NCBI GenBank assembly: GCA_035506535.1 | Contig: DATJPE010000030.1 | Location: 1-64,000, forward strand | DNA length: 64,000 nucleotides | Origin: Actinomycetes bacterium | Lineage (GTDB): Bacteria; Actinomycetota; Actinomycetes; DATJPE01 | Reading direction: 5' to 3' | Part shown: one piece after another, positions 1 through 64,000 of the stretch | How the letters are laid out: the number at the start of each line of letters is the position of its first letter | How positions within the stretch are numbered: the stretch's first letter is position 1 | Position numbers and translations under genes: made by a program | Notes under the pieces: model-generated | The model's input: the letters and a program-made list of their open reading frames with translations, nothing else | Told to the model about the DNA's origin: nothing | Databases searched by the model: none

Positions 1-93
1 CATGATCGCCCAGGGTCGGGTGACGGTCTGGTCGATCTCATCCAGCAGGTGACGGGCCAGCACCGGGTCGCGGAACTCGTCGAGGTACTTCAC
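1..93 (-). CDS. hypD: HypD, hydrogenase maturation factor (N-terminal fragment, cut by window edge)
   Basis: HypD is the iron-sulfur scaffold that, with HypC, assembles the Fe(CN)2CO group of [NiFe]-hydrogenases. Only the first 31 codons are inside the window; they read VKYLDEFRD...RPWAIM, the usual HypD N-terminus. The GTG start overlaps the hypC stop by four bases (GTGA), so translation is coupled to hypC. The rest of the gene, and probably hypE, lie beyond the left edge. The call rests on the short N-terminal match and on gene order. Confidence 0.85.
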   Translation of the reverse strand, partial: MKYLDEFRDPVLARHLLDEIDQTVTRPWAIM

Positions 94-380
94 GGCCGCG
101 CCTCCTCTGCGGACTGCGCGCCGACCGCCTCGGCCGGCGGACCGAGCTCCTCGCCCAGCAGGCCGAGGTCGTTGAACAGGGCCAGGGTCTGCAACGCCGA
201 GGCCTCGTCGATCCTGGTCAGCCCGAAGCCGGCGTGCACGATGGTGTAGTCGCCGACCTCGATGTCGGGCAGGTAGGCGAGGCACACATCCTTGCTGACG
301 CCGTCGAAGTCGACCAGCGCCATCCGGGTGCCGCGGTCCTCCCAGATCTCCGTGATGCGTCCCGGGACTCCAAGGCACAT
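90..380 (-). CDS. hypC: HypC/HupF-family hydrogenase maturation chaperone
   Basis: This 96-aa protein starts MCLGVPGRI, the family signature in which Met1 is removed and Cys2 binds the Fe(CN)2CO unit and the large-subunit precursor. HypC escorts that unit between HypD and the hydrogenase large subunit in the cytoplasm. The core beta-barrel sequence (ALVDFDGVSKDVCLAYLPDIEVGDYTIVHAGFGL) ends in the typical VHAGFA-like motif, and a variable acidic tail follows. It begins two bases after the hypF stop and overlaps hypD by four bases, so hypF-hypC-hypD form one coupled set. Confidence 0.95.
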   Translation of the reverse strand: MCLGVPGRITEIWEDRGTRMALVDFDGVSKDVCLAYLPDIEVGDYTIVHAGFGLTRIDEASALQTLALFNDLGLLGEELGPPAEAVGAQSAEEARP

Positions 381-382
381 GG

Positions 383-2752
383 TCACTCCTTCGCGTCGGT
401 GCGGTCGGTGGCGCCCGTGCGGAGGGCGGCCACGACGGCCTGCCCGAGGGACAGGCCGCCGTCGTTGGCAGGGACCTCGTGGTGGGTCAGCACCTCGAGA
501 CCGAGGCGGGCGACCCGCTGCCGCGTGAGCGAGAGCAGCAGGGCGTTCTGGAACACACCGCCGGTGAGCCCGACCAGCTCGATGCCTCGGGGTCGGGCCA
601 GCGTGCGGGCGGCGTCGGCCACGCTGTCGGCCACCGCCTCGTGGAAGGCGAGGGCGAGCCCCGCGACGTCGGCCCCGCACCGCACCTGATCGGCCAACCA
701 GCGCAGGAGGTCGCCCGGGTCCATGGTGGCGTCGGGCAGCACGGTGATCGCGGGACGGCCCGGGACCGGGCTCGCGCCGTAGGCCGCGGCGGCCTCGGCC
801 GCCGCCTCGAGCTCGATGGCGGCCTGGGCCTCGAAGCTGATGCGGTGCCGGACGCCGAGCAGGGAGGCGACCGCGTCGAACAGCCGTCCCATGCTGGACG
901 TCGGGATGCATCCGGTCCCGCGGTCGAGGACCGCCCGGAGCATCGCGCGTTCCTGCTCCTCCGTCGCCGCCACCGGAGGCAGGGTGGCGTCCCAGGCGAT
1001 GCCGAGCTGGTGGAGCCAGGACAGGGCGACCCGGCACGGGTTGCGCACTGCGGTGTCGCCACCCGCGAGCGGCACCGCCGCGAGCGAACCGACGCGCTCG
1101 ACGCGGGTGGGGTCGCTCCCCACGACCAGCAGCTCTCCGCCCCAGATGGTGCCGTCCGTGCCGTAGCCCGTCCCGTCGAAGGCGACACCGAGGATGGCTT
1201 CGCCCAGGCGGCCGCGTTCGGCGAGGAGCGACACGACGTGAGCGTGGTGGTGCTGGACGTCGACGAGCTCTCGGTCGCCCAGGTGCCGGTGCGCCCACGC
1301 GCGCGTGGCGTAGCCGGGATGGGAGTCTGTGGCGACGCGGACCGGGTCGACCTCGTACAGCCGCTGGAGGGAGTCGACGGTCCGTTCGAGCTCGCGCAGG
1401 CCCTCCAGACCCGCCATGTCCCCGAGGTGCTGGGACATGAAGGCGTAGCGGCCCCGGGTGAGGCACACGGTGTTCTTGAGCTCGCCACCGGTGGCCAGCA
1501 CGGGGGCGACGGTGCGACCCAGGTCGACCGGCAGCGGTGCGCACCCGCGGGAGCGGCGTACCGGCATCATCTCGCCGTCGACGACCTGCAGCACCGAGTC
1601 GTCGCAGGGGAGATGGATCGGGCGGTCGTGCTCGAGGAAGGCGTCGGCGATCCCGGCCAGCCGCTCGCTGGCCCGCTCGTCGTAGCAGATCGGTTCGTCG
1701 GTGAGGTTCCCGCTGGTCATGACGAGGGCCGCGGGGGCCCAGCCGCCGCCGCCCGGAACCGGTCCGAGCAGCAGGTGGTGGACCGGGGTGTACGGGAGCA
1801 TCAGCCCGATGCGTGGGTTGTTCGGCGCGACGAGACCGCCCAGGGGGCTCTCCGGACGGCGCCGGAGCAAGACGATCGGTCGGACCGCCCCGGCGAGCAG
1901 CGCCGCCTCGGTCTCGTCGATGGTCGCGTGGCGGCGTGCGGTCGCCAGGTCGCGGACCATGACCGCGAAGGGTTTGTCGGGGCGCCGCTTGCGCTCGCGC
2001 AGCCGTGCGACGGCTCCGTCGTCGTCGGCCAGGCACGCCAGGTGGTAACCGCCGATCCCCTTGACCGCGACGATCCCGCCCTCGCGCAGGACCCGGTGCG
2101 CGGCGGCCAGCGCCTCCTCCGATCCCTCGGTACGCCCGCCGGCCGCGTCCACGAACCACAGCGACGGGCCGCAGGCCGGGCAGGCGAGCGGCTGCGCGTG
2201 GAAGCGGCGGTCGGCCGGGTCGTCGTACTCGCGCCGGCACCGCTCGCACATCGCGAAGCTCGCCATCGTCGTGCGGGGCCGGTCATAGGGCAGGTCGCGG
2301 ATGATCGTGAAGCGCGGCCCGCAGTTCGTACACGTGATGAAGGGGTGGCGGTGGCGCCGATCGCCCGGGTCCCCCATCTCGCGCAGACAGTCCTCGCACA
2401 CGGCGGTGTCGGCGGGCACCAGCGTGGTGGCGGCCTGCCCGCCCCGGCTGGCGACGATCCGGAACCCCTCGCCCGCGTCGCCCAGCGGCGGTACGGGCTC
2501 CGCCGCGACCGCGACCACGCGGGCCAGCGGCGGCGCGTCCTCGTGGAGGCGGTCGAGCAGCTCCTCCACCGCGCCCGCGGAGCCCTCGGCCTCGAGGAAG
2601 ACCGAGGTGGCGTCGTTGCCCACGAAACCGGACAGCCCCAGCTGCGTGGCGACGCGGTGGACGAAGGGTCGGAAGCCCACCCCCTGGACGACCCCCTCGA
2701 CGCGTGCCCGGACCCGCACGACCGGTTCCACGCCGGTGGCAGCCGGGCTCAT
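383..2752 (-). CDS. hypF: HypF, carbamoyltransferase for hydrogenase cyanide ligands
   Basis: HypF uses carbamoyl phosphate and ATP to make the thiocarboxamide on HypE that becomes the active-site cyanide. The 789-aa protein has the full family layout: an acylphosphatase domain (VQGVGFR at residues 22-28), two zinc-finger pairs between about 115 and 200 (CEDC, CTNC, CERC, CPAC), a YrdC-like adenylation domain to about 400, and a C-terminal Kae1-like domain with QHHHAH and LTGGVFQN motifs. I start at the ATG that overlaps the stop of the NHL gene (ATGA). The open frame runs upstream through that gene, so a longer start is not credible. Length is normal and no key motif is missing. Confidence 0.96.
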   Translation of the reverse strand: MSPAATGVEPVVRVRARVEGVVQGVGFRPFVHRVATQLGLSGFVGNDATSVFLEAEGSAGAVEELLDRLHEDAPPLARVVAVAAEPVPPLGDAGEGFRIVASRGGQAATTLVPADTAVCEDCLREMGDPGDRRHRHPFITCTNCGPRFTIIRDLPYDRPRTTMASFAMCERCRREYDDPADRRFHAQPLACPACGPSLWFVDAAGGRTEGSEEALAAAHRVLREGGIVAVKGIGGYHLACLADDDGAVARLRERKRRPDKPFAVMVRDLATARRHATIDETEAALLAGAVRPIVLLRRRPESPLGGLVAPNNPRIGLMLPYTPVHHLLLGPVPGGGGWAPAALVMTSGNLTDEPICYDERASERLAGIADAFLEHDRPIHLPCDDSVLQVVDGEMMPVRRSRGCAPLPVDLGRTVAPVLATGGELKNTVCLTRGRYAFMSQHLGDMAGLEGLRELERTVDSLQRLYEVDPVRVATDSHPGYATRAWAHRHLGDRELVDVQHHHAHVVSLLAERGRLGEAILGVAFDGTGYGTDGTIWGGELLVVGSDPTRVERVGSLAAVPLAGGDTAVRNPCRVALSWLHQLGIAWDATLPPVAATEEQERAMLRAVLDRGTGCIPTSSMGRLFDAVASLLGVRHRISFEAQAAIELEAAAEAAAAYGASPVPGRPAITVLPDATMDPGDLLRWLADQVRCGADVAGLALAFHEAVADSVADAARTLARPRGIELVGLTGGVFQNALLLSLTRQRVARLGLEVLTHHEVPANDGGLSLGQAVVAALRTGATDRTDAKE

Positions 2753-3942
2753 GCGCGCCGCCAGAGCATGACCCGATTGTTGCCCGAGTCGGCGACCGCG
2801 AGAGCCTCGCCCCGAAGCGAGAGCCCGTACGGCCAGCAGAGGGTGTCGTCCGCCAGGCCGGCCCAGCGGTTCTCGCCGTTCGAGGCGAAGTCCGGCTGGC
2901 CGAGGACGACGTCGGCAGGCGCCCCGACGCCGGTGGCGGTCTCGAAGGCGTCCCACACGAGCACGCGGTTGTTGGCGGTGTCGGCGACGGCCAGCCGGCC
3001 ACCGTCCAGGTCCGCCGCGTACGGGAAGCGCAGCCCGTCCGCGCGCTGCGGCGCGTAGGGCCACTCCGTGGCGGTGGTGAAGTCGGGCTGGCCGAGCACG
3101 AGGTCCGCTGGACGGTCCTCGTCGGGCTGTGGCCGCCACCCGAGGAGGCGGTGGTTGCCCGCGTCGGCGACGAGCAGGAGGTTCTCGTCCCCGGTGATGT
3201 GGTGCGGCCAGCGGAAGCTGTCCGGCCCGGGCTCGCCGCCACGGTTCTCCTCGCGCCCGTGCTCGTCCGGCTGGCCGAGGACCACGTCGGGCGGGGTCGC
3301 GGGGTCGGTCGGCAGGCCGCCGGACCAGCCGAGGACCCGGCGGTTGCCGGTGTCCGCCACATAGAAGCGACGGGCGACCACCGCGACGCCGAAGGGCCAG
3401 TACATCGACTCGCGGGAGCACCCGTGTCCGCGGTTCGGCTCCACCGCCTCCAGGTCCGGCTGGCCCAGGACGAGGTCGGGTTCGGCGTACGACGTCCGCG
3501 GCACCTCGGAGTAGACGAGGACCCGGTGGTGCCAGGCGTCGGCGACGACCAGGCGCCCGTCGTGGATCAGCACCCCCGTTGGCAGGTTCATGCCGGCGCG
3601 GATGCTGCGCCCGCCCGCGGCTGGTCCTTCGCTGGTGGCGTCGGGCTGCCCCAGCACGACGTCGCACGGCTGCTCGTCCCGGTCGGGCAGCCCCCACCAC
3701 AGGAGCACCCGGTGGTTGCCGGTGTCGGCGACGACGAGGACGTCGGTGTCGCCCACCCGGCCGATGTGCACGCCCCGGGGGGCGTACAGCCAGGACGCGG
3801 TCGGGGCCGCCGCCGGCAGCGCGAGTCCGTACGTCGCCGGCGCCCCGACGCGCACCGACGGACACCACCCGCCGCTGCGGTCGCCCTCGGGAGCGTCGGG
3901 CCGCGGCAGCGACCCGGCGCTCACGAACGCGACCGTCCTCAC
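2749..3942 (-). CDS. NHL-repeat six-bladed beta-propeller protein of the hydrogenase operon
   Basis: The 397-aa product is built from six clear NHL-type blades. The core (VADTGNHRVLLW and variants) occurs six times and is spaced by a recurrent DVVLGQPD element, seen at least five times. NHL propellers are usually protein-binding platforms. No signal peptide is visible, so it should be cytoplasmic like the hydrogenase. It starts at a GTG overlapping the stop of the Rieske gene and itself overlaps hypF, so it is translated as part of the maturation/accessory block. Its role is not established; scaffolding of the enzyme or of an electron-transfer partner is inference from position. Confidence 0.85.
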   Translation of the reverse strand: MRTVAFVSAGSLPRPDAPEGDRSGGWCPSVRVGAPATYGLALPAAAPTASWLYAPRGVHIGRVGDTDVLVVADTGNHRVLLWWGLPDRDEQPCDVVLGQPDATSEGPAAGGRSIRAGMNLPTGVLIHDGRLVVADAWHHRVLVYSEVPRTSYAEPDLVLGQPDLEAVEPNRGHGCSRESMYWPFGVAVVARRFYVADTGNRRVLGWSGGLPTDPATPPDVVLGQPDEHGREENRGGEPGPDSFRWPHHITGDENLLLVADAGNHRLLGWRPQPDEDRPADLVLGQPDFTTATEWPYAPQRADGLRFPYAADLDGGRLAVADTANNRVLVWDAFETATGVGAPADVVLGQPDFASNGENRWAGLADDTLCWPYGLSLRGEALAVADSGNNRVMLWRRA

Positions 3943-4655
3943 GGGTCCGCCCGCACCCACAGGCGCCCGTCCCGGACGCGCACGGCCAGCGGCTCGAGGG
4001 TCGCGCCTGGGGCGCTCAGGCACTCTCCGGTGAGCGCGTCGTAGGAGAAGCCGTGCCAGGGGCAGGTCAGAGTGCCGGAGCCCGCGTCGAGCACCGCGTC
4101 GTCCAGGGGCAGGGCCTGGTGGGCGCATTGGTTGAGGAAGGCCGCCATCCTGGCGCCGATGCGGACCACGACGACGTCGAGGCGACCTCCCGAGCCGGTC
4201 ATGACGTCCAACCGGGTGACCGCCCCGTCGGTCACGGCGGTGGCGTCCCCCGCGTCCATCCAGCCGTCGAGTCCGTCGCGCGGCCGGCCGATCGAGGACA
4301 GCGGGATCAGCACCGGACCGCTTCGTGTCGGGGGCTCGGGAGCCGGCGTCGTCGCCGGGGCGGTGCGGATGATGCCGTGCAGCGAGAACACCATCCGGAC
4401 CAGCGGGTCGTCGAGCAGCTCTTGCAGGGCGGCGCGGCCTGCCTCGTCCTGCCGGACCCGGCGGACGATGGTGATGAGCGCTGCCCGATGGACCGCCTCG
4501 ATGGACTCCCGGACGGCGTCGGCGGTGGCTCGCGCCGCCCCGGTGAGCGTCGAGGCGGCGCGCAGCGCCTCGTCCACCGAGGCCGCGAGCGCCTCCATCG
4601 TGGTCTCGGGGGCGACCGCCGTCTCCTCGGCCGGGCGCTCGGCCAGGCTGGTCAC
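3939..4655 (-). CDS. Rieske [2Fe-2S] protein of the hydrogenase operon (HhyE-like)
   Basis: The 238-aa protein has two parts. The C-terminal third is a Rieske domain with C177-x-H179 and C198-x2-H201 as the cluster ligands, in CAH and CPWHG contexts. The first ~110 residues are helical and contain DDPLVRMVFSLHGI, which resembles a segment of NifU-like proteins found in similar hydrogenase operons. No signal peptide or membrane segment is visible. In mycobacterial high-affinity hydrogenase operons an iron-sulfur protein of this kind is thought to pass electrons from the enzyme to the respiratory chain; that role is inferred here. GTG start overlaps the TPR gene stop by four bases and its own stop overlaps the NHL start. 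Confidence 0.88.
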   Translation of the reverse strand: MTSLAERPAEETAVAPETTMEALAASVDEALRAASTLTGAARATADAVRESIEAVHRAALITIVRRVRQDEAGRAALQELLDDPLVRMVFSLHGIIRTAPATTPAPEPPTRSGPVLIPLSSIGRPRDGLDGWMDAGDATAVTDGAVTRLDVMTGSGGRLDVVVVRIGARMAAFLNQCAHQALPLDDAVLDAGSGTLTCPWHGFSYDALTGECLSAPGATLEPLAVRVRDGRLWVRADP

Positions 4656-5899
4656 GACCCGCCGCCGGTCACCACGGGGTCGTCGCGGACGCTCCGGCGG
4701 GCGATCTCGTCCAGCAGGCCACGCACCGACGACGCGGCGTCGTACTCGTGCAGCTCCTCGAAGACGTACCGGCTCTCGACCAGCCGTCCTCGTGCCTCGT
4801 CGAACATGCCGAGGTGCGCCAGGGCGTTGCCCTGGTTGGCCAGGGCGCGCGCGTACCCCGCGGGGTCGGCGTCGCGGTCACGAACGCCCAGCACGGCCTC
4901 GTAGAGCTCGACGGCCTCGACGAGGTTCTCCCGGGGGTGGGTCGAGGGCGCGTAGACCAAGGCGTTGGCCAGGTTCAGCTGGGTGCTCGACCACTGTGCG
5001 GGGTGGGTCTCCGGCTGGTACACGGTGAGCGCGGCGCGCAGCGACCCCACGGCGACCCCGAAGCGCAGCTGGTCGGAGGCCTCGAGCATGGGCATGGTGA
5101 GGTACGCCGCCGCGAGGTTGGCGTGGGCAGCGGCGAACAGCTCCGGTGCGTCGTCGGGACCGATCGTCTGCAGGACGCAGTGGTAGTGGTGCACCGCCTC
5201 GGACAGCCGGGCCGAACCCTCGGCCGAGCCCTCGTGCAGGAGCGAGCCGAGCTCGAGGTGGAGCTCGGCGAGCGTCAGACCGAGGTCGGTCCCCCTCAGC
5301 AGGGCGATGCCCTCCTCCAGGGCTGTGCGGGCCGCGGCCTGATCCCGGGCAGCTCGACGGGCGCTCGCGAGCGCCCCGCAGAGCACCCCCGCCAGGGGCG
5401 GGTACGCCTCGCGCACCTCGGTAACCGCGCGGTCGAGCAGCTCGGCCGCGGCGAGGGGGTCGTCTCCCTCGAGCCGCAGCGCGGCAGCAGCAGCCAAGGC
5501 CATCGCCGCCAGCTCCGCATCGAGGCCGTCGGGCGACGGCGGGGAGTCGGAGCGGCCGAGAGACACGAGAACGACGTCGACGAGGACGTCCAGGGGGTGT
5601 CCGAGGTCGGCCCGCAGCCTCACCGGGTCCCCGTGGTCCGGGTCGAGGACGAAACGGTTGTACCGGCTGAGGGCATCCTCGCCGGCCATCGCGACGATCG
5701 CCCCTTCGAGATCCCCGCGCAGGGCCAGCTCGTGCCCGCGCAGGACCGGCGGCCAGGCCGTCGGGAGACGCCCGGCAATCAGCGCGTCGTAGGCCGCCTC
5801 GGCCGCCACGTCGGGGGGCAGCAGGAGGTAGCCGAACGGGAGCGGGAACGCCCCCACCGGCAACGGTCGGCGCGGCGTCTCGCGAGCCTGCTCAGCCAT
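4652..5899 (-). CDS. TPR-type helical repeat protein of the hydrogenase operon
   Basis: This 415-aa protein has no catalytic motif. Its second half is made of helical pairs of tetratricopeptide type, such as the blocks around LAAAYLTMPMLEASDQLRFGVA, LNLANALVYAP and ALANQGNALAHLGMFDEARG. The N-terminal 60 residues contain PLPVGAFPLPFGYLLLP. I start at ATG 5899, which overlaps the end of the 71-aa gene by eight bases. The open frame continues further upstream but runs through that gene. TPR proteins usually hold partner proteins; here a role in assembling or tethering the hydrogenase is inferred from the overlapping operon only. Confidence 0.8.
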   Translation of the reverse strand: MAEQARETPRRPLPVGAFPLPFGYLLLPPDVAAEAAYDALIAGRLPTAWPPVLRGHELALRGDLEGAIVAMAGEDALSRYNRFVLDPDHGDPVRLRADLGHPLDVLVDVVLVSLGRSDSPPSPDGLDAELAAMALAAAAALRLEGDDPLAAAELLDRAVTEVREAYPPLAGVLCGALASARRAARDQAAARTALEEGIALLRGTDLGLTLAELHLELGSLLHEGSAEGSARLSEAVHHYHCVLQTIGPDDAPELFAAAHANLAAAYLTMPMLEASDQLRFGVAVGSLRAALTVYQPETHPAQWSSTQLNLANALVYAPSTHPRENLVEAVELYEAVLGVRDRDADPAGYARALANQGNALAHLGMFDEARGRLVESRYVFEELHEYDAASSVRGLLDEIARRSVRDDPVVTGGGS

Positions 5900-6107
5900 T
5901 GATCGGCCCGCTGATGTCACGCTCGGCTCCCCGCTTGATGTACCCGGCACTGATCCGGGCCAACCGCTCGGTGCGATAGGTCTGGATGCGGCGGCGCACG
6001 ACGCCGTCGTCGAAGATGACGATGATGTCCACCGCCCACTGGCCCCGCTCGGGGACCACCTCCACCTCCACGCCGATGGCACCCATGACCACCTCGCCCG
6101 CCGTCAC
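5892..6107 (-). CDS. Small uncharacterised hydrogenase-operon protein, 71 aa
   Basis: The product reads as an alternating beta-strand pattern (GVEVEVVPERGQWAVDIIVIF) followed by a basic helix (VVRRRIQTYRTERLARISAGYIKRG). I recognise no family and see no cysteines, signal peptide or membrane segment. It starts at GTG 6107, overlapping the protease stop by four bases, and ends eight bases inside the TPR gene, so it is tightly coupled on both sides. That coupling, plus the non-random pattern, makes it a real gene. Its job is unknown; a small adaptor for the hydrogenase or its protease is possible. Confidence 0.75.
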   Translation of the reverse strand: MTAGEVVMGAIGVEVEVVPERGQWAVDIIVIFDDGVVRRRIQTYRTERLARISAGYIKRGAERDISGPING

Positions 6108-6940
6108 CCGGCTGCGTCCCTGCTGATCACGAGCGCTCCCTGGTCCTCGTCCCAGCGCGCAGCCCTGCGGCCCTCGGGGACCTCGCCGTGCAGGGCCTCG
6201 GTCACCAGGAGGCACCGGTCGCCTGCCGCGGTTCGCTGCTTGAGCATCAGACCTCCGGCGCCGGGCCCGCGCAAGGGCACCAGGACGATCTGGTCGTCAC
6301 GGGCCTGGACGACGGCGTGGCCGCCGGGGACGTAGCGAGCCGCGGTGGACGCGTCGAGGCGCAGGTAGCCGTCCGCGAACTCGACGTCGATGGAGTCCTC
6401 CGCGGGGCGGTCCTCGGGGGTGGACGGGGCAGCGGCGAAGGCCGGTTCGTCGCGGATGAGGCCGAGCACCTCGTGCATGGCTTTCTCCACCTCGGGGCCG
6501 AGCTCGGCGCCCGGCTCGAAGCTGGTGGCCTCGATGAGGAAGACCGTCACGTCGTCCGGGTAGTCCTCGCCCAGCAGCCATCGCGCGAAGGCGAGCGCGT
6601 TGTCCCAGCGGAAGGAGTGCGTGTGCAGCTCGGTCAGCGGCGGGAGGTCCTCCACAGCGGGACCCGGGACGCGAAACACCGTCCCCGCGGCGGCCCCGGT
6701 CCGGCAGGCGTCGACGATGACGACCCGGGCCGCGCCGCGCATCTGGAAGGCGACGTCCATCCCGGCGGTCCCGCCGTCGACGAGGCGCACCGAGCCGGGC
6801 ACCCCCCCGTCCCACAGGTGGCGGACGAGGATCGGGCCGACGCCGTCGTCGCCCCGGAGCAGGTTGCCGCATCCGACGACGAGCAGATCGCACGTGGGCA
6901 CCGACGACGCGGCGTCCACGTGCTCGGCTGCTCCCGCCAC
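6104..6940 (-). CDS. [NiFe]-hydrogenase maturation protease with an extra C-terminal domain
   Basis: Residues 15-170 are a HyaD/HybD-type (M52) endopeptidase, with VVGCGNLLRGDDGVG at 21-35, DGGTAGMD near 55 and a His-rich TELHTHSF near 105. Such proteases remove the C-terminal tail of the large subunit after nickel is inserted. The family is normally about 150-180 aa; this one has 278. The last ~90 residues form a separate mostly-beta segment (YLRLDASTAARYVPGG...MLKQRTAAGDRCLLV) that I cannot assign. It begins at GTG 6940, 12 bases after the large-subunit stop, which fits a dedicated protease for that enzyme. Confidence 0.9.
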   Translation of the reverse strand: MAGAAEHVDAASSVPTCDLLVVGCGNLLRGDDGVGPILVRHLWDGGVPGSVRLVDGGTAGMDVAFQMRGAARVVIVDACRTGAAAGTVFRVPGPAVEDLPPLTELHTHSFRWDNALAFARWLLGEDYPDDVTVFLIEATSFEPGAELGPEVEKAMHEVLGLIRDEPAFAAAPSTPEDRPAEDSIDVEFADGYLRLDASTAARYVPGGHAVVQARDDQIVLVPLRGPGAGGLMLKQRTAAGDRCLLVTEALHGEVPEGRRAARWDEDQGALVISRDAAG

Positions 6941-6952
6941 AGGGCGCCTCGG

Positions 6953-8557
6953 TCAGACGGCGCCGTTGATGACGAACTTGCTCAGCTCGCGTCCTCGGCG
7001 GTCATAGGCGTGGACGGTGCAGACCAGGCAGGAGTCGAAGCTGCGGGCGACGTGTCCCAGCTCGACCGGGTCGGAGGCGTCGACGATGGGGGAACCGACC
7101 ATGGCCTGCTCGATCGGCCCGAGGTTCTCGGCGGCGTCGCGGGGGCCGATGTTCCATGCGGTGGGCGTGACCACCTGGTAGTTCGCGATCTTGCCGTCCT
7201 CGATCACGATCCAGTCCGACAGCGACCCGCGCGCGGCCTCGGTCGAGCCGAATCCCCTGCCCTCGAGGTGCTCGACCGGCTTGGTGTAGAAGCTCTCGTG
7301 CAGGTCGAGCTGGTCGAGCCACTGCCGCACCCATCGGTAGTACTTCGGTGCCTCGTGCATGCGAGCGAGCTGGCGGGTCAGCACCGACGGCCCGATCTTC
7401 TGGAGCATGTCGAGGAACAGCGGGTCGTCGTCCTGGTGGGCCCCGGCGCCCGGTGCCGCGGCGGCGACCCGCCGGGCCAGCGGCCCGGCCTCCAGGGGGA
7501 CGTACCCGAGGTCCGGCACGTCGTAGCGAGGTGACTTGGCGAAGCTGTACTTACCCTGCTCGCGCCCGACCTTGGGGTCGATCGGCTTCGTCTCCCCCTC
7601 GAAGGGGTGCCGGGCCTGCGTCCCTTCGTAGAAGGAGTGCGCGACGTCCTCACGCACCCGCGCCTGGTCGAACTCGGCGAAGCGACCCCCTGCGTAGATG
7701 CCGGAGCGGTTGATCAGCGCCGCGTTCCGGCCCTCGATGGTCGGGTTCTCGTACAGGGACGGCTCGAAGTACGTGCCGGTCGCGATGTAGTTCCCGACGC
7801 CGGCGCCGTACTTGTCCAGTCCGATGTCCAGGCAGTAGCGGATGAAGAAGCCGCAGTCGCTGTCGTGCTGCGCCTCGTTCTCGTCGACCCAGGCGAGGAC
7901 GTCCTCCCAGGTGCGGTTCTCCAGCCAGCGGTCGATCGAGCAGCCCAGCCAGTACTTCTCCAGCCAGTTGTCCTTCCAGTGCTCGAGGATCGCGATCGAG
8001 CGGGTCACGTCGGACAGGGTCGGGGCGCACATGACGCCGCCAGGAACCATGAACGAGGAGTGCGGCCACTGACCGCCGAAGATGGCGTACACCTCGACCG
8101 GCTTCGCCGAGAGCACGACCCCGGGGCCGTAGCTGCTGCCGACGTACGGCGCGAAGCGGCGGACCGCCTCGTCGTACAGCGGCGACTTGGCGTAGTTCTT
8201 GTTGGTCAGGTCGATCGCGAACAGCGCGTAGAAGTAGCGCGGGATGCTCTGCAGCGTCTCGCAGGCCTGGGCGATGTTGCGAACCAGAGTCGCGTTCGGC
8301 GGAAGGTGCGTCTTCCATGCCGTGTCGAGGGCGTACGCCGACTTGTACAGGTGGCTGCCGCCGCAGATCCCGCAGATCCTCGGCGTCACGATCAGCCCCG
8401 CCTGGGGGTCCTTGCCGCGCAGGATGATCTCGAAGCCGCGGAACATCGCGGCCTCGGTCCACGCCGAGGTCACGACACCGTCCTCGATCGTGACGCGCAC
8501 GTCGAGGTCACCCTCGACCCTGCCCAGCGGGCTGACGAACAGGTCGACCGCGGTCAT
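6953..8557 (-). CDS. hhyL: [NiFe]-hydrogenase large subunit, group 1h (actinobacterial type)
   Basis: This 534-aa protein carries the nickel-iron site. The first cysteine pair is in RICGICGGSH (C62, C65) and the second in DSCLVCTVH (C510, C513, H516). The 18 residues after His516 should be removed by the neighbouring protease. DSC instead of the common DPC, together with the tail-less small subunit, points to group 1h (formerly group 5) enzymes that oxidise atmospheric or trace H2. ATG 8557 is preceded by GGAAGG at a good distance; the long upstream extension of the frame is not coding. The symbol follows mycobacterial usage. Confidence 0.95.
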   Translation of the reverse strand: MTAVDLFVSPLGRVEGDLDVRVTIEDGVVTSAWTEAAMFRGFEIILRGKDPQAGLIVTPRICGICGGSHLYKSAYALDTAWKTHLPPNATLVRNIAQACETLQSIPRYFYALFAIDLTNKNYAKSPLYDEAVRRFAPYVGSSYGPGVVLSAKPVEVYAIFGGQWPHSSFMVPGGVMCAPTLSDVTRSIAILEHWKDNWLEKYWLGCSIDRWLENRTWEDVLAWVDENEAQHDSDCGFFIRYCLDIGLDKYGAGVGNYIATGTYFEPSLYENPTIEGRNAALINRSGIYAGGRFAEFDQARVREDVAHSFYEGTQARHPFEGETKPIDPKVGREQGKYSFAKSPRYDVPDLGYVPLEAGPLARRVAAAAPGAGAHQDDDPLFLDMLQKIGPSVLTRQLARMHEAPKYYRWVRQWLDQLDLHESFYTKPVEHLEGRGFGSTEAARGSLSDWIVIEDGKIANYQVVTPTAWNIGPRDAAENLGPIEQAMVGSPIVDASDPVELGHVARSFDSCLVCTVHAYDRRGRELSKFVINGAV

Positions 8558-8603
8558 CGGGTTTCCTTCCGGTTCGGTTCCGGGCGGGCGTGGGCCGCAC
8601 GGG

Positions 8604-9575
8604 TCAGACGACGAACAGGTCCTCCTTGGACCACTGCGGGGCCGCGATCCTGGCGGCGGTTGCGTGGGCCATGTAGGTGAGGTGGTCGGTTCCTTCGGGG
8701 ACCTCCCGTGGGACGACTCCGCTGACCTTCTGGGTCTTGAACACGGTGCCGGGGGCCAGGTCGAAGAACGGGAACTCGGGTTCGGTGCACCCCGTGCACG
8801 GCATGCCGGCACGCGTCTTTGAGGACTGGCGGTTCCAGAGGATGCGGTTGCACGGGGAGTGGGTCATCGGCCCGCGGCAGCCGAACTCGTAGAACAGGCA
8901 GCCGGTCCGTGTGCCCTCGCCGAAGGCGAGGGTCGGCTGCTTGTACTCGAAGAACTGCACGCGCGTGCAGCCGGTCTGAGTGAAGGTCTTGAAGAACGTC
9001 TGTGGCCGGTGCAGCTCGTCGAGGGCGATGTCGCCCGCCCGGCCGGTCGCGAGCGCCACCAGGATCTGGGTGATCCAGTCGGGGTGTGCGGGGCACCCGG
9101 GGACGTTGATGACAGGCAGGCCCATCTTGGACCGGAAGTCCGGTCCAAGGAAGCCGCCCTTCTCGCGCTTGAGGAACTGCAGGCCGGTCGAGTCGGTGGG
9201 GTTGGGGTCCATCGCGGGGATCCCACCCCAGCAGGCACAGTCACCGATGGCCACGACCACGCTGGCGGCGGCCGCGAGCTCGGTGACCCATTCCTTCATC
9301 GGGCGGTCGGCGAACATGTCGTAGCGTCCCGACCCGTCGGGCCCCTCCATCACGGTGCCCTCGAACACGAAGATGTCCAGGGGTCGCTCACCGCGTGCGC
9401 AGGCGTGGAAGAGCTTCTGCGCGTTGTCGCCCAGCTCGAGACCGAGGGAGGGGTGCCAGAGCAGCTCCAGCCCGAAGTCGGTGATCAGGTCGACGACGTT
9501 CGGCTCGTCGGCGTTGAGGAACGACATCGTGTTACCGCTGCAGGCGCCACCCTGGAACCACAGCACTGACGACAT
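8604..9575 (-). CDS. hhyS: [NiFe]-hydrogenase small subunit, group 1h (cytoplasmic)
   Basis: The 323-aa electron-transfer subunit holds three iron-sulfur clusters. Visible cysteines are C12, C113/C115, C161, C203, C226, C233, C242, C260 and C263. The usual N-terminal C-x-x-C for the proximal cluster is C12-S-G-N15: the second cysteine is replaced. The Ralstonia actinobacterial-type hydrogenase is known to use an aspartate ligand at this cluster, so this is a family trait rather than damage. There is no twin-arginine signal peptide, unlike periplasmic group 1 enzymes, so the enzyme is cytoplasmic. It precedes the large subunit by 46 bases. Confidence 0.95.
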   Translation of the reverse strand: MSSVLWFQGGACSGNTMSFLNADEPNVVDLITDFGLELLWHPSLGLELGDNAQKLFHACARGERPLDIFVFEGTVMEGPDGSGRYDMFADRPMKEWVTELAAAASVVVAIGDCACWGGIPAMDPNPTDSTGLQFLKREKGGFLGPDFRSKMGLPVINVPGCPAHPDWITQILVALATGRAGDIALDELHRPQTFFKTFTQTGCTRVQFFEYKQPTLAFGEGTRTGCLFYEFGCRGPMTHSPCNRILWNRQSSKTRAGMPCTGCTEPEFPFFDLAPGTVFKTQKVSGVVPREVPEGTDHLTYMAHATAARIAAPQWSKEDLFVV

Positions 9576-9641
9576 CTCATGTCCTTTCGGCGCGGTCTGG
9601 CGGTCGTGGTCGGGCGCGCTGTGCAGCGCGGGCGGGACGGG

Positions 9642-10298
9642 TCAGATGGGGGGAGAGGTCTTCAGCTCCTGGCCGAAGGCCTTGGCGACGGAGACGAGGA
9701 AGCCCAAGCCGCGGGAGACGTCGTCGTCCTTCAGCACCTTCATCAGCGACAGCACGCCGCTCACGCGAGGTTGCTGGGTCTCGGCCTGCTCGGCGCCGCG
9801 CACCAGGGCGCGCCCGCCCATCCCCGCGATGCCGATGACCCTGGGGTCGCCGAGGTCGGAACGCAGGAGCAGGTCGATCGTCGGGAGCAGGTCGAGCAGG
9901 GCCGGCGTGAGCTTCGCCAACCCCTGGGTGAGTTCGACCACCTGCTCGGCGGTGGGCATCCCGCGGCCGCTCTCCATGCCGCGCAGGTCATCGACCCCTT
10001 GGGAGAGCGACTCGGTGATCGTGTCCCCGCGCTGCAGCAGTCCGTCGAGGGCCACGGCGAACAGCGCCAGGAGATCGACGTGATCGAGGAGGGTGTTGAG
10101 CGACCGGGAGACGTCCGGGTCGTCGAGCCGGGCGACCAGCGCCTCGACGCGGTCGGGCTCCACCGAGGGTTCGAGGACTGAGACCACAGGCTCCTCCGAC
10201 CGGTCGTCGTCGTCGTTGGTTGCGCCAGATGGTTCGGATAGCGACCCCGAACGCCCTCGCCGGGGCATCGACCCAATCCCACGTGGTTGCCCGGACAC
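9642..10298 (-). CDS. DUF1641 protein, first gene of the hydrogenase operon
   Basis: The C-terminal part (SGVLSLMKVLKDDDVSRGLGFLVSVAKAFGQEL) matches the DUF1641 signature seen in hydrogenase and formate dehydrogenase operons. The middle is helical with leucine-rich stretches (VDLLALFAVALDGLLQRG, LLDLLPTIDLLLRSDLGD). It lies 66 bases before the small subunit on the same strand and is the operon's most upstream gene. The start is unsure: the longest frame begins at 10298, but the first ~35 residues are hydrophilic and Asp-rich, and ATG 10268 or a later GTG would keep the whole conserved part. Function is unknown. Confidence 0.8.
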   Translation of the reverse strand: MSGQPRGIGSMPRRGRSGSLSEPSGATNDDDDRSEEPVVSVLEPSVEPDRVEALVARLDDPDVSRSLNTLLDHVDLLALFAVALDGLLQRGDTITESLSQGVDDLRGMESGRGMPTAEQVVELTQGLAKLTPALLDLLPTIDLLLRSDLGDPRVIGIAGMGGRALVRGAEQAETQQPRVSGVLSLMKVLKDDDVSRGLGFLVSVAKAFGQELKTSPPI

Positions 10299-10429
10299 TA
10301 GGGACCAAAGCCTCTTGGGCCTATCGCCGATGCGACGGTCTGATCACATTCGCGAAACATGTCGGTCACGAGAGCGAACCAGCGAGCCTAGGCTGACATC
10401 CAGCCGATGGAGGGTGGTGAGGGAGCGCG

Positions 10430-11488
10430 GTGAGCCGCCTGTCCCGGCTGGGCTTCATCGACACCCACCGCACGGAGCAGCCCGTGCGCCGCAGGGTGCG
10501 CTCCCGAGGGGTGCCGCCAGCGCTGGAGGACCACGAGGTCTTCTACACCGAGGACCCGGCACAGGCGAGCCGCCTGGTCGGGCAGGCGCTGGCCCCCAAC
10601 ACGCTGACAGTGGGCGCCATCGGCGCCAGTGGGTTCGCCGCCAGCCTGCACGGGATCAGGTTCCGCGACATCAGCCTGCTCTACCTCGACCTGCACGTCC
10701 CCGTGGACCTCGACGTCAGCCACTGCGGCGCCTACTACGCGGTCCACGCCCCCATGAACGGTCGTGCCGTCGGGATGACGAACGGGCGGGAGTTCGAGGC
10801 CAACCCGATCCAGTCCCTGGTGACCAACCCGGGTGACTCCGTACGCATGCGCATGGACCACGACTCCCCGCAGCTCATCGTCCGGATCGAGCAGGACGCC
10901 ATCGAGCGCTACCTGACGCGGCTTGTCGGCCGGACCCTCGACCACCCTCTGGTCTTCGAGCCGGTCATCAACCTCACCGACGACAGCGCGATGCGCTGGA
11001 ACGGGGCGATCCAGCTGCTGCACTCGGAGGTCTTCTACCCGGGCTCGCTCGTGCACCAGGGCCTCGGCATCGGCCCGCTGGAGGAGTTCGTGATGAGCGC
11101 GCTCCTGATCATGCAGCCCTCGAGCTTCAGCGAGCTGCTGCGCAGGGCGCCGGGGAGCCCGGGTCGGCGGGTCGTCCGCCGTGCCCTCGACTACATGGAG
11201 CACCACCTGTCGGAACCGATCGCCATGGAGGAGCTCGCCACGCACTGCGGAGCGAGCGTGCGGACGATCCAGCTGGGCTTCCGCGACGAACTCGGGACCA
11301 CACCGATGGCCTACCTTCGCGACCGACGCCTCGAGCGGGCTCGTGAGGAGCTCCTCGACGCGGATGCGTCGGAGGGAGTGACGGTGACGAGCGTCGCGTC
11401 CCACTGGGGCTTCCACCATCTCGGCAGCTTCGCCGGGCTCTACCGCAAGCGCTGGGGGGAGTCACCGTCGGAGACGCTGCACAGCTGA
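10430..11488 (+). CDS. AraC-family transcriptional regulator, divergent from the hydrogenase operon
   Basis: The 352-aa protein has an AraC-type cupin-like sensor region (about 30-200) and two helix-turn-helix motifs in the last 110 residues (EPIAMEELATHCGASVRTIQLGFR and VTSVASHWGFHHLGSFAGLYRKRWG). It is transcribed away from the DUF1641-hydrogenase operon and lies directly before hypA and hypB, so control of the hydrogenase genes is the natural guess; the effector is unknown. GTG 10430 is taken as start because coding pattern begins there and the 131-bp divergent gap upstream must hold both promoters. A TAGGCT box lies about 35 bases upstream. Confidence 0.88.
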   Translation: MSRLSRLGFIDTHRTEQPVRRRVRSRGVPPALEDHEVFYTEDPAQASRLVGQALAPNTLTVGAIGASGFAASLHGIRFRDISLLYLDLHVPVDLDVSHCGAYYAVHAPMNGRAVGMTNGREFEANPIQSLVTNPGDSVRMRMDHDSPQLIVRIEQDAIERYLTRLVGRTLDHPLVFEPVINLTDDSAMRWNGAIQLLHSEVFYPGSLVHQGLGIGPLEEFVMSALLIMQPSSFSELLRRAPGSPGRRVVRRALDYMEHHLSEPIAMEELATHCGASVRTIQLGFRDELGTTPMAYLRDRRLERAREELLDADASEGVTVTSVASHWGFHHLGSFAGLYRKRWGESPSETLHS

Positions 11489-11571
11489 CGGCAGACGACC
11501 ATGCGACAGTCGGGCCGGACCGTGGGTAGCGTGTGGGCCGCTCGACGGGCATCGCAAGGGAGGAGGCCCGC

Positions 11572-11913
11572 GTGCACGAGCTGTCGATCTGCGGCTCCAT
11601 CGCCGACATCGTTCGCCGCAGCGCCGAGGGGCGCCGGGTGGAGACGGTCCACATCAGGGTCGGGCGACTCCGGCAGGTCGTCCCGGACACCCTCGTCTAC
11701 TGCTGGTCGCTCGTCGTCGCCGACTCCCCCCTCGAAGCGTCGGTGCTCGAGGTCGAGAGCGTCCCGGTGCGCATCCAGTGCCGGGCGTGCGAGACGCTCA
11801 CCGAGCTGGACGACCTGCCGATCCTCGAATGCCGCGCGTGCGGGTCGGCCGACGTCATCCTGGTCAACGGCGAGGAGTTCCTCGTCACCTCCCTCGAGCT
11901 CGCGGAGGTATAG
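11572..11913 (+). CDS. hypA: HypA, nickel-insertion chaperone
   Basis: HypA delivers nickel to the hydrogenase large subunit together with HypB. The 113-aa protein begins VHELSICGSI; His2 next to the N-terminus is the nickel ligand of the family. A zinc site is formed by C70-x2-C73 and C87-x2-C90. I start at GTG 11572, just after an AGGAGG ribosome binding site, because the longer in-frame start would bury His2 and abolish nickel binding. It ends five bases before hypB. Confidence 0.95.
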   Translation: MHELSICGSIADIVRRSAEGRRVETVHIRVGRLRQVVPDTLVYCWSLVVADSPLEASVLEVESVPVRIQCRACETLTELDDLPILECRACGSADVILVNGEEFLVTSLELAEV

Positions 11914-11918
11914 CGCCC

Positions 11919-12728
11919 ATGGGCCGCTTCCACGTCCACCCCGACGGCGTCGCGCATGACCACGACGACGAGCACGAGCACGACCACGAGCACGACCACG
12001 ACCAGGTCCGGACCGACGTCGGTGACCACTCCGGGTACGAGACCGGGCGCGAGCGGGTCGTGGTCCTGGAACGCATCCTGGACGAGAACGACCGCACCGC
12101 AGCTGCCAACCGGACCGACTTCCGCGACGCCAGCGTCTGCGCCGTCAACGTCATGTCCTCACCCGGGGCCGGCAAGACGACCGTCCTGCGGCGCACGCTG
12201 CAGCAGCTGCAGGGTCAGGTTCGGGTCGGCGTCGTCGAGGGCGACATCGAGACCAGCATCGACGCCGACCGGCTCAGCGGGCTGGGTGCCGCCATCGCCT
12301 TGGTCAACACCGGTAACGGCTTCGGTGGGGAGTGTCACCTGGACGCGCCCATGGTCCGGTCGGCGCTCGCCCGGCTACCCCTCGCGGACCTGGACCTCGT
12401 CCTCGTCGAGAACGTCGGGAACCTGGTGTGCCCGGCCGAGTTCGACGTCGGGGAGCATGCGCGTGCGATGGTCTTCTCGGTGACCGAGGGCGAGGACAAG
12501 CCCCTCAAGTACCCGGTCATGTTCCGGTCGGCGGACCTCGTCCTCGTGAACAAGGTCGATCTGCTGCCCCACCTGGACTTCGACCTCGACGCCTTCCTCG
12601 GCAACCTTCGGGCGGTGAACCCGTCGGCCACTGTCCTGCTGGTGAGCGCGCGGACGGGGGAGGGGCTGGACGACTGGGTCGACTGGCTGCGGGCCCGCGT
12701 CGCCGACTGGGCGGCCGAACCCGCGTGA
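11919..12728 (+). CDS. hypB: HypB, GTPase for nickel insertion, with His-rich N-terminus
   Basis: This 269-aa G3E-family GTPase has a P-loop SSPGAGKTT at residues 80-88, GNGFGGECHLDAPM carrying the Cys-His metal site, a Walker-B region (LVLVENVGNLVCP) and NKVD for guanine. The first 40 residues hold ten histidines among acidic residues, a nickel-storage tract as in many HypB proteins. The short CxxCGC motif found at the N-terminus of E. coli HypB is absent. ATG 11919 follows hypA closely. The frame is open further upstream but overlaps hypA. Confidence 0.95.
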   Translation: MGRFHVHPDGVAHDHDDEHEHDHEHDHDQVRTDVGDHSGYETGRERVVVLERILDENDRTAAANRTDFRDASVCAVNVMSSPGAGKTTVLRRTLQQLQGQVRVGVVEGDIETSIDADRLSGLGAAIALVNTGNGFGGECHLDAPMVRSALARLPLADLDLVLVENVGNLVCPAEFDVGEHARAMVFSVTEGEDKPLKYPVMFRSADLVLVNKVDLLPHLDFDLDAFLGNLRAVNPSATVLLVSARTGEGLDDWVDWLRARVADWAAEPA

Positions 12729-12923
12729 ACCGCACCCGGCTGCGTGGGCCGGGCACCTGACGTCGAGGCCGAGGTCGAAGAGATCACTCGTCTCCAACGC
12801 CGGGCGGGCGCATGGGCGAGGGCCCCACGGGTCCGGCAGGCGTCGGCAGCCCGAGTCTCCCGGCGCCGCGACGCGGAGTACGGCAGACTCGGGGCCGAAG
12901 CAGGGAATGTCGAGGAGGTCACC

Positions 12924-13379
12924 GTGGCCGAAGTGCCCGTCACCGGAGCGGTCGAGGTGGCCGTCGTCGATTTCCCCGGCAGCAGGTTCAACGGCCGCAT
13001 CGCCCCGGCCCTCGGGTCGCTGGTCGAGTCGGGCATCGTGCGGGTCATCGACCTCGCCTTCGTCTCACGAGACGCTGACGGGACCGTCGACGCCTTCGAG
13101 CTCGGGGAGCTCGGCGAGGGCGACGACGCGCGCGCCTTCCTCGACGTCGAGGGTGCCGCCGGTGGCCTCCTCAGCGTCGAGGACCTCGCCAAGGTCGGGC
13201 AGCTGCTGGACCCGGGCAGCTCGGCCGTGGTCATCGTCTGGGAGAACGTCTGGGCGCGACCCCTCGTCACCGCGATCGAGGACGCCGGTGGTCGGCTGCT
13301 CCTGCACGATCGGATCGACGCCGGGAGCGTCCAGCGCGCGCTCGAGGCCATCGAAGCGGAGGAGCCGGCCTCCGAGTGA
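12924..13379 (+). CDS. DUF6325-like small protein
   Basis: The 151-aa product starts VAEVPVTGAVEVAVVDFPGSRF and continues with IAPALGSLVESGIVRVIDLAFVSRDADG and VVIVWENVWA, the pattern I know from actinobacterial DUF6325 proteins, which often sit beside short SHOCT-type peptides. Function is unknown. GTG 12924 is preceded by GAGGAGG six bases away; the 195 bp between hypB and this start contain an open frame but no convincing coding signal. It is followed by a 60-aa peptide gene in the usual DUF6325 arrangement. Confidence 0.75.
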   Translation: MAEVPVTGAVEVAVVDFPGSRFNGRIAPALGSLVESGIVRVIDLAFVSRDADGTVDAFELGELGEGDDARAFLDVEGAAGGLLSVEDLAKVGQLLDPGSSAVVIVWENVWARPLVTAIEDAGGRLLLHDRIDAGSVQRALEAIEAEEPASE

Positions 13380-13431
13380 GGCTGCCCGGGCGGACATCAG
13401 GAGAGGCGGACATGAGGAGAGGGGAGACACG

Positions 13432-13614
13432 ATGCTGCTGAGACCGGTGGTCCGTGATGGCAAGCCGGGCCTGCTGGGCAACGTGTACGGCATGACGATC
13501 GTGACCGGTTCGGCGCAGGCTGCGTACGCCCCGTCGGGACACGTCTACGCGCCGCTGCCATCGCAGGCATCGCCGCCTCCGCCTCAGCCGTCTCAGCGCC
13601 CGGCGTCGGCCTGA
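13432..13614 (+). CDS. Short hydrophobic/proline-rich peptide paired with the DUF6325-like gene, 60 aa
   Basis: The peptide starts MLLRPVVRDGKPGLLGNVYG and ends in a proline-rich tail (PLPSQASPPPPQPSQ). Partners of DUF6325 genes usually begin MLLRR..GRPGLLR and end in a SHOCT domain; this one keeps the beginning but has no SHOCT motif, so it may be a shortened version. An AGGGGAGAC purine tract lies just before ATG 13432. The next gene starts one base after its stop. Existence is supported by the family-like N-terminus and close spacing. Confidence 0.6.
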   Translation: MLLRPVVRDGKPGLLGNVYGMTIVTGSAQAAYAPSGHVYAPLPSQASPPPPQPSQRPASA

Positions 13615-13615
13615 C

Positions 13616-14422
13616 GTGGACGAGCGGACCGAGTTCCGCAAGGACCCCGGCCGCTCGCCCTACGGTGACGCCGGGACGGCCTCGGGTGAGCTCGTGCCCG
13701 CGCGACGCGGTCCGGTGCCAAACCCCGCGCTGGTGGCTGCCGCCCACGTCGCCCTCGGGGCGACGACGCTCGCGGCCGGCGGCGTCGGCGCGGTCGTCCG
13801 ACGTACGAGTGAGCTCGCCCGGCCCATCACCCGCGTCGCCCTCCGCCCACCGCTCCTGCCCAGGCCGCTCCAGCCGGTCAGCTGGCTCGCGGCGCTCGCC
13901 AACCGCGGCGCCCACCAGCAAGTGGTCGCCCTCGAGCAGGTCGGCGGACTGCTGGACGCCCTGGTACCGATGATTGCGGCCGAGGTGCTCTGCCGGCTGG
14001 ACCTGACGAGCATCGTCCTCGAGCAGGTGGACCTGGACGCGATCGTGGCGGCGGTCGACATCGAGGCGGTGATCCGCCGCCTCGACTTGACGAGCATCGT
14101 CCTCGAGCAGGTCGACCTCGACGCGATCGTCGCCCACGTGGACCTCGACCCGATCATTGCGCGCCTCGACCTGCCGGCGATCGCGACCCAGGTCATCGAC
14201 GAGATCGACCTGCCCGAGATCATCCGCGAGTCCACGGGGTCGGTGGCGTCGGAGACGATGCGCGGAGTCCGGCTCCAGAGCATCGCCGGCGACGAGGCGC
14301 TCGGCCGTGCCGTCGACCGCCTGCTGCTGCGCCGACGGCAACGGCACACCGAGGCGCGAGGGCTCGACCGCCTCTTCCGGGGCGAGGACCAGGATGACAC
14401 GCGACCGCCGGAGGAGAAGTGA
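13616..14422 (+). CDS. Protein with 28-residue Leu/Asp/Val repeats, near RDD protein
   Basis: The 268-aa product has a moderately hydrophobic helix around residues 40-60 (LVAAAHVALGATTLAAGGVGAV) and then repeats. LDLTSIVLEQVDLDAIVAAVD is followed 28 residues later by an almost identical copy, then by a degenerate third unit (LDLPAIATQVIDEIDLPEII). The two main copies start at bases 13997 and 14081 and are nearly identical at DNA level. Proteins with VDLDAIVA repeats next to RDD membrane proteins are common in actinobacteria but their role is unknown. It starts at GTG 13616 right after the 60-aa gene and overlaps the RDD gene by four bases. Confidence 0.75.
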   Translation: MDERTEFRKDPGRSPYGDAGTASGELVPARRGPVPNPALVAAAHVALGATTLAAGGVGAVVRRTSELARPITRVALRPPLLPRPLQPVSWLAALANRGAHQQVVALEQVGGLLDALVPMIAAEVLCRLDLTSIVLEQVDLDAIVAAVDIEAVIRRLDLTSIVLEQVDLDAIVAHVDLDPIIARLDLPAIATQVIDEIDLPEIIRESTGSVASETMRGVRLQSIAGDEALGRAVDRLLLRRRQRHTEARGLDRLFRGEDQDDTRPPEEK

Positions 14423-14940
14423 GCGAGCCGCAGGTCTCCCCCATCCCACGGGAGGCACGCGCCTACCAGGGACACCGTGCCGGCCTGATCACCCGACTCT
14501 TCGCTGCGACCATCGACCTGGTCGTCGTCGTGGTGATCATGTTCTCGATATACCTCGGGCTGAACGGCTTCCGCTTCATGCTCAACCCTCGCACCTTCGA
14601 GTTCAGCCCGATCTCCTTCGTGCGGAGCCTCCTGCTCGGCTCAGGCGTCGCCGTCTTGTACCTGGCGGGCGGATGGATGGCCAGCGGGCGGACCTACGGC
14701 TGCCACGTCATGGGCCTGCGGGTGGTGAACTTCCGTGGCCGGCGGATCCCACCGGTCACCGCCCTGATCCGCGCGGCGTTCTGCGTGTATTTCCCGATCG
14801 GCCTGGTGTGGTGTGCGGCCAGCCGCGCGAACCGGTCGCTGCAGGATGTCGTGCTGCGTACGTCGGTGATCTACGACTGGAGTCCCCTCCCGCCCTGGGG
14901 ACCGGGCCATCCGGACGCAGTCGCTCTACCTCCTGACTGA
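14419..14940 (+). CDS. RDD-family membrane protein
   Basis: This 173-aa protein has the RDD signature R-x3-A-x2-D (RLFAATIDLVVVVVIMF) in its first membrane helix, a second helix near residues 70-90 (LLLGSGVAVLYLAGGWMAS), and a third near 115-135. The GxxxMGLRVV motif (YGCHVMGLRVVNFRG) between helices two and three is typical of the family. RDD proteins are small integral membrane proteins, some proposed as ion antiporters. It is translationally coupled (GTGA) to the repeat protein before it, suggesting the two act together at the membrane. Confidence 0.88.
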   Translation: MSEPQVSPIPREARAYQGHRAGLITRLFAATIDLVVVVVIMFSIYLGLNGFRFMLNPRTFEFSPISFVRSLLLGSGVAVLYLAGGWMASGRTYGCHVMGLRVVNFRGRRIPPVTALIRAAFCVYFPIGLVWCAASRANRSLQDVVLRTSVIYDWSPLPPWGPGHPDAVALPPD

Positions 14941-15031
14941 AGGGTCAGCATCGCGAAACCTTCGGGGCTGCCGCTTCGTTGTGAAGCAGGCGGGCCTCGT
15001 CGGGTCGTGGTCTCGATCAGGCAACGATTCC

Positions 15032-15060
15032 TTGACGCCTGCCGGGGCGGCGCGTACGGT
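15032..15060 (+). promoter_or_regulatory. Sigma-70-type promoter for the ROK/ABC sugar operon
   Basis: TTGACG at 15032-15037 and TACGGT at 15055-15060 are separated by exactly 17 bases, a near-ideal vegetative promoter for an actinobacterium. The expected transcription start, near 15067, falls at the left edge of the operator-like palindrome just downstream. Confidence 0.65.
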
Positions 15061-15071
15061 CCGTCCTATCT

Positions 15072-15091
15072 TCCGTAAAGTTTCCTAATAG
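15072..15091 (+). promoter_or_regulatory. ROK/NagC-type operator overlapping the transcription start
   Basis: The core GTAAAGTTTCCTAA (15075-15088) is an imperfect palindrome of the TTAGGAAACTTTAC kind, the form recognised by ROK-family (NagC-like) repressors. It sits immediately downstream of the -10 box of the promoter at 15032-15060, where a bound repressor would block initiation, and 39 bases before the ROK gene itself. Autoregulation and sugar-controlled repression of the whole operon are the likely result. Confidence 0.6.
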
Positions 15092-15126
15092 AAGGTGGAC
15101 GTGGCGAACCGTACCGAGGCGTCTCG

Positions 15127-16338
15127 ATGACCCAGCGCTTCCCCGCCGGGCCGCAGAGCATGCTGCGCGCGATCAACTCGCGCGCGGTGCTGGAGATCAT
15201 CGCGGTGGAGGGCCCGCTCACCCGTACCGAGCTCGCCGGACGCACCGGCCTGTCCAAGCCGTCGATCTCGGCCATGCTCGCCGCGCTCCTCGACCGCGGG
15301 GCCGTCCAGGAGGTCGGCCAGGTCAGCGGTCGCAAGGGTCCGGCCGCCGTCCTCTACCAGGTGGCGCCCGACTGCGCCTGGTCGGTGGGCATCGACATCG
15401 GGCACGACCGGTTGCGGGTCGCCGTCGCCGACGTGACCGGCACCGTCCGTGCGAGCCAGACGGCGGACGTCCGACGTACCCGCGCAGGTCTCGTGCGCCA
15501 GGTGCGCAACTGCACCGCGGCGGTGCTCGGGCAGGTCGGCCTGGGCGTCGCCGACGTCGACCAGGTCGTCGTCGGCGTCCCGGGCGTCGTCGGTCCCGAC
15601 GGACGGGAGCTCAGCTACGCCGACGCCCTCCCCGACGACGGGGCGGGGCTCGGGGAGGCCCTCGACGCCGCCTTCCCCGCTCCCGTCGTGCTGGAGAACG
15701 ACGTGAACCTCGCTGCCCTTGCCGAGCACTCGCTCGGGAAGGGCGTCGACGTGGACGACTTCGTGCTGCTCAGCCTCGGCGTCGGTATCGGTCTCGGGGT
15801 CGTGGTGCACGGCCGATTGCACCGCGGGGCCTCCGGCGCGGCGGGTGAGGTCGGCTACCTGCCGCACTTCCAGCCCACCGTCCGGGTGGCCGCCCCGCCG
15901 CTCACGCGCGACCCGCTGGAGCCCTATGTCGGGGCCCGGGCCGTGGTCGCGCTCGGCCAGGAGGCCGGTCTCGGCGCGGACCTCACGGCGCGCCAGGTCT
16001 TCGACCTGGCGCGCGCCGGTAACGAGGTCGCGACCGGCGTGGTCGAGGAGACCGCGCGCGCGCTGGCCTACGTCGTCGCCTGCGTGGCTCCCGTCGTCGA
16101 CCCGGCGCGCGTCGTGCTCGGCGGTGCGATCGGCTCGAACGGCGACCTGCTCCTCGAACCCGTAGCCCGCCATCTGAGCGAGCTGTCGCCGTTTCACCCC
16201 GCTCTCGTCAGCTCCGACCTGGGAGCCGACGCCGTCCTGCTCGGCGCCACCGCAATGGCCACCGAGCTCGCCCGTGACTCCGCCTTCGCGGCGCTCACGA
16301 GCACCTCACCGACACCACTACTGCTGCAGGAGTCATGA
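15127..16338 (+). CDS. ROK-family transcriptional repressor of a sugar operon
   Basis: The 403-aa protein has an N-terminal winged helix (LTRTELAGRTGLSKPSISAMLAALLDRGAV) and a ROK sugar-kinase-like domain from about residue 85 (GIDIGHDRLRVAV, LENDVNLAALAEH, ASGAAGEVGYLPHF). The cysteine-rich zinc motif of catalytic ROK kinases is absent, as expected for a regulator. It heads an operon of sugar transport and catabolic genes and overlaps the binding-protein gene by four bases. The effector is probably a phosphorylated or free amino sugar; that is inference from the downstream genes. ATG 15127 starts just before the first helix. Confidence 0.9.
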   Translation: MTQRFPAGPQSMLRAINSRAVLEIIAVEGPLTRTELAGRTGLSKPSISAMLAALLDRGAVQEVGQVSGRKGPAAVLYQVAPDCAWSVGIDIGHDRLRVAVADVTGTVRASQTADVRRTRAGLVRQVRNCTAAVLGQVGLGVADVDQVVVGVPGVVGPDGRELSYADALPDDGAGLGEALDAAFPAPVVLENDVNLAALAEHSLGKGVDVDDFVLLSLGVGIGLGVVVHGRLHRGASGAAGEVGYLPHFQPTVRVAAPPLTRDPLEPYVGARAVVALGQEAGLGADLTARQVFDLARAGNEVATGVVEETARALAYVVACVAPVVDPARVVLGGAIGSNGDLLLEPVARHLSELSPFHPALVSSDLGADAVLLGATAMATELARDSAFAALTSTSPTPLLLQES

Positions 16339-17699
16339 TGCGCCGTACCTCGCTCGTCCCCGTCGGGCTGCTCGCCGCGGGGGCCGCCGTGCTGGTCGCC
16401 GGCTGCACCTCCTCCGGCCCGGGGAGCCCGACGGCGAGCGGCCCGGTCAGCGCGATCGCGTCCAATGCGTCGCACGCGCCGACCACGATCACCGTGTGGT
16501 CCTTCAACACGCTGCCGCACGAGGTGGCCGCCTTCAAGGAGTCTCTGGCGAACCTGCACGCGACCTATCCCTGGCTCACGGTGAAGTTCGTCCCGGGCAA
16601 GGACGACGCCGCGTTCGCGAAGGCGGTGGCCGCGGGCAGCCCGCCGGACGTCTTCGTGTCCGCGGACCCCGACAACGTCGCGAAGTTCTGCTACAACGGA
16701 ACGGTAACCCCGCTCGACCCGTACCTGCAGGCGGCGAAGATCGACGTCCCGAAGACCTTCCCGGCCGCGACCCTGGTCTACACGCAGTACCAGGGCAAGC
16801 AGTGCGCGCTCCCGCTGCTGGCGGACGCCTACGCACTCTTCTACAACAAGAAGATGTTCGCGGCCGCTGGGATCACGACCCCGCCGAAGACGATGTCCGA
16901 GCTGACCGCGGACGCCAAGAAGCTCACCGTGAAGAACGCCGACGGATCCATCAAGACGTTCGGCTTCGTGCCCCGCTCGGACTACAACAACAACAGCTCG
17001 GTCTACGTCGGGTCGCAGAGCGGGACCAAGTACTACGACAGTGCGGGGAAGGCCACGTTCGCGTCGGATCCGAAGTGGGCGCAGCTCCTGCAGTGGGACA
17101 AGAGCCTGATCGACTACTACGGCTCCGGCAACGTCCAGAAGTTCGTGGGGGCGTACAACAGCCACAGCGACGACGCCAAGAACGCCCTGCTCACTGGCGC
17201 GGACGCGATGGAGGTGGATGGCGAGTGGCATGTCGGTGAGATCGCCGACGAGGACCCGAGCTTCGACTACGGGGTAGCTCCGGTCCCGGTGCTCGACGCC
17301 GTCGCGAGCACGTACGGCGTCGGGACCACCGTTGGCACCGTCGCGTACATCCCCGCCGGCTCCAAGCACAAGGACGAGGCGTTCTTCGCACTGCAGCAGC
17401 TGACCACGGACACGACATTCCTCAACAAGCTGGCCGACACCGTCTACAACATCCCGAGCACCTTCGACGCGCTCGCGGCGTGGGACAAGGCCAGCGACCC
17501 GCACTGGAGCCCCCTCGTCAAGATCTTCCAGAACCCGGGGTCGTACTACAAGCAGCTGACCCCAGCCGGTGCCGAGGACGCCAACACCTTCGGGACCTTC
17601 ATCCAGACCTACGAGTCTGGCAAGGTGTCGAACCTGCAGAGCGGGCTGGCGACGACGGCGGCGAAGGTGGACCAGGTCAACCAGCAGGCGAAGGGCTGA
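16335..17699 (+). CDS. Sugar ABC transporter substrate-binding lipoprotein
   Basis: The 454-aa protein starts with a lipoprotein signal: a short basic region, a hydrophobic stretch and the lipobox VAGC with Cys24 as the lipidated residue. The rest is a type-1 family extracellular solute-binding fold (TITVWSFNTLPHEVAAFKE, FNKKMF-like YALFYNKKMFAAAGI, ADAMEVDGEW). It is anchored outside the membrane and hands sugar to the two permeases that follow. The start overlaps the ROK stop. The ligand cannot be read from sequence; the catabolic genes suggest an amino-sugar or beta-linked disaccharide. Confidence 0.92.
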   Translation: MMRRTSLVPVGLLAAGAAVLVAGCTSSGPGSPTASGPVSAIASNASHAPTTITVWSFNTLPHEVAAFKESLANLHATYPWLTVKFVPGKDDAAFAKAVAAGSPPDVFVSADPDNVAKFCYNGTVTPLDPYLQAAKIDVPKTFPAATLVYTQYQGKQCALPLLADAYALFYNKKMFAAAGITTPPKTMSELTADAKKLTVKNADGSIKTFGFVPRSDYNNNSSVYVGSQSGTKYYDSAGKATFASDPKWAQLLQWDKSLIDYYGSGNVQKFVGAYNSHSDDAKNALLTGADAMEVDGEWHVGEIADEDPSFDYGVAPVPVLDAVASTYGVGTTVGTVAYIPAGSKHKDEAFFALQQLTTDTTFLNKLADTVYNIPSTFDALAAWDKASDPHWSPLVKIFQNPGSYYKQLTPAGAEDANTFGTFIQTYESGKVSNLQSGLATTAAKVDQVNQQAKG

Positions 17700-17702
17700 G
17701 CC

Positions 17703-18704
17703 ATGAGCGTCGTCACGACGCTGACGACGTCGGTCGAGGGCGGAGAGAACGGCGCCTCCGGGGGTGGCCGGCGGCGGCGGAGGAACCCGACGAAGGCCAG
17801 CCCCTGGGTGACCCTCGCGATGATCTCGCCGTTCGTGATCGGTCTGGCGGCGTTCGTCGTCTACCCGGTGGCCGCGACCTTCTACTACTCGCTGACCAAC
17901 TTCCAGGAAGGTTCCTACCGGCCCGTGCACTTCGTGGGTCTGCAGAACTACGTCACGCTGCTGACCCAGTCGGACACGTTCTGGGTGGCCGTCCGCAACA
18001 CGCTGTGGATGGTCCTCATCATGGTTCCGCTGCGCACCCTGTTCGCGATCTTCGCCGCCTGGGTGCTCAGCCGCATGAGGCGAAGCGTGGGTGTCTACCG
18101 AACTCTGTTCTTCGTCCCCGCCATCGTCCCCGTCGTGGGGGCGGCGCTCGCCTTCGTCGTCATGCTGAACCCGGAGGGACCGGTCAACGCGCTGCTGGCG
18201 CACTTCGGGATTTCCGGACCGGGCTGGTTCACCGACCCCAAGTGGTCGAAGCCGAGCCTGCTGATCATGGCGCTGTGGGCCTGTGGAGACGTCATCGTCA
18301 TCTTCTCCGCCGCGATGCTCGATGTGCCGCGCGAGCTCTATGAGGCGGCCGACCTTGACGGCGTCAACGCCTGGCAGCGGTTCCGGCACGTCACGCTGCC
18401 GTTCCTGTCACCTGTGGTCGTCTTCGCGATCGTCACCGGGATGATCTACACCTTCCAGTACTTCACCGAGGCCTTCGTCGCGTCCGGCTCTGCGAGCTCG
18501 ATCCAGTCGAGCTCCGACCTCCTCGGCTACCCCGCCCAGAGCCTGCTCTTCTACTCCACGGACATCTACCAGCAGGGCTTCGTCTACTTCAAGACCGGGT
18601 ACGCCTCCGCGATGGCGTGGATGCTCTTCGTCGTCATCTTCCTGTGCACGCTGGGCTTCCTGAAGCTGTCGAGGCGCTGGGTCTACGCGGCGGGTGAGTC
18701 CTGA
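17703..18704 (+). CDS. Sugar ABC transporter permease, first subunit (MalF/LacF type)
   Basis: A 333-aa integral membrane protein with six predicted helices, the first at about 35-58 (VTLAMISPFVIGLAAFVVYPVAATFYY). The EAA loop that docks the ATPase is ELYEAADLDGVNAWQRFRHVTLP in the second half. It starts three bases after the binding protein and its stop shares one base with the start of the second permease. No ATP-binding subunit is encoded in this operon. Confidence 0.93.
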   Translation: MSVVTTLTTSVEGGENGASGGGRRRRRNPTKASPWVTLAMISPFVIGLAAFVVYPVAATFYYSLTNFQEGSYRPVHFVGLQNYVTLLTQSDTFWVAVRNTLWMVLIMVPLRTLFAIFAAWVLSRMRRSVGVYRTLFFVPAIVPVVGAALAFVVMLNPEGPVNALLAHFGISGPGWFTDPKWSKPSLLIMALWACGDVIVIFSAAMLDVPRELYEAADLDGVNAWQRFRHVTLPFLSPVVVFAIVTGMIYTFQYFTEAFVASGSASSIQSSSDLLGYPAQSLLFYSTDIYQQGFVYFKTGYASAMAWMLFVVIFLCTLGFLKLSRRWVYAAGES

Positions 18705-19585
18705 TGGCCGACGTCGCGGTGGACCGCAGGTCGTACGTGCGAGCGCCGAGGGGCAACCGCACGCGCGCGTTCCTGTACACCGTCGCCGACCACGCCCTCG
18801 CGATCGCCCTCGCCCTTGGCTTCTTGCTGCCGCTCTCGGTCTGCCTGCTCACGGCGTTCATGACCCAGCAGCAGGCGGGAACCGGAAAGCTGTGGCCCTC
18901 GCCATGGCACTTCGGGAACTTCGGCGAGGTCTTCACGGCCATGCCCTTCGCCCGTGACCTCTGGAACACCGTGCTGTACGCCGGCCTGAGCACCCTCGGC
19001 GTGGTCATCTCCTCGGTACCCGTCGCGTACGCCCTCGCGCGGATGAGGTGGCGCGGGCGCGAGGCCTTCTTCCTCGTCGTTCTCGCGACGATGATGATCC
19101 CCGACCAGGTGACCAGCCTGCCTCTCTACGTCCTGTTCGCTCGGCTGGGCTGGGTCGGGACGCTGAAGCCGCTCATCGTGCCGTCCTTCTTCGGCGACGC
19201 GTTCAGCATCTTCCTGCTGCGGCAGTTCTTCCTCACGTTGCCGCAGGAGACGATCGAGGCGGCCCGCGTCGATGGGGCAGGGGAGTTCCGGATCCTCGCC
19301 AAGGTCGTGGTGCCGATGGCGCGCCCCGCGATCGCGGCGGTGGCCCTGTTCTCCTTCATGTACGCCTGGAACGACTTCTACAACCCTCTGCTCTACACGG
19401 GGAACAGCACGACCAGCCAGACCCTCGCCGTCGGTCTGACCACCTTGGCCAAGAGCGCCCACCAGGCGGCCTTCCAGCTGCAGATGGCGGCGTCCTTGAT
19501 GTTCCTGCTCCCCGTCCTCGTGATCTTCCTGTGCGCGCAACGGGTCTTCGTCGAGGGCATCGCCATGACCGGGAGCAAGGGATGA
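18704..19585 (+). CDS. Sugar ABC transporter permease, second subunit (MalG/LacG type)
   Basis: A 293-aa membrane protein with six predicted helices and the EAA motif ETIEAARVDGAGEFRILAKVVVP. The length and loop pattern match the MalG-type partner of the preceding permease; the two form the heterodimeric channel. The ATG overlaps the previous stop by one base. The ATPase must come from elsewhere, as with the shared MsiK-type ATPases of streptomycetes. Confidence 0.93.
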   Translation: MADVAVDRRSYVRAPRGNRTRAFLYTVADHALAIALALGFLLPLSVCLLTAFMTQQQAGTGKLWPSPWHFGNFGEVFTAMPFARDLWNTVLYAGLSTLGVVISSVPVAYALARMRWRGREAFFLVVLATMMIPDQVTSLPLYVLFARLGWVGTLKPLIVPSFFGDAFSIFLLRQFFLTLPQETIEAARVDGAGEFRILAKVVVPMARPAIAAVALFSFMYAWNDFYNPLLYTGNSTTSQTLAVGLTTLAKSAHQAAFQLQMAASLMFLLPVLVIFLCAQRVFVEGIAMTGSKG

Positions 19586-19592
19586 GTGGGCG

Positions 19593-20897
19593 ATGACCGG
19601 GCCGGACGTACGCCGTCGCGTGCGCATCGCCGTCGTGGGCGGCGGGAGCACGTACACGCCCGAGCTCGTGGAGGGCTTCGCGCGCCGTGCGGCACAGCTC
19701 GACGTCGGCGAGCTGGTCCTCCACGACCCGTCCACGGATCGGCTGGAGGTGGTCGGAGGTCTCGCGCAGCGGATCCTCGACCGGCAGGGGTTCCCGGGCT
19801 CGCTGACCACGACGACCGACCTCGCGGCGGCCGTCGAGGGATGCTCCGCGGTCCTCGTCCAGCTGCGCGTCGGCGGGCAGCAGGCGCGCCTCGTGGACGA
19901 GACGCTGCCGAACCGGTTCGGGATGATCGGCCAGGAGACGACGGGACCCGGCGGCTTCGCCAAGGCGCTGCGCACCGTCCCGGTGGTGCTCGAGATCGCC
20001 GAGGAGGTCCGTAAGCGTGCCCTCCCAGACGCCTGGATCGTGGACTTCACCAACCCTGTTGGAATCGTCACCCGCGCCTTGCTGGAAGAGGGTCACCGAG
20101 CGATCGGGCTGTGCAACGTGGGGATCGGTTTCCAGCGCCGGCTCGCCGCCCAGTTCGGTGTCGATGCCGATCGGGTCCGGCTGGGTCACGCGGGTCTCAA
20201 CCACCTGTCCTGGATCCGCTCGGTCGAGGTCGACGGCGTGGACCGCCTGCCCGAGCTACTCGCGGGGGATACGGGAGAGCGCCTGGCCGAGGACGTCGGG
20301 GTCCCACTTCGCCTCATGCAGCTGCAGCGGGCCATCCCGTCGTACTACCTGCACTACTTCTACTGCACGGACCAGGAGCTGCGGGCGCAGCAGGCGGGGG
20401 AGCACCGGGCAGAGGAGGTCCTCGTCCTGGAACGGCAGCTGCTGGACATGTACGCCGACCCGAGCCTCGACCACAAGCCCGAGCTGCTCGAGCAGCGCGG
20501 CGGCGCGTACTACAGCGAGGCGGCGGCCGCGCTGGTGACGAGCCTGCTGACCGGCGACGGCGCGCACCACTACGTGGACGTCCGCAACGACGGGGTGATC
20601 GAGGGTCTGCCCGACGAGGCCGTGGTGGAGATCCCCGCTCACGTCGACCTGGACGGGGCGCACCCCGTCCCGGTGGCTGCGCTCGCGCCCGAGATGCTCG
20701 GCCTCGTGCAGGCGGTCACCGCATACGAGCAGCTGACGATCGAGGCGGCGTGCTCCGGTGACCGCGACCTGGCTCTGCGGGCGCTCATCGCCAACCCGCT
20801 GGTGCGCCAATGGGATGTCGCCGCTCCCCTGCTCGACGCGCTGCTGGCGGCCAACGCGCGGTTGCTGCCTCGCTTCGCGGCGGGCTCCGATGACTGA
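19593..20897 (+). CDS. Glycoside hydrolase family 4 (6-phospho-beta-glucosidase-like)
   Basis: The 434-aa enzyme has the family-4 NAD-binding N-terminus (RIAVVGGGSTYTPELVEGF) and the metal-site residues in LCNVGIGF and HAGLNHLSW. GH4 enzymes cleave glycosidic bonds by an NAD+- and Mn2+-dependent oxidation-elimination mechanism, usually on 6-phosphorylated disaccharides. LRVGGQQAR and MIGQETTGPGGF are typical of the phospho-beta-glucosidase branch. Because uptake here is by an ABC system, the substrate enters unphosphorylated, so either the next gene's kinase acts first or this enzyme takes free sugar. ATG 19593 follows the permease stop by seven bases. Confidence 0.9.
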   Translation: MTGPDVRRRVRIAVVGGGSTYTPELVEGFARRAAQLDVGELVLHDPSTDRLEVVGGLAQRILDRQGFPGSLTTTTDLAAAVEGCSAVLVQLRVGGQQARLVDETLPNRFGMIGQETTGPGGFAKALRTVPVVLEIAEEVRKRALPDAWIVDFTNPVGIVTRALLEEGHRAIGLCNVGIGFQRRLAAQFGVDADRVRLGHAGLNHLSWIRSVEVDGVDRLPELLAGDTGERLAEDVGVPLRLMQLQRAIPSYYLHYFYCTDQELRAQQAGEHRAEEVLVLERQLLDMYADPSLDHKPELLEQRGGAYYSEAAAALVTSLLTGDGAHHYVDVRNDGVIEGLPDEAVVEIPAHVDLDGAHPVPVAALAPEMLGLVQAVTAYEQLTIEAACSGDRDLALRALIANPLVRQWDVAAPLLDALLAANARLLPRFAAGSDD

Positions 20898-21882
20898 GCT
20901 GCTGGTCGCCGTCGACGGCGGCAACTCCAAGACCGACGTGGTGCTGGTCGATGCCGACGGTGTGGTGCTGGCCGAGGTCCGCGGGGACGGGACCCGCTCC
21001 CACGTCGTCGGTGTCCCGGCGATGGTCGACGGTGTGGCCGCGCTGGTACGGGCCGCCCGGCGCGAGGCCGGTCTCGACGACACGATCGCCATCTCGGCGG
21101 GCGCGTTCTGCCTGGCCAACCTCGACGTCGCCGAGGCGGAGGCGCAGGCCCTCGAGGACCTCCGGCGGCAGGGCCTGTGTGACCGCTTGGTCGTGCGCAA
21201 CGACACGCTCGCGCCGCTGCGCGCCGGAAGCCCGCACGCGTGGGGGATCGCGGTGGTCTCGGGGGCCGGGATCAACGCGGTCGGGGTGCACCCTGACGGG
21301 CGCGAGGCCCGCTTCCTGGCCCTGGGCGACGTGACCGGTGACTGGGGCGGCGGTCACTCGGTCGGGCTGGCGGGGCTGGGTGCCGCGGTCCGCGCCGGGG
21401 ACGGGCGTGGACCGGCGACGAGCCTGCGGACCGCGGTGTCCGAGCACTACGGCATGCCATCGCCCGAGGCCGTGGCGCTGGCGCTCGCGGACGACCGAGT
21501 CCCGATGGAGACGGTGCACGGGCTGGCTCCCGCCGTCTTCGCCGCAGCCGAGGACGGCGATGCGGTCGCGACGTCCATCGTGCTGCGCCTGGCCGACGAG
21601 GTCGCCACCTTGGCGCTGGCCCTCGCGCGGCGCCTGGACCTGGTCGAGGCCGCTGTTCCGGTGGTCCTGGCGGGTAGCACCCTCCAGCTCGGGCCTGCGG
21701 TGCTGCTCGACGCGGTGCGGCAACGCATCCTCGGGTACCTGCCGGCTGCGCTGCCGCGCGTGCTGGACGTCAGGCCCGTCGCCGGGGCCGCGCTGCTGGC
21801 GCTTGACCTGGTCGGTCACGACGCGCGCGCCGAGGAGCGCATCCGCTCCGCGCTCGCGCTCCGTGCGGCCGGGGTGTCGTGA
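20890..21882 (+). CDS. N-acetylglucosamine-kinase-like ATPase (BadF/BadG/BcrA/BcrD family)
   Basis: The 330-aa protein has the ASKHA phosphate loop VAVDGGNSKTDVVLVD at residues 6-21, an acidic motif in LVVRNDTLAPLRAG, and GDVTGDWGGG for the second phosphate loop. Its closest functional relatives are N-acetylglucosamine/glucosamine kinases. The ATG lies eight bases inside the end of the GH4 gene and the stop overlaps the SIS gene, so all three enzymes are coupled. Likely job: phosphorylate the incoming disaccharide or the released amino sugar at O-6. Confidence 0.85.
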   Translation: MTELLVAVDGGNSKTDVVLVDADGVVLAEVRGDGTRSHVVGVPAMVDGVAALVRAARREAGLDDTIAISAGAFCLANLDVAEAEAQALEDLRRQGLCDRLVVRNDTLAPLRAGSPHAWGIAVVSGAGINAVGVHPDGREARFLALGDVTGDWGGGHSVGLAGLGAAVRAGDGRGPATSLRTAVSEHYGMPSPEAVALALADDRVPMETVHGLAPAVFAAAEDGDAVATSIVLRLADEVATLALALARRLDLVEAAVPVVLAGSTLQLGPAVLLDAVRQRILGYLPAALPRVLDVRPVAGAALLALDLVGHDARAEERIRSALALRAAGVS

Positions 21883-22913
21883 CCCCGGCCGCGGGCCGGC
21901 CCGGCGCCTGGATGGCGGCGGAGACCGCCGAGCAGCCGGCGGTGCTCGCCGGGCTCCTCTCCGGCCGCGTGGGTATCGACGAGGTCGTGCAGACCGTGCG
22001 GGCGTACCGACCGCACACCGTGATGTTCGCCGCGCGAGGGTCGAGCGACAACGCGGCTCTGTACGGCTCCTATCTGGTGCAGACGATCCTCGGCGTCGCA
22101 TCCGGGCTTTGCTCGCCGTCCACGACGACCGTGTACGGCGCCCGCCCGGACCTCCACGGAGTCCTCTTCGTGACCGTCAGCCAGTCCGGGACCTCCCCGG
22201 ACCTCGTCGAGTCCACGCGGGTCGCAGAGGAGTGCGGCGCGCTGACCGTCGCGGTGACCAACGACCCGACCTCCGCACTGGCCGAGGTCGCCGCCCACGT
22301 CGTCGACGTACATGCCGGGGTCGAGCACGCGGTGGCGGCCACCAAGTCCTATACCGCCGAGCTGCTCGCGCTCTATCTGCTCGTCGCGGGCGCCGCCGGC
22401 CGGCTCGACCGCGAGAGCCTGGCGGCGCTCCCGGACGCGGCCGCGGGCACGCTCGATGCGAGCGTTGCCGCCGAGGCGCTCGCGGCGAAGTATCGCACCG
22501 TCGACCGAGTGGTCGTGACCGCGCGCGGATATTCCTATCCCACGGCGCGCGAAGCCGCGCTCAAGCTGATGGAGACGTGCTACCTGTCGGCGCACCCCTT
22601 CTCCGGTGCCGACCTGTTGCACGGGCCGCTGGCCATGGTCGACGCGGACGTCCCGGTCATCGCCGTGGCGACACCAGGACGCAGCGGGCGGGCCATGGAG
22701 CCGGTGGTGGAGCGGTTGCGCGGACTGGGCTGTGACCCGCTGCTCGTGGGACCGGCGGACGGCCTGCCGGTGGTGACCGACGGGATCGTCGAAGAGCTGT
22801 GGCCGGTGGTGGAGATCCTCCCCCTGCAGCGGCTGGCCCGACGGATGGCCGCCGACCGGGGTCTCGACCCGGACCACCCGCGCGGGCTGCGGAAGATCAC
22901 GCAGACTCGGTAG
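21879..22913 (+). CDS. SIS-domain sugar isomerase/deaminase (GlmS C-terminal-like, NagB-II/AgaS type)
   Basis: Two SIS domains are visible: FAARGSSDNAALYGSYL with VSQSGTSPDLVES in the first and VVVTARGYSYPTAREAALKLMETCY with FSGADLLHGPLAMV in the second. This is the isomerase half of glucosamine-6-phosphate synthase without the glutamine amidotransferase part. Such 344-aa stand-alone proteins act as glucosamine-6-phosphate deaminases (NagB-II) or related ketose/aldose isomerases, giving fructose-6-phosphate and ammonia. GTG 21879 overlaps the kinase stop by four bases. It completes a route from amino sugar to glycolysis, though no N-acetyl deacetylase (NagA) is present. Confidence 0.88.
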   Translation: MTPAAGRPGAWMAAETAEQPAVLAGLLSGRVGIDEVVQTVRAYRPHTVMFAARGSSDNAALYGSYLVQTILGVASGLCSPSTTTVYGARPDLHGVLFVTVSQSGTSPDLVESTRVAEECGALTVAVTNDPTSALAEVAAHVVDVHAGVEHAVAATKSYTAELLALYLLVAGAAGRLDRESLAALPDAAAGTLDASVAAEALAAKYRTVDRVVVTARGYSYPTAREAALKLMETCYLSAHPFSGADLLHGPLAMVDADVPVIAVATPGRSGRAMEPVVERLRGLGCDPLLVGPADGLPVVTDGIVEELWPVVEILPLQRLARRMAADRGLDPDHPRGLRKITQTR

Positions 22914-22945
22914 CGGGCGGGCCCCCGCCGCGACAGACTGCCTCT

Positions 22946-23773
22946 GTGGCCACGGGACGACACGGTGAGGACGTCGGGCGCCAGCGCGTCTCTCGCACGG
23001 CGTACGAGCGAGAGCTGCTGAGGCTGCAGGGCCAGCTGGTCGAGATGCAGGAGTGGGTCCGCACCACGGGTGAGCGAGTCGTCGTCATCTTCGAGGGGCG
23101 TGACGCCGCCGGCAAGGGCGGTGCCATCAAGCGGGTAGCGGAGTACCTCAACCCCCGCGTCGCCCGGATCGTGGCGCTCCCCGCCCCGACCGAGCGGGAG
23201 CGCGGCCAGTGGTACTTCCAGCGCTACATGCAACACCTCCCGGCCAAGGGCGAGATCGTCTTGTTCGACCGATCCTGGTACAACCGCGCGGGCGTCGAGT
23301 ACGTCATGGGCTTCTGCACGGCTGACGAGTACAGGCGATTCCTGCACCAGTGCCCGATCGTCGAACGGTTGCTCGTCGAGGACGGGGTACGCCTGCTGAA
23401 GTACTGGTTCTCCGTCTCGGACACCGAGCAGGAGGCCCGCTTCCGCTCGCGGCTGGAGGACCCGATGCGCCGCTGGAAGCTCTCGGCGATGGACCTGCAG
23501 TCCATCACCCGGTGGGAGGACTACTCGCGGGCCAAGGACCAGATGCTGGTCCACACCGACATCCACGAGGCGCCATGGTGGGTCGTGGAGAGCGACGACA
23601 AGCGCCGCGCGCGCATCAACATGATCGCCCACCTCCTGTCGGCCATCCCGTGGCAGCAGGTCGAGCCACCCAAGATCGAGATCCCGAAGCGGCCGCCGTC
23701 CAAGGGCTACGAGCGTCCACCGCGCGACGAGCAGACCTACGTCCCCGACTTCGCGGCGAGCCTGCTCGACTGA
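22946..23773 (+). CDS. ppk2: Polyphosphate kinase 2 family protein
   Basis: The 275-aa protein has the PPK2 Walker A GRDAAGKGG at 51-59, Walker B region FDRSWYNRAGVE (Asp108) and a lid region with RFRSRLEDPMRRWKLS. PPK2 enzymes use polyphosphate to phosphorylate nucleoside mono- or diphosphates. It is a single-domain form of normal length. The start is GTG 22946, six bases after a CAGACT box; the longer open frame to the left overlaps the SIS gene and is not used. Nucleotide specificity (GDP, ADP or AMP) cannot be decided from what I see. Confidence 0.93.
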   Translation: MATGRHGEDVGRQRVSRTAYERELLRLQGQLVEMQEWVRTTGERVVVIFEGRDAAGKGGAIKRVAEYLNPRVARIVALPAPTERERGQWYFQRYMQHLPAKGEIVLFDRSWYNRAGVEYVMGFCTADEYRRFLHQCPIVERLLVEDGVRLLKYWFSVSDTEQEARFRSRLEDPMRRWKLSAMDLQSITRWEDYSRAKDQMLVHTDIHEAPWWVVESDDKRRARINMIAHLLSAIPWQQVEPPKIEIPKRPPSKGYERPPRDEQTYVPDFAASLLD

Positions 23774-23885
23774 CGGCGGCTGAGAGGCGAATCACGCCCA
23801 AGGCCCCTGCTCCCGGCGGGTCGGGCGGACTACGGTCAGGGCACGGCCAGAGCGGCCGGCTCTCGACGGCGGAGGGCGGTCCACC

Positions 23886-26576
23886 GTGACCCATTACGTG
23901 TACGAGTTCTCCGAGGGCACCAAGGAGCAGGGCGACCTGCTCGGCGGCAAGGGTGCCAACCTCGCCGAGATGACGCGGCTCGGGCTGCCGGTCCCGCCTG
24001 GCTTCACCATCACCACCGAGGCCTGCCGCGCCTACTTGGAGAAGGGCCTGGAACCTCCTGAGCTCCGTGTCCAGGTGACCGCCGCCCTGCGCCGCCTCGA
24101 GGACCGGCTGGACCGACGCCTCGGTGACCGGCACGACCCCCTCCTGGTGAGCGTGCGCTCCGGCGCCAAGTTCTCCATGCCCGGGATGATGGAGACCGTC
24201 CTCAACGTCGGGCTGAACGACGCGTCGGTCCAGGGACTCGCGGAGGCGTCCGGGGACGAGCGCTTCGCGTGGGACTCCTACCGCCGTCTCATGGCGATGT
24301 TCGGCAAGACAGTCCTGGGCATCGAGGGCGACGTCTTCGGCGAGGAGCTCGAACGTCTGAAGGCCTCCCGCGGAGTCAGCTCGGACACCGACCTCTCGGC
24401 GGAGGACCTGCAGGAGCTGGTCAAGACGTACAAGGAGTACGTCCTGCACCGGACCGGACGCGACTTCCCCCAGCACCCTCGCGAGCAGCTCGACCTCGCC
24501 ATCCGGGCGGTCTTCGACTCGTGGAACACCGAGCGGGCCCGGATCTACCGGCGCAGGGAGCGCATCCCCCATGACCTCGGGACCGCGGTCAACGTGTGCA
24601 CCATGGTCTTCGGGAACCTCGGTGGCACGAGCGGGACGGGGGTGGCGTTCACGCGCGACCCCGCGACGGGTCGTCCCGGTGCCTATGGTGACTATCTGCC
24701 GAACGCGCAGGGAGAGGACGTCGTCGCGGGGATCCGCAACACCTTGAGCCTCGACGAGCTCGACACCATCGACACGAAGGCGCACGCGGAGCTCATGGCG
24801 GTGATGCGTCGTCTCGAGACGCACTACCGCGACCTGTGCGACATCGAGTTCACCATCGAGCGCGGGAAGCTGTGGATGCTGCAGACCCGCGTCGGCAAGC
24901 GGACGGCTGCCGCTGCGTTCCGGATCGCCTCGCAGCTCGTCGACGAGCAGCTGATCACCCTCGACGAGGCGCTGGGACGGGTCAACGGTGCCCAGCTCGC
25001 TCAGCTCATGTTCCCGCAGTTCGACACCGCAGCCCAGCGCGACCGTCTGACCACGGGCATGGCGGCCTCACCCGGCGCCGCCTCGGGTCGGATCGTCTTC
25101 GACTCGGCGACCGCGGTCGCCTGGGTCAAGCGCGGCGAACAGGTGCTCCTCGTCCGGCGCGAGACCAACCCCGACGACCTGGAGGGCATGATCGCCGCGG
25201 CCGGCATCCTCACCGCTCGCGGCGGCAAGACCTCCCACGCCGCCGTCGTGGCACGGGGGATGGGCAAGACGTGCGTGTGCGGCGCCGAGGAGCTCGACGT
25301 CGACCCGGTCGATCGCGTCGTGCGGGTCGGCGACGTCGTCCTGCGCGAGGGGGACCTCGTCTCCATCGACGGCTCGACCGGCGATGTGTTCGTCGGAGCC
25401 CTGCCCGTCGTCGACTCACCCGTCGCCCGCTTCCTGGCGGAGGGACTCGACGTGGTCCTCAGCGAGGCGGATCCGGAGACGACGGACCTGCTGCGCGCCG
25501 TGGACCGGCTGCTCACCCACGCCGACGAGGTACGACGGCTGCGCGTCCGAGCGAACGCCGACAACGCCGAGGACGCCTCGCGTGCGCGCCACCTCGGCGC
25601 CGAGGGGATCGGACTGTGCCGGACCGAGCACATGTTCCTCGGCGACCGGCGCGTCCTCATCGAGCGGGTGATCCTCGCCGACTCCCCTGAGGCGCGCGAC
25701 GAGGCGCTGGCCGCCCTCCTTCCTTTGCAGCGGGCCGACTTCCTCGACCTGCTCACGGTCATGGACGGCCTGCCGACCACGATCCGCCTGCTCGATCCAC
25801 CGCTCCACGAGTTCCTGCCCGACCGGGCCGAGCTCATGGTGCGTGTCGCGCTCGCGGAGGAGCGTGGCGAGCCGGACGAGGGTGACATCCGCCTGCTCGC
25901 CGCGGTGAGCCGCCTGCACGAGTCCAACCCGATGCTCGGGCTGCGCGGCGTCCGTCTCGGGCTCGTCGTCCCGGGCCTGTTCGCCCTGCAGGTACGCGCG
26001 ATCGCCGAGGCCACCGCGATCCGTCTCAAGGCGGGTGGGCGGCCGCGCCCGGAGATCATGGTGCCCCTCGTCGGGTCCGCGATGGAGCTGCACCTCATCA
26101 GGGACGACACCGACCACCTCGTCCACGAGGTCGCCGAGCGCGAGGGCATCGAGCTCCGGATCCCACTGGGCACGATGATCGAGCTGCCGCGCGCAGCCCT
26201 GACGGCGCATCGAATCGCCGACACAGCGGAGTTCTTCTCCTTCGGGACCAATGACCTCACGCAGACGACGTGGGGCTTCTCGCGCGATGACGTCGAGGCG
26301 GCGTTCTTCGCTGCCTACCTCGACAAGGGCGTGTTCACCCAGTCGCCGTTCGAGTCCCTCGACATCGACGGGGTTGGTCGTCTGATCCAGATCGCCGTGG
26401 AGGAGGGTCGGGCGACGAGGCCGGAGCTGCACCTAGGCGTGTGCGGCGAGCACGGCGGTGACCCGGAGTCCATCCACTTCTTCCACCGGGCCGGGCTCGA
26501 CTACGTCTCCTGCTCACCGTTCCGCGTCCCTGTCGCGCGGCTGGAGGCGGGGCGCGCGACGCTGCAGCGGAGCTGA
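23886..26576 (+). CDS. ppdK: Pyruvate, phosphate dikinase
   Basis: The 896-aa enzyme interconverts pyruvate, ATP and Pi with PEP, AMP and PPi. In order it has the ATP-grasp region (GGKGANLAEMTRLGLPVPPGF, near residue 20), the swivelling domain with catalytic His451 in GGKTSHAAVVARG, and the PEP/pyruvate barrel with FFSFGTNDLTQTTWGFSRDD and the catalytic Cys853 in GVCGEHGGDP. The Thr two residues before His451 is the usual regulatory site, but no PDRP regulator gene is nearby. GTG 23886 gives the standard N-terminus. Length fits the family. Confidence 0.97.
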   Translation: MTHYVYEFSEGTKEQGDLLGGKGANLAEMTRLGLPVPPGFTITTEACRAYLEKGLEPPELRVQVTAALRRLEDRLDRRLGDRHDPLLVSVRSGAKFSMPGMMETVLNVGLNDASVQGLAEASGDERFAWDSYRRLMAMFGKTVLGIEGDVFGEELERLKASRGVSSDTDLSAEDLQELVKTYKEYVLHRTGRDFPQHPREQLDLAIRAVFDSWNTERARIYRRRERIPHDLGTAVNVCTMVFGNLGGTSGTGVAFTRDPATGRPGAYGDYLPNAQGEDVVAGIRNTLSLDELDTIDTKAHAELMAVMRRLETHYRDLCDIEFTIERGKLWMLQTRVGKRTAAAAFRIASQLVDEQLITLDEALGRVNGAQLAQLMFPQFDTAAQRDRLTTGMAASPGAASGRIVFDSATAVAWVKRGEQVLLVRRETNPDDLEGMIAAAGILTARGGKTSHAAVVARGMGKTCVCGAEELDVDPVDRVVRVGDVVLREGDLVSIDGSTGDVFVGALPVVDSPVARFLAEGLDVVLSEADPETTDLLRAVDRLLTHADEVRRLRVRANADNAEDASRARHLGAEGIGLCRTEHMFLGDRRVLIERVILADSPEARDEALAALLPLQRADFLDLLTVMDGLPTTIRLLDPPLHEFLPDRAELMVRVALAEERGEPDEGDIRLLAAVSRLHESNPMLGLRGVRLGLVVPGLFALQVRAIAEATAIRLKAGGRPRPEIMVPLVGSAMELHLIRDDTDHLVHEVAEREGIELRIPLGTMIELPRAALTAHRIADTAEFFSFGTNDLTQTTWGFSRDDVEAAFFAAYLDKGVFTQSPFESLDIDGVGRLIQIAVEEGRATRPELHLGVCGEHGGDPESIHFFHRAGLDYVSCSPFRVPVARLEAGRATLQRS

Positions 26577-26614
26577 CGATCGCCCTCGCCGCGGATCCCG
26601 CGCCGCGCGGCGCC

Positions 26615-26620
26615 TAGGCT
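26615..26620 (+). promoter_or_regulatory. Extended TAGGCT -10 box, leaderless hrpA
   Basis: TAGGCT ends eight bases before GTG 26629, so transcription should begin at or next to the start codon. There is no ribosome binding site, which agrees with a leaderless mRNA. Confidence 0.5.
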
Positions 26621-26628
26621 CGGCCGTC

Positions 26629-29600
26629 GTGGCCCTCACCGCTTCGCAGGTCGAGCGGCGTCGGCTCCGCATCCCGACCATCCGTTACCCGGACCTCCCG
26701 GTCACCGCTGCCCGGGAGGAGATCGCGGCTGCGATCCGCGACCACCCGGTCGTCGTCGTGGCCGGGGAGACGGGTTCGGGCAAGACGACGCAGCTGCCGA
26801 AGATCTGTCTGGACCTGGGCCGTGGGGTGCGCGGCCTCGTCGGGCACACCCAGCCGAGGCGGATCGCCGCTCGCTCGGTCGCCGAACGGGTCGCGGAGGA
26901 GCTCGGTACGTCGCTCGGAGACCTGGTCGGCTACCAGGTGCGCTTCACCGACCGCACAAGCGAGGAGACCCTCGTCAAGGTGATGACCGATGGGATCCTG
27001 CTGGCCGAGGTGGCTCATGACCGCATGCTCCAGCGCTACGACACGCTGATCATCGACGAGGCGCACGAACGCAGCCTCACCATCGACTTCCTGCTCGGGT
27101 ACCTGAAGCGCCTGCTGCCGTCTCGTCCCGATCTGCGGGTCGTCATCACGTCGGCGACGATCGACCCCGCCCGCTTCTCCGAGCACTTCGGTGGGGCCCC
27201 GGTCATCGAGGTATCGGGCCGCACGTATCCGGTCGAGGTCCGCTACCGGCCGCTCGTGGACGATGCGGCCGTCGAGGGCAGCGGGGACCGGGACCAGGTC
27301 CAGGGCATCTGCGACGCCCTCAGCGAGCTCGCCCACGAGGAACCTGGGGACGTCCTCGTCTTCCTGAGCGGCGAGCGGGAGATCCGCGACACCGCGGAAG
27401 CCGTTCGCGCTCTCCAGCTCCGCGACACCGAGATCCTGCCGTTGTACGGCCGTCTGTCCACCGCCGAGCAGCACCGGGTCTTCACGCCGCACCCCGGGCG
27501 GCGTGTCGTGCTGGCGACCAACGTGGCCGAGACGTCCCTCACGGTTCCCGGCATCCGCTACGTCGTCGACCCAGGGACGGCCCGGATCTCGCGGTACAGC
27601 AACCGCACCAAGGTCCAGCGGCTGCCGATCGAGGCGGTGAGCCGCGCCTCCGCCGACCAGCGGAAGGGCCGCTGCGGCCGGCTCGCGGACGGCATCTGCA
27701 TCCGGCTCTACAGCGAGGAGGACTACCTCGCGCGGCCGGCGTACGCCGACCCCGAGATCCTGCGGACCAGCCTCGCCTCGGTGCTGCTCCAGATGGCCGC
27801 CCTGGAGCTCGGTCCGGTCCAGGACTTCCCGTTCCTCGACCCGCCCGACGCACGCCAGGTGCGAGACGGCCTGCAGCTGCTCGAGGAGCTCGGCGCCCTC
27901 GACTCCGCCGCCGAGGGCTCCCGGCTGACTCCGCTCGGGCGCCGCCTCGCTCGGCTGCCGGTCGACCCGAGGCTGGGCCGCATGGTCCTCGAGGCCGAAC
28001 GGCTCAGCTGCCTCGAGGAGGTCCTCGTCGTCGTGGCCGGTTTGTCGATCCAGGACCCCCGCGAGCGACCCGTCGATCGCGAGGCGGCAGCGGCGCAGCG
28101 TCACGCACGCTTCCTGGACAAGACCTCGGACTTCCTGACCCTGCTCAACCTCTGGGAGTACGTGCAGTCGCGGCAGGCGGAGCTGTCCTCCTCGGCGTTC
28201 CGGCGGATGTGCCGCGAGGAGTTCCTTCACTACCTGCGCGTCCGGGAGTGGCAGGACCTCGTCGTGCAGTTGCGTCGAGCGGCTCGTTCGGTCGGCGCGC
28301 ACGGCGTCAACCGGCAGGCCGTACCCGCGGCTGAGCGCACCCAGGGGCAGGCCGACGCGATCCACGAGGCACTCCTGTCGGGACTGCTGTCCCACGTCGG
28401 AGCGCGAGACGGTGACACCAGGGAGTTCCTCGGCGCGCGGGGGGCGCGCTTCGGCGTGTGGCCGGGCTCGGCCTTGTCCCGCAGGCCACCGCGGTTCGTG
28501 ATGGCGGCCGAGCTCGTCGAGACCTCGAGGCTGTGGGCGCGCGTCGTGGCCCGGGTCGAGCCGGAGCGCGTCGAGCGCGTTGCCGCCCACCTCGTGAAGC
28601 GTCACTACAGCGAGCCCCACTGGGAACGCGAGCGTGGCGGTGCCATGGCTTTCGAGCGCGTGACGCTGTACGGGGTGCCCCTCGTCGCCCGGCGCCGGGT
28701 CGACTACGGCCGCATCGATCCGGTGCTCTCTCGTGAGCTGTTCATCCGCCATGCGCTCGTCGAGGGCGACTGGGAGACCCACCACCGGTTCTGGCACGAC
28801 AACCGCCGCCGGATGGCCGAGGTGGCCGAGATCGAGCACCGGGTCCGGCGTCGAGACGTGGTCGTCGACGAGGACACGCTGTACGACCTCTACGACGCGC
28901 GTGTGCCGGCGCACGTCGTTTCCTCGCGCCACTTCGACCGCTGGTGGAGGGCCGTGCGGCGCGAGCATCCCGACCTGCTGACGTTCACCGTCGAGATGTT
29001 GACGAGCGCGCATCCCGCCGGTGTCCTTGTCGATGACTATCCGGACGTCTGGCGGCAGGGCGACCTGCGACTGCCGCTGAGCTACCGGTTCGAGCCGGGC
29101 GCCCCCGACGACGGCGTCACTGTGGAGATCCCGCTGGCCGCGCTGCCCACGGTCGACGCGGAGGACTTCCTGTGGCAGGTCCCCGGTCTGCGCGAGGAGA
29201 CGGTCACTGCCTTGATCCGGTCCCTGCCCAAGGCGCTGCGTCGCGGCCTGGTCCCGGCGCCGGACCGGGCCCGTGAGGTCCTCGCAGCGCTCGGGGACAC
29301 CCGGGAGCCGCTGCTTCCCGCTGTCGAGCGTGAGCTTCGCCGCCTCACGGGCGTCGTAGTCGGCCCGCAGGACTGGGACCTCGATGCCGTGCCGCAGCAC
29401 CTGCGCATCAACATCCGCGTCGTCGACCGCGGCCGGGTGGTGGGCGAGGGCCGGGACCTGGCCGCGCTGAGACGAGAGCTCGCGCCGCGGCTGCGACGTA
29501 CGGTCTCCGCGGCCGCTCGATCCCTGGAGCGGACCGGACTCTCGGACTGGTCCTTCGATGAGCTGCCCCGCAGCTTCACCGCCGACCGGGAGGGCTCCCC

Positions 29601-30381
29601 GGTCGTCGGTCACCCTGCTCTCGTCGACGAGGGGGCGAGCGTCGGCGTACGCGTGCTTGCGACCGCGTCCGAGCAGCAGCAAGCCCATCGCGCGGGCGTG
29701 CGTCGGCTCCTCCTGCTGACCCTGCCCTCTGCGTTGCCGGGGATCCTGCGCGGGCTGTCCAGCGAGCAGCGGCTGTCGCTGTCGCGAAGCGCGTACCCCT
29801 CCGCGGCCGCCCTGCTCGACGACTGCGAGGCCACAGCCCTCGACTCGCTCATGGACGAGCACGGCGACCTGCCCTGGGATCGGCGCGGGTTCGCGGCACT
29901 GCGCGACGACGTGGCCCCGTACCTGCCGGCGCGCACCAGTGCCGTCGTCGACCGGGTCGTGCGCGCGCTTGATGCGGCCGCGTCGGTGGAACGTCACCTG
30001 CGGGACCAGCGCTCCCTCAGCCTCCTCGCCTCGCTGGCCGACATCCGCGCCCAGCTCGAACGGCTCACGCGGGACGGTTTCGTCGCCGCGACCGGCTGGT
30101 CGCACCTGACCGATCTCGAGCGTTACCTCAAGGCCCTCGCCGTACGTCTCGACCGGCTGCCCGAGCGTCCCGCCACCGACGCGGCCGCCATGGCGACGAT
30201 GCGACGGCTCGAGGACGAGTGGCGGCGGTATGCGACCGCGTCGCCGATGTCCCCCGAGGTCGAGCGCGTGCGATGGATGCTCGAGGAGCTTCGCGTCAGC
30301 CTGTGGGCGCAGTCGCTCGGGACGGCGTACCCGGTCTCGGAGAAGCGGGTGCTGCGCGCCCTCGACGCGATCAGCGCCTGA
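26629..30381 (+). CDS. hrpA: ATP-dependent RNA helicase HrpA (DEAH box)
   Basis: The 1250-aa helicase has Walker A GETGSGKTT (46-54), DEAH (143-146), SAT motif (TSATID), and the HA2/OB-fold and DUF3418 regions in its C-terminal half. In E. coli HrpA resolves stalled ribosomes on mRNA. I use GTG 26629 rather than the far upstream in-frame start, which would overlap ppdK by about 120 bases; the shorter start fits the helicase N-terminus (QVERRRLRIPTIRYPDLPV) and the TAGGCT box eight bases upstream. Its 3' end overlaps the convergent isomerase gene by 11 bases. Confidence 0.95.
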   Translation: MALTASQVERRRLRIPTIRYPDLPVTAAREEIAAAIRDHPVVVVAGETGSGKTTQLPKICLDLGRGVRGLVGHTQPRRIAARSVAERVAEELGTSLGDLVGYQVRFTDRTSEETLVKVMTDGILLAEVAHDRMLQRYDTLIIDEAHERSLTIDFLLGYLKRLLPSRPDLRVVITSATIDPARFSEHFGGAPVIEVSGRTYPVEVRYRPLVDDAAVEGSGDRDQVQGICDALSELAHEEPGDVLVFLSGEREIRDTAEAVRALQLRDTEILPLYGRLSTAEQHRVFTPHPGRRVVLATNVAETSLTVPGIRYVVDPGTARISRYSNRTKVQRLPIEAVSRASADQRKGRCGRLADGICIRLYSEEDYLARPAYADPEILRTSLASVLLQMAALELGPVQDFPFLDPPDARQVRDGLQLLEELGALDSAAEGSRLTPLGRRLARLPVDPRLGRMVLEAERLSCLEEVLVVVAGLSIQDPRERPVDREAAAAQRHARFLDKTSDFLTLLNLWEYVQSRQAELSSSAFRRMCREEFLHYLRVREWQDLVVQLRRAARSVGAHGVNRQAVPAAERTQGQADAIHEALLSGLLSHVGARDGDTREFLGARGARFGVWPGSALSRRPPRFVMAAELVETSRLWARVVARVEPERVERVAAHLVKRHYSEPHWERERGGAMAFERVTLYGVPLVARRRVDYGRIDPVLSRELFIRHALVEGDWETHHRFWHDNRRRMAEVAEIEHRVRRRDVVVDEDTLYDLYDARVPAHVVSSRHFDRWWRAVRREHPDLLTFTVEMLTSAHPAGVLVDDYPDVWRQGDLRLPLSYRFEPGAPDDGVTVEIPLAALPTVDAEDFLWQVPGLREETVTALIRSLPKALRRGLVPAPDRAREVLAALGDTREPLLPAVERELRRLTGVVVGPQDWDLDAVPQHLRINIRVVDRGRVVGEGRDLAALRRELAPRLRRTVSAAARSLERTGLSDWSFDELPRSFTADREGSPVVGHPALVDEGASVGVRVLATASEQQQAHRAGVRRLLLLTLPSALPGILRGLSSEQRLSLSRSAYPSAAALLDDCEATALDSLMDEHGDLPWDRRGFAALRDDVAPYLPARTSAVVDRVVRALDAAASVERHLRDQRSLSLLASLADIRAQLERLTRDGFVAATGWSHLTDLERYLKALAVRLDRLPERPATDAAAMATMRRLEDEWRRYATASPMSPEVERVRWMLEELRVSLWAQSLGTAYPVSEKRVLRALDAISA

Positions 30382-31585
30382 GCGCGGCCACCCCTGAGGC
30401 GACCGAAGCGGTCAGCGGGATCCGCGGCAGCAGGCACGCCTGGACGGCGTGGTAGGTGTCCGGCTTGCCCGACCACGTCCGACGCGATACCCGCCCGTCT
30501 TCGTCGAGCTCGTGGACCCAGCCCCCTCGGCGATGGTCCACGAAACGTTGCTGCGCCAACGTCCAGAAGCGCTCGTACCAGTCGTCGTACGTCTCCTCGC
30601 CGGTGACGTCGGCCAGCACCGCCGCCGCCCCGATCGCCTCGCACAGTACCCAGTGGAACCGCTCGCGGACCAGCGGCGTCCCGTCCCAGTCGGTGGTGTA
30701 GGCCAGCCCGGGCCGCTCGTCCGACCAGGCGTCGGCGACGGCGGTCGCGAAGAGGTGGCGCGCAGCGTCGACGTAGCGGGAATCCGGTCGCCGGGTGTTC
30801 AGGTGCATAAGGAGCCGCGCCCACTCGAGCCCGTGGCCCGGCGTCGTCCCGTAGGGCCGGAACGGGTCGTCGGTCCGGTCCGCGTTGTAGTCGCGCACGA
30901 CCCGCCAGTGCTCGTCGTGATGCTCCGGTACCCGCCAGCCGTGCGTGCGCGCCTCGTCGAGGACGAGGCGATCGGCCACCGACGCCGCGCGATCGACCCA
31001 CTCGGCGTCGCCGGTGGCGTCGGCCGCGGCGAGCATCGCCTCCACCCCATGCATGTTCGCGTTCGCTCCCCGGTAGGCCTCCAGGTGGGTGAACCGGCGG
31101 TCCCACACGTCGACCAGCGCGCCCGCGCCGTCGTCCCAGAAGCGCAAGAGCCCTTGTGCGGACTCGGTGAGCAGCGGGTCAGCATCGAGTCCGGCGACGT
31201 GGGCGGTGGAGGCGGCGAGGAGGACGAAGGCATGCCCGTACGCCCGCTTGGCGGTGTCCACGGGCACCCCGTCGCGAACCGATCCGTACCATCCGCCGAA
31301 GCCGTCGTCGGCGAAGACCCCGCGCAGCGCGGCGAGGCCGGCCTCGGCGAGCGGGGCGTCACCCTCGCGGCCGAGGAGCGCCCCGAGGCCGAGCACGTGG
31401 GTCATCCGCGTGGTGATCCACAGCTCGCGAGGTCGCCGCGGGTCCGGGTGACCGTCGTCGTCGAGCCAGGCGAAGGTGCCGTCTGGCATGGCCGACGCGC
31501 GGGTCCACTCGAGCAGACGGGTGGTCTCCTCGGCGAGGACCGCGAGGTGCTCCTCGCTGGTCCGCAGGCGTCGCGTCGAGGCCAC
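30371..31585 (-). CDS. AGE-family sugar isomerase/epimerase (YihS-like)
   Basis: The 404-aa protein has the alpha/alpha-barrel pattern of N-acylglucosamine 2-epimerases and aldose-ketose isomerases. Active-site-like motifs are ITTRMTHVLGLG, KRAYGHAFVLLAAS, ANANMHGVEAM, TPGHGLEWARLL and GKPDTYHAVQACL, with the His residues expected for mannose/sulfoquinovose isomerases. Substrate is uncertain. It is divergent from the alpha-mannosidase, with only 80 bases between them, so a mannose isomerase role would fit that context. GTG 31585 is chosen because a TAGCGT box lies six bases upstream. The end overlaps hrpA tail to tail. Confidence 0.85.
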   Translation of the reverse strand: MASTRRLRTSEEHLAVLAEETTRLLEWTRASAMPDGTFAWLDDDGHPDPRRPRELWITTRMTHVLGLGALLGREGDAPLAEAGLAALRGVFADDGFGGWYGSVRDGVPVDTAKRAYGHAFVLLAASTAHVAGLDADPLLTESAQGLLRFWDDGAGALVDVWDRRFTHLEAYRGANANMHGVEAMLAAADATGDAEWVDRAASVADRLVLDEARTHGWRVPEHHDEHWRVVRDYNADRTDDPFRPYGTTPGHGLEWARLLMHLNTRRPDSRYVDAARHLFATAVADAWSDERPGLAYTTDWDGTPLVRERFHWVLCEAIGAAAVLADVTGEETYDDWYERFWTLAQQRFVDHRRGGWVHELDEDGRVSRRTWSGKPDTYHAVQACLLPRIPLTASVASGVAALRR

Positions 31586-31591
31586 GCGTCG

Positions 31592-31597
31592 ACGCTA
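31592..31597 (-). promoter_or_regulatory. TAGCGT -10 box, leaderless start of the AGE-family isomerase
   Basis: Read on the minus strand, TAGCGT is followed by six bases and then the GTG start at 31585. No ribosome binding site fits between them. Confidence 0.45.
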
Positions 31598-31665
31598 CCG
31601 ACCGGGCAGGCGTGTCGGGTGCCCGGCGTCTGCCGGGGGTGGCCGGCACCTGGCAGGGTGAGCGC

Positions 31666-34600
31666 GTGAGCGGGCCGCGCGACGACGTGCTCGGGATCCG
31701 GGCCCGGATCTTCGCACGGGTGGGCGACCTCGAGCAGGCGTGCGTCCACGACCGGATGCCGCTCCCCGTCGAGGTCTGCGACGTCGACGGGGCAGCGGTG
31801 TCGCCGCTCGGCCCGGCTCCAGGGCCGGACGATCCGAGGTGGACACCCCTCCAGCCCGGCGAGGACTGGGGACGCGAGCACCCGCTCGTCCTGTGGGGCT
31901 ACCCGGCGGACGGCGGCTCGGTCAGCTGGCTACGTACTCGCTTCGTGGTCCCGCCGGGCTGGGTCGGCGAGGACGTGCTCCTCGCCCTCGACGACCCGCG
32001 GGGCGGTCCGGCGATCGGGTACGAGGGCCTGCTGCACCTCGACGGCGCGGTGCTGGCGGGGCTCGACGAGTTCCATCGCCAGGTGTTGCTGCCGGAGCGG
32101 GCTCGCTCCGGTCCGCACGACGTCCTCGCTCGCTGCACCGTCGCCGCCCGCCGCCCCTTCGCGGGGATCGAGCTGCGGCGCCGCGACCCAGCAGTGTGGC
32201 GCCTCGGCCTGCTCGTTCGCACGCTGCTGGGCGCGATCGACGTCTGGGACGAGAACGACGTCGAGCTGCATCGTGTTGTCGCCGCGCTGGACCAGGCGTA
32301 CCGCGCGCTCGACCTGCGGGAGGGATGGCACAGCGAGCGCTTCCGCGCCAGTGCGGCCGCGGCGCTGCCCCGGCTCGAGGCGTCCCTTCCCCGCGGGGAT
32401 GCCGCCCGGCCGCTGGTCACGGCCATCGGCCACGCCCACCTCGACGTCGCCTGGCTGTGGCCGACGTGGCGTACGCGGCAGAAGGTCGTGCACACCGTCG
32501 CGACCGCGTTGCACCTCATGGACCGCTACCCCGACTACCACTTCGCCCTGTCGGCGCCGCAGACGTGGGAGTACGTACGCGAGGACGCGCCCGAGGTTTG
32601 GGAGCGCATGCTGCCCCGGGTGGCGGAGGGTCGCCTCGAGCCGGTCGGCGTCATGTGGCTGGAGTGCGACGCGAACCTGCCGAGCGGAGAGGCCCTGGTC
32701 CGCCAGGTCAAGCACGGCCTGGCGCACTACGCGAGGTGGACGGGGCAGCAGCCGCCCGCCGCATGGCTGCCGGACTCCTTTGGATACTCGGCCGCCCTGC
32801 CGACGGTCCTCGCCGGGTTCGGCATCCGCGCGTTCCTGACCACGAAGCTGTCGTGGAACCAGGTCAACCGGATGCCCGCGGACACCTTCTGCTGGCGAGG
32901 CGTCGACGGTTCGGAGGTGATCGCCCACTTCGTGACGTCCAGCGCCGCGGACGTGGGCCACCCCGCCGACCCGCAGTGGCACACCTACAACGGCTCGATG
33001 ACGCCGCGTGAGGTGGCCGGCCTCTGGGCGCACTACCGGGGCAAGCCGACCAACGAGGAGCTGCTCTACCTGTTCGGCCACGGCGACGGGGGAGGCGGCC
33101 CCACCGAGCAGATGGTTGCCGTCGCCGGCTGGCTAGCCGATCTGCCTGGTCTGCCCGAGGTCCGGCTCGGCCGGTCGGACGGCTTCTTCGATCGTCTGCT
33201 CGCTCGGGCCGACCGCGGCTCCCTCCCCGCCTGGACCGGTGACCTCTTCATGGAGGGGCACCGCGGGACCTTCACGAGCCAGGCGCGTACCAAGCGGGCC
33301 AACCGCGACCTCGAGAAGGCCGCCCGGGAGGCGGAGTGGGCCAACGCCTGGGCGGTGCGCGACGGCCTCGCCCCCGACCGGCAGCCGGTCATCGACGGGG
33401 CGTGGACCACCCTGTTGCGCAACCAGTTCCACGACATCCTGCCCGGCAGCAGCATCGCGCAGGTGTACCTCGACGCGGCGGCCGAGCAGGCGGCCGCGCT
33501 CGCGACCCTTGCGGACGTGCGGGACGAGGCCTTGCGCGCCATCGCCTCTGGCGCCCCCGGTCCCGTGGTCGTGAACTGCGTCCCCTGGCCGCGGACCGAG
33601 GTCATCGAGCACGCGGGCAGGGCGCGTCGGGTGCTCGTCGGGTCCTACGGGTTCGCCCCGGTCGAGGTTGCGGCGAGCGGCGTGGCCGAGTGCGCGCCGG
33701 TGCGCGTCGCCGCGACCGCCGGCGGCTGGGTCCTGGACAACGGTGTCGTGCGCGCCGCGGTTGACCGCTTCGGGGAGATCGCCTCCCTGGTCCTGCACGC
33801 CACCGGTCGCGAGTTCGCCTCCGCGGCGCTCAACGCGCTCGTGCTCTACGAGGACCGGCCGCTGTCCTGGGACGCCTGGGACATCGACGCCTTCTATGCC
33901 GACAAGCCGACTCCGCTGCGCGAGGCGGAGGAGGTCGAGGCGGTCGATGGCAGCGGGCTGCGCGGCCAGGTGGTGGTCCGCCGCGTGAGCGGCCCCACGA
34001 CCGTCGTGCAGCGCATCGCCCTCGACGCGGGATCGCCCACCGTGACGGTGGAGACCGCCGTCGACTGGGGTGAGCGCAACATGCTCCTGCGAGCCCGCTT
34101 CCCGTTCGCGATCGCTGCCCGCCACGCCACGGCCGGGCGTGCGTTCGGCTCGGTCGAGATCCCGACCCACCGCAACACCTCGTGGGAGCAGGGCCGCTTC
34201 GAGCTCCCCGTGCACGGCTGGCTCGACGTCTCCGACGGCGGGGGCGGCGTTGCGCTGCTCACCGACGCGACGTACGGGCACAGCGTCGACGGCGCCACCG
34301 TCGGCCTGTCCCTGCTCAAGGCCGGCTCGTGGCCCGACCCCACGGCGGACGCCGGTCACCACCGGTTCCGGTACGCGCTGCTGCCCCACGCCGGGACCTG
34401 GCAGGAGGCGGGCGTGCCGCGCGCCGCGTTCGAGCTGGGTGCGCCGCTTCGCCTCCTCGAGCTCCCGGCGCGCGGCGGCGCGGAGAGTCCGAACGATCCG
34501 GACGGTCCGGACGGTCCGGACGGTGGGCAGCGCTGCTTCCTCGCCGACGCCGGACCGGGGATCCTGGTCGAGACCGTGAAGGTCGCCGACGACGGCGACG

Positions 34601-34797
34601 GCACCGTCCTGCGGGTCGTGGAGACCCAGCACGCACCGGCCCGGGCACGCCTGCGCTTCGACCGAGCCGTGGCCGAGGCCCTGCGGACCGACCTGGCCGA
34701 GCGGGTGCTCGAGACGCTCTCGGTGGACGACGGGGTCGTCGAGGTGGATCTTCGACCGCACGAGGTGCTCACCCTCAAGGTGAGGTGGAGACTCTGA
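31666..34797 (+). CDS. Alpha-mannosidase, glycoside hydrolase family 38
   Basis: The 1043-aa enzyme has an N-terminal domain, the GH38 catalytic domain and a long beta C-terminal region. Zinc ligands are in GHAHLDVAWLW (His256, Asp258-region, Asp260 context) and PDSFGYSAALP; the nucleophile is Asp335 in WLECDANLPSGEAL. GHGDGGGGP is a further family motif. No signal peptide is visible, so it is likely cytoplasmic and acts on imported mannosides. GTG 31666 is the first start after the divergent gap that begins the coding pattern. A short PDGPDGPDG repeat encoded by 9-base repeats interrupts the C-terminal domain near base 34500. Confidence 0.94.
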   Translation: MSGPRDDVLGIRARIFARVGDLEQACVHDRMPLPVEVCDVDGAAVSPLGPAPGPDDPRWTPLQPGEDWGREHPLVLWGYPADGGSVSWLRTRFVVPPGWVGEDVLLALDDPRGGPAIGYEGLLHLDGAVLAGLDEFHRQVLLPERARSGPHDVLARCTVAARRPFAGIELRRRDPAVWRLGLLVRTLLGAIDVWDENDVELHRVVAALDQAYRALDLREGWHSERFRASAAAALPRLEASLPRGDAARPLVTAIGHAHLDVAWLWPTWRTRQKVVHTVATALHLMDRYPDYHFALSAPQTWEYVREDAPEVWERMLPRVAEGRLEPVGVMWLECDANLPSGEALVRQVKHGLAHYARWTGQQPPAAWLPDSFGYSAALPTVLAGFGIRAFLTTKLSWNQVNRMPADTFCWRGVDGSEVIAHFVTSSAADVGHPADPQWHTYNGSMTPREVAGLWAHYRGKPTNEELLYLFGHGDGGGGPTEQMVAVAGWLADLPGLPEVRLGRSDGFFDRLLARADRGSLPAWTGDLFMEGHRGTFTSQARTKRANRDLEKAAREAEWANAWAVRDGLAPDRQPVIDGAWTTLLRNQFHDILPGSSIAQVYLDAAAEQAAALATLADVRDEALRAIASGAPGPVVVNCVPWPRTEVIEHAGRARRVLVGSYGFAPVEVAASGVAECAPVRVAATAGGWVLDNGVVRAAVDRFGEIASLVLHATGREFASAALNALVLYEDRPLSWDAWDIDAFYADKPTPLREAEEVEAVDGSGLRGQVVVRRVSGPTTVVQRIALDAGSPTVTVETAVDWGERNMLLRARFPFAIAARHATAGRAFGSVEIPTHRNTSWEQGRFELPVHGWLDVSDGGGGVALLTDATYGHSVDGATVGLSLLKAGSWPDPTADAGHHRFRYALLPHAGTWQEAGVPRAAFELGAPLRLLELPARGGAESPNDPDGPDGPDGGQRCFLADAGPGILVETVKVADDGDGTVLRVVETQHAPARARLRFDRAVAEALRTDLAERVLETLSVDDGVVEVDLRPHEVLTLKVRWRL

Positions 34798-35105
34798 GCT
34801 CGCGGTCTTCCGCGAAGGGGTGGCCCCGCCGCCCGATCGCCTGGCAGGGTGCTGCCCGGCCGGAGAGGTCGGAGCGGGCCGGAGGCCAAATCACACGGTT
34901 GTTGTTCTCGGCGTGTCGGACCGACACGCCGATGTGACAGTTGTGACTGGAGTGAAGGGTGTTCCGTCACCTGCCGACCTCGTCTAACGTCGGCCGTCGC
35001 CCGAACGGCCCAGTGCACGCCCGCCAGCAGCCCGACAATCCAGCCCCGCCCGGAGCCTGATCCGGGGTGAGACCGAGGGACGACGACGAGGAGGGACACG
35101 AGCCC
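34798..35105 (+). other. 308-bp intergenic region with palindrome and promoter-like site
   Basis: No gene is supported. A perfect 11-bp inverted repeat with a one-base centre lies at 34909-34931 (arms CGGCGTGTCGG and CCGACACGCCG). A TAACGT box at 34985-34990 could be the -10 of a promoter for the NlpC/P60 gene and would give a leader of about 110 bases; the matching -35 is poor. An AGGAGGG at about 35089-35095 serves as ribosome binding site. Confidence 0.5.
34909..34931. repeat. Perfect 23-nt palindrome upstream of the NlpC/P60 gene
   Basis: Two 11-base arms, CGGCGTGTCGG and CCGACACGCCG, flank a single A. Position between the mannosidase stop and the promoter-like box of the next gene allows two readings: a terminator stem (no T-tract follows) or a regulator binding site. 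Confidence 0.6.
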
Positions 35106-36341
35106 GTGCGCATCCCGCCGACCATCACCCGCGTCATCGCCCTGCTCGCGCTGCTCGTGGTCGCGGTCCTCCTCCCCGCGAACGTGGCCACCGCCGACAA
35201 GCCCACGCCGACCAAGCAGCAGGTGGCCAAGGCGCAGAGCAGCGCCCGCGCCGCCGCGAGCGCGGTCGGGTCCGCGCAGGCGAGGCTGGCGACCCTCACG
35301 GCCCGGATGGACCGGCTCGTCCGCAACGCCGAGATCGCCGGTGAGGCCTACGACGGCGCGGTCTACCGGCTCGGGCTGGCCACCCAGGCCGCCCAGCAGG
35401 CGCAGCGCAGGGCCGCGCTGGCGCAGGCCCGCTACGACGCGGCCGAGCTCGTCGTCGGCCGGTTCGCCTCGGCTGCCTACCGCTCCGGCGCCGACTTCGG
35501 TCCCGCGGACATCTTCCTGGGGGTCGGCGGGCCCGGTGGTGCGGTGTCGCGGGCGGACGCGATCGCGGCCGTCGGTCAAAGTGTCGAACGGGCACTGCTG
35601 ACCGCGCAGTCGGCGAAGATCGTCGCCACCGTCATGCACCAGCAGGCGGCGGACGCCCTCGCCGCGCAGGCGAGCGCCGAGCAGGCGGTCGCCACGGCCA
35701 AGCTGCACGCCGACCAGGCCGCGGCCCAGCAGCAGAGCAAGGTCACGAGCCTGCAGAGCCAGATCGCGAAGCTGCGCCATTCACTCGCGTACGCCCGCCT
35801 GCACGCCGCCCACCTGGTCAAGGCCCGCAAGGTCGGCCTGGCCCGGGCCGCCCAGCAGCGTCGCCTCGCCCAGGAGCGTGCGGCGGCCGCTGCGGCCGCG
35901 GCACGCCGGGCAGCTGAGTCCTCCGTCGCCTCGCCTGGCGTCGTTCTGCCGGTCGTCGCGACGGCGCGCGGGACGACGGCCGGGGCCGCGCGCGCCATCG
36001 CCTACGCCAAGCGCCAGCTCGGGAAGCCCTACGTCTACGCCGCCGCCGGACCGGACTCCTTCGACTGCTCCGGGCTCACCATGCGTGCCTGGCAGGCCGG
36101 CGGGGTCTCACTGCCGCACTGGTCGGTCGCGCAGTACGAGCAGTCCCAGCCGGTCAGCCCGTCGCAGGCGAGACCGGGCGACCTCGTCTTCTTCGCGAGC
36201 AACCCCAACGACTACCGCACGATCTATCACGTGGCGCTCTACCTCGGTGGCGGCATGATGATCGAGGCGCCGCACACCGGGGACGTGGTGAAGATCATCG
36301 CGGTGTACCCGTACGACCTCTTCGGGTACGCCCGCCCCTGA
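35106..36341 (+). CDS. Secreted NlpC/P60 peptidoglycan endopeptidase with coiled coil
   Basis: The 411-aa protein starts with a signal peptide (VRIPPTITRVIALLALLVVAVLLPANVATA). A long alanine-rich coiled coil follows to about residue 280, then a C-terminal NlpC/P60 domain with catalytic Cys321 (FDCSGLT), His375 (YHVALYLG) and His390 (APHTGD). This is the RipA-like layout of enzymes that cut the stem peptides of cell-wall peptidoglycan, with the coiled coil keeping activity in check. I use GTG 35106 because it begins the signal peptide and follows AGGAGGG; an earlier in-frame GTG at 35067 would add a 13-residue acidic extension. Confidence 0.92.
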   Translation: MRIPPTITRVIALLALLVVAVLLPANVATADKPTPTKQQVAKAQSSARAAASAVGSAQARLATLTARMDRLVRNAEIAGEAYDGAVYRLGLATQAAQQAQRRAALAQARYDAAELVVGRFASAAYRSGADFGPADIFLGVGGPGGAVSRADAIAAVGQSVERALLTAQSAKIVATVMHQQAADALAAQASAEQAVATAKLHADQAAAQQQSKVTSLQSQIAKLRHSLAYARLHAAHLVKARKVGLARAAQQRRLAQERAAAAAAAARRAAESSVASPGVVLPVVATARGTTAGAARAIAYAKRQLGKPYVYAAAGPDSFDCSGLTMRAWQAGGVSLPHWSVAQYEQSQPVSPSQARPGDLVFFASNPNDYRTIYHVALYLGGGMMIEAPHTGDVVKIIAVYPYDLFGYARP

Positions 36342-36359
36342 CCCCCCGTGGGCGGGCGT
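36328..36359. terminator. Bidirectional hairpin terminator between NlpC/P60 gene and ppa
   Basis: Arms ACGCCCGCCC (36328-36337) and GGGCGGGCGT (36350-36359) pair perfectly over 10 bp around a 12-base loop. It spans the stop codon of the plus-strand gene and ends just short of the stop of the convergent ppa gene, so it can serve both. There is no T-tract, as usual in such GC-rich genomes. Confidence 0.65.
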
Positions 36360-36362
36360 GGC

Positions 36363-36890
36363 TCAGGCGCCGGGGCCGTACAGGCCGTGCATCGCCGTGT
36401 GGTCCAGCGGCTCGCCCTTGGCCCGCGCGAAGGAGGCGCTGATCTCGGCCTCGGCCTCGACCCGGCCGCTCCACGTCGCCCCCTCCACCGACTTGCCGGG
36501 CTCGAGGTCCTTGTAGACCGAGAAGAAGTGCTCGATCTCGAGCCGGTCGAACTCCGGCACGTGGTAGACGTCCTGGAGGTGCAGCAGCCGCGGGTCGTTG
36601 GCGGGCACGCACAGGACCTTGTCGTCAGGGCCGGCCTCGTCGGTCATGCGGTACATGCCGATGGCCCGGGCGCGGATGAGGCAGCCGGGGAAGGTGGGTT
36701 CTTCCACGAGTACGAGCGCGTCGAGAGGGTCGCCGTCCTGGCCCAGGGTGCCCTCGATGAAGCCGTAGTCGTGGGGGTAGCGGGTCGAGGTGAAGAGCAT
36801 CCGGTCGAGGCGGATCCGGCCGGTCTCGTGGTCGACCTCGTACTTGTTGCGCTGGCCCTTGGGGATCTCGATCGTGACGTCGAACTCCAC
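36363..36890 (-). CDS. ppa: Inorganic pyrophosphatase (family I)
   Basis: The 175-aa cytoplasmic enzyme hydrolyses pyrophosphate. Family I motifs are [45 protein letters not shown] with the metal-binding aspartates, and [12 protein letters not shown] start at GTG 36890 ([12 protein letters not shown]), preceded by ACAGGAG; the longer frame adds 28 residues of unlikely composition. It is divergent from the dacB-type gene and convergent with the NlpC/P60 gene. Confidence 0.96.
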
Positions 36891-37054
36891 GGATGGCTCC
36901 TGTCCGGGTGGTCGGCGGTGCATCGCGGCACGGGGGGCCGAACGCCGATCATCTCGTAGTCTGAAGCCTTCCACAGGGCGGCCACCACCGAGCCGCGGGT
37001 CCTTCGGCGCGCGACGACCACGACGCGCGCGCGATCAGACGGACGGGGATCGCA

Positions 37055-38485
37055 GTGCGCTGGAGGTACGCCGCCGCCGCGGTCGCCGTGGCCTGCGTGC
37101 TCACCCTGCTGCTGCTCCTGCTGCCCTCCGACGCCCCGCTGCACAGCCTGGTGTCCACCGCGTCGACGTCGACGAGCCAGTTCTCCCCCGCGGCGTCACC
37201 GGTCCCGGCCCGCTCCGCCGTCCCGGCAGGTCCCGTGCTGCCCTCGCCCAGCGGCACCGACGTGCCCACCGCCCCCGGCCTCGCGTCCGCCCTTCGGCCA
37301 TCGCTGACCGGACCACCGCTGGGCGGGCACACCGGCGAGGCCGTGGTCGACGTCGCCACCGGGCAGGTGCTCCTTCGTCGCGGGCAAGGCGTCGTCCAGC
37401 CCGCCTCAACCCTGAAGCTGCTCACCGCCGCTGCCGCGTTGTCCGTCCTCGGTCCGCGGGCCGTCCTCACGACGCAGGTCGTGGCCGCCCCCGGTTCGGA
37501 CCACCTGGTGCTCGTCGGGGGCGGGGACGCCACCTTGGCCTCCACGGCGGCGGCCGCTGCCGCCGCCGGCACCGGCTCCGAGCGCCCCGCCTCGATGGAC
37601 CAGCTCGCCCGGGCCACTGCTCAGGCACTGAAGGCGTCGGGACGCCGAAGCGTCCAGTTGCGCTACGACGCCTCGATGTTCGGTGGGCCGCGGACGTCGC
37701 CGACCTGGCCGGCGACGTACGTGACCTCGGGGGTCGTGTCTCCGGTCACCGCGCTGTCGGTCGACGAGGGCCGTACCTCCCCGGGCGGGCGGTCCCGCTC
37801 GCTCGACCCGCCGGCGGCCGCCGCCGGGGTCTTCGCCGTCGCCCTGCGCCACCAGGGCATCTTCGTGGTCGGCCGCCCGCTCCCCGGGAGCGCGCCGGCC
37901 TCGGCGGTCCAGGTTGCGTCGGTCTCCTCCCCACCGGTGTCGGCGCTCGTCCAGCGGATGCTGACCCAAAGCGACGACGACCTGGCGGAGGCACTCGCGC
38001 ACAGCACCGCGGTCGCCGCCCACCTGCCCGGGACCTTCGCCGGCGGGGCGGTCGCGACCCGGCAGGCGCTGCAGGGCCTCGGGCTGTCCGTGACCGGGCT
38101 GCTGCTCGTGGACGGGTCGGGGCTCTCGCACGCCGACCGGGTCCCGCCGGTCCTCCTCGCCCAGGTGCTCGCTCTCGCCGCGGGCACCGACGCCACCGAT
38201 CAGACGCTCGGCCCGATCCTGAGCGGGCTGCCGGTGGCCGGCTGGACGGGGACCCTGGCCGATCGCTTCCGGGTAGGCGCAACCCAGGACGCGGCCGGTC
38301 TGGTGCGCGCCAAGACCGGCACCCTGTCCACGGTGTCCGGACTGGCCGGGACGGTGGTCGACGCCAACGACCGGGTTCTGGCGTTCGCCGTGGTCGCGGA
38401 CGGCCTCCCGGCGGGCAGCACGCTCGACGCCCGCGCGGCTCTCGACGAGGCGGCCACGGCGCTCGCCGCCTGCGGCTGCGGCTGA
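37055..38485 (+). CDS. dacB: D-alanyl-D-alanine carboxypeptidase/endopeptidase, PBP4 (DacB) type
   Basis: A 476-aa S13-family protein with an N-terminal membrane/signal segment (YAAAAVAVACVLTLLLLLLPS) and a proline-rich linker before the catalytic domain. The active serine is Ser118 in PASTLKLLTA (S-x-x-K), and KTG is at 420-422 in RAKTGTLS. The middle motif, normally S-D-N, is S306-D-D308 (TQSDDDLAEAL), so the catalytic Asn is replaced by Asp. The enzyme trims or cuts peptidoglycan peptides outside the membrane; the substitution may lower activity. Start at GTG 37055. tilS and ftsH downstream match the usual actinobacterial order. Confidence 0.9.
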   Translation: MRWRYAAAAVAVACVLTLLLLLLPSDAPLHSLVSTASTSTSQFSPAASPVPARSAVPAGPVLPSPSGTDVPTAPGLASALRPSLTGPPLGGHTGEAVVDVATGQVLLRRGQGVVQPASTLKLLTAAAALSVLGPRAVLTTQVVAAPGSDHLVLVGGGDATLASTAAAAAAAGTGSERPASMDQLARATAQALKASGRRSVQLRYDASMFGGPRTSPTWPATYVTSGVVSPVTALSVDEGRTSPGGRSRSLDPPAAAAGVFAVALRHQGIFVVGRPLPGSAPASAVQVASVSSPPVSALVQRMLTQSDDDLAEALAHSTAVAAHLPGTFAGGAVATRQALQGLGLSVTGLLLVDGSGLSHADRVPPVLLAQVLALAAGTDATDQTLGPILSGLPVAGWTGTLADRFRVGATQDAAGLVRAKTGTLSTVSGLAGTVVDANDRVLAFAVVADGLPAGSTLDARAALDEAATALAACGCG

Positions 38486-38538
38486 CCCTGCCGCTACCCC
38501 CGGCGCTGCCGCTGCCTGCCGCTCTTCCTCCGTTTCTG

Positions 38539-38593
38539 TGCGATGAACGCGGCGTCGTGGCACTAGGTGTGCAACTACGCCGCGTTCATCGCA
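38539..38593. repeat. 55-bp imperfect palindrome, REP-like
   Basis: Outer arms of 17 bases pair perfectly (38539-38555 and 38577-38593; arm 1 begins TGCGATGAACGCGGCGT). Pairing continues inward, with two mismatches, to a 5-base loop at 38564-38568. It lies 53 bases after the dacB stop and 36 bases before the -10 box of the next gene. No T-tract follows. It could be a terminator, but the length and the near-symmetry of the inner part look more like an interspersed palindromic repeat. Confidence 0.75.
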
Positions 38594-38629
38594 ACGGTGG
38601 GCACGGTGCGGTCGCGCCGAGGGACTGCG

Positions 38630-38635
38630 TACGGT
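38630..38635 (+). promoter_or_regulatory. TACGGT -10 box, leaderless start of the DUF2342 gene
   Basis: TACGGT ends six bases before GTG 38642 and no ribosome binding site is present, so transcription would begin at the start codon. Confidence 0.45.
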
Positions 38636-38641
38636 TGGGCG

Positions 38642-39706
38642 GTGCCCGAGACCTCAGCGCTCGTCGACTGGAACCTCGCCGCCCGCCTCGGTGCGGGGCT
38701 GGCCGGCCGTGGACCCGCCGTGACGCCGGAGGAGGCGCGCGAGGTCGTCCTCGCCCTGCGCGCGGGCGCCGCCGAGGCGCGGGTGCACGTGCGGGCGTAC
38801 ACCGGTCTGGACGCGCCCACCGCCGACGCCCCCGTCGAGGTGGTGGACAGGCGACGCTGGATCGAGGCCAACGCCCAGGGGCTGGCCCGGCTCTTCGCCC
38901 CGCTCGAGGAGGTGCTGCGGTCCCGGGTGCAGAACGAGGCGTTGCGCCGCGTGGGCGGGACGCTGACCGGCAGCGAGGTCGGTGCCGCGCTCGCCTGGAT
39001 GTCCGGCAAGGTCCTCGGGCAGTTCGACATCTACGCGGGGCTCGATGACGGGCGTCCCGGGCGGCTGCTCCTGGTCGCTCCCAACGTCGCCCAGGTCGAG
39101 CGGGAGCTCGGGGTGGACCGCGGCGACTTCCGGCTGTGGGTGTGCCTGCACGAGGAGACCCACCGGGTCCAGTTCACCGCGGTGCCGTGGTTGCGGGACC
39201 ACCTCGTCGGCGAGGTCCGGGAGCTGCTGCTCAGCGTGGGCAGGGACGCGCAGTCCGGGGAGCTGGCCGAGCGGTTGCGGGACCTGGCGCAGGCCGTGGG
39301 CGAGGCCCTGCGCGGTGGCGGCGCACCCGCGGTCGACCACATCCTCCAGAGCCCCGAGCAGCGGGAGCGGATGGCGCGCCTGACGGCGGTCATGAGCCTG
39401 CTGGAGGGCCATGCCGACGTCGTCATGGACGGCGTCGGGCCGGACGTGGTGCCCTCGGTCGCCGAGATCCGCGCCCGCTTCCAGGAGCGCCGTGAGCACC
39501 CGGGCCGTATCGAGGCGGCGATGCGGCGCCTGCTCGGGCTCGACGCCAAGCTCCGCCAGTACCGCGACGGCGCCGCCTTCGTCCGCGGGGTGCTCGACGC
39601 GGCCGGGATGGAGGGGTTCAACCGGGTCTGGGAGCGCCCGGCCAACCTGCCGTCCGACCGTGAGATCCAGGCGCCTGGCGAATGGGTGCACCGGGTCCTT
39701 GGATGA
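38642..39706 (+). CDS. DUF2342 zinc-dependent metalloprotease-like protein
   Basis: This 354-aa protein carries a HExxH zinc motif, H170-EET-H174, inside LWVCLHEETHRVQFTAVPWL, with further conserved helices (LEGHADVVMDGVG, which supplies a likely third ligand). The family is often labelled coenzyme F420 biosynthesis-associated, without a proven role. It is cytoplasmic by sequence. GTG 38642 is used because the coding pattern and the TACGGT box fit it; the longer frame runs into the palindrome. The stop overlaps tilS (ATGA), an arrangement conserved in actinobacteria. Confidence 0.9.
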   Translation: MPETSALVDWNLAARLGAGLAGRGPAVTPEEAREVVLALRAGAAEARVHVRAYTGLDAPTADAPVEVVDRRRWIEANAQGLARLFAPLEEVLRSRVQNEALRRVGGTLTGSEVGAALAWMSGKVLGQFDIYAGLDDGRPGRLLLVAPNVAQVERELGVDRGDFRLWVCLHEETHRVQFTAVPWLRDHLVGEVRELLLSVGRDAQSGELAERLRDLAQAVGEALRGGGAPAVDHILQSPEQRERMARLTAVMSLLEGHADVVMDGVGPDVVPSVAEIRARFQERREHPGRIEAAMRRLLGLDAKLRQYRDGAAFVRGVLDAAGMEGFNRVWERPANLPSDREIQAPGEWVHRVLG

Positions 39707-40713
39707 GCGGTCCCGCGACCGAAGTGGCGCTCGTGCGGGCCGCCGTACGTCGGTGCGTGGCCGACCTGCCGCGTGGGTCGCACCTGCTCGTCGCCTGCAG
39801 CGGAGGTGCGGACTCCCTCGCCCTCGCCGCCGCTGCGTCCTTCCTCGCGCCCCGGGAGGGACTGCCGGCCGGCGGCGTCGTCGTGGACCACGGCCTGCAG
39901 CCCGGCTCGGCCGAGGTCGCCGCGTCGGTCCGCACCCAGCTGCTGGCCCTCGGACTGACGCCCGTGCGCATCGTGCGGGTCGAGGTGGGACGTGGCGGCG
40001 GACCGGAGGCGGCGGCTCGGGACGCCCGGTACGCCGCGCTGCGCTTCGTCGCCGACGACGTCGGCGCGGCGGCGGTCCTGCTCGGGCACACCCTCGACGA
40101 CCAGGCGGAGAGCGTGCTGCTCGGGCTCGGCCGCGGGTCCGGGGCCCGCAGCCTCGCCGGCATGGCCCCGGTGAGCGGGCTGTGGCGCCGGCCCTTGCTG
40201 GGGATCCCCCGGGAGACCACGCGAGCGGCCTGCGCAGCCGAGGGGCTGCCGGCCTGGGAGGATCCGCACAACGCCGACGACTCCTTCGCCCGGGTGCGAG
40301 TCCGCCGCGACGCCCTTCCCGCCCTCGAGCGGGCCGTCGGGCCAGGGGTCGCCGCAGCCCTGGCCCGGTCGGCGCGACTGCTGCGTGCGGACGCCGACGC
40401 CCTCGACGGGTGGGCGGAGAGCGCGTGGCGCGGCCTCGGGGCCGGAGCCGTTCTGGACGCCGGGGAGCTGGCCGGCCTACCGCGAGCCGTACGCTCCCGC
40501 GTCCTGCGGCTCGCGGCGACCGACGCCGGGGTCCCCCCGCTCGCACTCGAGCACGTCGAGGAGCTGGACCGCCTGGTCACCGAGTGGCACGGCCAGGGCC
40601 CTGTGTCGCTGCCCGCGGGGGCGAGCGGGCGTCGCGCCGGCGGCGCGCTGCTGCTCACCCCCGGTGCGGTGGCAGGGGCAGCGGCTGTGCAGGATGAGCC
40701 CCGTGGACGCTGA
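39703..40713 (+). CDS. tilS: tRNA(Ile) lysidine synthetase
   Basis: TilS converts C34 of the tRNA(Ile) CAU anticodon to lysidine so that it reads AUA. The 336-aa protein has the PP-loop SGGADS at 33-38, [10 protein letters not shown], and the GHTLDDQAE motif that follows in this family, then the C-terminal tRNA-binding region in a short form. ATG 39703 overlaps the DUF2342 stop. The end overlaps hpt by 20 bases. Confidence 0.95.
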
Positions 40714-41254
40714 GGACGTGGGCGCGGACATCGAGCGCGTCCTCATCGAGGAGAAGCAGATCCACGCCAGGATCGCCGAGCTGGCCGCGCAGATCGACCG
40801 GGACTACGCCGGGCGCGACCTGCTGCTGGTCGGCGTGCTCAAGGGCGCGGTGATGGTGATGGCTGACCTGGCCAGGGCGCTGCACCTGCCCGCGCAGATG
40901 GACTGGATGGCGGTGTCGTCGTACGGCTCGGGCACCAAGAGCTCGGGCGTCGTCCGCATCCTCAAGGACCTCGACAAGGACATCACCGGGCGCGACGTCC
41001 TCGTGGTGGAGGACATCATCGACTCGGGGCTCACCTTGTCCTGGCTGCTGCGCAACCTGCGCTCCCGGGCGGCGGAGTCGGTCGAGGTCTTCACGCTGCT
41101 GCGCAAGCCGGAGGCCGCGAAGGTCGACGTCACCGTGCGCTACGTCGGCTTCGACATCCCCAACGAGTTCGTCGTCGGCTACGGCCTCGACTACGGCGAG
41201 CGATATCGGAACCTCCCCTTCATCGGGACCCTCCACCCCTCCGTGTACAGCTGA
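40694..41254 (+). CDS. hpt: Hypoxanthine phosphoribosyltransferase
   Basis: The 186-aa purine salvage enzyme makes IMP or GMP from hypoxanthine or guanine and PRPP. The PRPP motif is [38 protein letters not shown] and [20 protein letters not shown] are also typical. Two starts are possible, ATG 40694 and GTG 40703; the first has an AGGA just before it. It lies inside the tilS-hpt-ftsH block common to many bacteria. Confidence 0.96.
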
Positions 41255-41424
41255 AGGAACGTCCTGGCGAATCTCAGCGTTGGCATCCATGTGGGCGACT
41301 CTCGGGCCGCCGGGCTACCCTGGTGGTCCGGACGACCCGATGTCGCCTGGCCACATCGCGGCGCGTGAGGGCGAGCCGCAGTCGATCCCGAGGTTCAGGA
41401 GGTCGGGGCCGCCAGCGTCCCGAG

Positions 41425-43437
41425 ATGCCAGTGAAGCGTTACTTCCGCGGTCCCGTGCTGTGGATCGTCGTCGTCGTCATCGCCCTCCTGGTCGCCCTGC
41501 AGCTGCTCTCCAGCGGAGGGACCGCCAAGAAGGTCGACACCTCGACGATCCTCAGCGAGATCCGCTCGGGTCAGGTCGAGTCGGCCAAGGTCGTCGACAC
41601 CGACCAGCGGATCGAGGTCACGCTCAAGAACGGTGAGAAGCAGCGGGCCCAGTACGTCGACCCGCTCGGACCCATCCTCGTGCAGGCCCTCGACGAGGCG
41701 AACCTGCCCGGTGGCTACGACAACTCCCACCCCACGCCGAGCCTGATCGGCTCCCTGCTGGTCAACATCCTGCCGATCCTGCTGCTGGTCGTCCTGTTCT
41801 TCTTCGTCATGAACTCGATGCAGGGCGGCGGCTCGCGGGTCATGAACTTCGGCAAGAGCCGCGCCAAGGTCGTGTCCAAGGACACGCCCAAGACCACTTT
41901 CGCCGACGTCGCCGGCGCGGACGAGGCCGTCGAGGAGCTCGAGGAGATCAAGGAGTTCCTCGCCGACCCGGCGAAGTTCCAGGCGGTCGGGGCCAAGATC
42001 CCCAAGGGCGTCCTGCTGTACGGCCCGCCGGGGACGGGCAAGACGCTGCTCGCACGCGCCGTGGCCGGCGAGGCGGGCGTCCCGTTCTTCTCGATCTCCG
42101 GGTCGGACTTCGTCGAGATGTTCGTGGGCGTCGGGGCCAGCCGCGTTCGCGACCTGTTCGAGCAGGCCAAGACCAACGCACCGGCGATCGTCTTCGTCGA
42201 CGAGATCGACGCGGTCGGGCGGCACCGTGGAGCCGGCCTCGGCGGGGGCCACGACGAGCGCGAGCAGACCCTCAACCAGCTGCTCGTCGAGATGGACGGC
42301 TTCGACGTCAAGGGCGGGGTCATCCTCATCGCCGCGACCAACCGACCCGACATCCTCGACCCGGCGCTGCTCCGCCCCGGTCGCTTCGACCGGCAGATCG
42401 CCGTCGAGCGCCCTGACCTCACCGGCCGCTTCGAGATCCTCAAGGTCCACGCCAAGGGCAAGCCCCTGGCCGGCTCGGTGGACCTCATGGCCGTCGCGCG
42501 ACGTACCCCCGGCTTCACCGGCGCGGACCTCGCGAACGTGCTCAACGAGGCGGCCCTGCTGACGGCCCGCAGCGGCAAGAAGCTCATCGACCCGCCAGCC
42601 ATGGATGAGGCCATCGACCGGGTCGTCGCCGGCCCGCAGAAGCGCTCGCGGCTGATGAACGACAAGGAGAAGAAGATCACCGCCTACCACGAGGGCGGTC
42701 ACGCGCTCGTGGCCGCGGCGCTGCCCAACACCGACCCCGTGCACAAGATCACGATCTTGCCCCGCGGACGGGCGCTCGGCTACACGATGGTGCTGCCCGA
42801 CGAGGACAAGTACTCCACGACCCGCAACGAGATGCTCGACCAGCTGGCGTACATGCTGGGCGGCCGGGTGGCCGAGGAGATCGTCTTCCACGACCCGACC
42901 ACCGGCGCCGCTAACGACATCGAGAAGGCGACGGCGGTGGCCCGGGCGATGGTCACCCAGTACGGCATGAGCGAGCGGGTCGGCGCGATCAAGCTGGGCC
43001 AGGACTCCGGCGAGGTGTTCCTCGGCCGTGAGCTGGGCCACCAGCGCGACTACTCGGAGGGCATCGCCGAGATCGTCGACGAGGAGGTGCGCAAGCTCGT
43101 CGAGAACGCCCACGACGAGGCGTACGAGATCCTGCTCGCCAACCGCGACGTCCTCGACACCCTCGTCGTGGAGTTGCTGGAGAAGGAGACGCTCGACAAG
43201 GAGGCGGTTGCCGCCATCTTCGCGCCGGTGCAGAAGCGCCCATCGCGGCCGGTGTGGCTGTCCTCCGCGCGCCGCCCGGTGTCCGACCGCCCGCCGGTCG
43301 TGTCCCCGCGCGAGCTCGCGAGCGCGAACGGCTCGCCGAACGGCTCCAACGGCTCCAACGGGTCCAACGGTCACTCGAGCCTCGGCGGCGAGCCGACCGA
43401 CGTCGGCCACCACGACCTGACTCGCCCCGCTGAGTGA
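41425..43437 (+). CDS. ftsH: ATP-dependent zinc metalloprotease FtsH
   Basis: The 670-aa membrane protease has an N-terminal helix ([17 protein letters not shown]), an extracytoplasmic segment, a second helix ([19 protein letters not shown]), an AAA domain with Walker A GPPGTGKT at about 200 and DEIDAVG, the SRH region, and the zinc site H422-EGG-H426. It degrades membrane and short-lived regulatory proteins. The last 50 residues are low-complexity, with [11 protein letters not shown] encoded by 9-base repeats. ATG 41425 gives the standard N-terminus; the in-frame start at 41323 lies in non-coding sequence. Confidence 0.97.
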
Positions 43438-43447
43438 GCGCCCGCCC

Positions 43448-44053
43448 GTGACCGACTCGATCAGCCTGCCCTCGACGCAGCGTGTCGGCCCGTTCGACCA
43501 CGAACGGGCCGAGCGCGCGGTGCGCGAACTGCTCCTCGCGATCGGTGAGGACCCCGACCGCGACGGCCTGCGCGACACCCCCGCGCGGGTGGCTCGGATG
43601 TACGCCGAGATCTTCAGCGGACTGCGCCAGGAGCCGGAGGACGTGCTCACGACGACCTTCGACCTCGGTCACGACGAGCTCGTCATGGTGCGCGACATCG
43701 AGGTCTGGAGCCACTGCGAGCACCACCTCGTCCCGTTCTTCGGCAAGGCGCACGTCGGCTACATCCCCTCCCGGGACGGACGCATCACCGGGCTGTCCAA
43801 GCTGGCGAGGCTGGTGGACCTGTATGCGAGGCGTCCCCAGGTGCAGGAACGACTGACCACGCAGGTGGCGGACGCCCTGGTCCGCGTCCTCGGCCCGCGC
43901 GGCGTGGTCGTCGTCTTCGAGTGCGAGCACCTGTGCATGGCGATGCGCGGCGTGCGCAAGCCCGGCTCCACGACAACGACCTCCGCGGTCCGCGGGCAGC
44001 TGCGTGACCCCGCCACCAGGGCCGAGGCGATGAGCCTCATCCTGGGCCGGTGA
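43448..44053 (+). CDS. folE: GTP cyclohydrolase I
   Basis: The 201-aa enzyme converts GTP to 7,8-dihydroneopterin triphosphate, the first step of folate synthesis. Zinc and catalytic residues are in [11 protein letters not shown] and [13 protein letters not shown] (Cys and His ligands present). It starts at GTG 43448 ten bases after ftsH and its stop overlaps folP (GTGA), beginning a fully coupled folE-folP-folB-folK run. Confidence 0.97.
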
Positions 44054-44916
44054 GCGGACCCAAGGAACCCGCCAGGCTGCCGGAGGCTCTTGCGGGGCTG
44101 GGCCGCACCGCCGTCATGGCCGTGCTCAACGTCACGCCCGACTCCTTCTCCGACGGCGGTCGCTACCCCGACGTCGCCACGGCGGTCGCCCACGGGGTCG
44201 CCCAGCACGCCGCCGGTGCCGACCTGGTCGACGTCGGTGGCGAGTCGACGCGCCCGGGGGCCTTCCGGGTCGACCCGCGGGAGGAGCAGCGTCGGGTCCT
44301 GCCCGTCGTCCGCGGCCTGGTCGCGGCGGGCGTACCGGTGAGCATCGACACCATGCGCGCGGAGACCGCGCTGGCCGCCGTCGACGCCGGCGCCTGCATG
44401 GTCAACGACGTCAGCGGCGGCTTGGCCGACGACGCGATGCTCGCTGCCGTCGCCCGGCTCGGTGTGCCGTACGTCGTGATGCACTGGCGCGGTCCCAGCG
44501 ACCGGATGGCGACCCTGGCGCACTACGACGACGTCGTCTCGGACGTCTGCCGTGAGCTGTCCGCGAGGGTCGAGGCGGCCGAGGCCGCCGGGCTCGATCC
44601 GGCGTCCCTCGTGCTCGACCCGGGCCTCGGGTTCGCGAAGCAGGCCGAGCACAACTGGTCGCTGCTCGCATCGCTCGACGTCCTGGCCGAGCTCGGCCGC
44701 CCGCTGCTGGTCGGCGCCTCGCGCAAGCGCTTCCTGGGGGAGCTCCTGGCGGACGCCACCGGTCCGCGGCCGGTCGGCGAACGCGACGCCGCGACCGACG
44801 CCGTGTCCGCCCTCGCCGCCGAGTCGGGTGTGTGGTGCGTGCGCGTGCACGACACCCTCGGCAGCCTCGACGCCGTCCGGGTGGCCGCCGCGTGGCGGGA
44901 GGCGCGCCGCCGATGA
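44050..44916 (+). CDS. folP: Dihydropteroate synthase
   Basis: The 288-aa enzyme condenses pterin pyrophosphate with p-aminobenzoate; it is the sulfonamide target. Signature motifs are [15 protein letters not shown] near residue 22 and [14 protein letters not shown] near 60, then [20 protein letters not shown] and [14 protein letters not shown] start overlaps folE and the stop overlaps folB. Confidence 0.97.
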
Positions 44917-45275
44917 GCGACCGGGTCGCCCTCACCGGTCTGCGCGCACAGGGGCGCCACGGCTGGTTCGCCCACGAGACGGCGAACGGCCAGGAGTTCG
45001 TCGTCGACGTCGTCCTGCACGTGGACACTCGCCCAGCCGCCGCCTCTGACGACCTGGCCGACGCCGTCGACTACGCGTCGGTGGCCGAGGCGGTGGTCGG
45101 TGTCGTCGAGGGTCCGCCGGTCCGGCTCATCGAGACGCTCGCTCAGCGGGTGGCTGACGTCTGCCTGGCCGACCCACGGGTCGGGGCCGTCGAGGTCGTC
45201 GTGCACAAGCCGCAGGCGCCACTCGACGTCGCCTTCGGTGACGTCGAGGTGCGCATCCTGCGGGAGCGCGGATGA
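44913..45275 (+). CDS. folB: Dihydroneopterin aldolase
   Basis: The 120-aa enzyme cleaves dihydroneopterin to 6-hydroxymethyl-dihydropterin and glycolaldehyde. It has LTGLRAQGRHGWFAHETANGQEFVVDV, the usual GxxGxxxxE start, and the catalytic Lys in VVVHKPQAPLD. ATG 44913 overlaps the folP stop and its own stop overlaps folK. Confidence 0.96.
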   Translation: MSDRVALTGLRAQGRHGWFAHETANGQEFVVDVVLHVDTRPAAASDDLADAVDYASVAEAVVGVVEGPPVRLIETLAQRVADVCLADPRVGAVEVVVHKPQAPLDVAFGDVEVRILRERG

Positions 45276-45793
45276 GGCGCGCGGCACTGAGTCTGGGCTC
45301 CAACCTCGGAGACCGGCTGGGGATCCTCGCCTCCGCGCTCAGCGGCCTGGCGGCGACCGGCGGGCTGCGGGTGGTCGCCGTCTCCTCCGTCTATGAGACC
45401 GAGCCGGTCGGGGGGCCCGAGCAAGGGCCCTACCTCAACGCCGTGGTCGTCGCGGACACCCTCCTCGAGCCGGCCGAGCTGCTCGAGCGGGCGCTCGCGG
45501 TCGAGCACGCCCACGGCCGGGTCCGTGAGGTCCGCTGGGGGGCCCGGACCCTCGACGTCGACGTGCTGTCCGTGGGATCCGTGGTGAGCGACGACCCACA
45601 GCTCACCCTCCCGCACCCCCGCGCCCACGAGCGGGCGTTCGTGCTCGTCCCCTGGGCCGAGGTCGATCCCGAGTACGCCGTCCCGGGCCTCGAGCGGACG
45701 GTCGCCGCCCTGCTCGCGGCGCTGCCGAGCGTCGACGGCGTACGACGCACCGCCGGGGCCGACGTGCTCCGGCTCGACGAGGTGCCCCGGTGA
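45272..45793 (+). CDS. folK: 6-hydroxymethyl-7,8-dihydropterin pyrophosphokinase
   Basis: HPPK of 173 aa, the step that supplies the substrate of FolP. Motifs are LSLGSNLGDR near the N-terminus, YETEPVGGPEQGPYLNAVV and RWGARTLDVDVL, the last carrying the metal-binding aspartates. It starts in the ATGA overlap with folB and ends in a GTGA overlap with the DUF3180 gene. Confidence 0.96.
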   Translation: MRRAALSLGSNLGDRLGILASALSGLAATGGLRVVAVSSVYETEPVGGPEQGPYLNAVVVADTLLEPAELLERALAVEHAHGRVREVRWGARTLDVDVLSVGSVVSDDPQLTLPHPRAHERAFVLVPWAEVDPEYAVPGLERTVAALLAALPSVDGVRRTAGADVLRLDEVPR

Positions 45794-46272
45794 GGCCGAA
45801 CGACTGGCGCACGCTGGTCCCGCTCGTCGTCGTCGCGACGGCCTGCGGCTGGCTCTTCGCGCGCATGCTGGAGAGCCGCCGCGGCGAGGTGGGCGTGCCA
45901 CCGTGGTCGGCCGCGATCGTGCTCGCCGCATCCGGTGTCGCCCTGGTCTTCACCGCGCGCCGAACGCGCGCCCGCCTCTCCCGCCGCCCCGGAACCACGC
46001 CGGTGCCGCCGCTGGTCGCCGCCCGGCTGGCCGCCCTGGGGGTGGCCGGCTCGCGGGCCGGTGCCATCGTGGCGGGCGCCTATCTCGGGTACGCGCTCTT
46101 CGTCGTCGGCGACCTCTCGACGCCGTTTCGCCACTCGGTGTTCTGGCGCAGCCTCGCCTGCGCGGGCGGTGCGACCCTGGTCGTCCTCGGCTCGCTGCTC
46201 CTCGAGCACGCCCTGCGGCTGCCGCACGACGAATCGGCCAAGCCCGGTGACCGACAGGAATCGCCGGATTAG
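45790..46272 (+). CDS. DUF3180 membrane protein
   Basis: The 160-aa protein has four likely membrane helices (for example LVPLVVVATACGWLFARML and SAAIVLAASGVALVFTA) and a charged C-terminus. Proteins of this kind follow folK throughout actinobacteria and carry the DUF3180 label; function is unknown. GTG 45790 overlaps the folK stop, so it is translated with the folate genes. Confidence 0.85.
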   Translation: MRPNDWRTLVPLVVVATACGWLFARMLESRRGEVGVPPWSAAIVLAASGVALVFTARRTRARLSRRPGTTPVPPLVAARLAALGVAGSRAGAIVAGAYLGYALFVVGDLSTPFRHSVFWRSLACAGGATLVVLGSLLLEHALRLPHDESAKPGDRQESPD

Positions 46273-46359
46273 ATGCACGATGCGTCATCGCCTCAGTGCG
46301 TACGGTGATCCCTGTGCTCGGAGTGGCTGATGCCGGTACGCGAAGCGTCACCGACCCCG

Positions 46360-46365
46360 TAGCGT
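46360..46365 (+). promoter_or_regulatory. TAGCGT -10 box, leaderless start of a membrane protein gene
   Basis: TAGCGT ends seven bases before ATG 46373. No Shine-Dalgarno sequence is present. Confidence 0.45.
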
Positions 46366-46372
46366 TGTCCTC

Positions 46373-47125
46373 ATGAGTCAGCACGCGCGCCCCTCCGGGG
46401 GGCGTGGGGGCGGGTGGTTCATCGCGCTCGCCTTCGTCGTGCTCGTGGCCGGCGCCTACCTGGCCAACACGGTGGACAACGCGGCCCGGCCGGCGGTCGG
46501 CCTGGCGTCGCTGTCCGCCGCGGCCCTCGCGCTGCTCTCCGCCCGCGTCGAGCGACGGACCAGGGCCCGCATCGAGGAGCTCAACGAGGCCCAGCGGCGC
46601 GAGGCGTACCGCATGCGGGTCGAGCTCGACGAGGCCCACGCGCGGGCCCAGCGGGCGCTGCAGCGGGCCGCCTCAGCGGAGGCCGCGGTGTACGCCCTCA
46701 CGGCCGCCACCGAGGGGTTGCTGGCCGCGCGCCAGGCGCTCATCGCCGCCTCGGTCCACGCCGGCGCCGCCCCGACCACGCCCTCCGTCGCGCCTGAGAC
46801 CCAACAGCCTCAGCTGCTGCGGCCAACCGTTCCGCCCTTCCCCGAGCCCGCGGGTCCCTTCGCCCCCGCGGCCTCGCTCACACCTCCCTCGCTGGAGTGG
46901 CCGCTCGCCGATGTGCCCGCGCCGCGCCGCGAGCCGTCGCTCGACCTGCCCCTGGTCCCCGCGCCCGTGGCCCCCGTCACGCCGCTGTTCGTCCCGGTGG
47001 AGTCGCCCACCCAGCCGTCCACCGGCGCGGCGAGCACCGCCACCGGCAACGGCACGGAGCCGCGCTCGTCGGAGCTGGTGGACCTCACGAGCACGTCGAC
47101 GACCCACTTCGCTCGTCCGGCCTGA
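46373..47125 (+). CDS. Membrane protein with coiled coil and proline-rich tail, unknown function
   Basis: This 250-aa protein has two N-terminal membrane helices (GWFIALAFVVLVAGAYLAN and VGLASLSAAALALLSA), a basic coiled coil at about 60-115 (RRTRARIEELNEAQRREAY), and a proline-rich, low-complexity C-terminal half. I recognise no family. The tail is poorly constrained in composition but the N-terminal half is clearly coding. It lies between DUF3180 and a secreted hydrolase, with its own TAGCGT box just before the start. Confidence 0.7.
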   Translation: MSQHARPSGGRGGGWFIALAFVVLVAGAYLANTVDNAARPAVGLASLSAAALALLSARVERRTRARIEELNEAQRREAYRMRVELDEAHARAQRALQRAASAEAAVYALTAATEGLLAARQALIAASVHAGAAPTTPSVAPETQQPQLLRPTVPPFPEPAGPFAPAASLTPPSLEWPLADVPAPRREPSLDLPLVPAPVAPVTPLFVPVESPTQPSTGAASTATGNGTEPRSSELVDLTSTSTTHFARPA

Positions 47126-47160
47126 GCGCCGTCCGTCCCACTCGTTCTCGGAGGAACCTC

Positions 47161-48750
47161 GTGCGCAGGCTGGTCGCTCTTGCGACCGGTGCCGCCCTGG
47201 CCCTGGGCCTGCTGGTCGTGGCCACCCCCGCCGGTGCCACTGGCGGCACCTCGGCGTCGGCGAAGCTGGCTTCCACGCTGGCCTGGAAGAGCTGTACCGA
47301 CCCCGACATGGCGGGGTCCGGGGCCCTGTGCGCGACGCTGAAGGTCCCCCTTGACTGGAAGCACCCGTCCGGGCCGACGATCTCCCTCGCCCTGTCGATG
47401 GTGCGCCACACCAGCTCGGCGGCTGCCTACCAGGGCGTGATGCTCGCCAACCCGGGTGGACCGGGCGACCCGGGGCGGTGGCTCGCCACGGAGGGCGGGA
47501 ACGTTCCCGACGGCGTCGGCGACACCTACGACTGGGTCGGCTTCGACCCGAGGGGGGTCGGGGCCAGCCGGCCGCTGCTCCGCTGCATCCCCGACTACTT
47601 CCGTGCGGATCGCCCGGACTACCGGCCGACGACGCCCGCGCTGGTGAAGACGTGGTTGCACCGCTCCGCGGCGTACGCCACCGCCTGCGGCAAGCACGGG
47701 GGCGCGCTGCTCGCCCACGTGAGCACGGTCGACACCGTCCAGGACATGGACGCGATCCGTCGCGCGCTCGGCGTCGGCACGATGAGCTTCTACGGGTTCT
47801 CCTACGGCACCTACCTCGGGCAGGTCTACGCGACCCTGCACCCCACGCGGGTCTACCGGATGGTGCTCGACAGCAACGTCGACCCCCGACGGGTGTGGTA
47901 CGACGCGAACCTCGACCAGGACGTCGCGTTCGAGAAGACCATGGCGGCCTGGTTCACGTGGATCGCGTCGCACCATGCGACGTACGACCTCGGCCGGAGC
48001 GAGCGCTCGGTCAAGCGCCTGTTCTACGCGCAGATGAACGCGCTGGTGCACAAGCCCGCCGGAGGCGTCGTAGGCCCCGACGAGTGGAACGACCTGTTCC
48101 TCGAGGCTGGCTACTACACCTCGACGTGGGTCGAGCTCGCCGACGCTTTCGCGCGCTGGGTGCACAAGCACAAGGCGGACGAGCTCATCGACGAGTACGA
48201 GGCGACCGACACGCCGGGCGACGACAACGCGTACGCGATGTACAACGCGGTCCAGTGTCTCGACGCGCCCTGGCCGAAGCTGTGGTCGACGTGGAAGCGC
48301 GACAACGACCGCGTCAACAAGGTTGCGCCGCTCATCACGTGGGGCAATGCCTGGTACAACATGCCCTGCCGCACGTGGCCGGTGAAGTCCGGGCACCCGG
48401 TGCACGTCAGCGGCGCGAAGGCGCCGCCTGTCCTGCTCATCGACGAGACGTTGGACGCGGCGACGCCGTACACCGGCAGCCTGTGGGTGCGACACCTGTT
48501 CCCGAAGTCGCGGCTGGTCGCGGTGGTCGGCGGTACGTCGCACGCGAACTCCCTCAACGGCAACGCGTGCGTGGACGACGCGGTGGCGAGGTACCTCAGG
48601 AACGGCGCACTGCCGACGCGCCGACCCGGCGCCGGCCATGCCGACAAGAGCTGCCGGCCGTTGCCGCTGCCGAGCCCGGTGCTCGACGCCCTCCAGGCGC
48701 ACGCCTCACCGTTCGCCCGTCTCGGCAAGGTGCCCGTCGGCCTCCTCTGA
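47161..48750 (+). CDS. Secreted alpha/beta hydrolase, tripeptidyl-aminopeptidase (TAP) family
   Basis: The 529-aa protein begins with a signal peptide (RLVALATGAALALGLLVVATPAGA). The catalytic triad is Ser214 in FYGFSYGTYLGQ, Asp432 in DETLDAATP and His461 in GGTSHANS, in the TAP layout with a C-terminal TAP-like domain. NPGGPGDPG forms the oxyanion-hole region. Such enzymes release N-terminal tripeptides or act as esterases outside the cell. GTG 47161 follows GGAGGAA at a good distance; the longer frame to the left overlaps the previous gene. Confidence 0.92.
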   Translation: MRRLVALATGAALALGLLVVATPAGATGGTSASAKLASTLAWKSCTDPDMAGSGALCATLKVPLDWKHPSGPTISLALSMVRHTSSAAAYQGVMLANPGGPGDPGRWLATEGGNVPDGVGDTYDWVGFDPRGVGASRPLLRCIPDYFRADRPDYRPTTPALVKTWLHRSAAYATACGKHGGALLAHVSTVDTVQDMDAIRRALGVGTMSFYGFSYGTYLGQVYATLHPTRVYRMVLDSNVDPRRVWYDANLDQDVAFEKTMAAWFTWIASHHATYDLGRSERSVKRLFYAQMNALVHKPAGGVVGPDEWNDLFLEAGYYTSTWVELADAFARWVHKHKADELIDEYEATDTPGDDNAYAMYNAVQCLDAPWPKLWSTWKRDNDRVNKVAPLITWGNAWYNMPCRTWPVKSGHPVHVSGAKAPPVLLIDETLDAATPYTGSLWVRHLFPKSRLVAVVGGTSHANSLNGNACVDDAVARYLRNGALPTRRPGAGHADKSCRPLPLPSPVLDALQAHASPFARLGKVPVGLL

Positions 48751-48828
48751 CCTCGCGGTCATGCACCTTGACGCTGTCATGAACCTTGACAGGGGCCTTC
48801 GCAGGACGCATGACACGGCGAGCCCGCG

Positions 48829-49977
48829 TCAGCGGTCGGCGTCGCCGAGCACGAACGCGAGCGAGGCGAGGACCGGCACCAGCTGCCCCACGCGCGTGCC
48901 GGGCAGCAGGGCCTCCAGCAGCTGCAGGTGCGCGTAGGACGGGGTCCGCATCTTCAGTCGCCACGGTGTGCGCTCCCCCCGGGAGACCAGGTAGTACCCG
49001 GCCGCGCCAAGGGGCGACTCGGTCCAGACGTAGGCCTCGCCCTCGGGCACGCGCAGCGACTTCGGCATGCGCACCGACACCGGGCCTGGCCCGCAGGCGT
49101 CGACGCGATCCGCGCTGACCTCCGCGAGGTCCAGGGCGACCCTGGCCTGCTCCGCGAGCAGCTCCAGCCTCGCGCGCGCGTCCCCCTCGTCGCACAGCGG
49201 CACGACGAGTCGCTCGCCGAGCTCGGCGTAGGCGAGGTACGGGTCGTCGCGGCGCACGTCGAGGTCGTAGCCGCTCGCCCTGGCCACCGCTCCCGAAAGG
49301 CCGTACGGCTCGACGAGGTCCGGCCGCACGACGCCCACCCCTCGCGTCGCGGCCTCGAAGCGCGGGTCGTCGAACAGGCCCGTCGAGACCTCGTCCAGGG
49401 CTGACTCGGCCACGCGCAGCGCCTCGCGGACCCGAGACGTCCACCCCTCGGGGATCTCGGCCCGCAGGCCACCGACCTGGTTGAGCATCGCGTGGATCCG
49501 CCCGCCCGAGACCTCCTCCAGGACCCGTTGCAGCGCCTCGCGTCCGTCGATCCCGCGCACCCGCTCGGCGGGACCGTCGAGGGGGAAGGTGCCGAGGAAG
49601 GCGAGGTGCGAGAGCGCCCGGCCGACCTCGGCCAGCAGGGTCCGGGCCCACGTCGCGCGAGGCGGCGCCTCGATGCCGAGCATGCGCTCGAGGAGCAGAG
49701 CGATTCCCAGCTCGCCCGAGAACGCCGCCAGCCAGTCGTGCCGGTTCGCCAGCACGAGGGCCTGACGATAGTCGCGGACCTCGAACAGCTTCTCGGCGCC
49801 GCGATGCATCAGCCCGATGTGCGCGCGGGCCGTGGTGATGAGGTCGCCGTCGACCTCCAAGGACAGCCGCAGACCCGGGTGGCTCGACGGGTGGGCGGAA
49901 CCCAGGTCGAGGACGAGGTCCACGGGCTCGCCGGGCACGAGCGCCGCCAGCGGGGACGTCGCGACGTGCACGGTCAC
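48829..49977 (-). CDS. Stand-alone NuoD-like (complex I 49-kDa) subunit, NuoD2
   Basis: The 382-aa protein is homologous to the quinone-site subunit NuoD. It keeps the two histidines of the quinone-binding loop in GSAHPSSHPGLRL (His29, His33), the segment HIGLMHRGAEKL with Arg59, and Tyr70 in the EVRDYRQ stretch that corresponds to the quinone tyrosine. No hydrogenase-type Cys pairs are present, so it is not a NiFe enzyme. No other nuo gene is nearby. It is shorter at the C-terminus than canonical NuoD. GTG 49977 overlaps the methyltransferase stop by four bases. Its partners are unknown. Confidence 0.88.
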   Translation of the reverse strand: MTVHVATSPLAALVPGEPVDLVLDLGSAHPSSHPGLRLSLEVDGDLITTARAHIGLMHRGAEKLFEVRDYRQALVLANRHDWLAAFSGELGIALLLERMLGIEAPPRATWARTLLAEVGRALSHLAFLGTFPLDGPAERVRGIDGREALQRVLEEVSGGRIHAMLNQVGGLRAEIPEGWTSRVREALRVAESALDEVSTGLFDDPRFEAATRGVGVVRPDLVEPYGLSGAVARASGYDLDVRRDDPYLAYAELGERLVVPLCDEGDARARLELLAEQARVALDLAEVSADRVDACGPGPVSVRMPKSLRVPEGEAYVWTESPLGAAGYYLVSRGERTPWRLKMRTPSYAHLQLLEALLPGTRVGQLVPVLASLAFVLGDADR

Positions 49978-50957
49978 GAAGGCATCATGCCGGGCTCGGG
50001 GAGGCCGCGACCGTGCAGCAGCCAGCCGAAGCGCCCCGGCCCGTCGGGGTCGAGCAGCAGTCGGGCATCGGCCGCCTCGGCCAGGCGGCGCGCGTACGTC
50101 CGCGGGTCCGTGCGGGCGTCCGCCGCCGGCGGCAGGCGGGCGCTGACTCCGAGGACGGGCAGCAGGTCCGCCTGCCGCGCGAGCAGCGTCCACCCGTCCG
50201 AGGGCGAGGCGGCTGCGCACGAGTCGAGGGCCACGTGCGCGGTCAGGTCGCAGCTGCCGTCCGGGACGGGCGGGACCCGTGCGCCGTCGCGGTAGCCGGC
50301 GAGCGAGCCGGCGGGCAGGCTCGCGCGGTCGTCGCGCGTATGTCCGTAGTCGATCGCCAGCGCCGCTCCCGCCTCGACCCGGTCGGCGAGGGAGGACCAC
50401 AGGAGGTCGCGGGGGCGGCCGACTTCGGCCCGCTCGCCTGTCGCCAGGGGCCACCACCGGTCGAGCCACGCCAGGTCCGCCGCCGCCGGCTCCGGGCCGA
50501 GACGCTCGGTGCCGGTGGCCGGGTCGACGAGGACGAGGCGGGTCACGCCGGAGTCGTCGCACGCGACGAGGGGACAGGGCAGCGCATCGAGCAGCTCGTT
50601 GGCGAGCAGCAGGCCGACGACGTCGGCGGGCGGCTGATTCGCCCACTCCACCCGGCCCGCCAGGCCGGCCGGTCGCCCTGAGATGTCCACACCGATCAGC
50701 CGCCACCGCTGCGGCGCGTGCGCGGCGAGGAGCGTGAGCAGCGATCCGTCACCGGCCCCGACGTCCACCACGACGAAGCCGTCCGGTTCGCCCAGCGCGA
50801 CGTCCAGGTCGCGGGCCAGCCGGAGGAGCGCGCCGGCGAAGGCGGCCGAGGTGGCGCAGGTGCGGAAGTGGGCGGTCCCGCCCGCGGCGGTCCGGAAGAA
50901 CCCGGCCGGTCCGTAGAGGGCGTCCTGCCACGCCTGCTCCCAGGGGACGTACGCCAT
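49974..50957 (-). CDS. MidA/NDUFAF7-type SAM-dependent methyltransferase (DUF185)
   Basis: The 327-aa protein has a SAM loop VVDVGAGDGSLL (64-75), ANELLDALP (about 119-127), AIDYGHTRDD and CDLTAHVALDS, which together match the NDUFAF7/MidA family. The eukaryotic member dimethylates an arginine of the NuoD homologue NDUFS2 during complex I assembly. Here the gene overlaps a NuoD-like gene that keeps that arginine. I prefer ATG 50957, seven bases after a TAGCGT box, over GTG 50966, which would lie inside that box. Confidence 0.88.
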   Translation of the reverse strand: MAYVPWEQAWQDALYGPAGFFRTAAGGTAHFRTCATSAAFAGALLRLARDLDVALGEPDGFVVVDVGAGDGSLLTLLAAHAPQRWRLIGVDISGRPAGLAGRVEWANQPPADVVGLLLANELLDALPCPLVACDDSGVTRLVLVDPATGTERLGPEPAAADLAWLDRWWPLATGERAEVGRPRDLLWSSLADRVEAGAALAIDYGHTRDDRASLPAGSLAGYRDGARVPPVPDGSCDLTAHVALDSCAAASPSDGWTLLARQADLLPVLGVSARLPPAADARTDPRTYARRLAEAADARLLLDPDGPGRFGWLLHGRGLPEPGMMPS

Positions 50958-50964
50958 CTCGGCC

Positions 50965-50970
50965 ACGCTA
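50965..50970 (-). promoter_or_regulatory. TAGCGT -10 box for the methyltransferase/NuoD2 pair
   Basis: On the minus strand TAGCGT is followed by seven bases and ATG 50957. It overlaps the alternative GTG start at 50966, which argues against that start. Confidence 0.5.
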
Positions 50971-51030
50971 GCGCCGAGCGCGCTCCCGCACCCGCCGCGG
51001 GCGCGGGAGCACCGGGTCGGCAGGCGTCGT

Positions 51031-51036
51031 TAGGCT
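51031..51036 (+). promoter_or_regulatory. TAGGCT -10 box, leaderless start of the DUF2520-panC-nad-coaX operon
   Basis: TAGGCT ends nine bases before ATG 51046 and there is no ribosome binding site. It lies 60 bases from the divergent TAGCGT box of the methyltransferase gene. Confidence 0.5.
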
Positions 51037-51045
51037 GGCTGGATC

Positions 51046-51951
51046 ATGAGCGAGCCCTCGGACTGGCGGCGTCCGGCCCGCCTGTCTGTCGGCGTGGTCG
51101 GGGTGGGTCGCGTCGGGTCGGTGCTGGGGGCGGCCCTGGAGAGGGCGGGGCACCACGTCGTCGCGGCCGCGGCGGTCTCCGAGCGCTCGCGCGCCCGCGC
51201 TGACGCCCTGCTGCCCGGCGCCGAGCTGCTCGAGCCGCCGGCGGTACTGGCCCGAAGCGACCTCGTGCTGCTCACCGTTCCCGACGACGAGCTGCCCGGC
51301 CTCGTCGCGGGGCTGGCCGCCACCCGAAGCGTGCGCCCGGGCCAGTTCCTCGTCCACACGTGCGGCCGGTACGGCGTCGCGGTGCTGGAACCCGCGACCC
51401 GGGCGGGCGCGCTGCCGCTGGCGCTGCACCCGGTGATGACCTTCAGCGGCACCACGGCCGACCTGCCGCGACTCGGCGGCGCGAGCTTCGGGGTCACCGC
51501 GCCCGAGGCCCTGCGCCCGGCCGCTGAGGCGCTGGTCCTCGAGATCGGCGCGGAGCCGGTCTGGGTCGAGGAGGGCCTCCGCCCGCTGTGGCACGCCGCC
51601 CTCGCGCACGGGGCCAACCACCTCGTCACGCTCGTCGCCCAGTCCCTCGACCTGCTGCGCGCCGCCGGGGCCACCGAGCCCGACCGGGTGCTCGCACCGC
51701 TGCTGTCGGTGGCGCTGGACAACGCGTTGCGCAGCGGTGACGCCGCGCTCACCGGACCGGTCGCCCGCGGGGACGCGGGCACCGTGGCCGCGCATGTCGC
51801 CGCGCTCGTCGAGGTGGACGCCGACTCGCTGCGCACGTACCGGGCCCTGGCCCGCGCGACCGCGGACCGCGCCCTCGCGTCCGGACGGCTGCGGGCCGCC
51901 GACGCCGAGGCGCTGCTCGACGCGCTCGCGGGCACCGAGGCGCACCCGTGA
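51046..51951 (+). CDS. Rossmann/DUF2520 reductase-like protein, candidate ketopantoate reductase
   Basis: The 301-aa protein has an N-terminal NAD(P)-binding fold with GVVGVGRVGSVLG (16-28), a LVLLTVPDDELPGLVAGL strand-helix, HPVMTFSG and a helical DUF2520 domain in the C-terminal half. It belongs to the 6-phosphogluconate/ketopantoate reductase superfamily. It is coupled to panC by a GTGA overlap and no panE is seen, so reduction of ketopantoate for pantothenate synthesis is a reasonable inference but not shown. Confidence 0.82.
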   Translation: MSEPSDWRRPARLSVGVVGVGRVGSVLGAALERAGHHVVAAAAVSERSRARADALLPGAELLEPPAVLARSDLVLLTVPDDELPGLVAGLAATRSVRPGQFLVHTCGRYGVAVLEPATRAGALPLALHPVMTFSGTTADLPRLGGASFGVTAPEALRPAAEALVLEIGAEPVWVEEGLRPLWHAALAHGANHLVTLVAQSLDLLRAAGATEPDRVLAPLLSVALDNALRSGDAALTGPVARGDAGTVAAHVAALVEVDADSLRTYRALARATADRALASGRLRAADAEALLDALAGTEAHP

Positions 51952-52793
51952 CCCAGCCCCTGGTCGCGCGCACCCGGGAGGAGCTCGCGACGGCCCTGGG
52001 CGGGCTCGGCGACACGCGCACGGCCCTGGTGCCCACGATGGGGGCCCTCCACGCCGGGCACCGCGCCCTGCTGGCCCGCGCGGCCGACCTCGCCGACCGG
52101 GTGGTCGTCAGCATCTTCGTCAACCCCTTGCAGTTCGGCCCCGGCGAGGACCTGGACCGCTACCCGCGACCCTTCGCCGCGGATCTCGCCGTCTGCGCCG
52201 AGCACGGCGTCGACCTGGTGTGGGCCCCGGCGGTGGACGAGATGTACCCGAGCGGCCCGCCGAGCGTCCGGGTGTCGGCGGGACCTCTCGGTGACGTCCT
52301 CGAGGGAGCGCACCGGCCGGGGCACTTCGACGGCGTCCTCACGGTCGTGGCCAAGCTCCTCGGCCAGGTCCGGCCCCAGGTGGCGCTCTTCGGCGCCAAG
52401 GACGCCCAGCAGCTGGTGCTCGTACGTCGGATGGTGGCCGACCTCGACATCGGCGTCGACGTGGCCTCGGTGCCCACCGTGCGCGACCCCGACGGGCTGG
52501 CCGCGGCGTCGCGCAACGTCTACCTGGACCCGCAGCAGCGACGTTCCGCGCTGGCGCTCTCCCGCGCCCTGGCGGCCGGCGAGGCGGCGGCACCGCAGGG
52601 CGCGCGGGCCGTACGCGCTGCCGCCCGCGACGTCCTCGCCCAGCAGCCGGACGTGGTCGTGGACTACCTCGCCCTCGTCGACCCGGCAACCCTCGTGGAG
52701 GTCGCCGACGATGCGACCGGCAGCCTCCTTCTCCTGGTGGCGGCCCGGGTGGGCACGACGCGGCTGATCGACAACACGACGCTGACCTGCTGA
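51948..52793 (+). CDS. panC: Pantothenate synthetase (pantoate-beta-alanine ligase)
   Basis: The 281-aa enzyme joins pantoate and beta-alanine with ATP. It has the HIGH-like PTMGALHAGHRALL, FVNPLQFGPGEDLDRYPR, FGAKDAQQLVLVRRMV and the KMSKS-like SRN region (AASRNVYL). Start GTG overlaps the DUF2520 gene and the stop shares one base with the nadB start (TGATG). panD is not in the window. Confidence 0.97.
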   Translation: MTQPLVARTREELATALGGLGDTRTALVPTMGALHAGHRALLARAADLADRVVVSIFVNPLQFGPGEDLDRYPRPFAADLAVCAEHGVDLVWAPAVDEMYPSGPPSVRVSAGPLGDVLEGAHRPGHFDGVLTVVAKLLGQVRPQVALFGAKDAQQLVLVRRMVADLDIGVDVASVPTVRDPDGLAAASRNVYLDPQQRRSALALSRALAAGEAAAPQGARAVRAAARDVLAQQPDVVVDYLALVDPATLVEVADDATGSLLLLVAARVGTTRLIDNTTLTC

Positions 52794-54427
52794 TGGCCGT
52801 ACCGCTGCCCGCGCGCCTGCCCGCCCCGTCCGCGGGGTGGACCCTCGCCGCGGACGTCGTCGTGGTCGGCAGCGGGGTGGCCGGGCTCACGACGGCGCTG
52901 CAGGCCCGGTCCGCGGGCTCGGTGCTGCTGGTCACCAAGGCGTTGGTGGACGAGGGCTCCACGCGCTGGGCCCAGGGGGGGATCGCCGCCGCGCTCGGCG
53001 AGCAGGACACCCCCGAGCAGCACGAGGCCGACACGCTGGTGGCCGGTGCGGGCCTGTGCGACGAGGCGGCGGTACGGGCTCTCGTCACCCGGGGCCCTGG
53101 GGCGGTCCGGCGGCTGATCGCGCTCGGGGCGAGCTTCGACCGGGACGCGTCGGGGGAGCTGCAGCTGACCAGGGAGGGCGGCCACCACCGGGACCGGATC
53201 ATCCACGCCGGCGGGGACGCCACCGGTGCGGAGGTCTCCCGTGCGCTCGTCCGTGCGGTGCTCGACGACCCGGCCATCGAGGTGATCGAGCACGCCCTGG
53301 TCATCGACCTGCTGCGCGCCGCCGACGGCTCGGTCTGCGGCGCCACGCTGCACGTGCTCGGGGAGGGGCAGCGCGACGGCGTCGGGGCGGTGCACGCCCG
53401 AGCCGTCGTGCTCGCCACCGGCGGGCTCGGCCAGGTCTTCGCGCAGACGACGAACCCGCGGGTCTCGACCGGTGACGGCGTCGCGGTCGCGCTGCGCGCC
53501 GGTGCCGTGGTCGCCGACCTCGAGTTCGTCCAGTTCCACCCGACGGTCCTGTGGCTGGGGCCCGACGTGAGCGGCCAGCAGCCACTGATCTCCGAGGCGG
53601 TGCGCGGCGAGGGCGCCTACCTCGTCGACGACGAGGGCAAGCGGTTCATGCTCGGCCTGCACGAGCTCGCCGACCTCGCCCCGCGCGACGTCGTGGCCAA
53701 GGCCATCATGCGCCGCATGCGCGAGACCGGTGCGCCCCACGTCTGGCTCGACGGCCGCCACCTGGGCGAGGCGACCTGGGCACGGCGGTTCCCCACGATC
53801 CTCGCGTCCTGCCGCAGCCACGGCGTGGACCCCGTCACCGAGCTGGTCCCGGTGGCCCCGGCCTGCCACTACGCGAGCGGCGGGGTGCGCACCGACCTCG
53901 ACGGGCGCACGTCGGTGCCCGGTCTGTACGCGTGCGGCGAAGTCGCCTGCACCGGGGTGCACGGCGCCAACCGGCTCGCCTCCAACAGCCTGCTCGAGGG
54001 CCTGGTGTTCGCCGAGCGCATCGGCGCGGACCTCGTCCGTGGGCTGCCGGACCGGCGCGAGCCGGCCGAGGGCGGGGCGGCGGGAACGCCGTACCTGCTC
54101 GCGGAGTCGGTACGTCCCGCCGTCGCCGAGACCATGACCGAGGGCGCCGGCGTCCTGCGCAGCGACGCCAGCCTCGGCCGAACCCTCGACGACTTGGCGG
54201 AGCTCTCCGGCCGACGCAGCGCGGAGCCCGGCGCGGGGGAGTGGGAGGCCGCGAACCTGCACACCGTCGCGACCTTCCTGGCCACGGCCGCGCGGCGTCG
54301 TCGCGAGACCCGAGGGTCGCACTGGCGCGAGGACTACCCGGAGCGCGACGACGAGCACTGGCGGGTACGCCTGCTCGGCCGTCTCGTCGACGGTGTCGTG
54401 GAGCTCGCCGAGGAGCCGGTGCGGTGA
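52793..54427 (+). CDS. nadB: L-aspartate oxidase
   Basis: The 544-aa flavoprotein oxidises aspartate to iminoaspartate for NAD synthesis. FAD motifs are VVVVGSGVAGLTTALQA near residue 20, STRWAQGGIAAALGE and VVLATGGLGQVFAQTTNP; substrate residues sit in FVQFHPTVL and EAVRGEGAYLVD; GVHGANRLASNSLLEGLVFAER is the second FAD contact. It overlaps nadC by four bases. nadA, the partner that uses the unstable product, is not in this operon as seen. Confidence 0.97.
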   Translation: MAVPLPARLPAPSAGWTLAADVVVVGSGVAGLTTALQARSAGSVLLVTKALVDEGSTRWAQGGIAAALGEQDTPEQHEADTLVAGAGLCDEAAVRALVTRGPGAVRRLIALGASFDRDASGELQLTREGGHHRDRIIHAGGDATGAEVSRALVRAVLDDPAIEVIEHALVIDLLRAADGSVCGATLHVLGEGQRDGVGAVHARAVVLATGGLGQVFAQTTNPRVSTGDGVAVALRAGAVVADLEFVQFHPTVLWLGPDVSGQQPLISEAVRGEGAYLVDDEGKRFMLGLHELADLAPRDVVAKAIMRRMRETGAPHVWLDGRHLGEATWARRFPTILASCRSHGVDPVTELVPVAPACHYASGGVRTDLDGRTSVPGLYACGEVACTGVHGANRLASNSLLEGLVFAERIGADLVRGLPDRREPAEGGAAGTPYLLAESVRPAVAETMTEGAGVLRSDASLGRTLDDLAELSGRRSAEPGAGEWEAANLHTVATFLATAARRRRETRGSHWREDYPERDDEHWRVRLLGRLVDGVVELAEEPVR

Positions 54428-55308
54428 GCCTGTCCCCCGAGCTCGCCGCCCGTCTCTCGACAGCCGGGCTCGACCCCCGCCAGGTCGAGGCGCTCGTGCG
54501 CGCCGCGCTCGAGGAGGACCTCGCCGGAGGTGTCGACGTCACCTCGGTGGCGACCGTCGCGGTTGCGCAGCGGTCGGTCGGCGACCTTGTGGCCCGGGCG
54601 GCCGGCGTGGTCGCCGGCCTGCCGGTCGCGGAGGCGGTGCTCGAGGTGGTGACGGAGGGCGACGTCCTGCTCGAACGCCCCGTCGCGGACGGAGACCTCG
54701 TGGGTCCCGGTCAGCTGCTGCTCAGCGTCGAGGGCACGACCCGCGCCCTGCTCACCGGGGAGCGCACGGCGCTCAACTTCCTCGGCCACCTGTCCGGGGT
54801 GGCGACCCTCACGCGGCGATGGGTGGACGCGGTGGCAGGCACCGGTGCAGCGATCCGTGACACGCGCAAGACGACGCCGGGACTGCGCGCACTCGAGAAG
54901 TACGCCGTGCGCGCCGGCGGCGGTGTCAACCACCGCATGTCGCTGTCCGACGCGGCGCTGGTCAAGGACAACCACGTCGTGTCGGCGGGCGGCGTCGCCG
55001 CGGCGTTCGACGCCGTCCGGCGTGCCTGGCCGGACCTGGCCGTCGAGGTCGAGGTCGACTCCCTGGCCCAGCTGGACGAGGTGCTCGACGCCGGCGCCGA
55101 CCTGGTGCTGCTCGACAACATGGACGTCGCGGACCTGCGCGAGGCGGTACGTCGTACCGCCGGTCGAGCCCGCCTCGAGGCGAGCGGCGGGCTGCGGCTG
55201 GAGAACGCCAACGACGTTGCGGCGACGGGTGTGGACTATCTCGCGGTCGGCGCGCTCACGCACTCGGCGCCGGTCCTCGACATCGGTCTCGACCTCCGGG
55301 CGGTGTGA
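54424..55308 (+). CDS. nadC: Nicotinate-nucleotide pyrophosphorylase (carboxylating)
   Basis: This 294-aa enzyme turns quinolinate and PRPP into nicotinate mononucleotide. Motifs include ALEEDLAGGVDVTS at the N-terminus, RDTRKTTPGLRALEKYAV, LVKDNH and LEASGGLRLENA. GTG 54424 overlaps nadB, and the stop shares one base with coaX. A much longer open frame upstream is a shadow of nadB. Confidence 0.97.
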   Translation: MSLSPELAARLSTAGLDPRQVEALVRAALEEDLAGGVDVTSVATVAVAQRSVGDLVARAAGVVAGLPVAEAVLEVVTEGDVLLERPVADGDLVGPGQLLLSVEGTTRALLTGERTALNFLGHLSGVATLTRRWVDAVAGTGAAIRDTRKTTPGLRALEKYAVRAGGGVNHRMSLSDAALVKDNHVVSAGGVAAAFDAVRRAWPDLAVEVEVDSLAQLDEVLDAGADLVLLDNMDVADLREAVRRTAGRARLEASGGLRLENANDVAATGVDYLAVGALTHSAPVLDIGLDLRAV

Positions 55309-56069
55309 TGCTCCTCGCTGTCGACGTCGGAAACACCCAGACCGTCCTGGGGCTGTTCGCGGGGGAGCGACTGCATCGCTCCTGGCGGGTGCGTACCGAC
55401 GCGCGCGCCACGGCCGACGAGATGATGCTGACCCTGCGCGGCCTGCTCAGCGACCAGCCGCGGATCACCGGGGTCGCGTTGTGCTCGACGGTCCCGTCGG
55501 TCCTCGGGGAGCTTCGCCAGGTCTTCGACCGATGGCACCAGCGGGTCCACGTCGTGGTCGTCGAGCCCGGGGCGCGCACCGGGGTCGCGCTGCAGTACGA
55601 CAACCCGAAGGAGGTCGGCCCCGACCGGATCGTGAACACGCTCGCGGCGTACTCGCTGTTCGGTGGTCCCTGTGTGGTCGTGGACTTCGGTACCTCGACG
55701 AACTTCGACGTGGTCGGGCCGAAGGGTGAGTTCCTCGGCGGCGCCCTCGCGCCTGGGATCGAGATCTCCATCGACGCACTCGCCGCGAGGGCGGCGCGCC
55801 TGGTCAAGGTGGAGATCGCCCGGCCGCGCTCGGTCATCGGGAAGTCGACGGTGGAGGCGCTGCAGTCGGGGTTCCTGTACGGCTTCACCGGGCAGGTCGA
55901 CGGGATCGTGCGGCGGATCGTCGCTGAGCTCGGCGGTTCGGTGACCGCGGTCGTGGCGACCGGCGGCCTGGCGCCCGCAGTCGTCGCCGAGTCGGAGACC
56001 ATCACCGACCACCGCCCCGACCTCACGCTGCTCGGCCTTCGGCTGGTCTACGAGCGCAACGTCCCCTGA
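55308..56069 (+). CDS. coaX: Type III pantothenate kinase
   Basis: The 253-aa kinase performs the first step from pantothenate to coenzyme A. It has the ASKHA motifs LLAVDVGNTQTVLGLF at the N-terminus, GPDRIVNTLAAY, VVDFGTSTNFDVV and GGALAPGIEIS. Type III enzymes are not feedback-inhibited by CoA. Starts are possible at GTG 55305 and ATG 55308; I use the ATG because it gives the normal MLLAVDVGN N-terminus. It closes the NAD/CoA operon. Confidence 0.95.
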   Translation: MLLAVDVGNTQTVLGLFAGERLHRSWRVRTDARATADEMMLTLRGLLSDQPRITGVALCSTVPSVLGELRQVFDRWHQRVHVVVVEPGARTGVALQYDNPKEVGPDRIVNTLAAYSLFGGPCVVVDFGTSTNFDVVGPKGEFLGGALAPGIEISIDALAARAARLVKVEIARPRSVIGKSTVEALQSGFLYGFTGQVDGIVRRIVAELGGSVTAVVATGGLAPAVVAESETITDHRPDLTLLGLRLVYERNVP

Positions 56070-56175
56070 CGCGCCGCCCGATCTCGATGGGTGCCTGCGA
56101 CCATCGGCGGGACGCGAGACCACCACCCGCGCGCCGTGTCCACGAGCCCGCTCCTTGTCCATCGGAGGTGCCGAA

Positions 56176-56712
56176 GTGCGCAAGGTCGTCGTCTACGAGC
56201 TGGTCTCCCTCGACGGCGTTGCCGAGATGCCGGACAGCTTCTTCACCGAGTGGGATGACGCGATGGACGCGAACCTCGACGCCGTCATCGCGGCTCAGGA
56301 CTCGGTCATCCTGGGCCGGCGCAGCTATGAGGAGTGGGCGGACTACTGGCCGGGCAGCGACATCGAACCCTTCGCGACCTTCATCAACGGGGTCGCGAAG
56401 CATGTCGCCACCTCCTCGCCGCTGGACCGTGCGTGGCCCAATGCGAGCGCGGTGGACGGCGACCTGGTCGAGTTCGTGCGTGACCTGAAGAACGGGCCCG
56501 GAGCCGACATCGGCGTGCATGCGAGCATCTCGGTCGCCCAGGCGCTGCTTGCCGCCGGCGTCGTCGACGAGATCCGGCTCGTGATCGCTCCGGCGGTCGT
56601 GGGCAACGGACGAAGGCTCCTCGACGGCTTGCCGGCGATCCGGCTGGAGTCGATCCGAAGCACGACCTCGCCCAGTGGCCATCTGCTCGCCGACTACCGC
56701 GTCATCGGCTAG
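56176..56712 (+). CDS. Dihydrofolate reductase-like protein (RibD C-terminal domain family)
   Basis: The 178-aa protein has the RibD-C/DHFR-like fold: [17 protein letters not shown] at the start, [16 protein letters not shown] in the nucleotide-binding part and [21 protein letters not shown] near the end. Many actinobacteria carry several of these small reductases of unknown substrate. I start at GTG 56176 after GGAGG; the in-frame ATG at 56155 is upstream of that ribosome binding site. It stands alone between coaX and lysS. Confidence 0.85.
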
Positions 56713-56789
56713 GCCAGCAGCCGACGCTGACCACCCAACGGGGCCACCCCCGGAACTGCCCCAGGTGTCGCCCCCACCGTCCTGCGTCC

Positions 56790-56795
56790 TACCCT
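56790..56795 (+). promoter_or_regulatory. TACCCT -10 box, leaderless lysS
   Basis: TACCCT ends eight bases before ATG 56804, and no ribosome binding site is present between them. Confidence 0.45.
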
Positions 56796-56803
56796 TGCCC
56801 GCC

Positions 56804-58327
56804 ATGACCCAGGATCCGTCGCCGGTGGAGGACACCGACGTCTCGGCAGAGCTTCCCGAGCAGTTACGGGTCCGGCACGAGAAGCGCGAGCGGATGCTCG
56901 CGGAGGGGATCGAGCCGTACGTCGTGGGCTACCCCCGCACGCACACCATCGCCGAGGTGCGCACCCGGTGGGCGGACCTCCAGCCTGACACTCAGACCGG
57001 CGAGAGGGTCTCGGTCACCGGGCGGGTCATGTTCCTGCGCACGACCGGCAAGCTGTGCTTCGCGACGGTGCACGAGGGCGACGGGACGCCGCTGCAGGTG
57101 ATGCTGAGCCTCGATCGAGTCGGCCCCGACTCACTCGAGCGTTGGAAGTCCTTCGTCGACATCGGCGACCACATCGGCGTCACCGGCGAGATCGTGTCGT
57201 CCCGACGCGGCGAGCTGTCCGTCCTCGCGCAGGACTGGGCCATCACGGCCAAGGCGTTGCGACCGCTGCCCAACGTCTACGAGGGCGCCCAGCTCTCCGA
57301 GGACCTTCGGGTGCGGCGCCGCTATGTGGACCTGATCGCGCGGCCGGAGGCGAGGACCATGGCCCGCCTCCGCCCCGCTGTCGTGCGGTCGGTTCGCGAC
57401 TCCTTCGAGCGGCGCGGCTTCGTCGAGGTGGAGACGCCGATGCTGCAGACGCTGCAGGGCGGTGCGACGGCCCGGCCCTTCGTGACGCACTCGAATGCCT
57501 TCGATCTGAATCTGTTCCTACGCATCGCGCCCGAGCTCTTCCTGAAGCGGTGCGTGGTCGGCGGCATCGAGCGGGTCTTCGAGATCAACCGGAACTTCCG
57601 TAACGAGGGCGCGGACTCCACGCACAGCCCCGAGTTCGCGATGCTCGAGGCTTACCAGGCATACGGCGACTACGACACCATCGGCGTCCTCACCAGAGAC
57701 CTCGTGCAGGAGGCGGCGCTTCGTTGCTTCGGGAGCCTGCAGGTCACGCTGGCCGATGGTGCGGTGCGCGATCTGTCGGGCACGTGGAACCAGGTCACCC
57801 TGTACGGCTCGCTCTCGGCCGCTCTAGGTGAGCCGGTGACGCCGGACACCCCACGCCGCCACCTGCGCAAGCTCGTAGAGGCGGCCGGCCTCGACGTCGC
57901 CCCGGAGGCGGTTGCGGGGAAGCTCGTCGAGGAGTTGTTCGAGCACCACGTCGTCCACACCTTCGAGGGACCGACATTCGTGCGCGACTTCCCCGTCGAC
58001 ACCTCACCGCTCGTCCGTGCCCACCGCAGCGAGCCGGGGCTGGTGGAGAAGTGGGACCTCTACGTCGACGGGATCGAGCTGGCCACCGGCTACTCGGAGC
58101 TCATCGACCCCGTCGTGCAGCGGGAGCGTCTGGTCGAGCAGTCCCGGCTCCGCTCCGGCGGCGACGTCGAGGCCATGCCGCTGGACGAGGACTTCCTTCG
58201 AGCCATGGAGCACGGCATGCCGCCCATGGGGGGCATGGGGATGGGGATCGACCGGTTGCTCATGGTGCTCACCGGCCTCGGCATCCGAGACACGATCCTG
58301 TTCCCGCTGGTCAAGCCGGAGGGCTGA
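56804..58327 (+). CDS. lysS: Lysyl-tRNA synthetase, class II
   Basis: The 507-aa enzyme has an OB-fold anticodon domain ([21 protein letters not shown]) and a class II catalytic core with motif 2 [20 protein letters not shown] and motif 3 [13 protein letters not shown]. It is the standard single-domain-plus-core form, without the MprF fusion of LysX. ATG 56804 is preceded by a TACCCT box rather than a ribosome binding site. The next gene begins five bases after its stop. Confidence 0.97.
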
Positions 58328-58332
58328 CCCCG

Positions 58333-58827
58333 GTGGTCGAGGTACGTCCGGCGCGGACGGCCGACGTCGTGGCCATCCGCGGCCTCGTCGACGCTTACGT
58401 GGCCGACCGTCGCCTGCTCGCCAAGGCGACGGTGACGCTCTACGAGGACGTCCAGGAGTTCGTGGTCGCCGTCGCGGACGACCGGGTGGTCGGCTGCGGC
58501 GCCCTCCACGTGCTATGGGAGGACCTGGCCGAGGTCCGTACGCTCGCGGTGGCGGCCGACTTTCAGGGGCGCGGCGTCGGCTCGGCGGTCCTCGAGGCGC
58601 TGATCGGACGCGCCCGGCAGCTCGGCATCCGTCGGCTGTTCTGCCTGACGTTCGAGACCGACTTCTTTGCCCGGCACGGGTTCGTGGAGATCTCGGGTGC
58701 GCCGGTCAGCCCGGAGGTCTTCGCGCAGCTCCTGCAGTCCTACGACGAGGGCGTGGCTGAATTCCTCGACCTGGAGAGAGTGAAACCGAATACCCTCGGG
58801 AACGTCCGCATGCTGCGGATCCTGTGA
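58333..58827 (+). CDS. argA: Amino-acid N-acetyltransferase, Rv2747-like ArgA
   Basis: The 164-aa GNAT protein closely resembles the mycobacterial L-glutamate N-acetyltransferase, which starts arginine synthesis. Shared stretches are TVTLYEDVQEFVVA, VVGCGALHVLWEDLAEVRTLAV, GRGVGSAVLEALIGRA (acetyl-CoA loop), FETDFFARHGFVEI and YDEGVAEFLDLERVKPNTLGN. It is the short form without the kinase-like domain of E. coli ArgA. GTG 58333 follows lysS by five bases; the longer frame overlaps lysS. Confidence 0.9.
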   Translation: MVEVRPARTADVVAIRGLVDAYVADRRLLAKATVTLYEDVQEFVVAVADDRVVGCGALHVLWEDLAEVRTLAVAADFQGRGVGSAVLEALIGRARQLGIRRLFCLTFETDFFARHGFVEISGAPVSPEVFAQLLQSYDEGVAEFLDLERVKPNTLGNVRMLRIL

Positions 58828-58839
58828 ATATCCGGGATG

Positions 58840-58881
58840 TTTTCCACAGGGCGAATCGGGTAAATCGAGCCGCAATCCACA
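58840..58881. promoter_or_regulatory. Two DnaA-box-like sites upstream of lsr2
   Basis: TTTTCCACA (58840-58848) and CAATCCACA (58873-58881) differ from the actinobacterial DnaA box TTGTCCACA by one and two bases. They lie in an unusually A/T-rich stretch of the 134-bp gap between argA and lsr2. The pair could be chance. Confidence 0.3.
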
Positions 58882-58961
58882 GCCGGGTGGGCGAATACCA
58901 AAATAGTCGTCTATTCTGCTGCTATCCCGGGGGCCACGCGAAACCCGGTCAGGAGGAAGTA

Positions 58962-59291
58962 ATGGCGCAGAAGATCCAGGTGGTTCTCGAGGACGATCTC
59001 GACGGCGGACCCGCCGACGAGACCGTGGTCTTCGGCCTGGACGGCACGACGTATGAGATCGATCTCAACAAGAAGAACGCCTCGAAGCTGCGCGACGCAC
59101 TGGCCCCGTGGGTGGGCGCCGGACGGCGGACGGGTGCCGGGCGCGGCGGCGCGCGTCGGGCCCGTGGCCGAGCGTCGCGCGGTTCCCAGGCGGGCGACGT
59201 CCGGACCTGGGCGCGTGAGAACGGCTACCAGGTGAGCGAGCGAGGCCGCATCTCGGCCGAGATCCAGGCTGCGTACGCCGCGGCGCACTGA
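58962..59291 (+). CDS. lsr2: Lsr2, H-NS-like nucleoid-associated protein
   Basis: The 109-aa protein silences A/T-rich, often horizontally acquired DNA in actinobacteria. It has the N-terminal dimerisation sheet (QKIQVVLEDDLDGGPADETVVFGLDGTTYEIDL), an Arg/Gly-rich linker (60-80) and the C-terminal DNA-binding domain VRTWARENGYQVSERGRIS with the RGR minor-groove hook. ATG 58962 is preceded by AGGAGG. A 12-bp hairpin follows the stop. Confidence 0.96.
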   Translation: MAQKIQVVLEDDLDGGPADETVVFGLDGTTYEIDLNKKNASKLRDALAPWVGAGRRTGAGRGGARRARGRASRGSQAGDVRTWARENGYQVSERGRISAEIQAAYAAAH

Positions 59292-59328
59292 GGTTCAACG
59301 ACCTGAGGTCCGAGACCCGAGGTTGGCG

Positions 59329-59358
59329 AACGCGAGCCGCTTCACGGCGGCTCGCGTT
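59329..59358 (+). terminator. Hairpin terminator of lsr2
   Basis: Arms AACGCGAGCCGC (59329-59340) and GCGGCTCGCGTT (59347-59358) pair perfectly over 12 bp with a 6-base loop, 37 bases after the lsr2 stop. Confidence 0.75.
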
Positions 59359-59495
59359 TCGCCTGCCGAGCCGCTGGGGGGCGGCTCGCGTTTCGCCTGC
59401 CGAGCCGCTGGGGGCGGCTCGCGTTTCGCCTGCCGAGCCGCTGGGGGCGGCTCGCGTTCGCCTGCCGAGCCGCTGGGGGCGGCTCGCGTTCGCCA
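59348..59495. repeat. Tandem repeat, five copies of a ~33-bp unit
   Basis: The motif CGGCTCGCGTTTCGCC begins at 59348, 59382, 59415, 59448 and 59480, giving unit lengths of 34, 33, 33 and 32 bases. Units differ by one G in the GGGGG run and by GTTTCGCC against GTTCGCC in the last two copies. Each unit holds its own inverted repeat CGGCTCG...CGAGCCG. The right arm of the lsr2 terminator is the first copy's beginning, so the array seems to have grown from the terminator. Confidence 0.85.
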
Positions 59496-59504
59496 CAGGC
59501 GTAG
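59488..59504 (+). promoter_or_regulatory. ClgR-box-like sequence upstream of clpC
   Basis: GTTCGCCACAGGCGTAG resembles the dyad GTTCGC-N5-GCGAAC bound by ClgR, the activator of clp genes in actinobacteria. The left half is intact; the right half keeps GCG and the following T-A pair only. It lies 176 bases before the clpC start. Confidence 0.35.
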
Positions 59505-59679
59505 TGCCTGGGGGAAACCTCGTCCCCCTCGCCGATGTTGCGAACGAGTGACCGGCGGCTCGGCTCAGAGCCGGGCGTCGGCCTCGGGACTAGCATGAGG
59601 TGACAGGGCCGCGCAGCCGGCCGGGGGTCGACCGATCCCTGGGGAGCCCCGCGGCCACGTCGCGTGAGGAGCGAGACGA

Positions 59680-62181
<2,502 letters not shown>

Positions 62182-62184
62182 ACC

Positions 62185-62231
62185 AGACGCGGACACCCCC
62201 CTTCCGATCCGGGAGGGGGGTGTCCGCGTCT
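62185..62231 (+). terminator. Strong hairpin terminator of clpC
   Basis: Seventeen-base arms (62185-62201 and 62215-62231; arm 1 begins AGACGCGGACACCCCCC) pair perfectly around a 13-base loop, starting three bases after the clpC stop. There is no T-tract. Confidence 0.8.
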
Positions 62232-62277
62232 GACGGGTGAGAGGGTGCGTGTGCCGTCGGAACGTGTCTGTCCGACC

Positions 62278-62499
62278 TCAGACATGCGGCGGTGCAGTCC
62301 GCAGCCGGATCTCGTCGCCGTCGGGATCGGTCAGGACCACGACCCCGACGTCGCTCCAGCTCGTCCGCCTGGCACCGACCGAGACGAAGCGGTGGACCTC
62401 AGCGTCAGGATCATCGTCCGCGACCAGCTCGAACCACTGGCGGGGAGTCCGCGGCCGGCGAGGAAGCTGTTCCCCGCCGCCGGAGAAGTCTTCAACGCG
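62278..62499 (-). pseudogene. VOC/glyoxalase-fold gene remnant (C-terminal part only)
   Basis: The minus strand encodes about 73 residues ending in a stop at 62278-62280: RQWFELVADDDPDAEVHRF, then VSVGARRTSWSDVGVVVLTD and PDGDEIRLRTAPPHV. This is the C-terminal half of a VOC-superfamily domain (the DP-x-G-x-E strand is clear). A TAG stop at 62500-62502 closes the frame upstream, no start codon is present, and the N-terminal half is missing, so the gene looks truncated. Confidence 0.55.
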
Positions 62500-62558
62500 C
62501 TACCGCGGGAACTGCTGACTCGACCGTGGGAGCATCACATAGGCGCGGGGCCCTCGGG

Positions 62559-62960
62559 TCAGCGGTCCGCGGGGCAGTTGTCCCCGTCAGAGCCCGAGGC
62601 GACTTGTCCTGCAGCGACGCTGCCAGACAGCATCCGCTTGCCGTTGACGACGATGGAGAAGGGACCTGGGGCGACGTCCACGGCCACCCGCATCGGCACC
62701 ATGATGTCCGGGGCGCCGAGAACCTCCGTCCCTCGCCTGAACTCGACGTGCACCTCTTGACCCGTCTTGAACTCGGAACTGACACCCACGCAGTAGGAGA
62801 TCTCGCCCAGACGACCACTGACGTCCGGGGATGCGACCGCCGACGAGACGATCGGACTCGGAGTCCCGCTTGTCGAGGTGGAGGAGCAGGCGCTGACCAC
62901 CGGGAGAACGAGCAACGACGTAACCAGGAGCGCGCCAGGTCTGCGCCCATGTACCCCCAT
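62559..62960 (-). CDS. Putative lipoprotein of unknown function
   Basis: The 133-aa product begins with a signal peptide (GALLVTSLLVLPVVSAC) whose last residues form a lipobox with Cys25 as the lipidated residue, then a Ser/Thr/Pro spacer. The mature part is beta-rich (EISYCVGVSSEF, VHVEFRRGTEV, VAVDVAPGPFSIVVNGKRML) and holds two further cysteines. I recognise no family. ATG 62960 places the lipobox normally; the longer frame to 63059 adds a basic stretch that would spoil the signal peptide. It is followed on the same strand by the VOC remnant. Confidence 0.72.
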   Translation of the reverse strand: MGVHGRRPGALLVTSLLVLPVVSACSSTSTSGTPSPIVSSAVASPDVSGRLGEISYCVGVSSEFKTGQEVHVEFRRGTEVLGAPDIMVPMRVAVDVAPGPFSIVVNGKRMLSGSVAAGQVASGSDGDNCPADR

Positions 62961-63125
62961 GGCGCGATTGTGCTGCCTACGAAGCACCCCAGGGCGAGAA
63001 CCGCCGAACCGGCGCCGGGTCACCCCCCTCGACCGCGAGTCAGAATGTCGGCTTCTCACTCACTGACGCGATACCGAACGGCATTCCTGAGGGGACGGGG
63101 CCGGTCCGCCGCGGCTGAGGCGGCG

Positions 63126-63998
63126 TCACGCCGGCAGGGCGTACCGCCCGTCGTCGAGGGCGACGACAAGCCCGTCGGCCACCAGCCCGTCGAGCGAGCG
63201 CTTGAGCTGGAGGGCGTCCGAGGCTGCGGCACGCAGCGTCCGGGCGGACACCGGCCCCGACGCGTCGCGCAGCAGCGCGAGCAGCCGCCCTCGAACCTGC
63301 CGGTCGGTCCCGTCGTAGGTCTGCGCGCGACGGGCCGGCCCCGCGGGGGATCCGGCCGCCCGCCACGCGCAGGCGTCGAGGAGGGGGCAGCATCCGCACA
63401 GGGGGTTTCGGGCGCGGCAGACCAGTGCGCCCAGCTCCATGACGGCCACCGACCAGGTCGCCGCGACCTCCGGGTCCTCGGGCAGCAGCGCCTCGGCCCG
63501 CTTCCGTTCCACAGCGCTGGGCCCGGACCCCGGCGGGGACTCGCGGCCCCCGAGCACTCGCTCCAGGACCCGGCGGACGTTGGTGTCCAGGACCACCTCC
63601 CGCCGTCGGAACGCGAACGCGGCGACGGCCGCCGCGGTGTAGTCACCGACCCCGGGGAGGCGGCGCAGCTCGGCGGTCGTGGTGGGCAGGTCGCCGCGGT
63701 GCTCTGCGACGCACTCCCGAGCGGCCGCGTGCAGCCGGATCGCCCGCCTCGGGTACCCGAGGCGGCCCCAGGCCCGGATCGCCTCGCCGGCGGGTTCGAC
63801 GGCCAGCGCGGCCGGAGTGGGCCATCGGCGTACCCACGCTCCCCACACTGGCTCCACCCGCGCGACGGGGGTCTGCTGGAGCATCACCTCGGACACGAGG
63901 ACGCCCCAGGGGGTCGTGTCGGGCCGTCGCCAGGGCAGGTCCCGCCGCTGCGAGGCGTAGAAGGCCAGCACCGGCTCCAGCAGCGTGTCCCCACCCAT
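63126..63998 (-). CDS. mutY: Adenine DNA glycosylase MutY
   Basis: The 290-aa enzyme removes adenine opposite 8-oxoguanine. It has the HhH-GPD fold with Glu37 (SEVMLQQTPVARV) and Asp138 (LDTNVRRVL) at the E. coli catalytic numbers, LPGVGDYTAAAVAAFAF as the helix-hairpin-helix, and a [4Fe-4S] site C194-x6-C201-x2-C204-x5-C210. The C-terminal NUDIX-like 8-oxoG-reading domain of E. coli MutY is largely absent, as in many actinobacterial forms. The ATG is two bases from the window edge; an upstream start cannot be excluded. Confidence 0.92.
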   Translation of the reverse strand: MGGDTLLEPVLAFYASQRRDLPWRRPDTTPWGVLVSEVMLQQTPVARVEPVWGAWVRRWPTPAALAVEPAGEAIRAWGRLGYPRRAIRLHAAARECVAEHRGDLPTTTAELRRLPGVGDYTAAAVAAFAFRRREVVLDTNVRRVLERVLGGRESPPGSGPSAVERKRAEALLPEDPEVAATWSVAVMELGALVCRARNPLCGCCPLLDACAWRAAGSPAGPARRAQTYDGTDRQVRGRLLALLRDASGPVSARTLRAAASDALQLKRSLDGLVADGLVVALDDGRYALPA

Positions 63999-64000
63999 CT

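Follow-up and report, generated by a model that had tools for sequence, protein, structure and literature searches.

The midA-nuoD2 pair and its products

The window analysed here is a stretch of 64,000 nucleotides from an actinomycete contig, in which a methyltransferase gene and a nuoD-like gene overlap on the minus strand. The features of the window considered in this work are as follows:

48829..49977, minus strand: nuoD2, 382 aa, probable D (49-kDa) subunit of a second complex I, displaced from its operon
49974..50957, minus strand: midA, COG1565/NDUFAF7-type methyltransferase, ATG start
50965..50970, minus strand: TAGCGT, candidate -10 box of a leaderless midA-nuoD2 transcript (putative role, proposed from the sequence)
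3939-10298, minus strand: NiFe hydrogenase (PF00374, PF01058) with HycI-type protease, DUF1641 and Rieske proteins

The midA open reading frame spans 49974-50966, with the ATG start at 50957 and an in-frame GTG at 50966. Its stop codon overlaps the nuoD2 start in a minus-strand GTGA, and the TAGCGT box lies 7 nt before the midA ATG; a sequence-only reading of this DNA had described both the overlap and the upstream box, and the ORF coordinates and sequence agree with it. The box occupies the position expected for the -10 box of a leaderless actinobacterial mRNA and may possibly serve as one, while scans for a sigma-70 consensus and for a terminator gave no match. Since the nuoD2-midA pair is conserved across many families, it represents more than chance. 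In relatives NuoD2 and MidA are kept near folate and pantothenate genes. Among the named relatives are Streptomyces, Actinomadura, Streptacidiphilus and a Nanopelagicales MAG. Identity to the nearest relatives is 55-59%, a distance at which synonymous sites would be saturated.

NuoD2 is a NuoD homologue and not a standard NuoD equivalog. Its PF00346 match (167.7 bits) exceeds the Pfam cut-off, and its score against TIGR01962, the NCBIfam NuoD equivalog, is 262 bits where 459 are needed. AlphaFold models of NuoD2 and MidA had pLDDT values of 83 and 89, and the fold of the NuoD2 model resembles the 49-kDa chains of complex I (TM 0.80-0.84). The sequence has the previously noted quinone-loop histidines, both present in an HPSSH motif, and the HRGAEKL segment containing Arg59. 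The tyrosine that the same reading placed at the quinone position is in fact Trp82, which aligns with Tyr87 of Thermus Nqo4 (NRHDWLAAF vs PRMDYLHSF), and tryptophan stands at the quinone-Tyr position in 182 distinct Arg-type NuoD2 sequences. No CxxC nickel ligands of a [NiFe] hydrogenase large subunit occur in the NuoD2 sequence.

The methyltransferase is a true MidA/NDUFAF7 homologue with the COG1565 fold. It matches PF02636 with 71.1 bits against a curated cut-off of 23.3, and its alignments show conserved GxG, NExxD, DYG and DxTAHV motifs. The MidA model fits the solved MidA/COG1565 structures 5ztz and 4g67 with TM 0.76-0.78 (0.70-0.78 overall for 5ztz, 4g67 and 1zkd), against about 0.3 for unrelated methyltransferases.

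Two NuoD types and the distribution of MidA

The genome (3.35 Mb, 96.5% complete) contains two NuoD genes, and midA is its sole PF02636 gene. The housekeeping NuoD (NuoD1) lies on this contig too, 70 kb from the pair, as part of a full nuo operon. The arginine at the position of Arg59 is reported to be dimethylated in bovine and human complex I and in that of Pichia and Paracoccus, unmodified in E. coli and replaced by threonine in Thermus (PMC3750175, PMC8042128). The dimethylating enzyme is NDUFAF7 (PMC3829151), and the arginine of NDUFS2 fills a space that in Thermus is taken by Arg83 of the NuoB homologue (PMC8042128). NuoD1 reads HTGIEK, with threonine at the position of the NDUFAF7-dimethylated arginine. 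All 30 of the housekeeping NuoD loci listed have this threonine, and the NuoD2 sequences in the same listing carry HR[GAS]xEK. Across 230 distinct NuoD sequences, the residues at this site and at the quinone-Tyr position are Arg/Trp in 182, Thr/Tyr in 34 and Arg/Tyr in 14. One NuoD2 (locus L284, genome G498) reads NRSVEKL, with Asn for the otherwise invariant His before the target arginine; its lineage lacks MidA.

The partner position in NuoB is the R/T of VAG(R/T), which by our own count we take to be Arg83 of Thermus Nqo6. The arginine of the NuoB FRASPRQ segment had been considered as the partner of Arg59 and was dropped. NuoD with Thr pairs with NuoB with Arg in 70 loci, and NuoD with Arg pairs with NuoB with Thr in 27 loci having Trp and 7 having Tyr in NuoD, some of these loci overlapping so that the counts are not independent. 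Two odd rows (L183, L190) proved to be pattern artefacts, the nuo2 operon there having no nuoD. This reciprocal Arg/Thr swap between VAG(R/T) of NuoB and position 59 of NuoD tells the two actinobacterial complexes apart, with no true exception in the counted loci.

As the genome has a single MidA and NuoD1 carries threonine, NuoD2 is the only NuoD candidate substrate. We surveyed 375 genomes of the class, sampled evenly and without phylogenetic weighting; this genome being the only one from its order, a survey at that level is uninformative. MidA and NuoD2 occurred together in 124 genomes, NuoD2 alone in 25, MidA alone in 5 and neither in 221 (Fisher's p = 2.7e-66, a value that ignores phylogeny). 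In one mixed family (f78), MidA was found in 17/17 genomes with NuoD2 vs 0/20 without it; three others (f6, f8, f80) behaved likewise, and f66 and f79 obeyed the same rule except for genomes 63-70% complete. The one clear exception to the co-occurrence is a MidA match at G303:C324:11352-11837, in a genome 94% complete in which no NuoD2 was found. In 117 genomes MidA and NuoD2 share a contig and lie at most 15 kb apart, in tandem, convergent or divergent orientation. In two loci of f15 (L212, L213), which lie at contig ends, MidA and nuoD2 are convergent neighbours, and L212 also has nuoC2 upstream. MidA accompanies NuoH2 in all 91 genomes that have the latter (89 detected by Pfam, 2 by tblastn), and in families f19, f24, f30, f45 and f59 midA directly follows nuoN2 on the same strand.

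The sequence-only reading had proposed the two proteins as enzyme and substrate, with Arg59 as the target, and the single MidA, the threonine of NuoD1 and the way MidA tracks Arg-type NuoD2 all support this pairing. It had tied the proposal to joint occurrence of the two genes and to conservation of the arginine. The genes do occur apart in some lineages, but the arginine is conserved even there. Genomes of f17, f18, f21, f32 and f48 have an in-operon Arg-type NuoD2 and no detectable MidA, and some lineages without a membrane arm also lack MidA, so the arginine does not depend on MidA. The survey it had suggested, for co-occurrence and for a complete nuo operon, showed that MidA follows NuoD2 and that a separate full operon exists.

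The nuoB2-nuoC2-nuoI2 locus and the missing membrane arm

In a tree of 86 NuoD sequences, housekeeping NuoD forms one clade and all NuoD2, whether in-operon or orphan, form the other, each with 99% SH-aLRT support. The orphan NuoD2 of Actinomycetia constitute a single clade (100%), and the NuoD2 of genomes without the membrane arm have long branches. In several other actinobacterial families, NuoD2 lies inside a second operon, nuoA2-B2-C2-D2-H2-I2-J2-K2-L2-M2-N2, which lacks E, F and G, whereas in Streptomyces-like genomes, and in others whose NuoD2 is an orphan, the nuo2 operon has no nuoD. Together with the tree, these D-less operons make NuoD2 most plausibly the D subunit of a second complex I without the EFG (NADH) module, displaced from its operon. 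For Streptomyces, two papers already describe the displacement of nuoD2 (PMC3765725, PMC8388888).

The remaining peripheral subunits are encoded elsewhere on the contig:

C30:139600-140061: nuoB2, second-complex NuoB
ending at C30:140603: nuoC2, directly after nuoB2
ending at about C30:141094: nuoI2, directly after nuoC2

This locus lies 89 kb from the pair and about 7 kb past nuoN1. Each of the three genes overlaps the next at stop and start codons; they diverge from korA-korB, encoding a 2-oxoacid:ferredoxin oxidoreductase, and are followed by htpX. All four cysteines of N2 are present in NuoB2, as are both 4Fe-4S motifs in NuoI2. The pair had been described as having no complex I neighbours, which is right locally, there being no other nuo gene near it in the window, but not at the distance of nuoB2-C2-I2. 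The proposal of a self-contained two-gene module, possibly a separate quinone complex, does not stand: NuoD2 falls in the second-complex clade, and nuoB2-C2-I2 together with the D-less nuo2 operons led us to reject it. The B2-C2-I2 locus contains no genes for the membrane subunits NuoA2, H2 and J2-N2, and a genome-wide search of the assembly found a single NuoH and no NuoH2. At 96.5% completeness, the absence of nuoH2 is probable rather than certain, although the B2-C2-I2 locus shows no break on either side.

Sixty genomes of the class, a few of them incomplete, have NuoD2 without NuoH2. A second NuoB was found in about 48 of the 51 such genomes searched, and every one of this set has a NuoH1-type match. 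We fetched 20 membrane-less loci, and all consist of a short nuoB2-nuoC2 operon without membrane subunits. In 19 of them nuoI2 follows nuoC2, the remaining one being cut by a contig end, and Kor is adjacent in 13 and not adjacent in 7. With the present locus and that of genome G063 included, all four N2 cysteines are kept in NuoB2 of 22/22 loci (four rows judged by eye) and both NuoI2 motifs in 21/22; Arg59 is kept in all 26 NuoD2 inspected. The N-terminal NWGRRYSLW segment and the FIRxGVxPFAxGPRQ loop of NuoB2, the parts that in complex I face NuoH and the quinone tunnel, are lost in 20/22 membrane-less loci and kept in all six controls that have the arm. Ten NuoD2, all orphans, no longer show the quinone-loop His pattern, and those that can be assigned come from membrane-less lineages. 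In G063 (L184, G063:C1:446000-465000, positions 6592-8888), nuoH2 has shrunk to about 120 residues and nuoA2 is shortened, with nuoB2, nuoC2 and nuoI2 intact; judged by its sequence, this locus seems to be partway through losing the membrane arm.

Proposed function, alternatives and related systems

Our preferred explanation, to which we assign a probability of roughly 0.7, has NuoD2 as the D subunit of the second complex, now encoded apart, and MidA as the maturation enzyme of that complex, acting on Arg59; having shed subunits A, H and J-N of the membrane arm, the complex would remain as a predicted soluble NuoB2-C2-D2-I2 module. MidA would symmetrically dimethylate Arg59, a residue adjacent to the NuoB cluster N2 in homologues, and would be expected to modify NuoD2 ahead of its assembly with NuoB2. 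The module would hold three 4Fe-4S clusters and would most likely be soluble or only peripherally bound. The retained subunits suggest an electron path that begins with reduced ferredoxin, or with the neighbouring KorAB as direct donor, and runs through the two NuoI2 clusters to N2 in NuoB2, presumably ending at a site between NuoB2 and NuoD2. We see an even chance that this describes a widespread actinobacterial enzyme of B, C, D and I only, working off the membrane, which would pass electrons from ferredoxin or 2-oxoacid:ferredoxin oxidoreductase to a soluble acceptor other than quinone, using the former quinone site, and for which MidA would be the dedicated arginine methyltransferase.

Several other explanations deserve consideration. 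The four proteins could form an alternative ferredoxin-oxidising head on the housekeeping membrane arm (NuoH1 etc.), giving two heads on one proton pump. All four subunits of a ferredoxin-using head are kept (NdhK, J, H and I make up this head in photosynthetic complex I), NuoH1-type matches accompany every searched NuoD2 without NuoH2, and the present NuoD2 has both quinone-loop histidines. Yet the membrane-facing parts of NuoB2 are gone in 20/22 membrane-less loci vs 0/6 controls, and for this reason we disfavour a shared arm and hold it to be unlikely; the loss of the quinone-loop His pattern in ten membrane-less NuoD2 also speaks against it. Very improbable, in our judgement, is that nuoB2-C2-I2 and nuoD2-midA are functionless remnants of the second complex. 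The missing membrane subunits, the absence of MidA as well in some lineages, the long branches of membrane-less NuoD2 and the shrunken nuoH2 and nuoA2 of G063 would fit such decay, but reading frames are intact and Arg59 persists. The uniform retention of the cluster ligands also counts against it, as does the fact that two unlinked loci have been kept together in many families.

MidA might instead methylate a different protein, its link to nuoD2 reflecting only an ancestral gene neighbourhood, and the families in which the two genes occur apart would agree with this. In mixed families, however, MidA is lost or kept together with NuoD2, as in f78, and the relative orientation of the genes varies while their proximity stays, which argues for selection rather than simple operon inheritance; a different substrate is accordingly quite unlikely. 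Finally, the pair could stand apart as a quinone- or redox-linked unit that works for the high-affinity hydrogenase in the window, which is likely the one at 3939-10298, about 40 kb away with its Rieske and DUF1641 partners. We found no such link, which the sequence-only reading had raised: in relatives the pair stays with folate and pantothenate genes, and its partner subunits are found with korAB and not with a hydrogenase, so that this idea is hardly credible.

Compared with the NDUFAF7/MidA system acting on NDUFS2 Arg85 in mitochondria and Paracoccus, the present one has the same COG1565 fold and motifs, the same HRGxEKL target-type arginine and, as in the Arg-type complexes here, Thr at the paired NuoB position; it differs in that the predicted substrate is one of two NuoD per cell, in a second complex. 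With Streptomyces nuo2, as described in PMC3765725 and PMC8388888, it shares the NuoD2 orthologue group, the gene neighbourhood, an EFG-less second complex and a nuoD2 outside the operon, but our organism has no A2, H2 or J2-N2; the parts of these papers covered make no mention of MidA. Like the 11-subunit, ferredoxin-type complex I (NDH-1 of photosynthesis, Fpo-like), it has no E, F or G and has a presumed NuoI-type ferredoxin entry and the B, C, D, I set, whereas this genome lacks a membrane arm and Trp replaces the quinone Tyr. The small and large subunits of soluble [NiFe] hydrogenases are homologous to NuoB and NuoD, and a soluble B2-D2 would resemble this ancestral arrangement, although NuoD2 lacks the CxxC nickel ligands. 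In the literature covered, mostly outside subscription journals, we found no report of a link between MidA and a second complex I, nor of a soluble NuoBCDI module or membrane-less form; these two points appear new here, the displaced nuoD2 being already known in Streptomyces.

MidA/NDUFAF7 is a complex I assembly factor important in humans. One cell that holds both a Thr-type, unmethylatable NuoD and an Arg-type, methylatable NuoD offers a natural internal control, with which one can test directly whether the dimethyl-arginine serves assembly, N2 stability or N2 potential. The findings also suggest that a complex I stripped of its membrane arm can survive as a soluble redox enzyme. This would run opposite to the accepted course of events, in which complex I arose from a soluble hydrogenase.

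A further NuoB-like match at C63:222.6 kb was set aside, as there is no nuo operon there and its neighbours look hydrogenase-like. The surrounding region (L194, G000:C63:213000-232000) places this additional PF01058 match near a possible hydrogenase large subunit and a maturation protease, perhaps a second hydrogenase.
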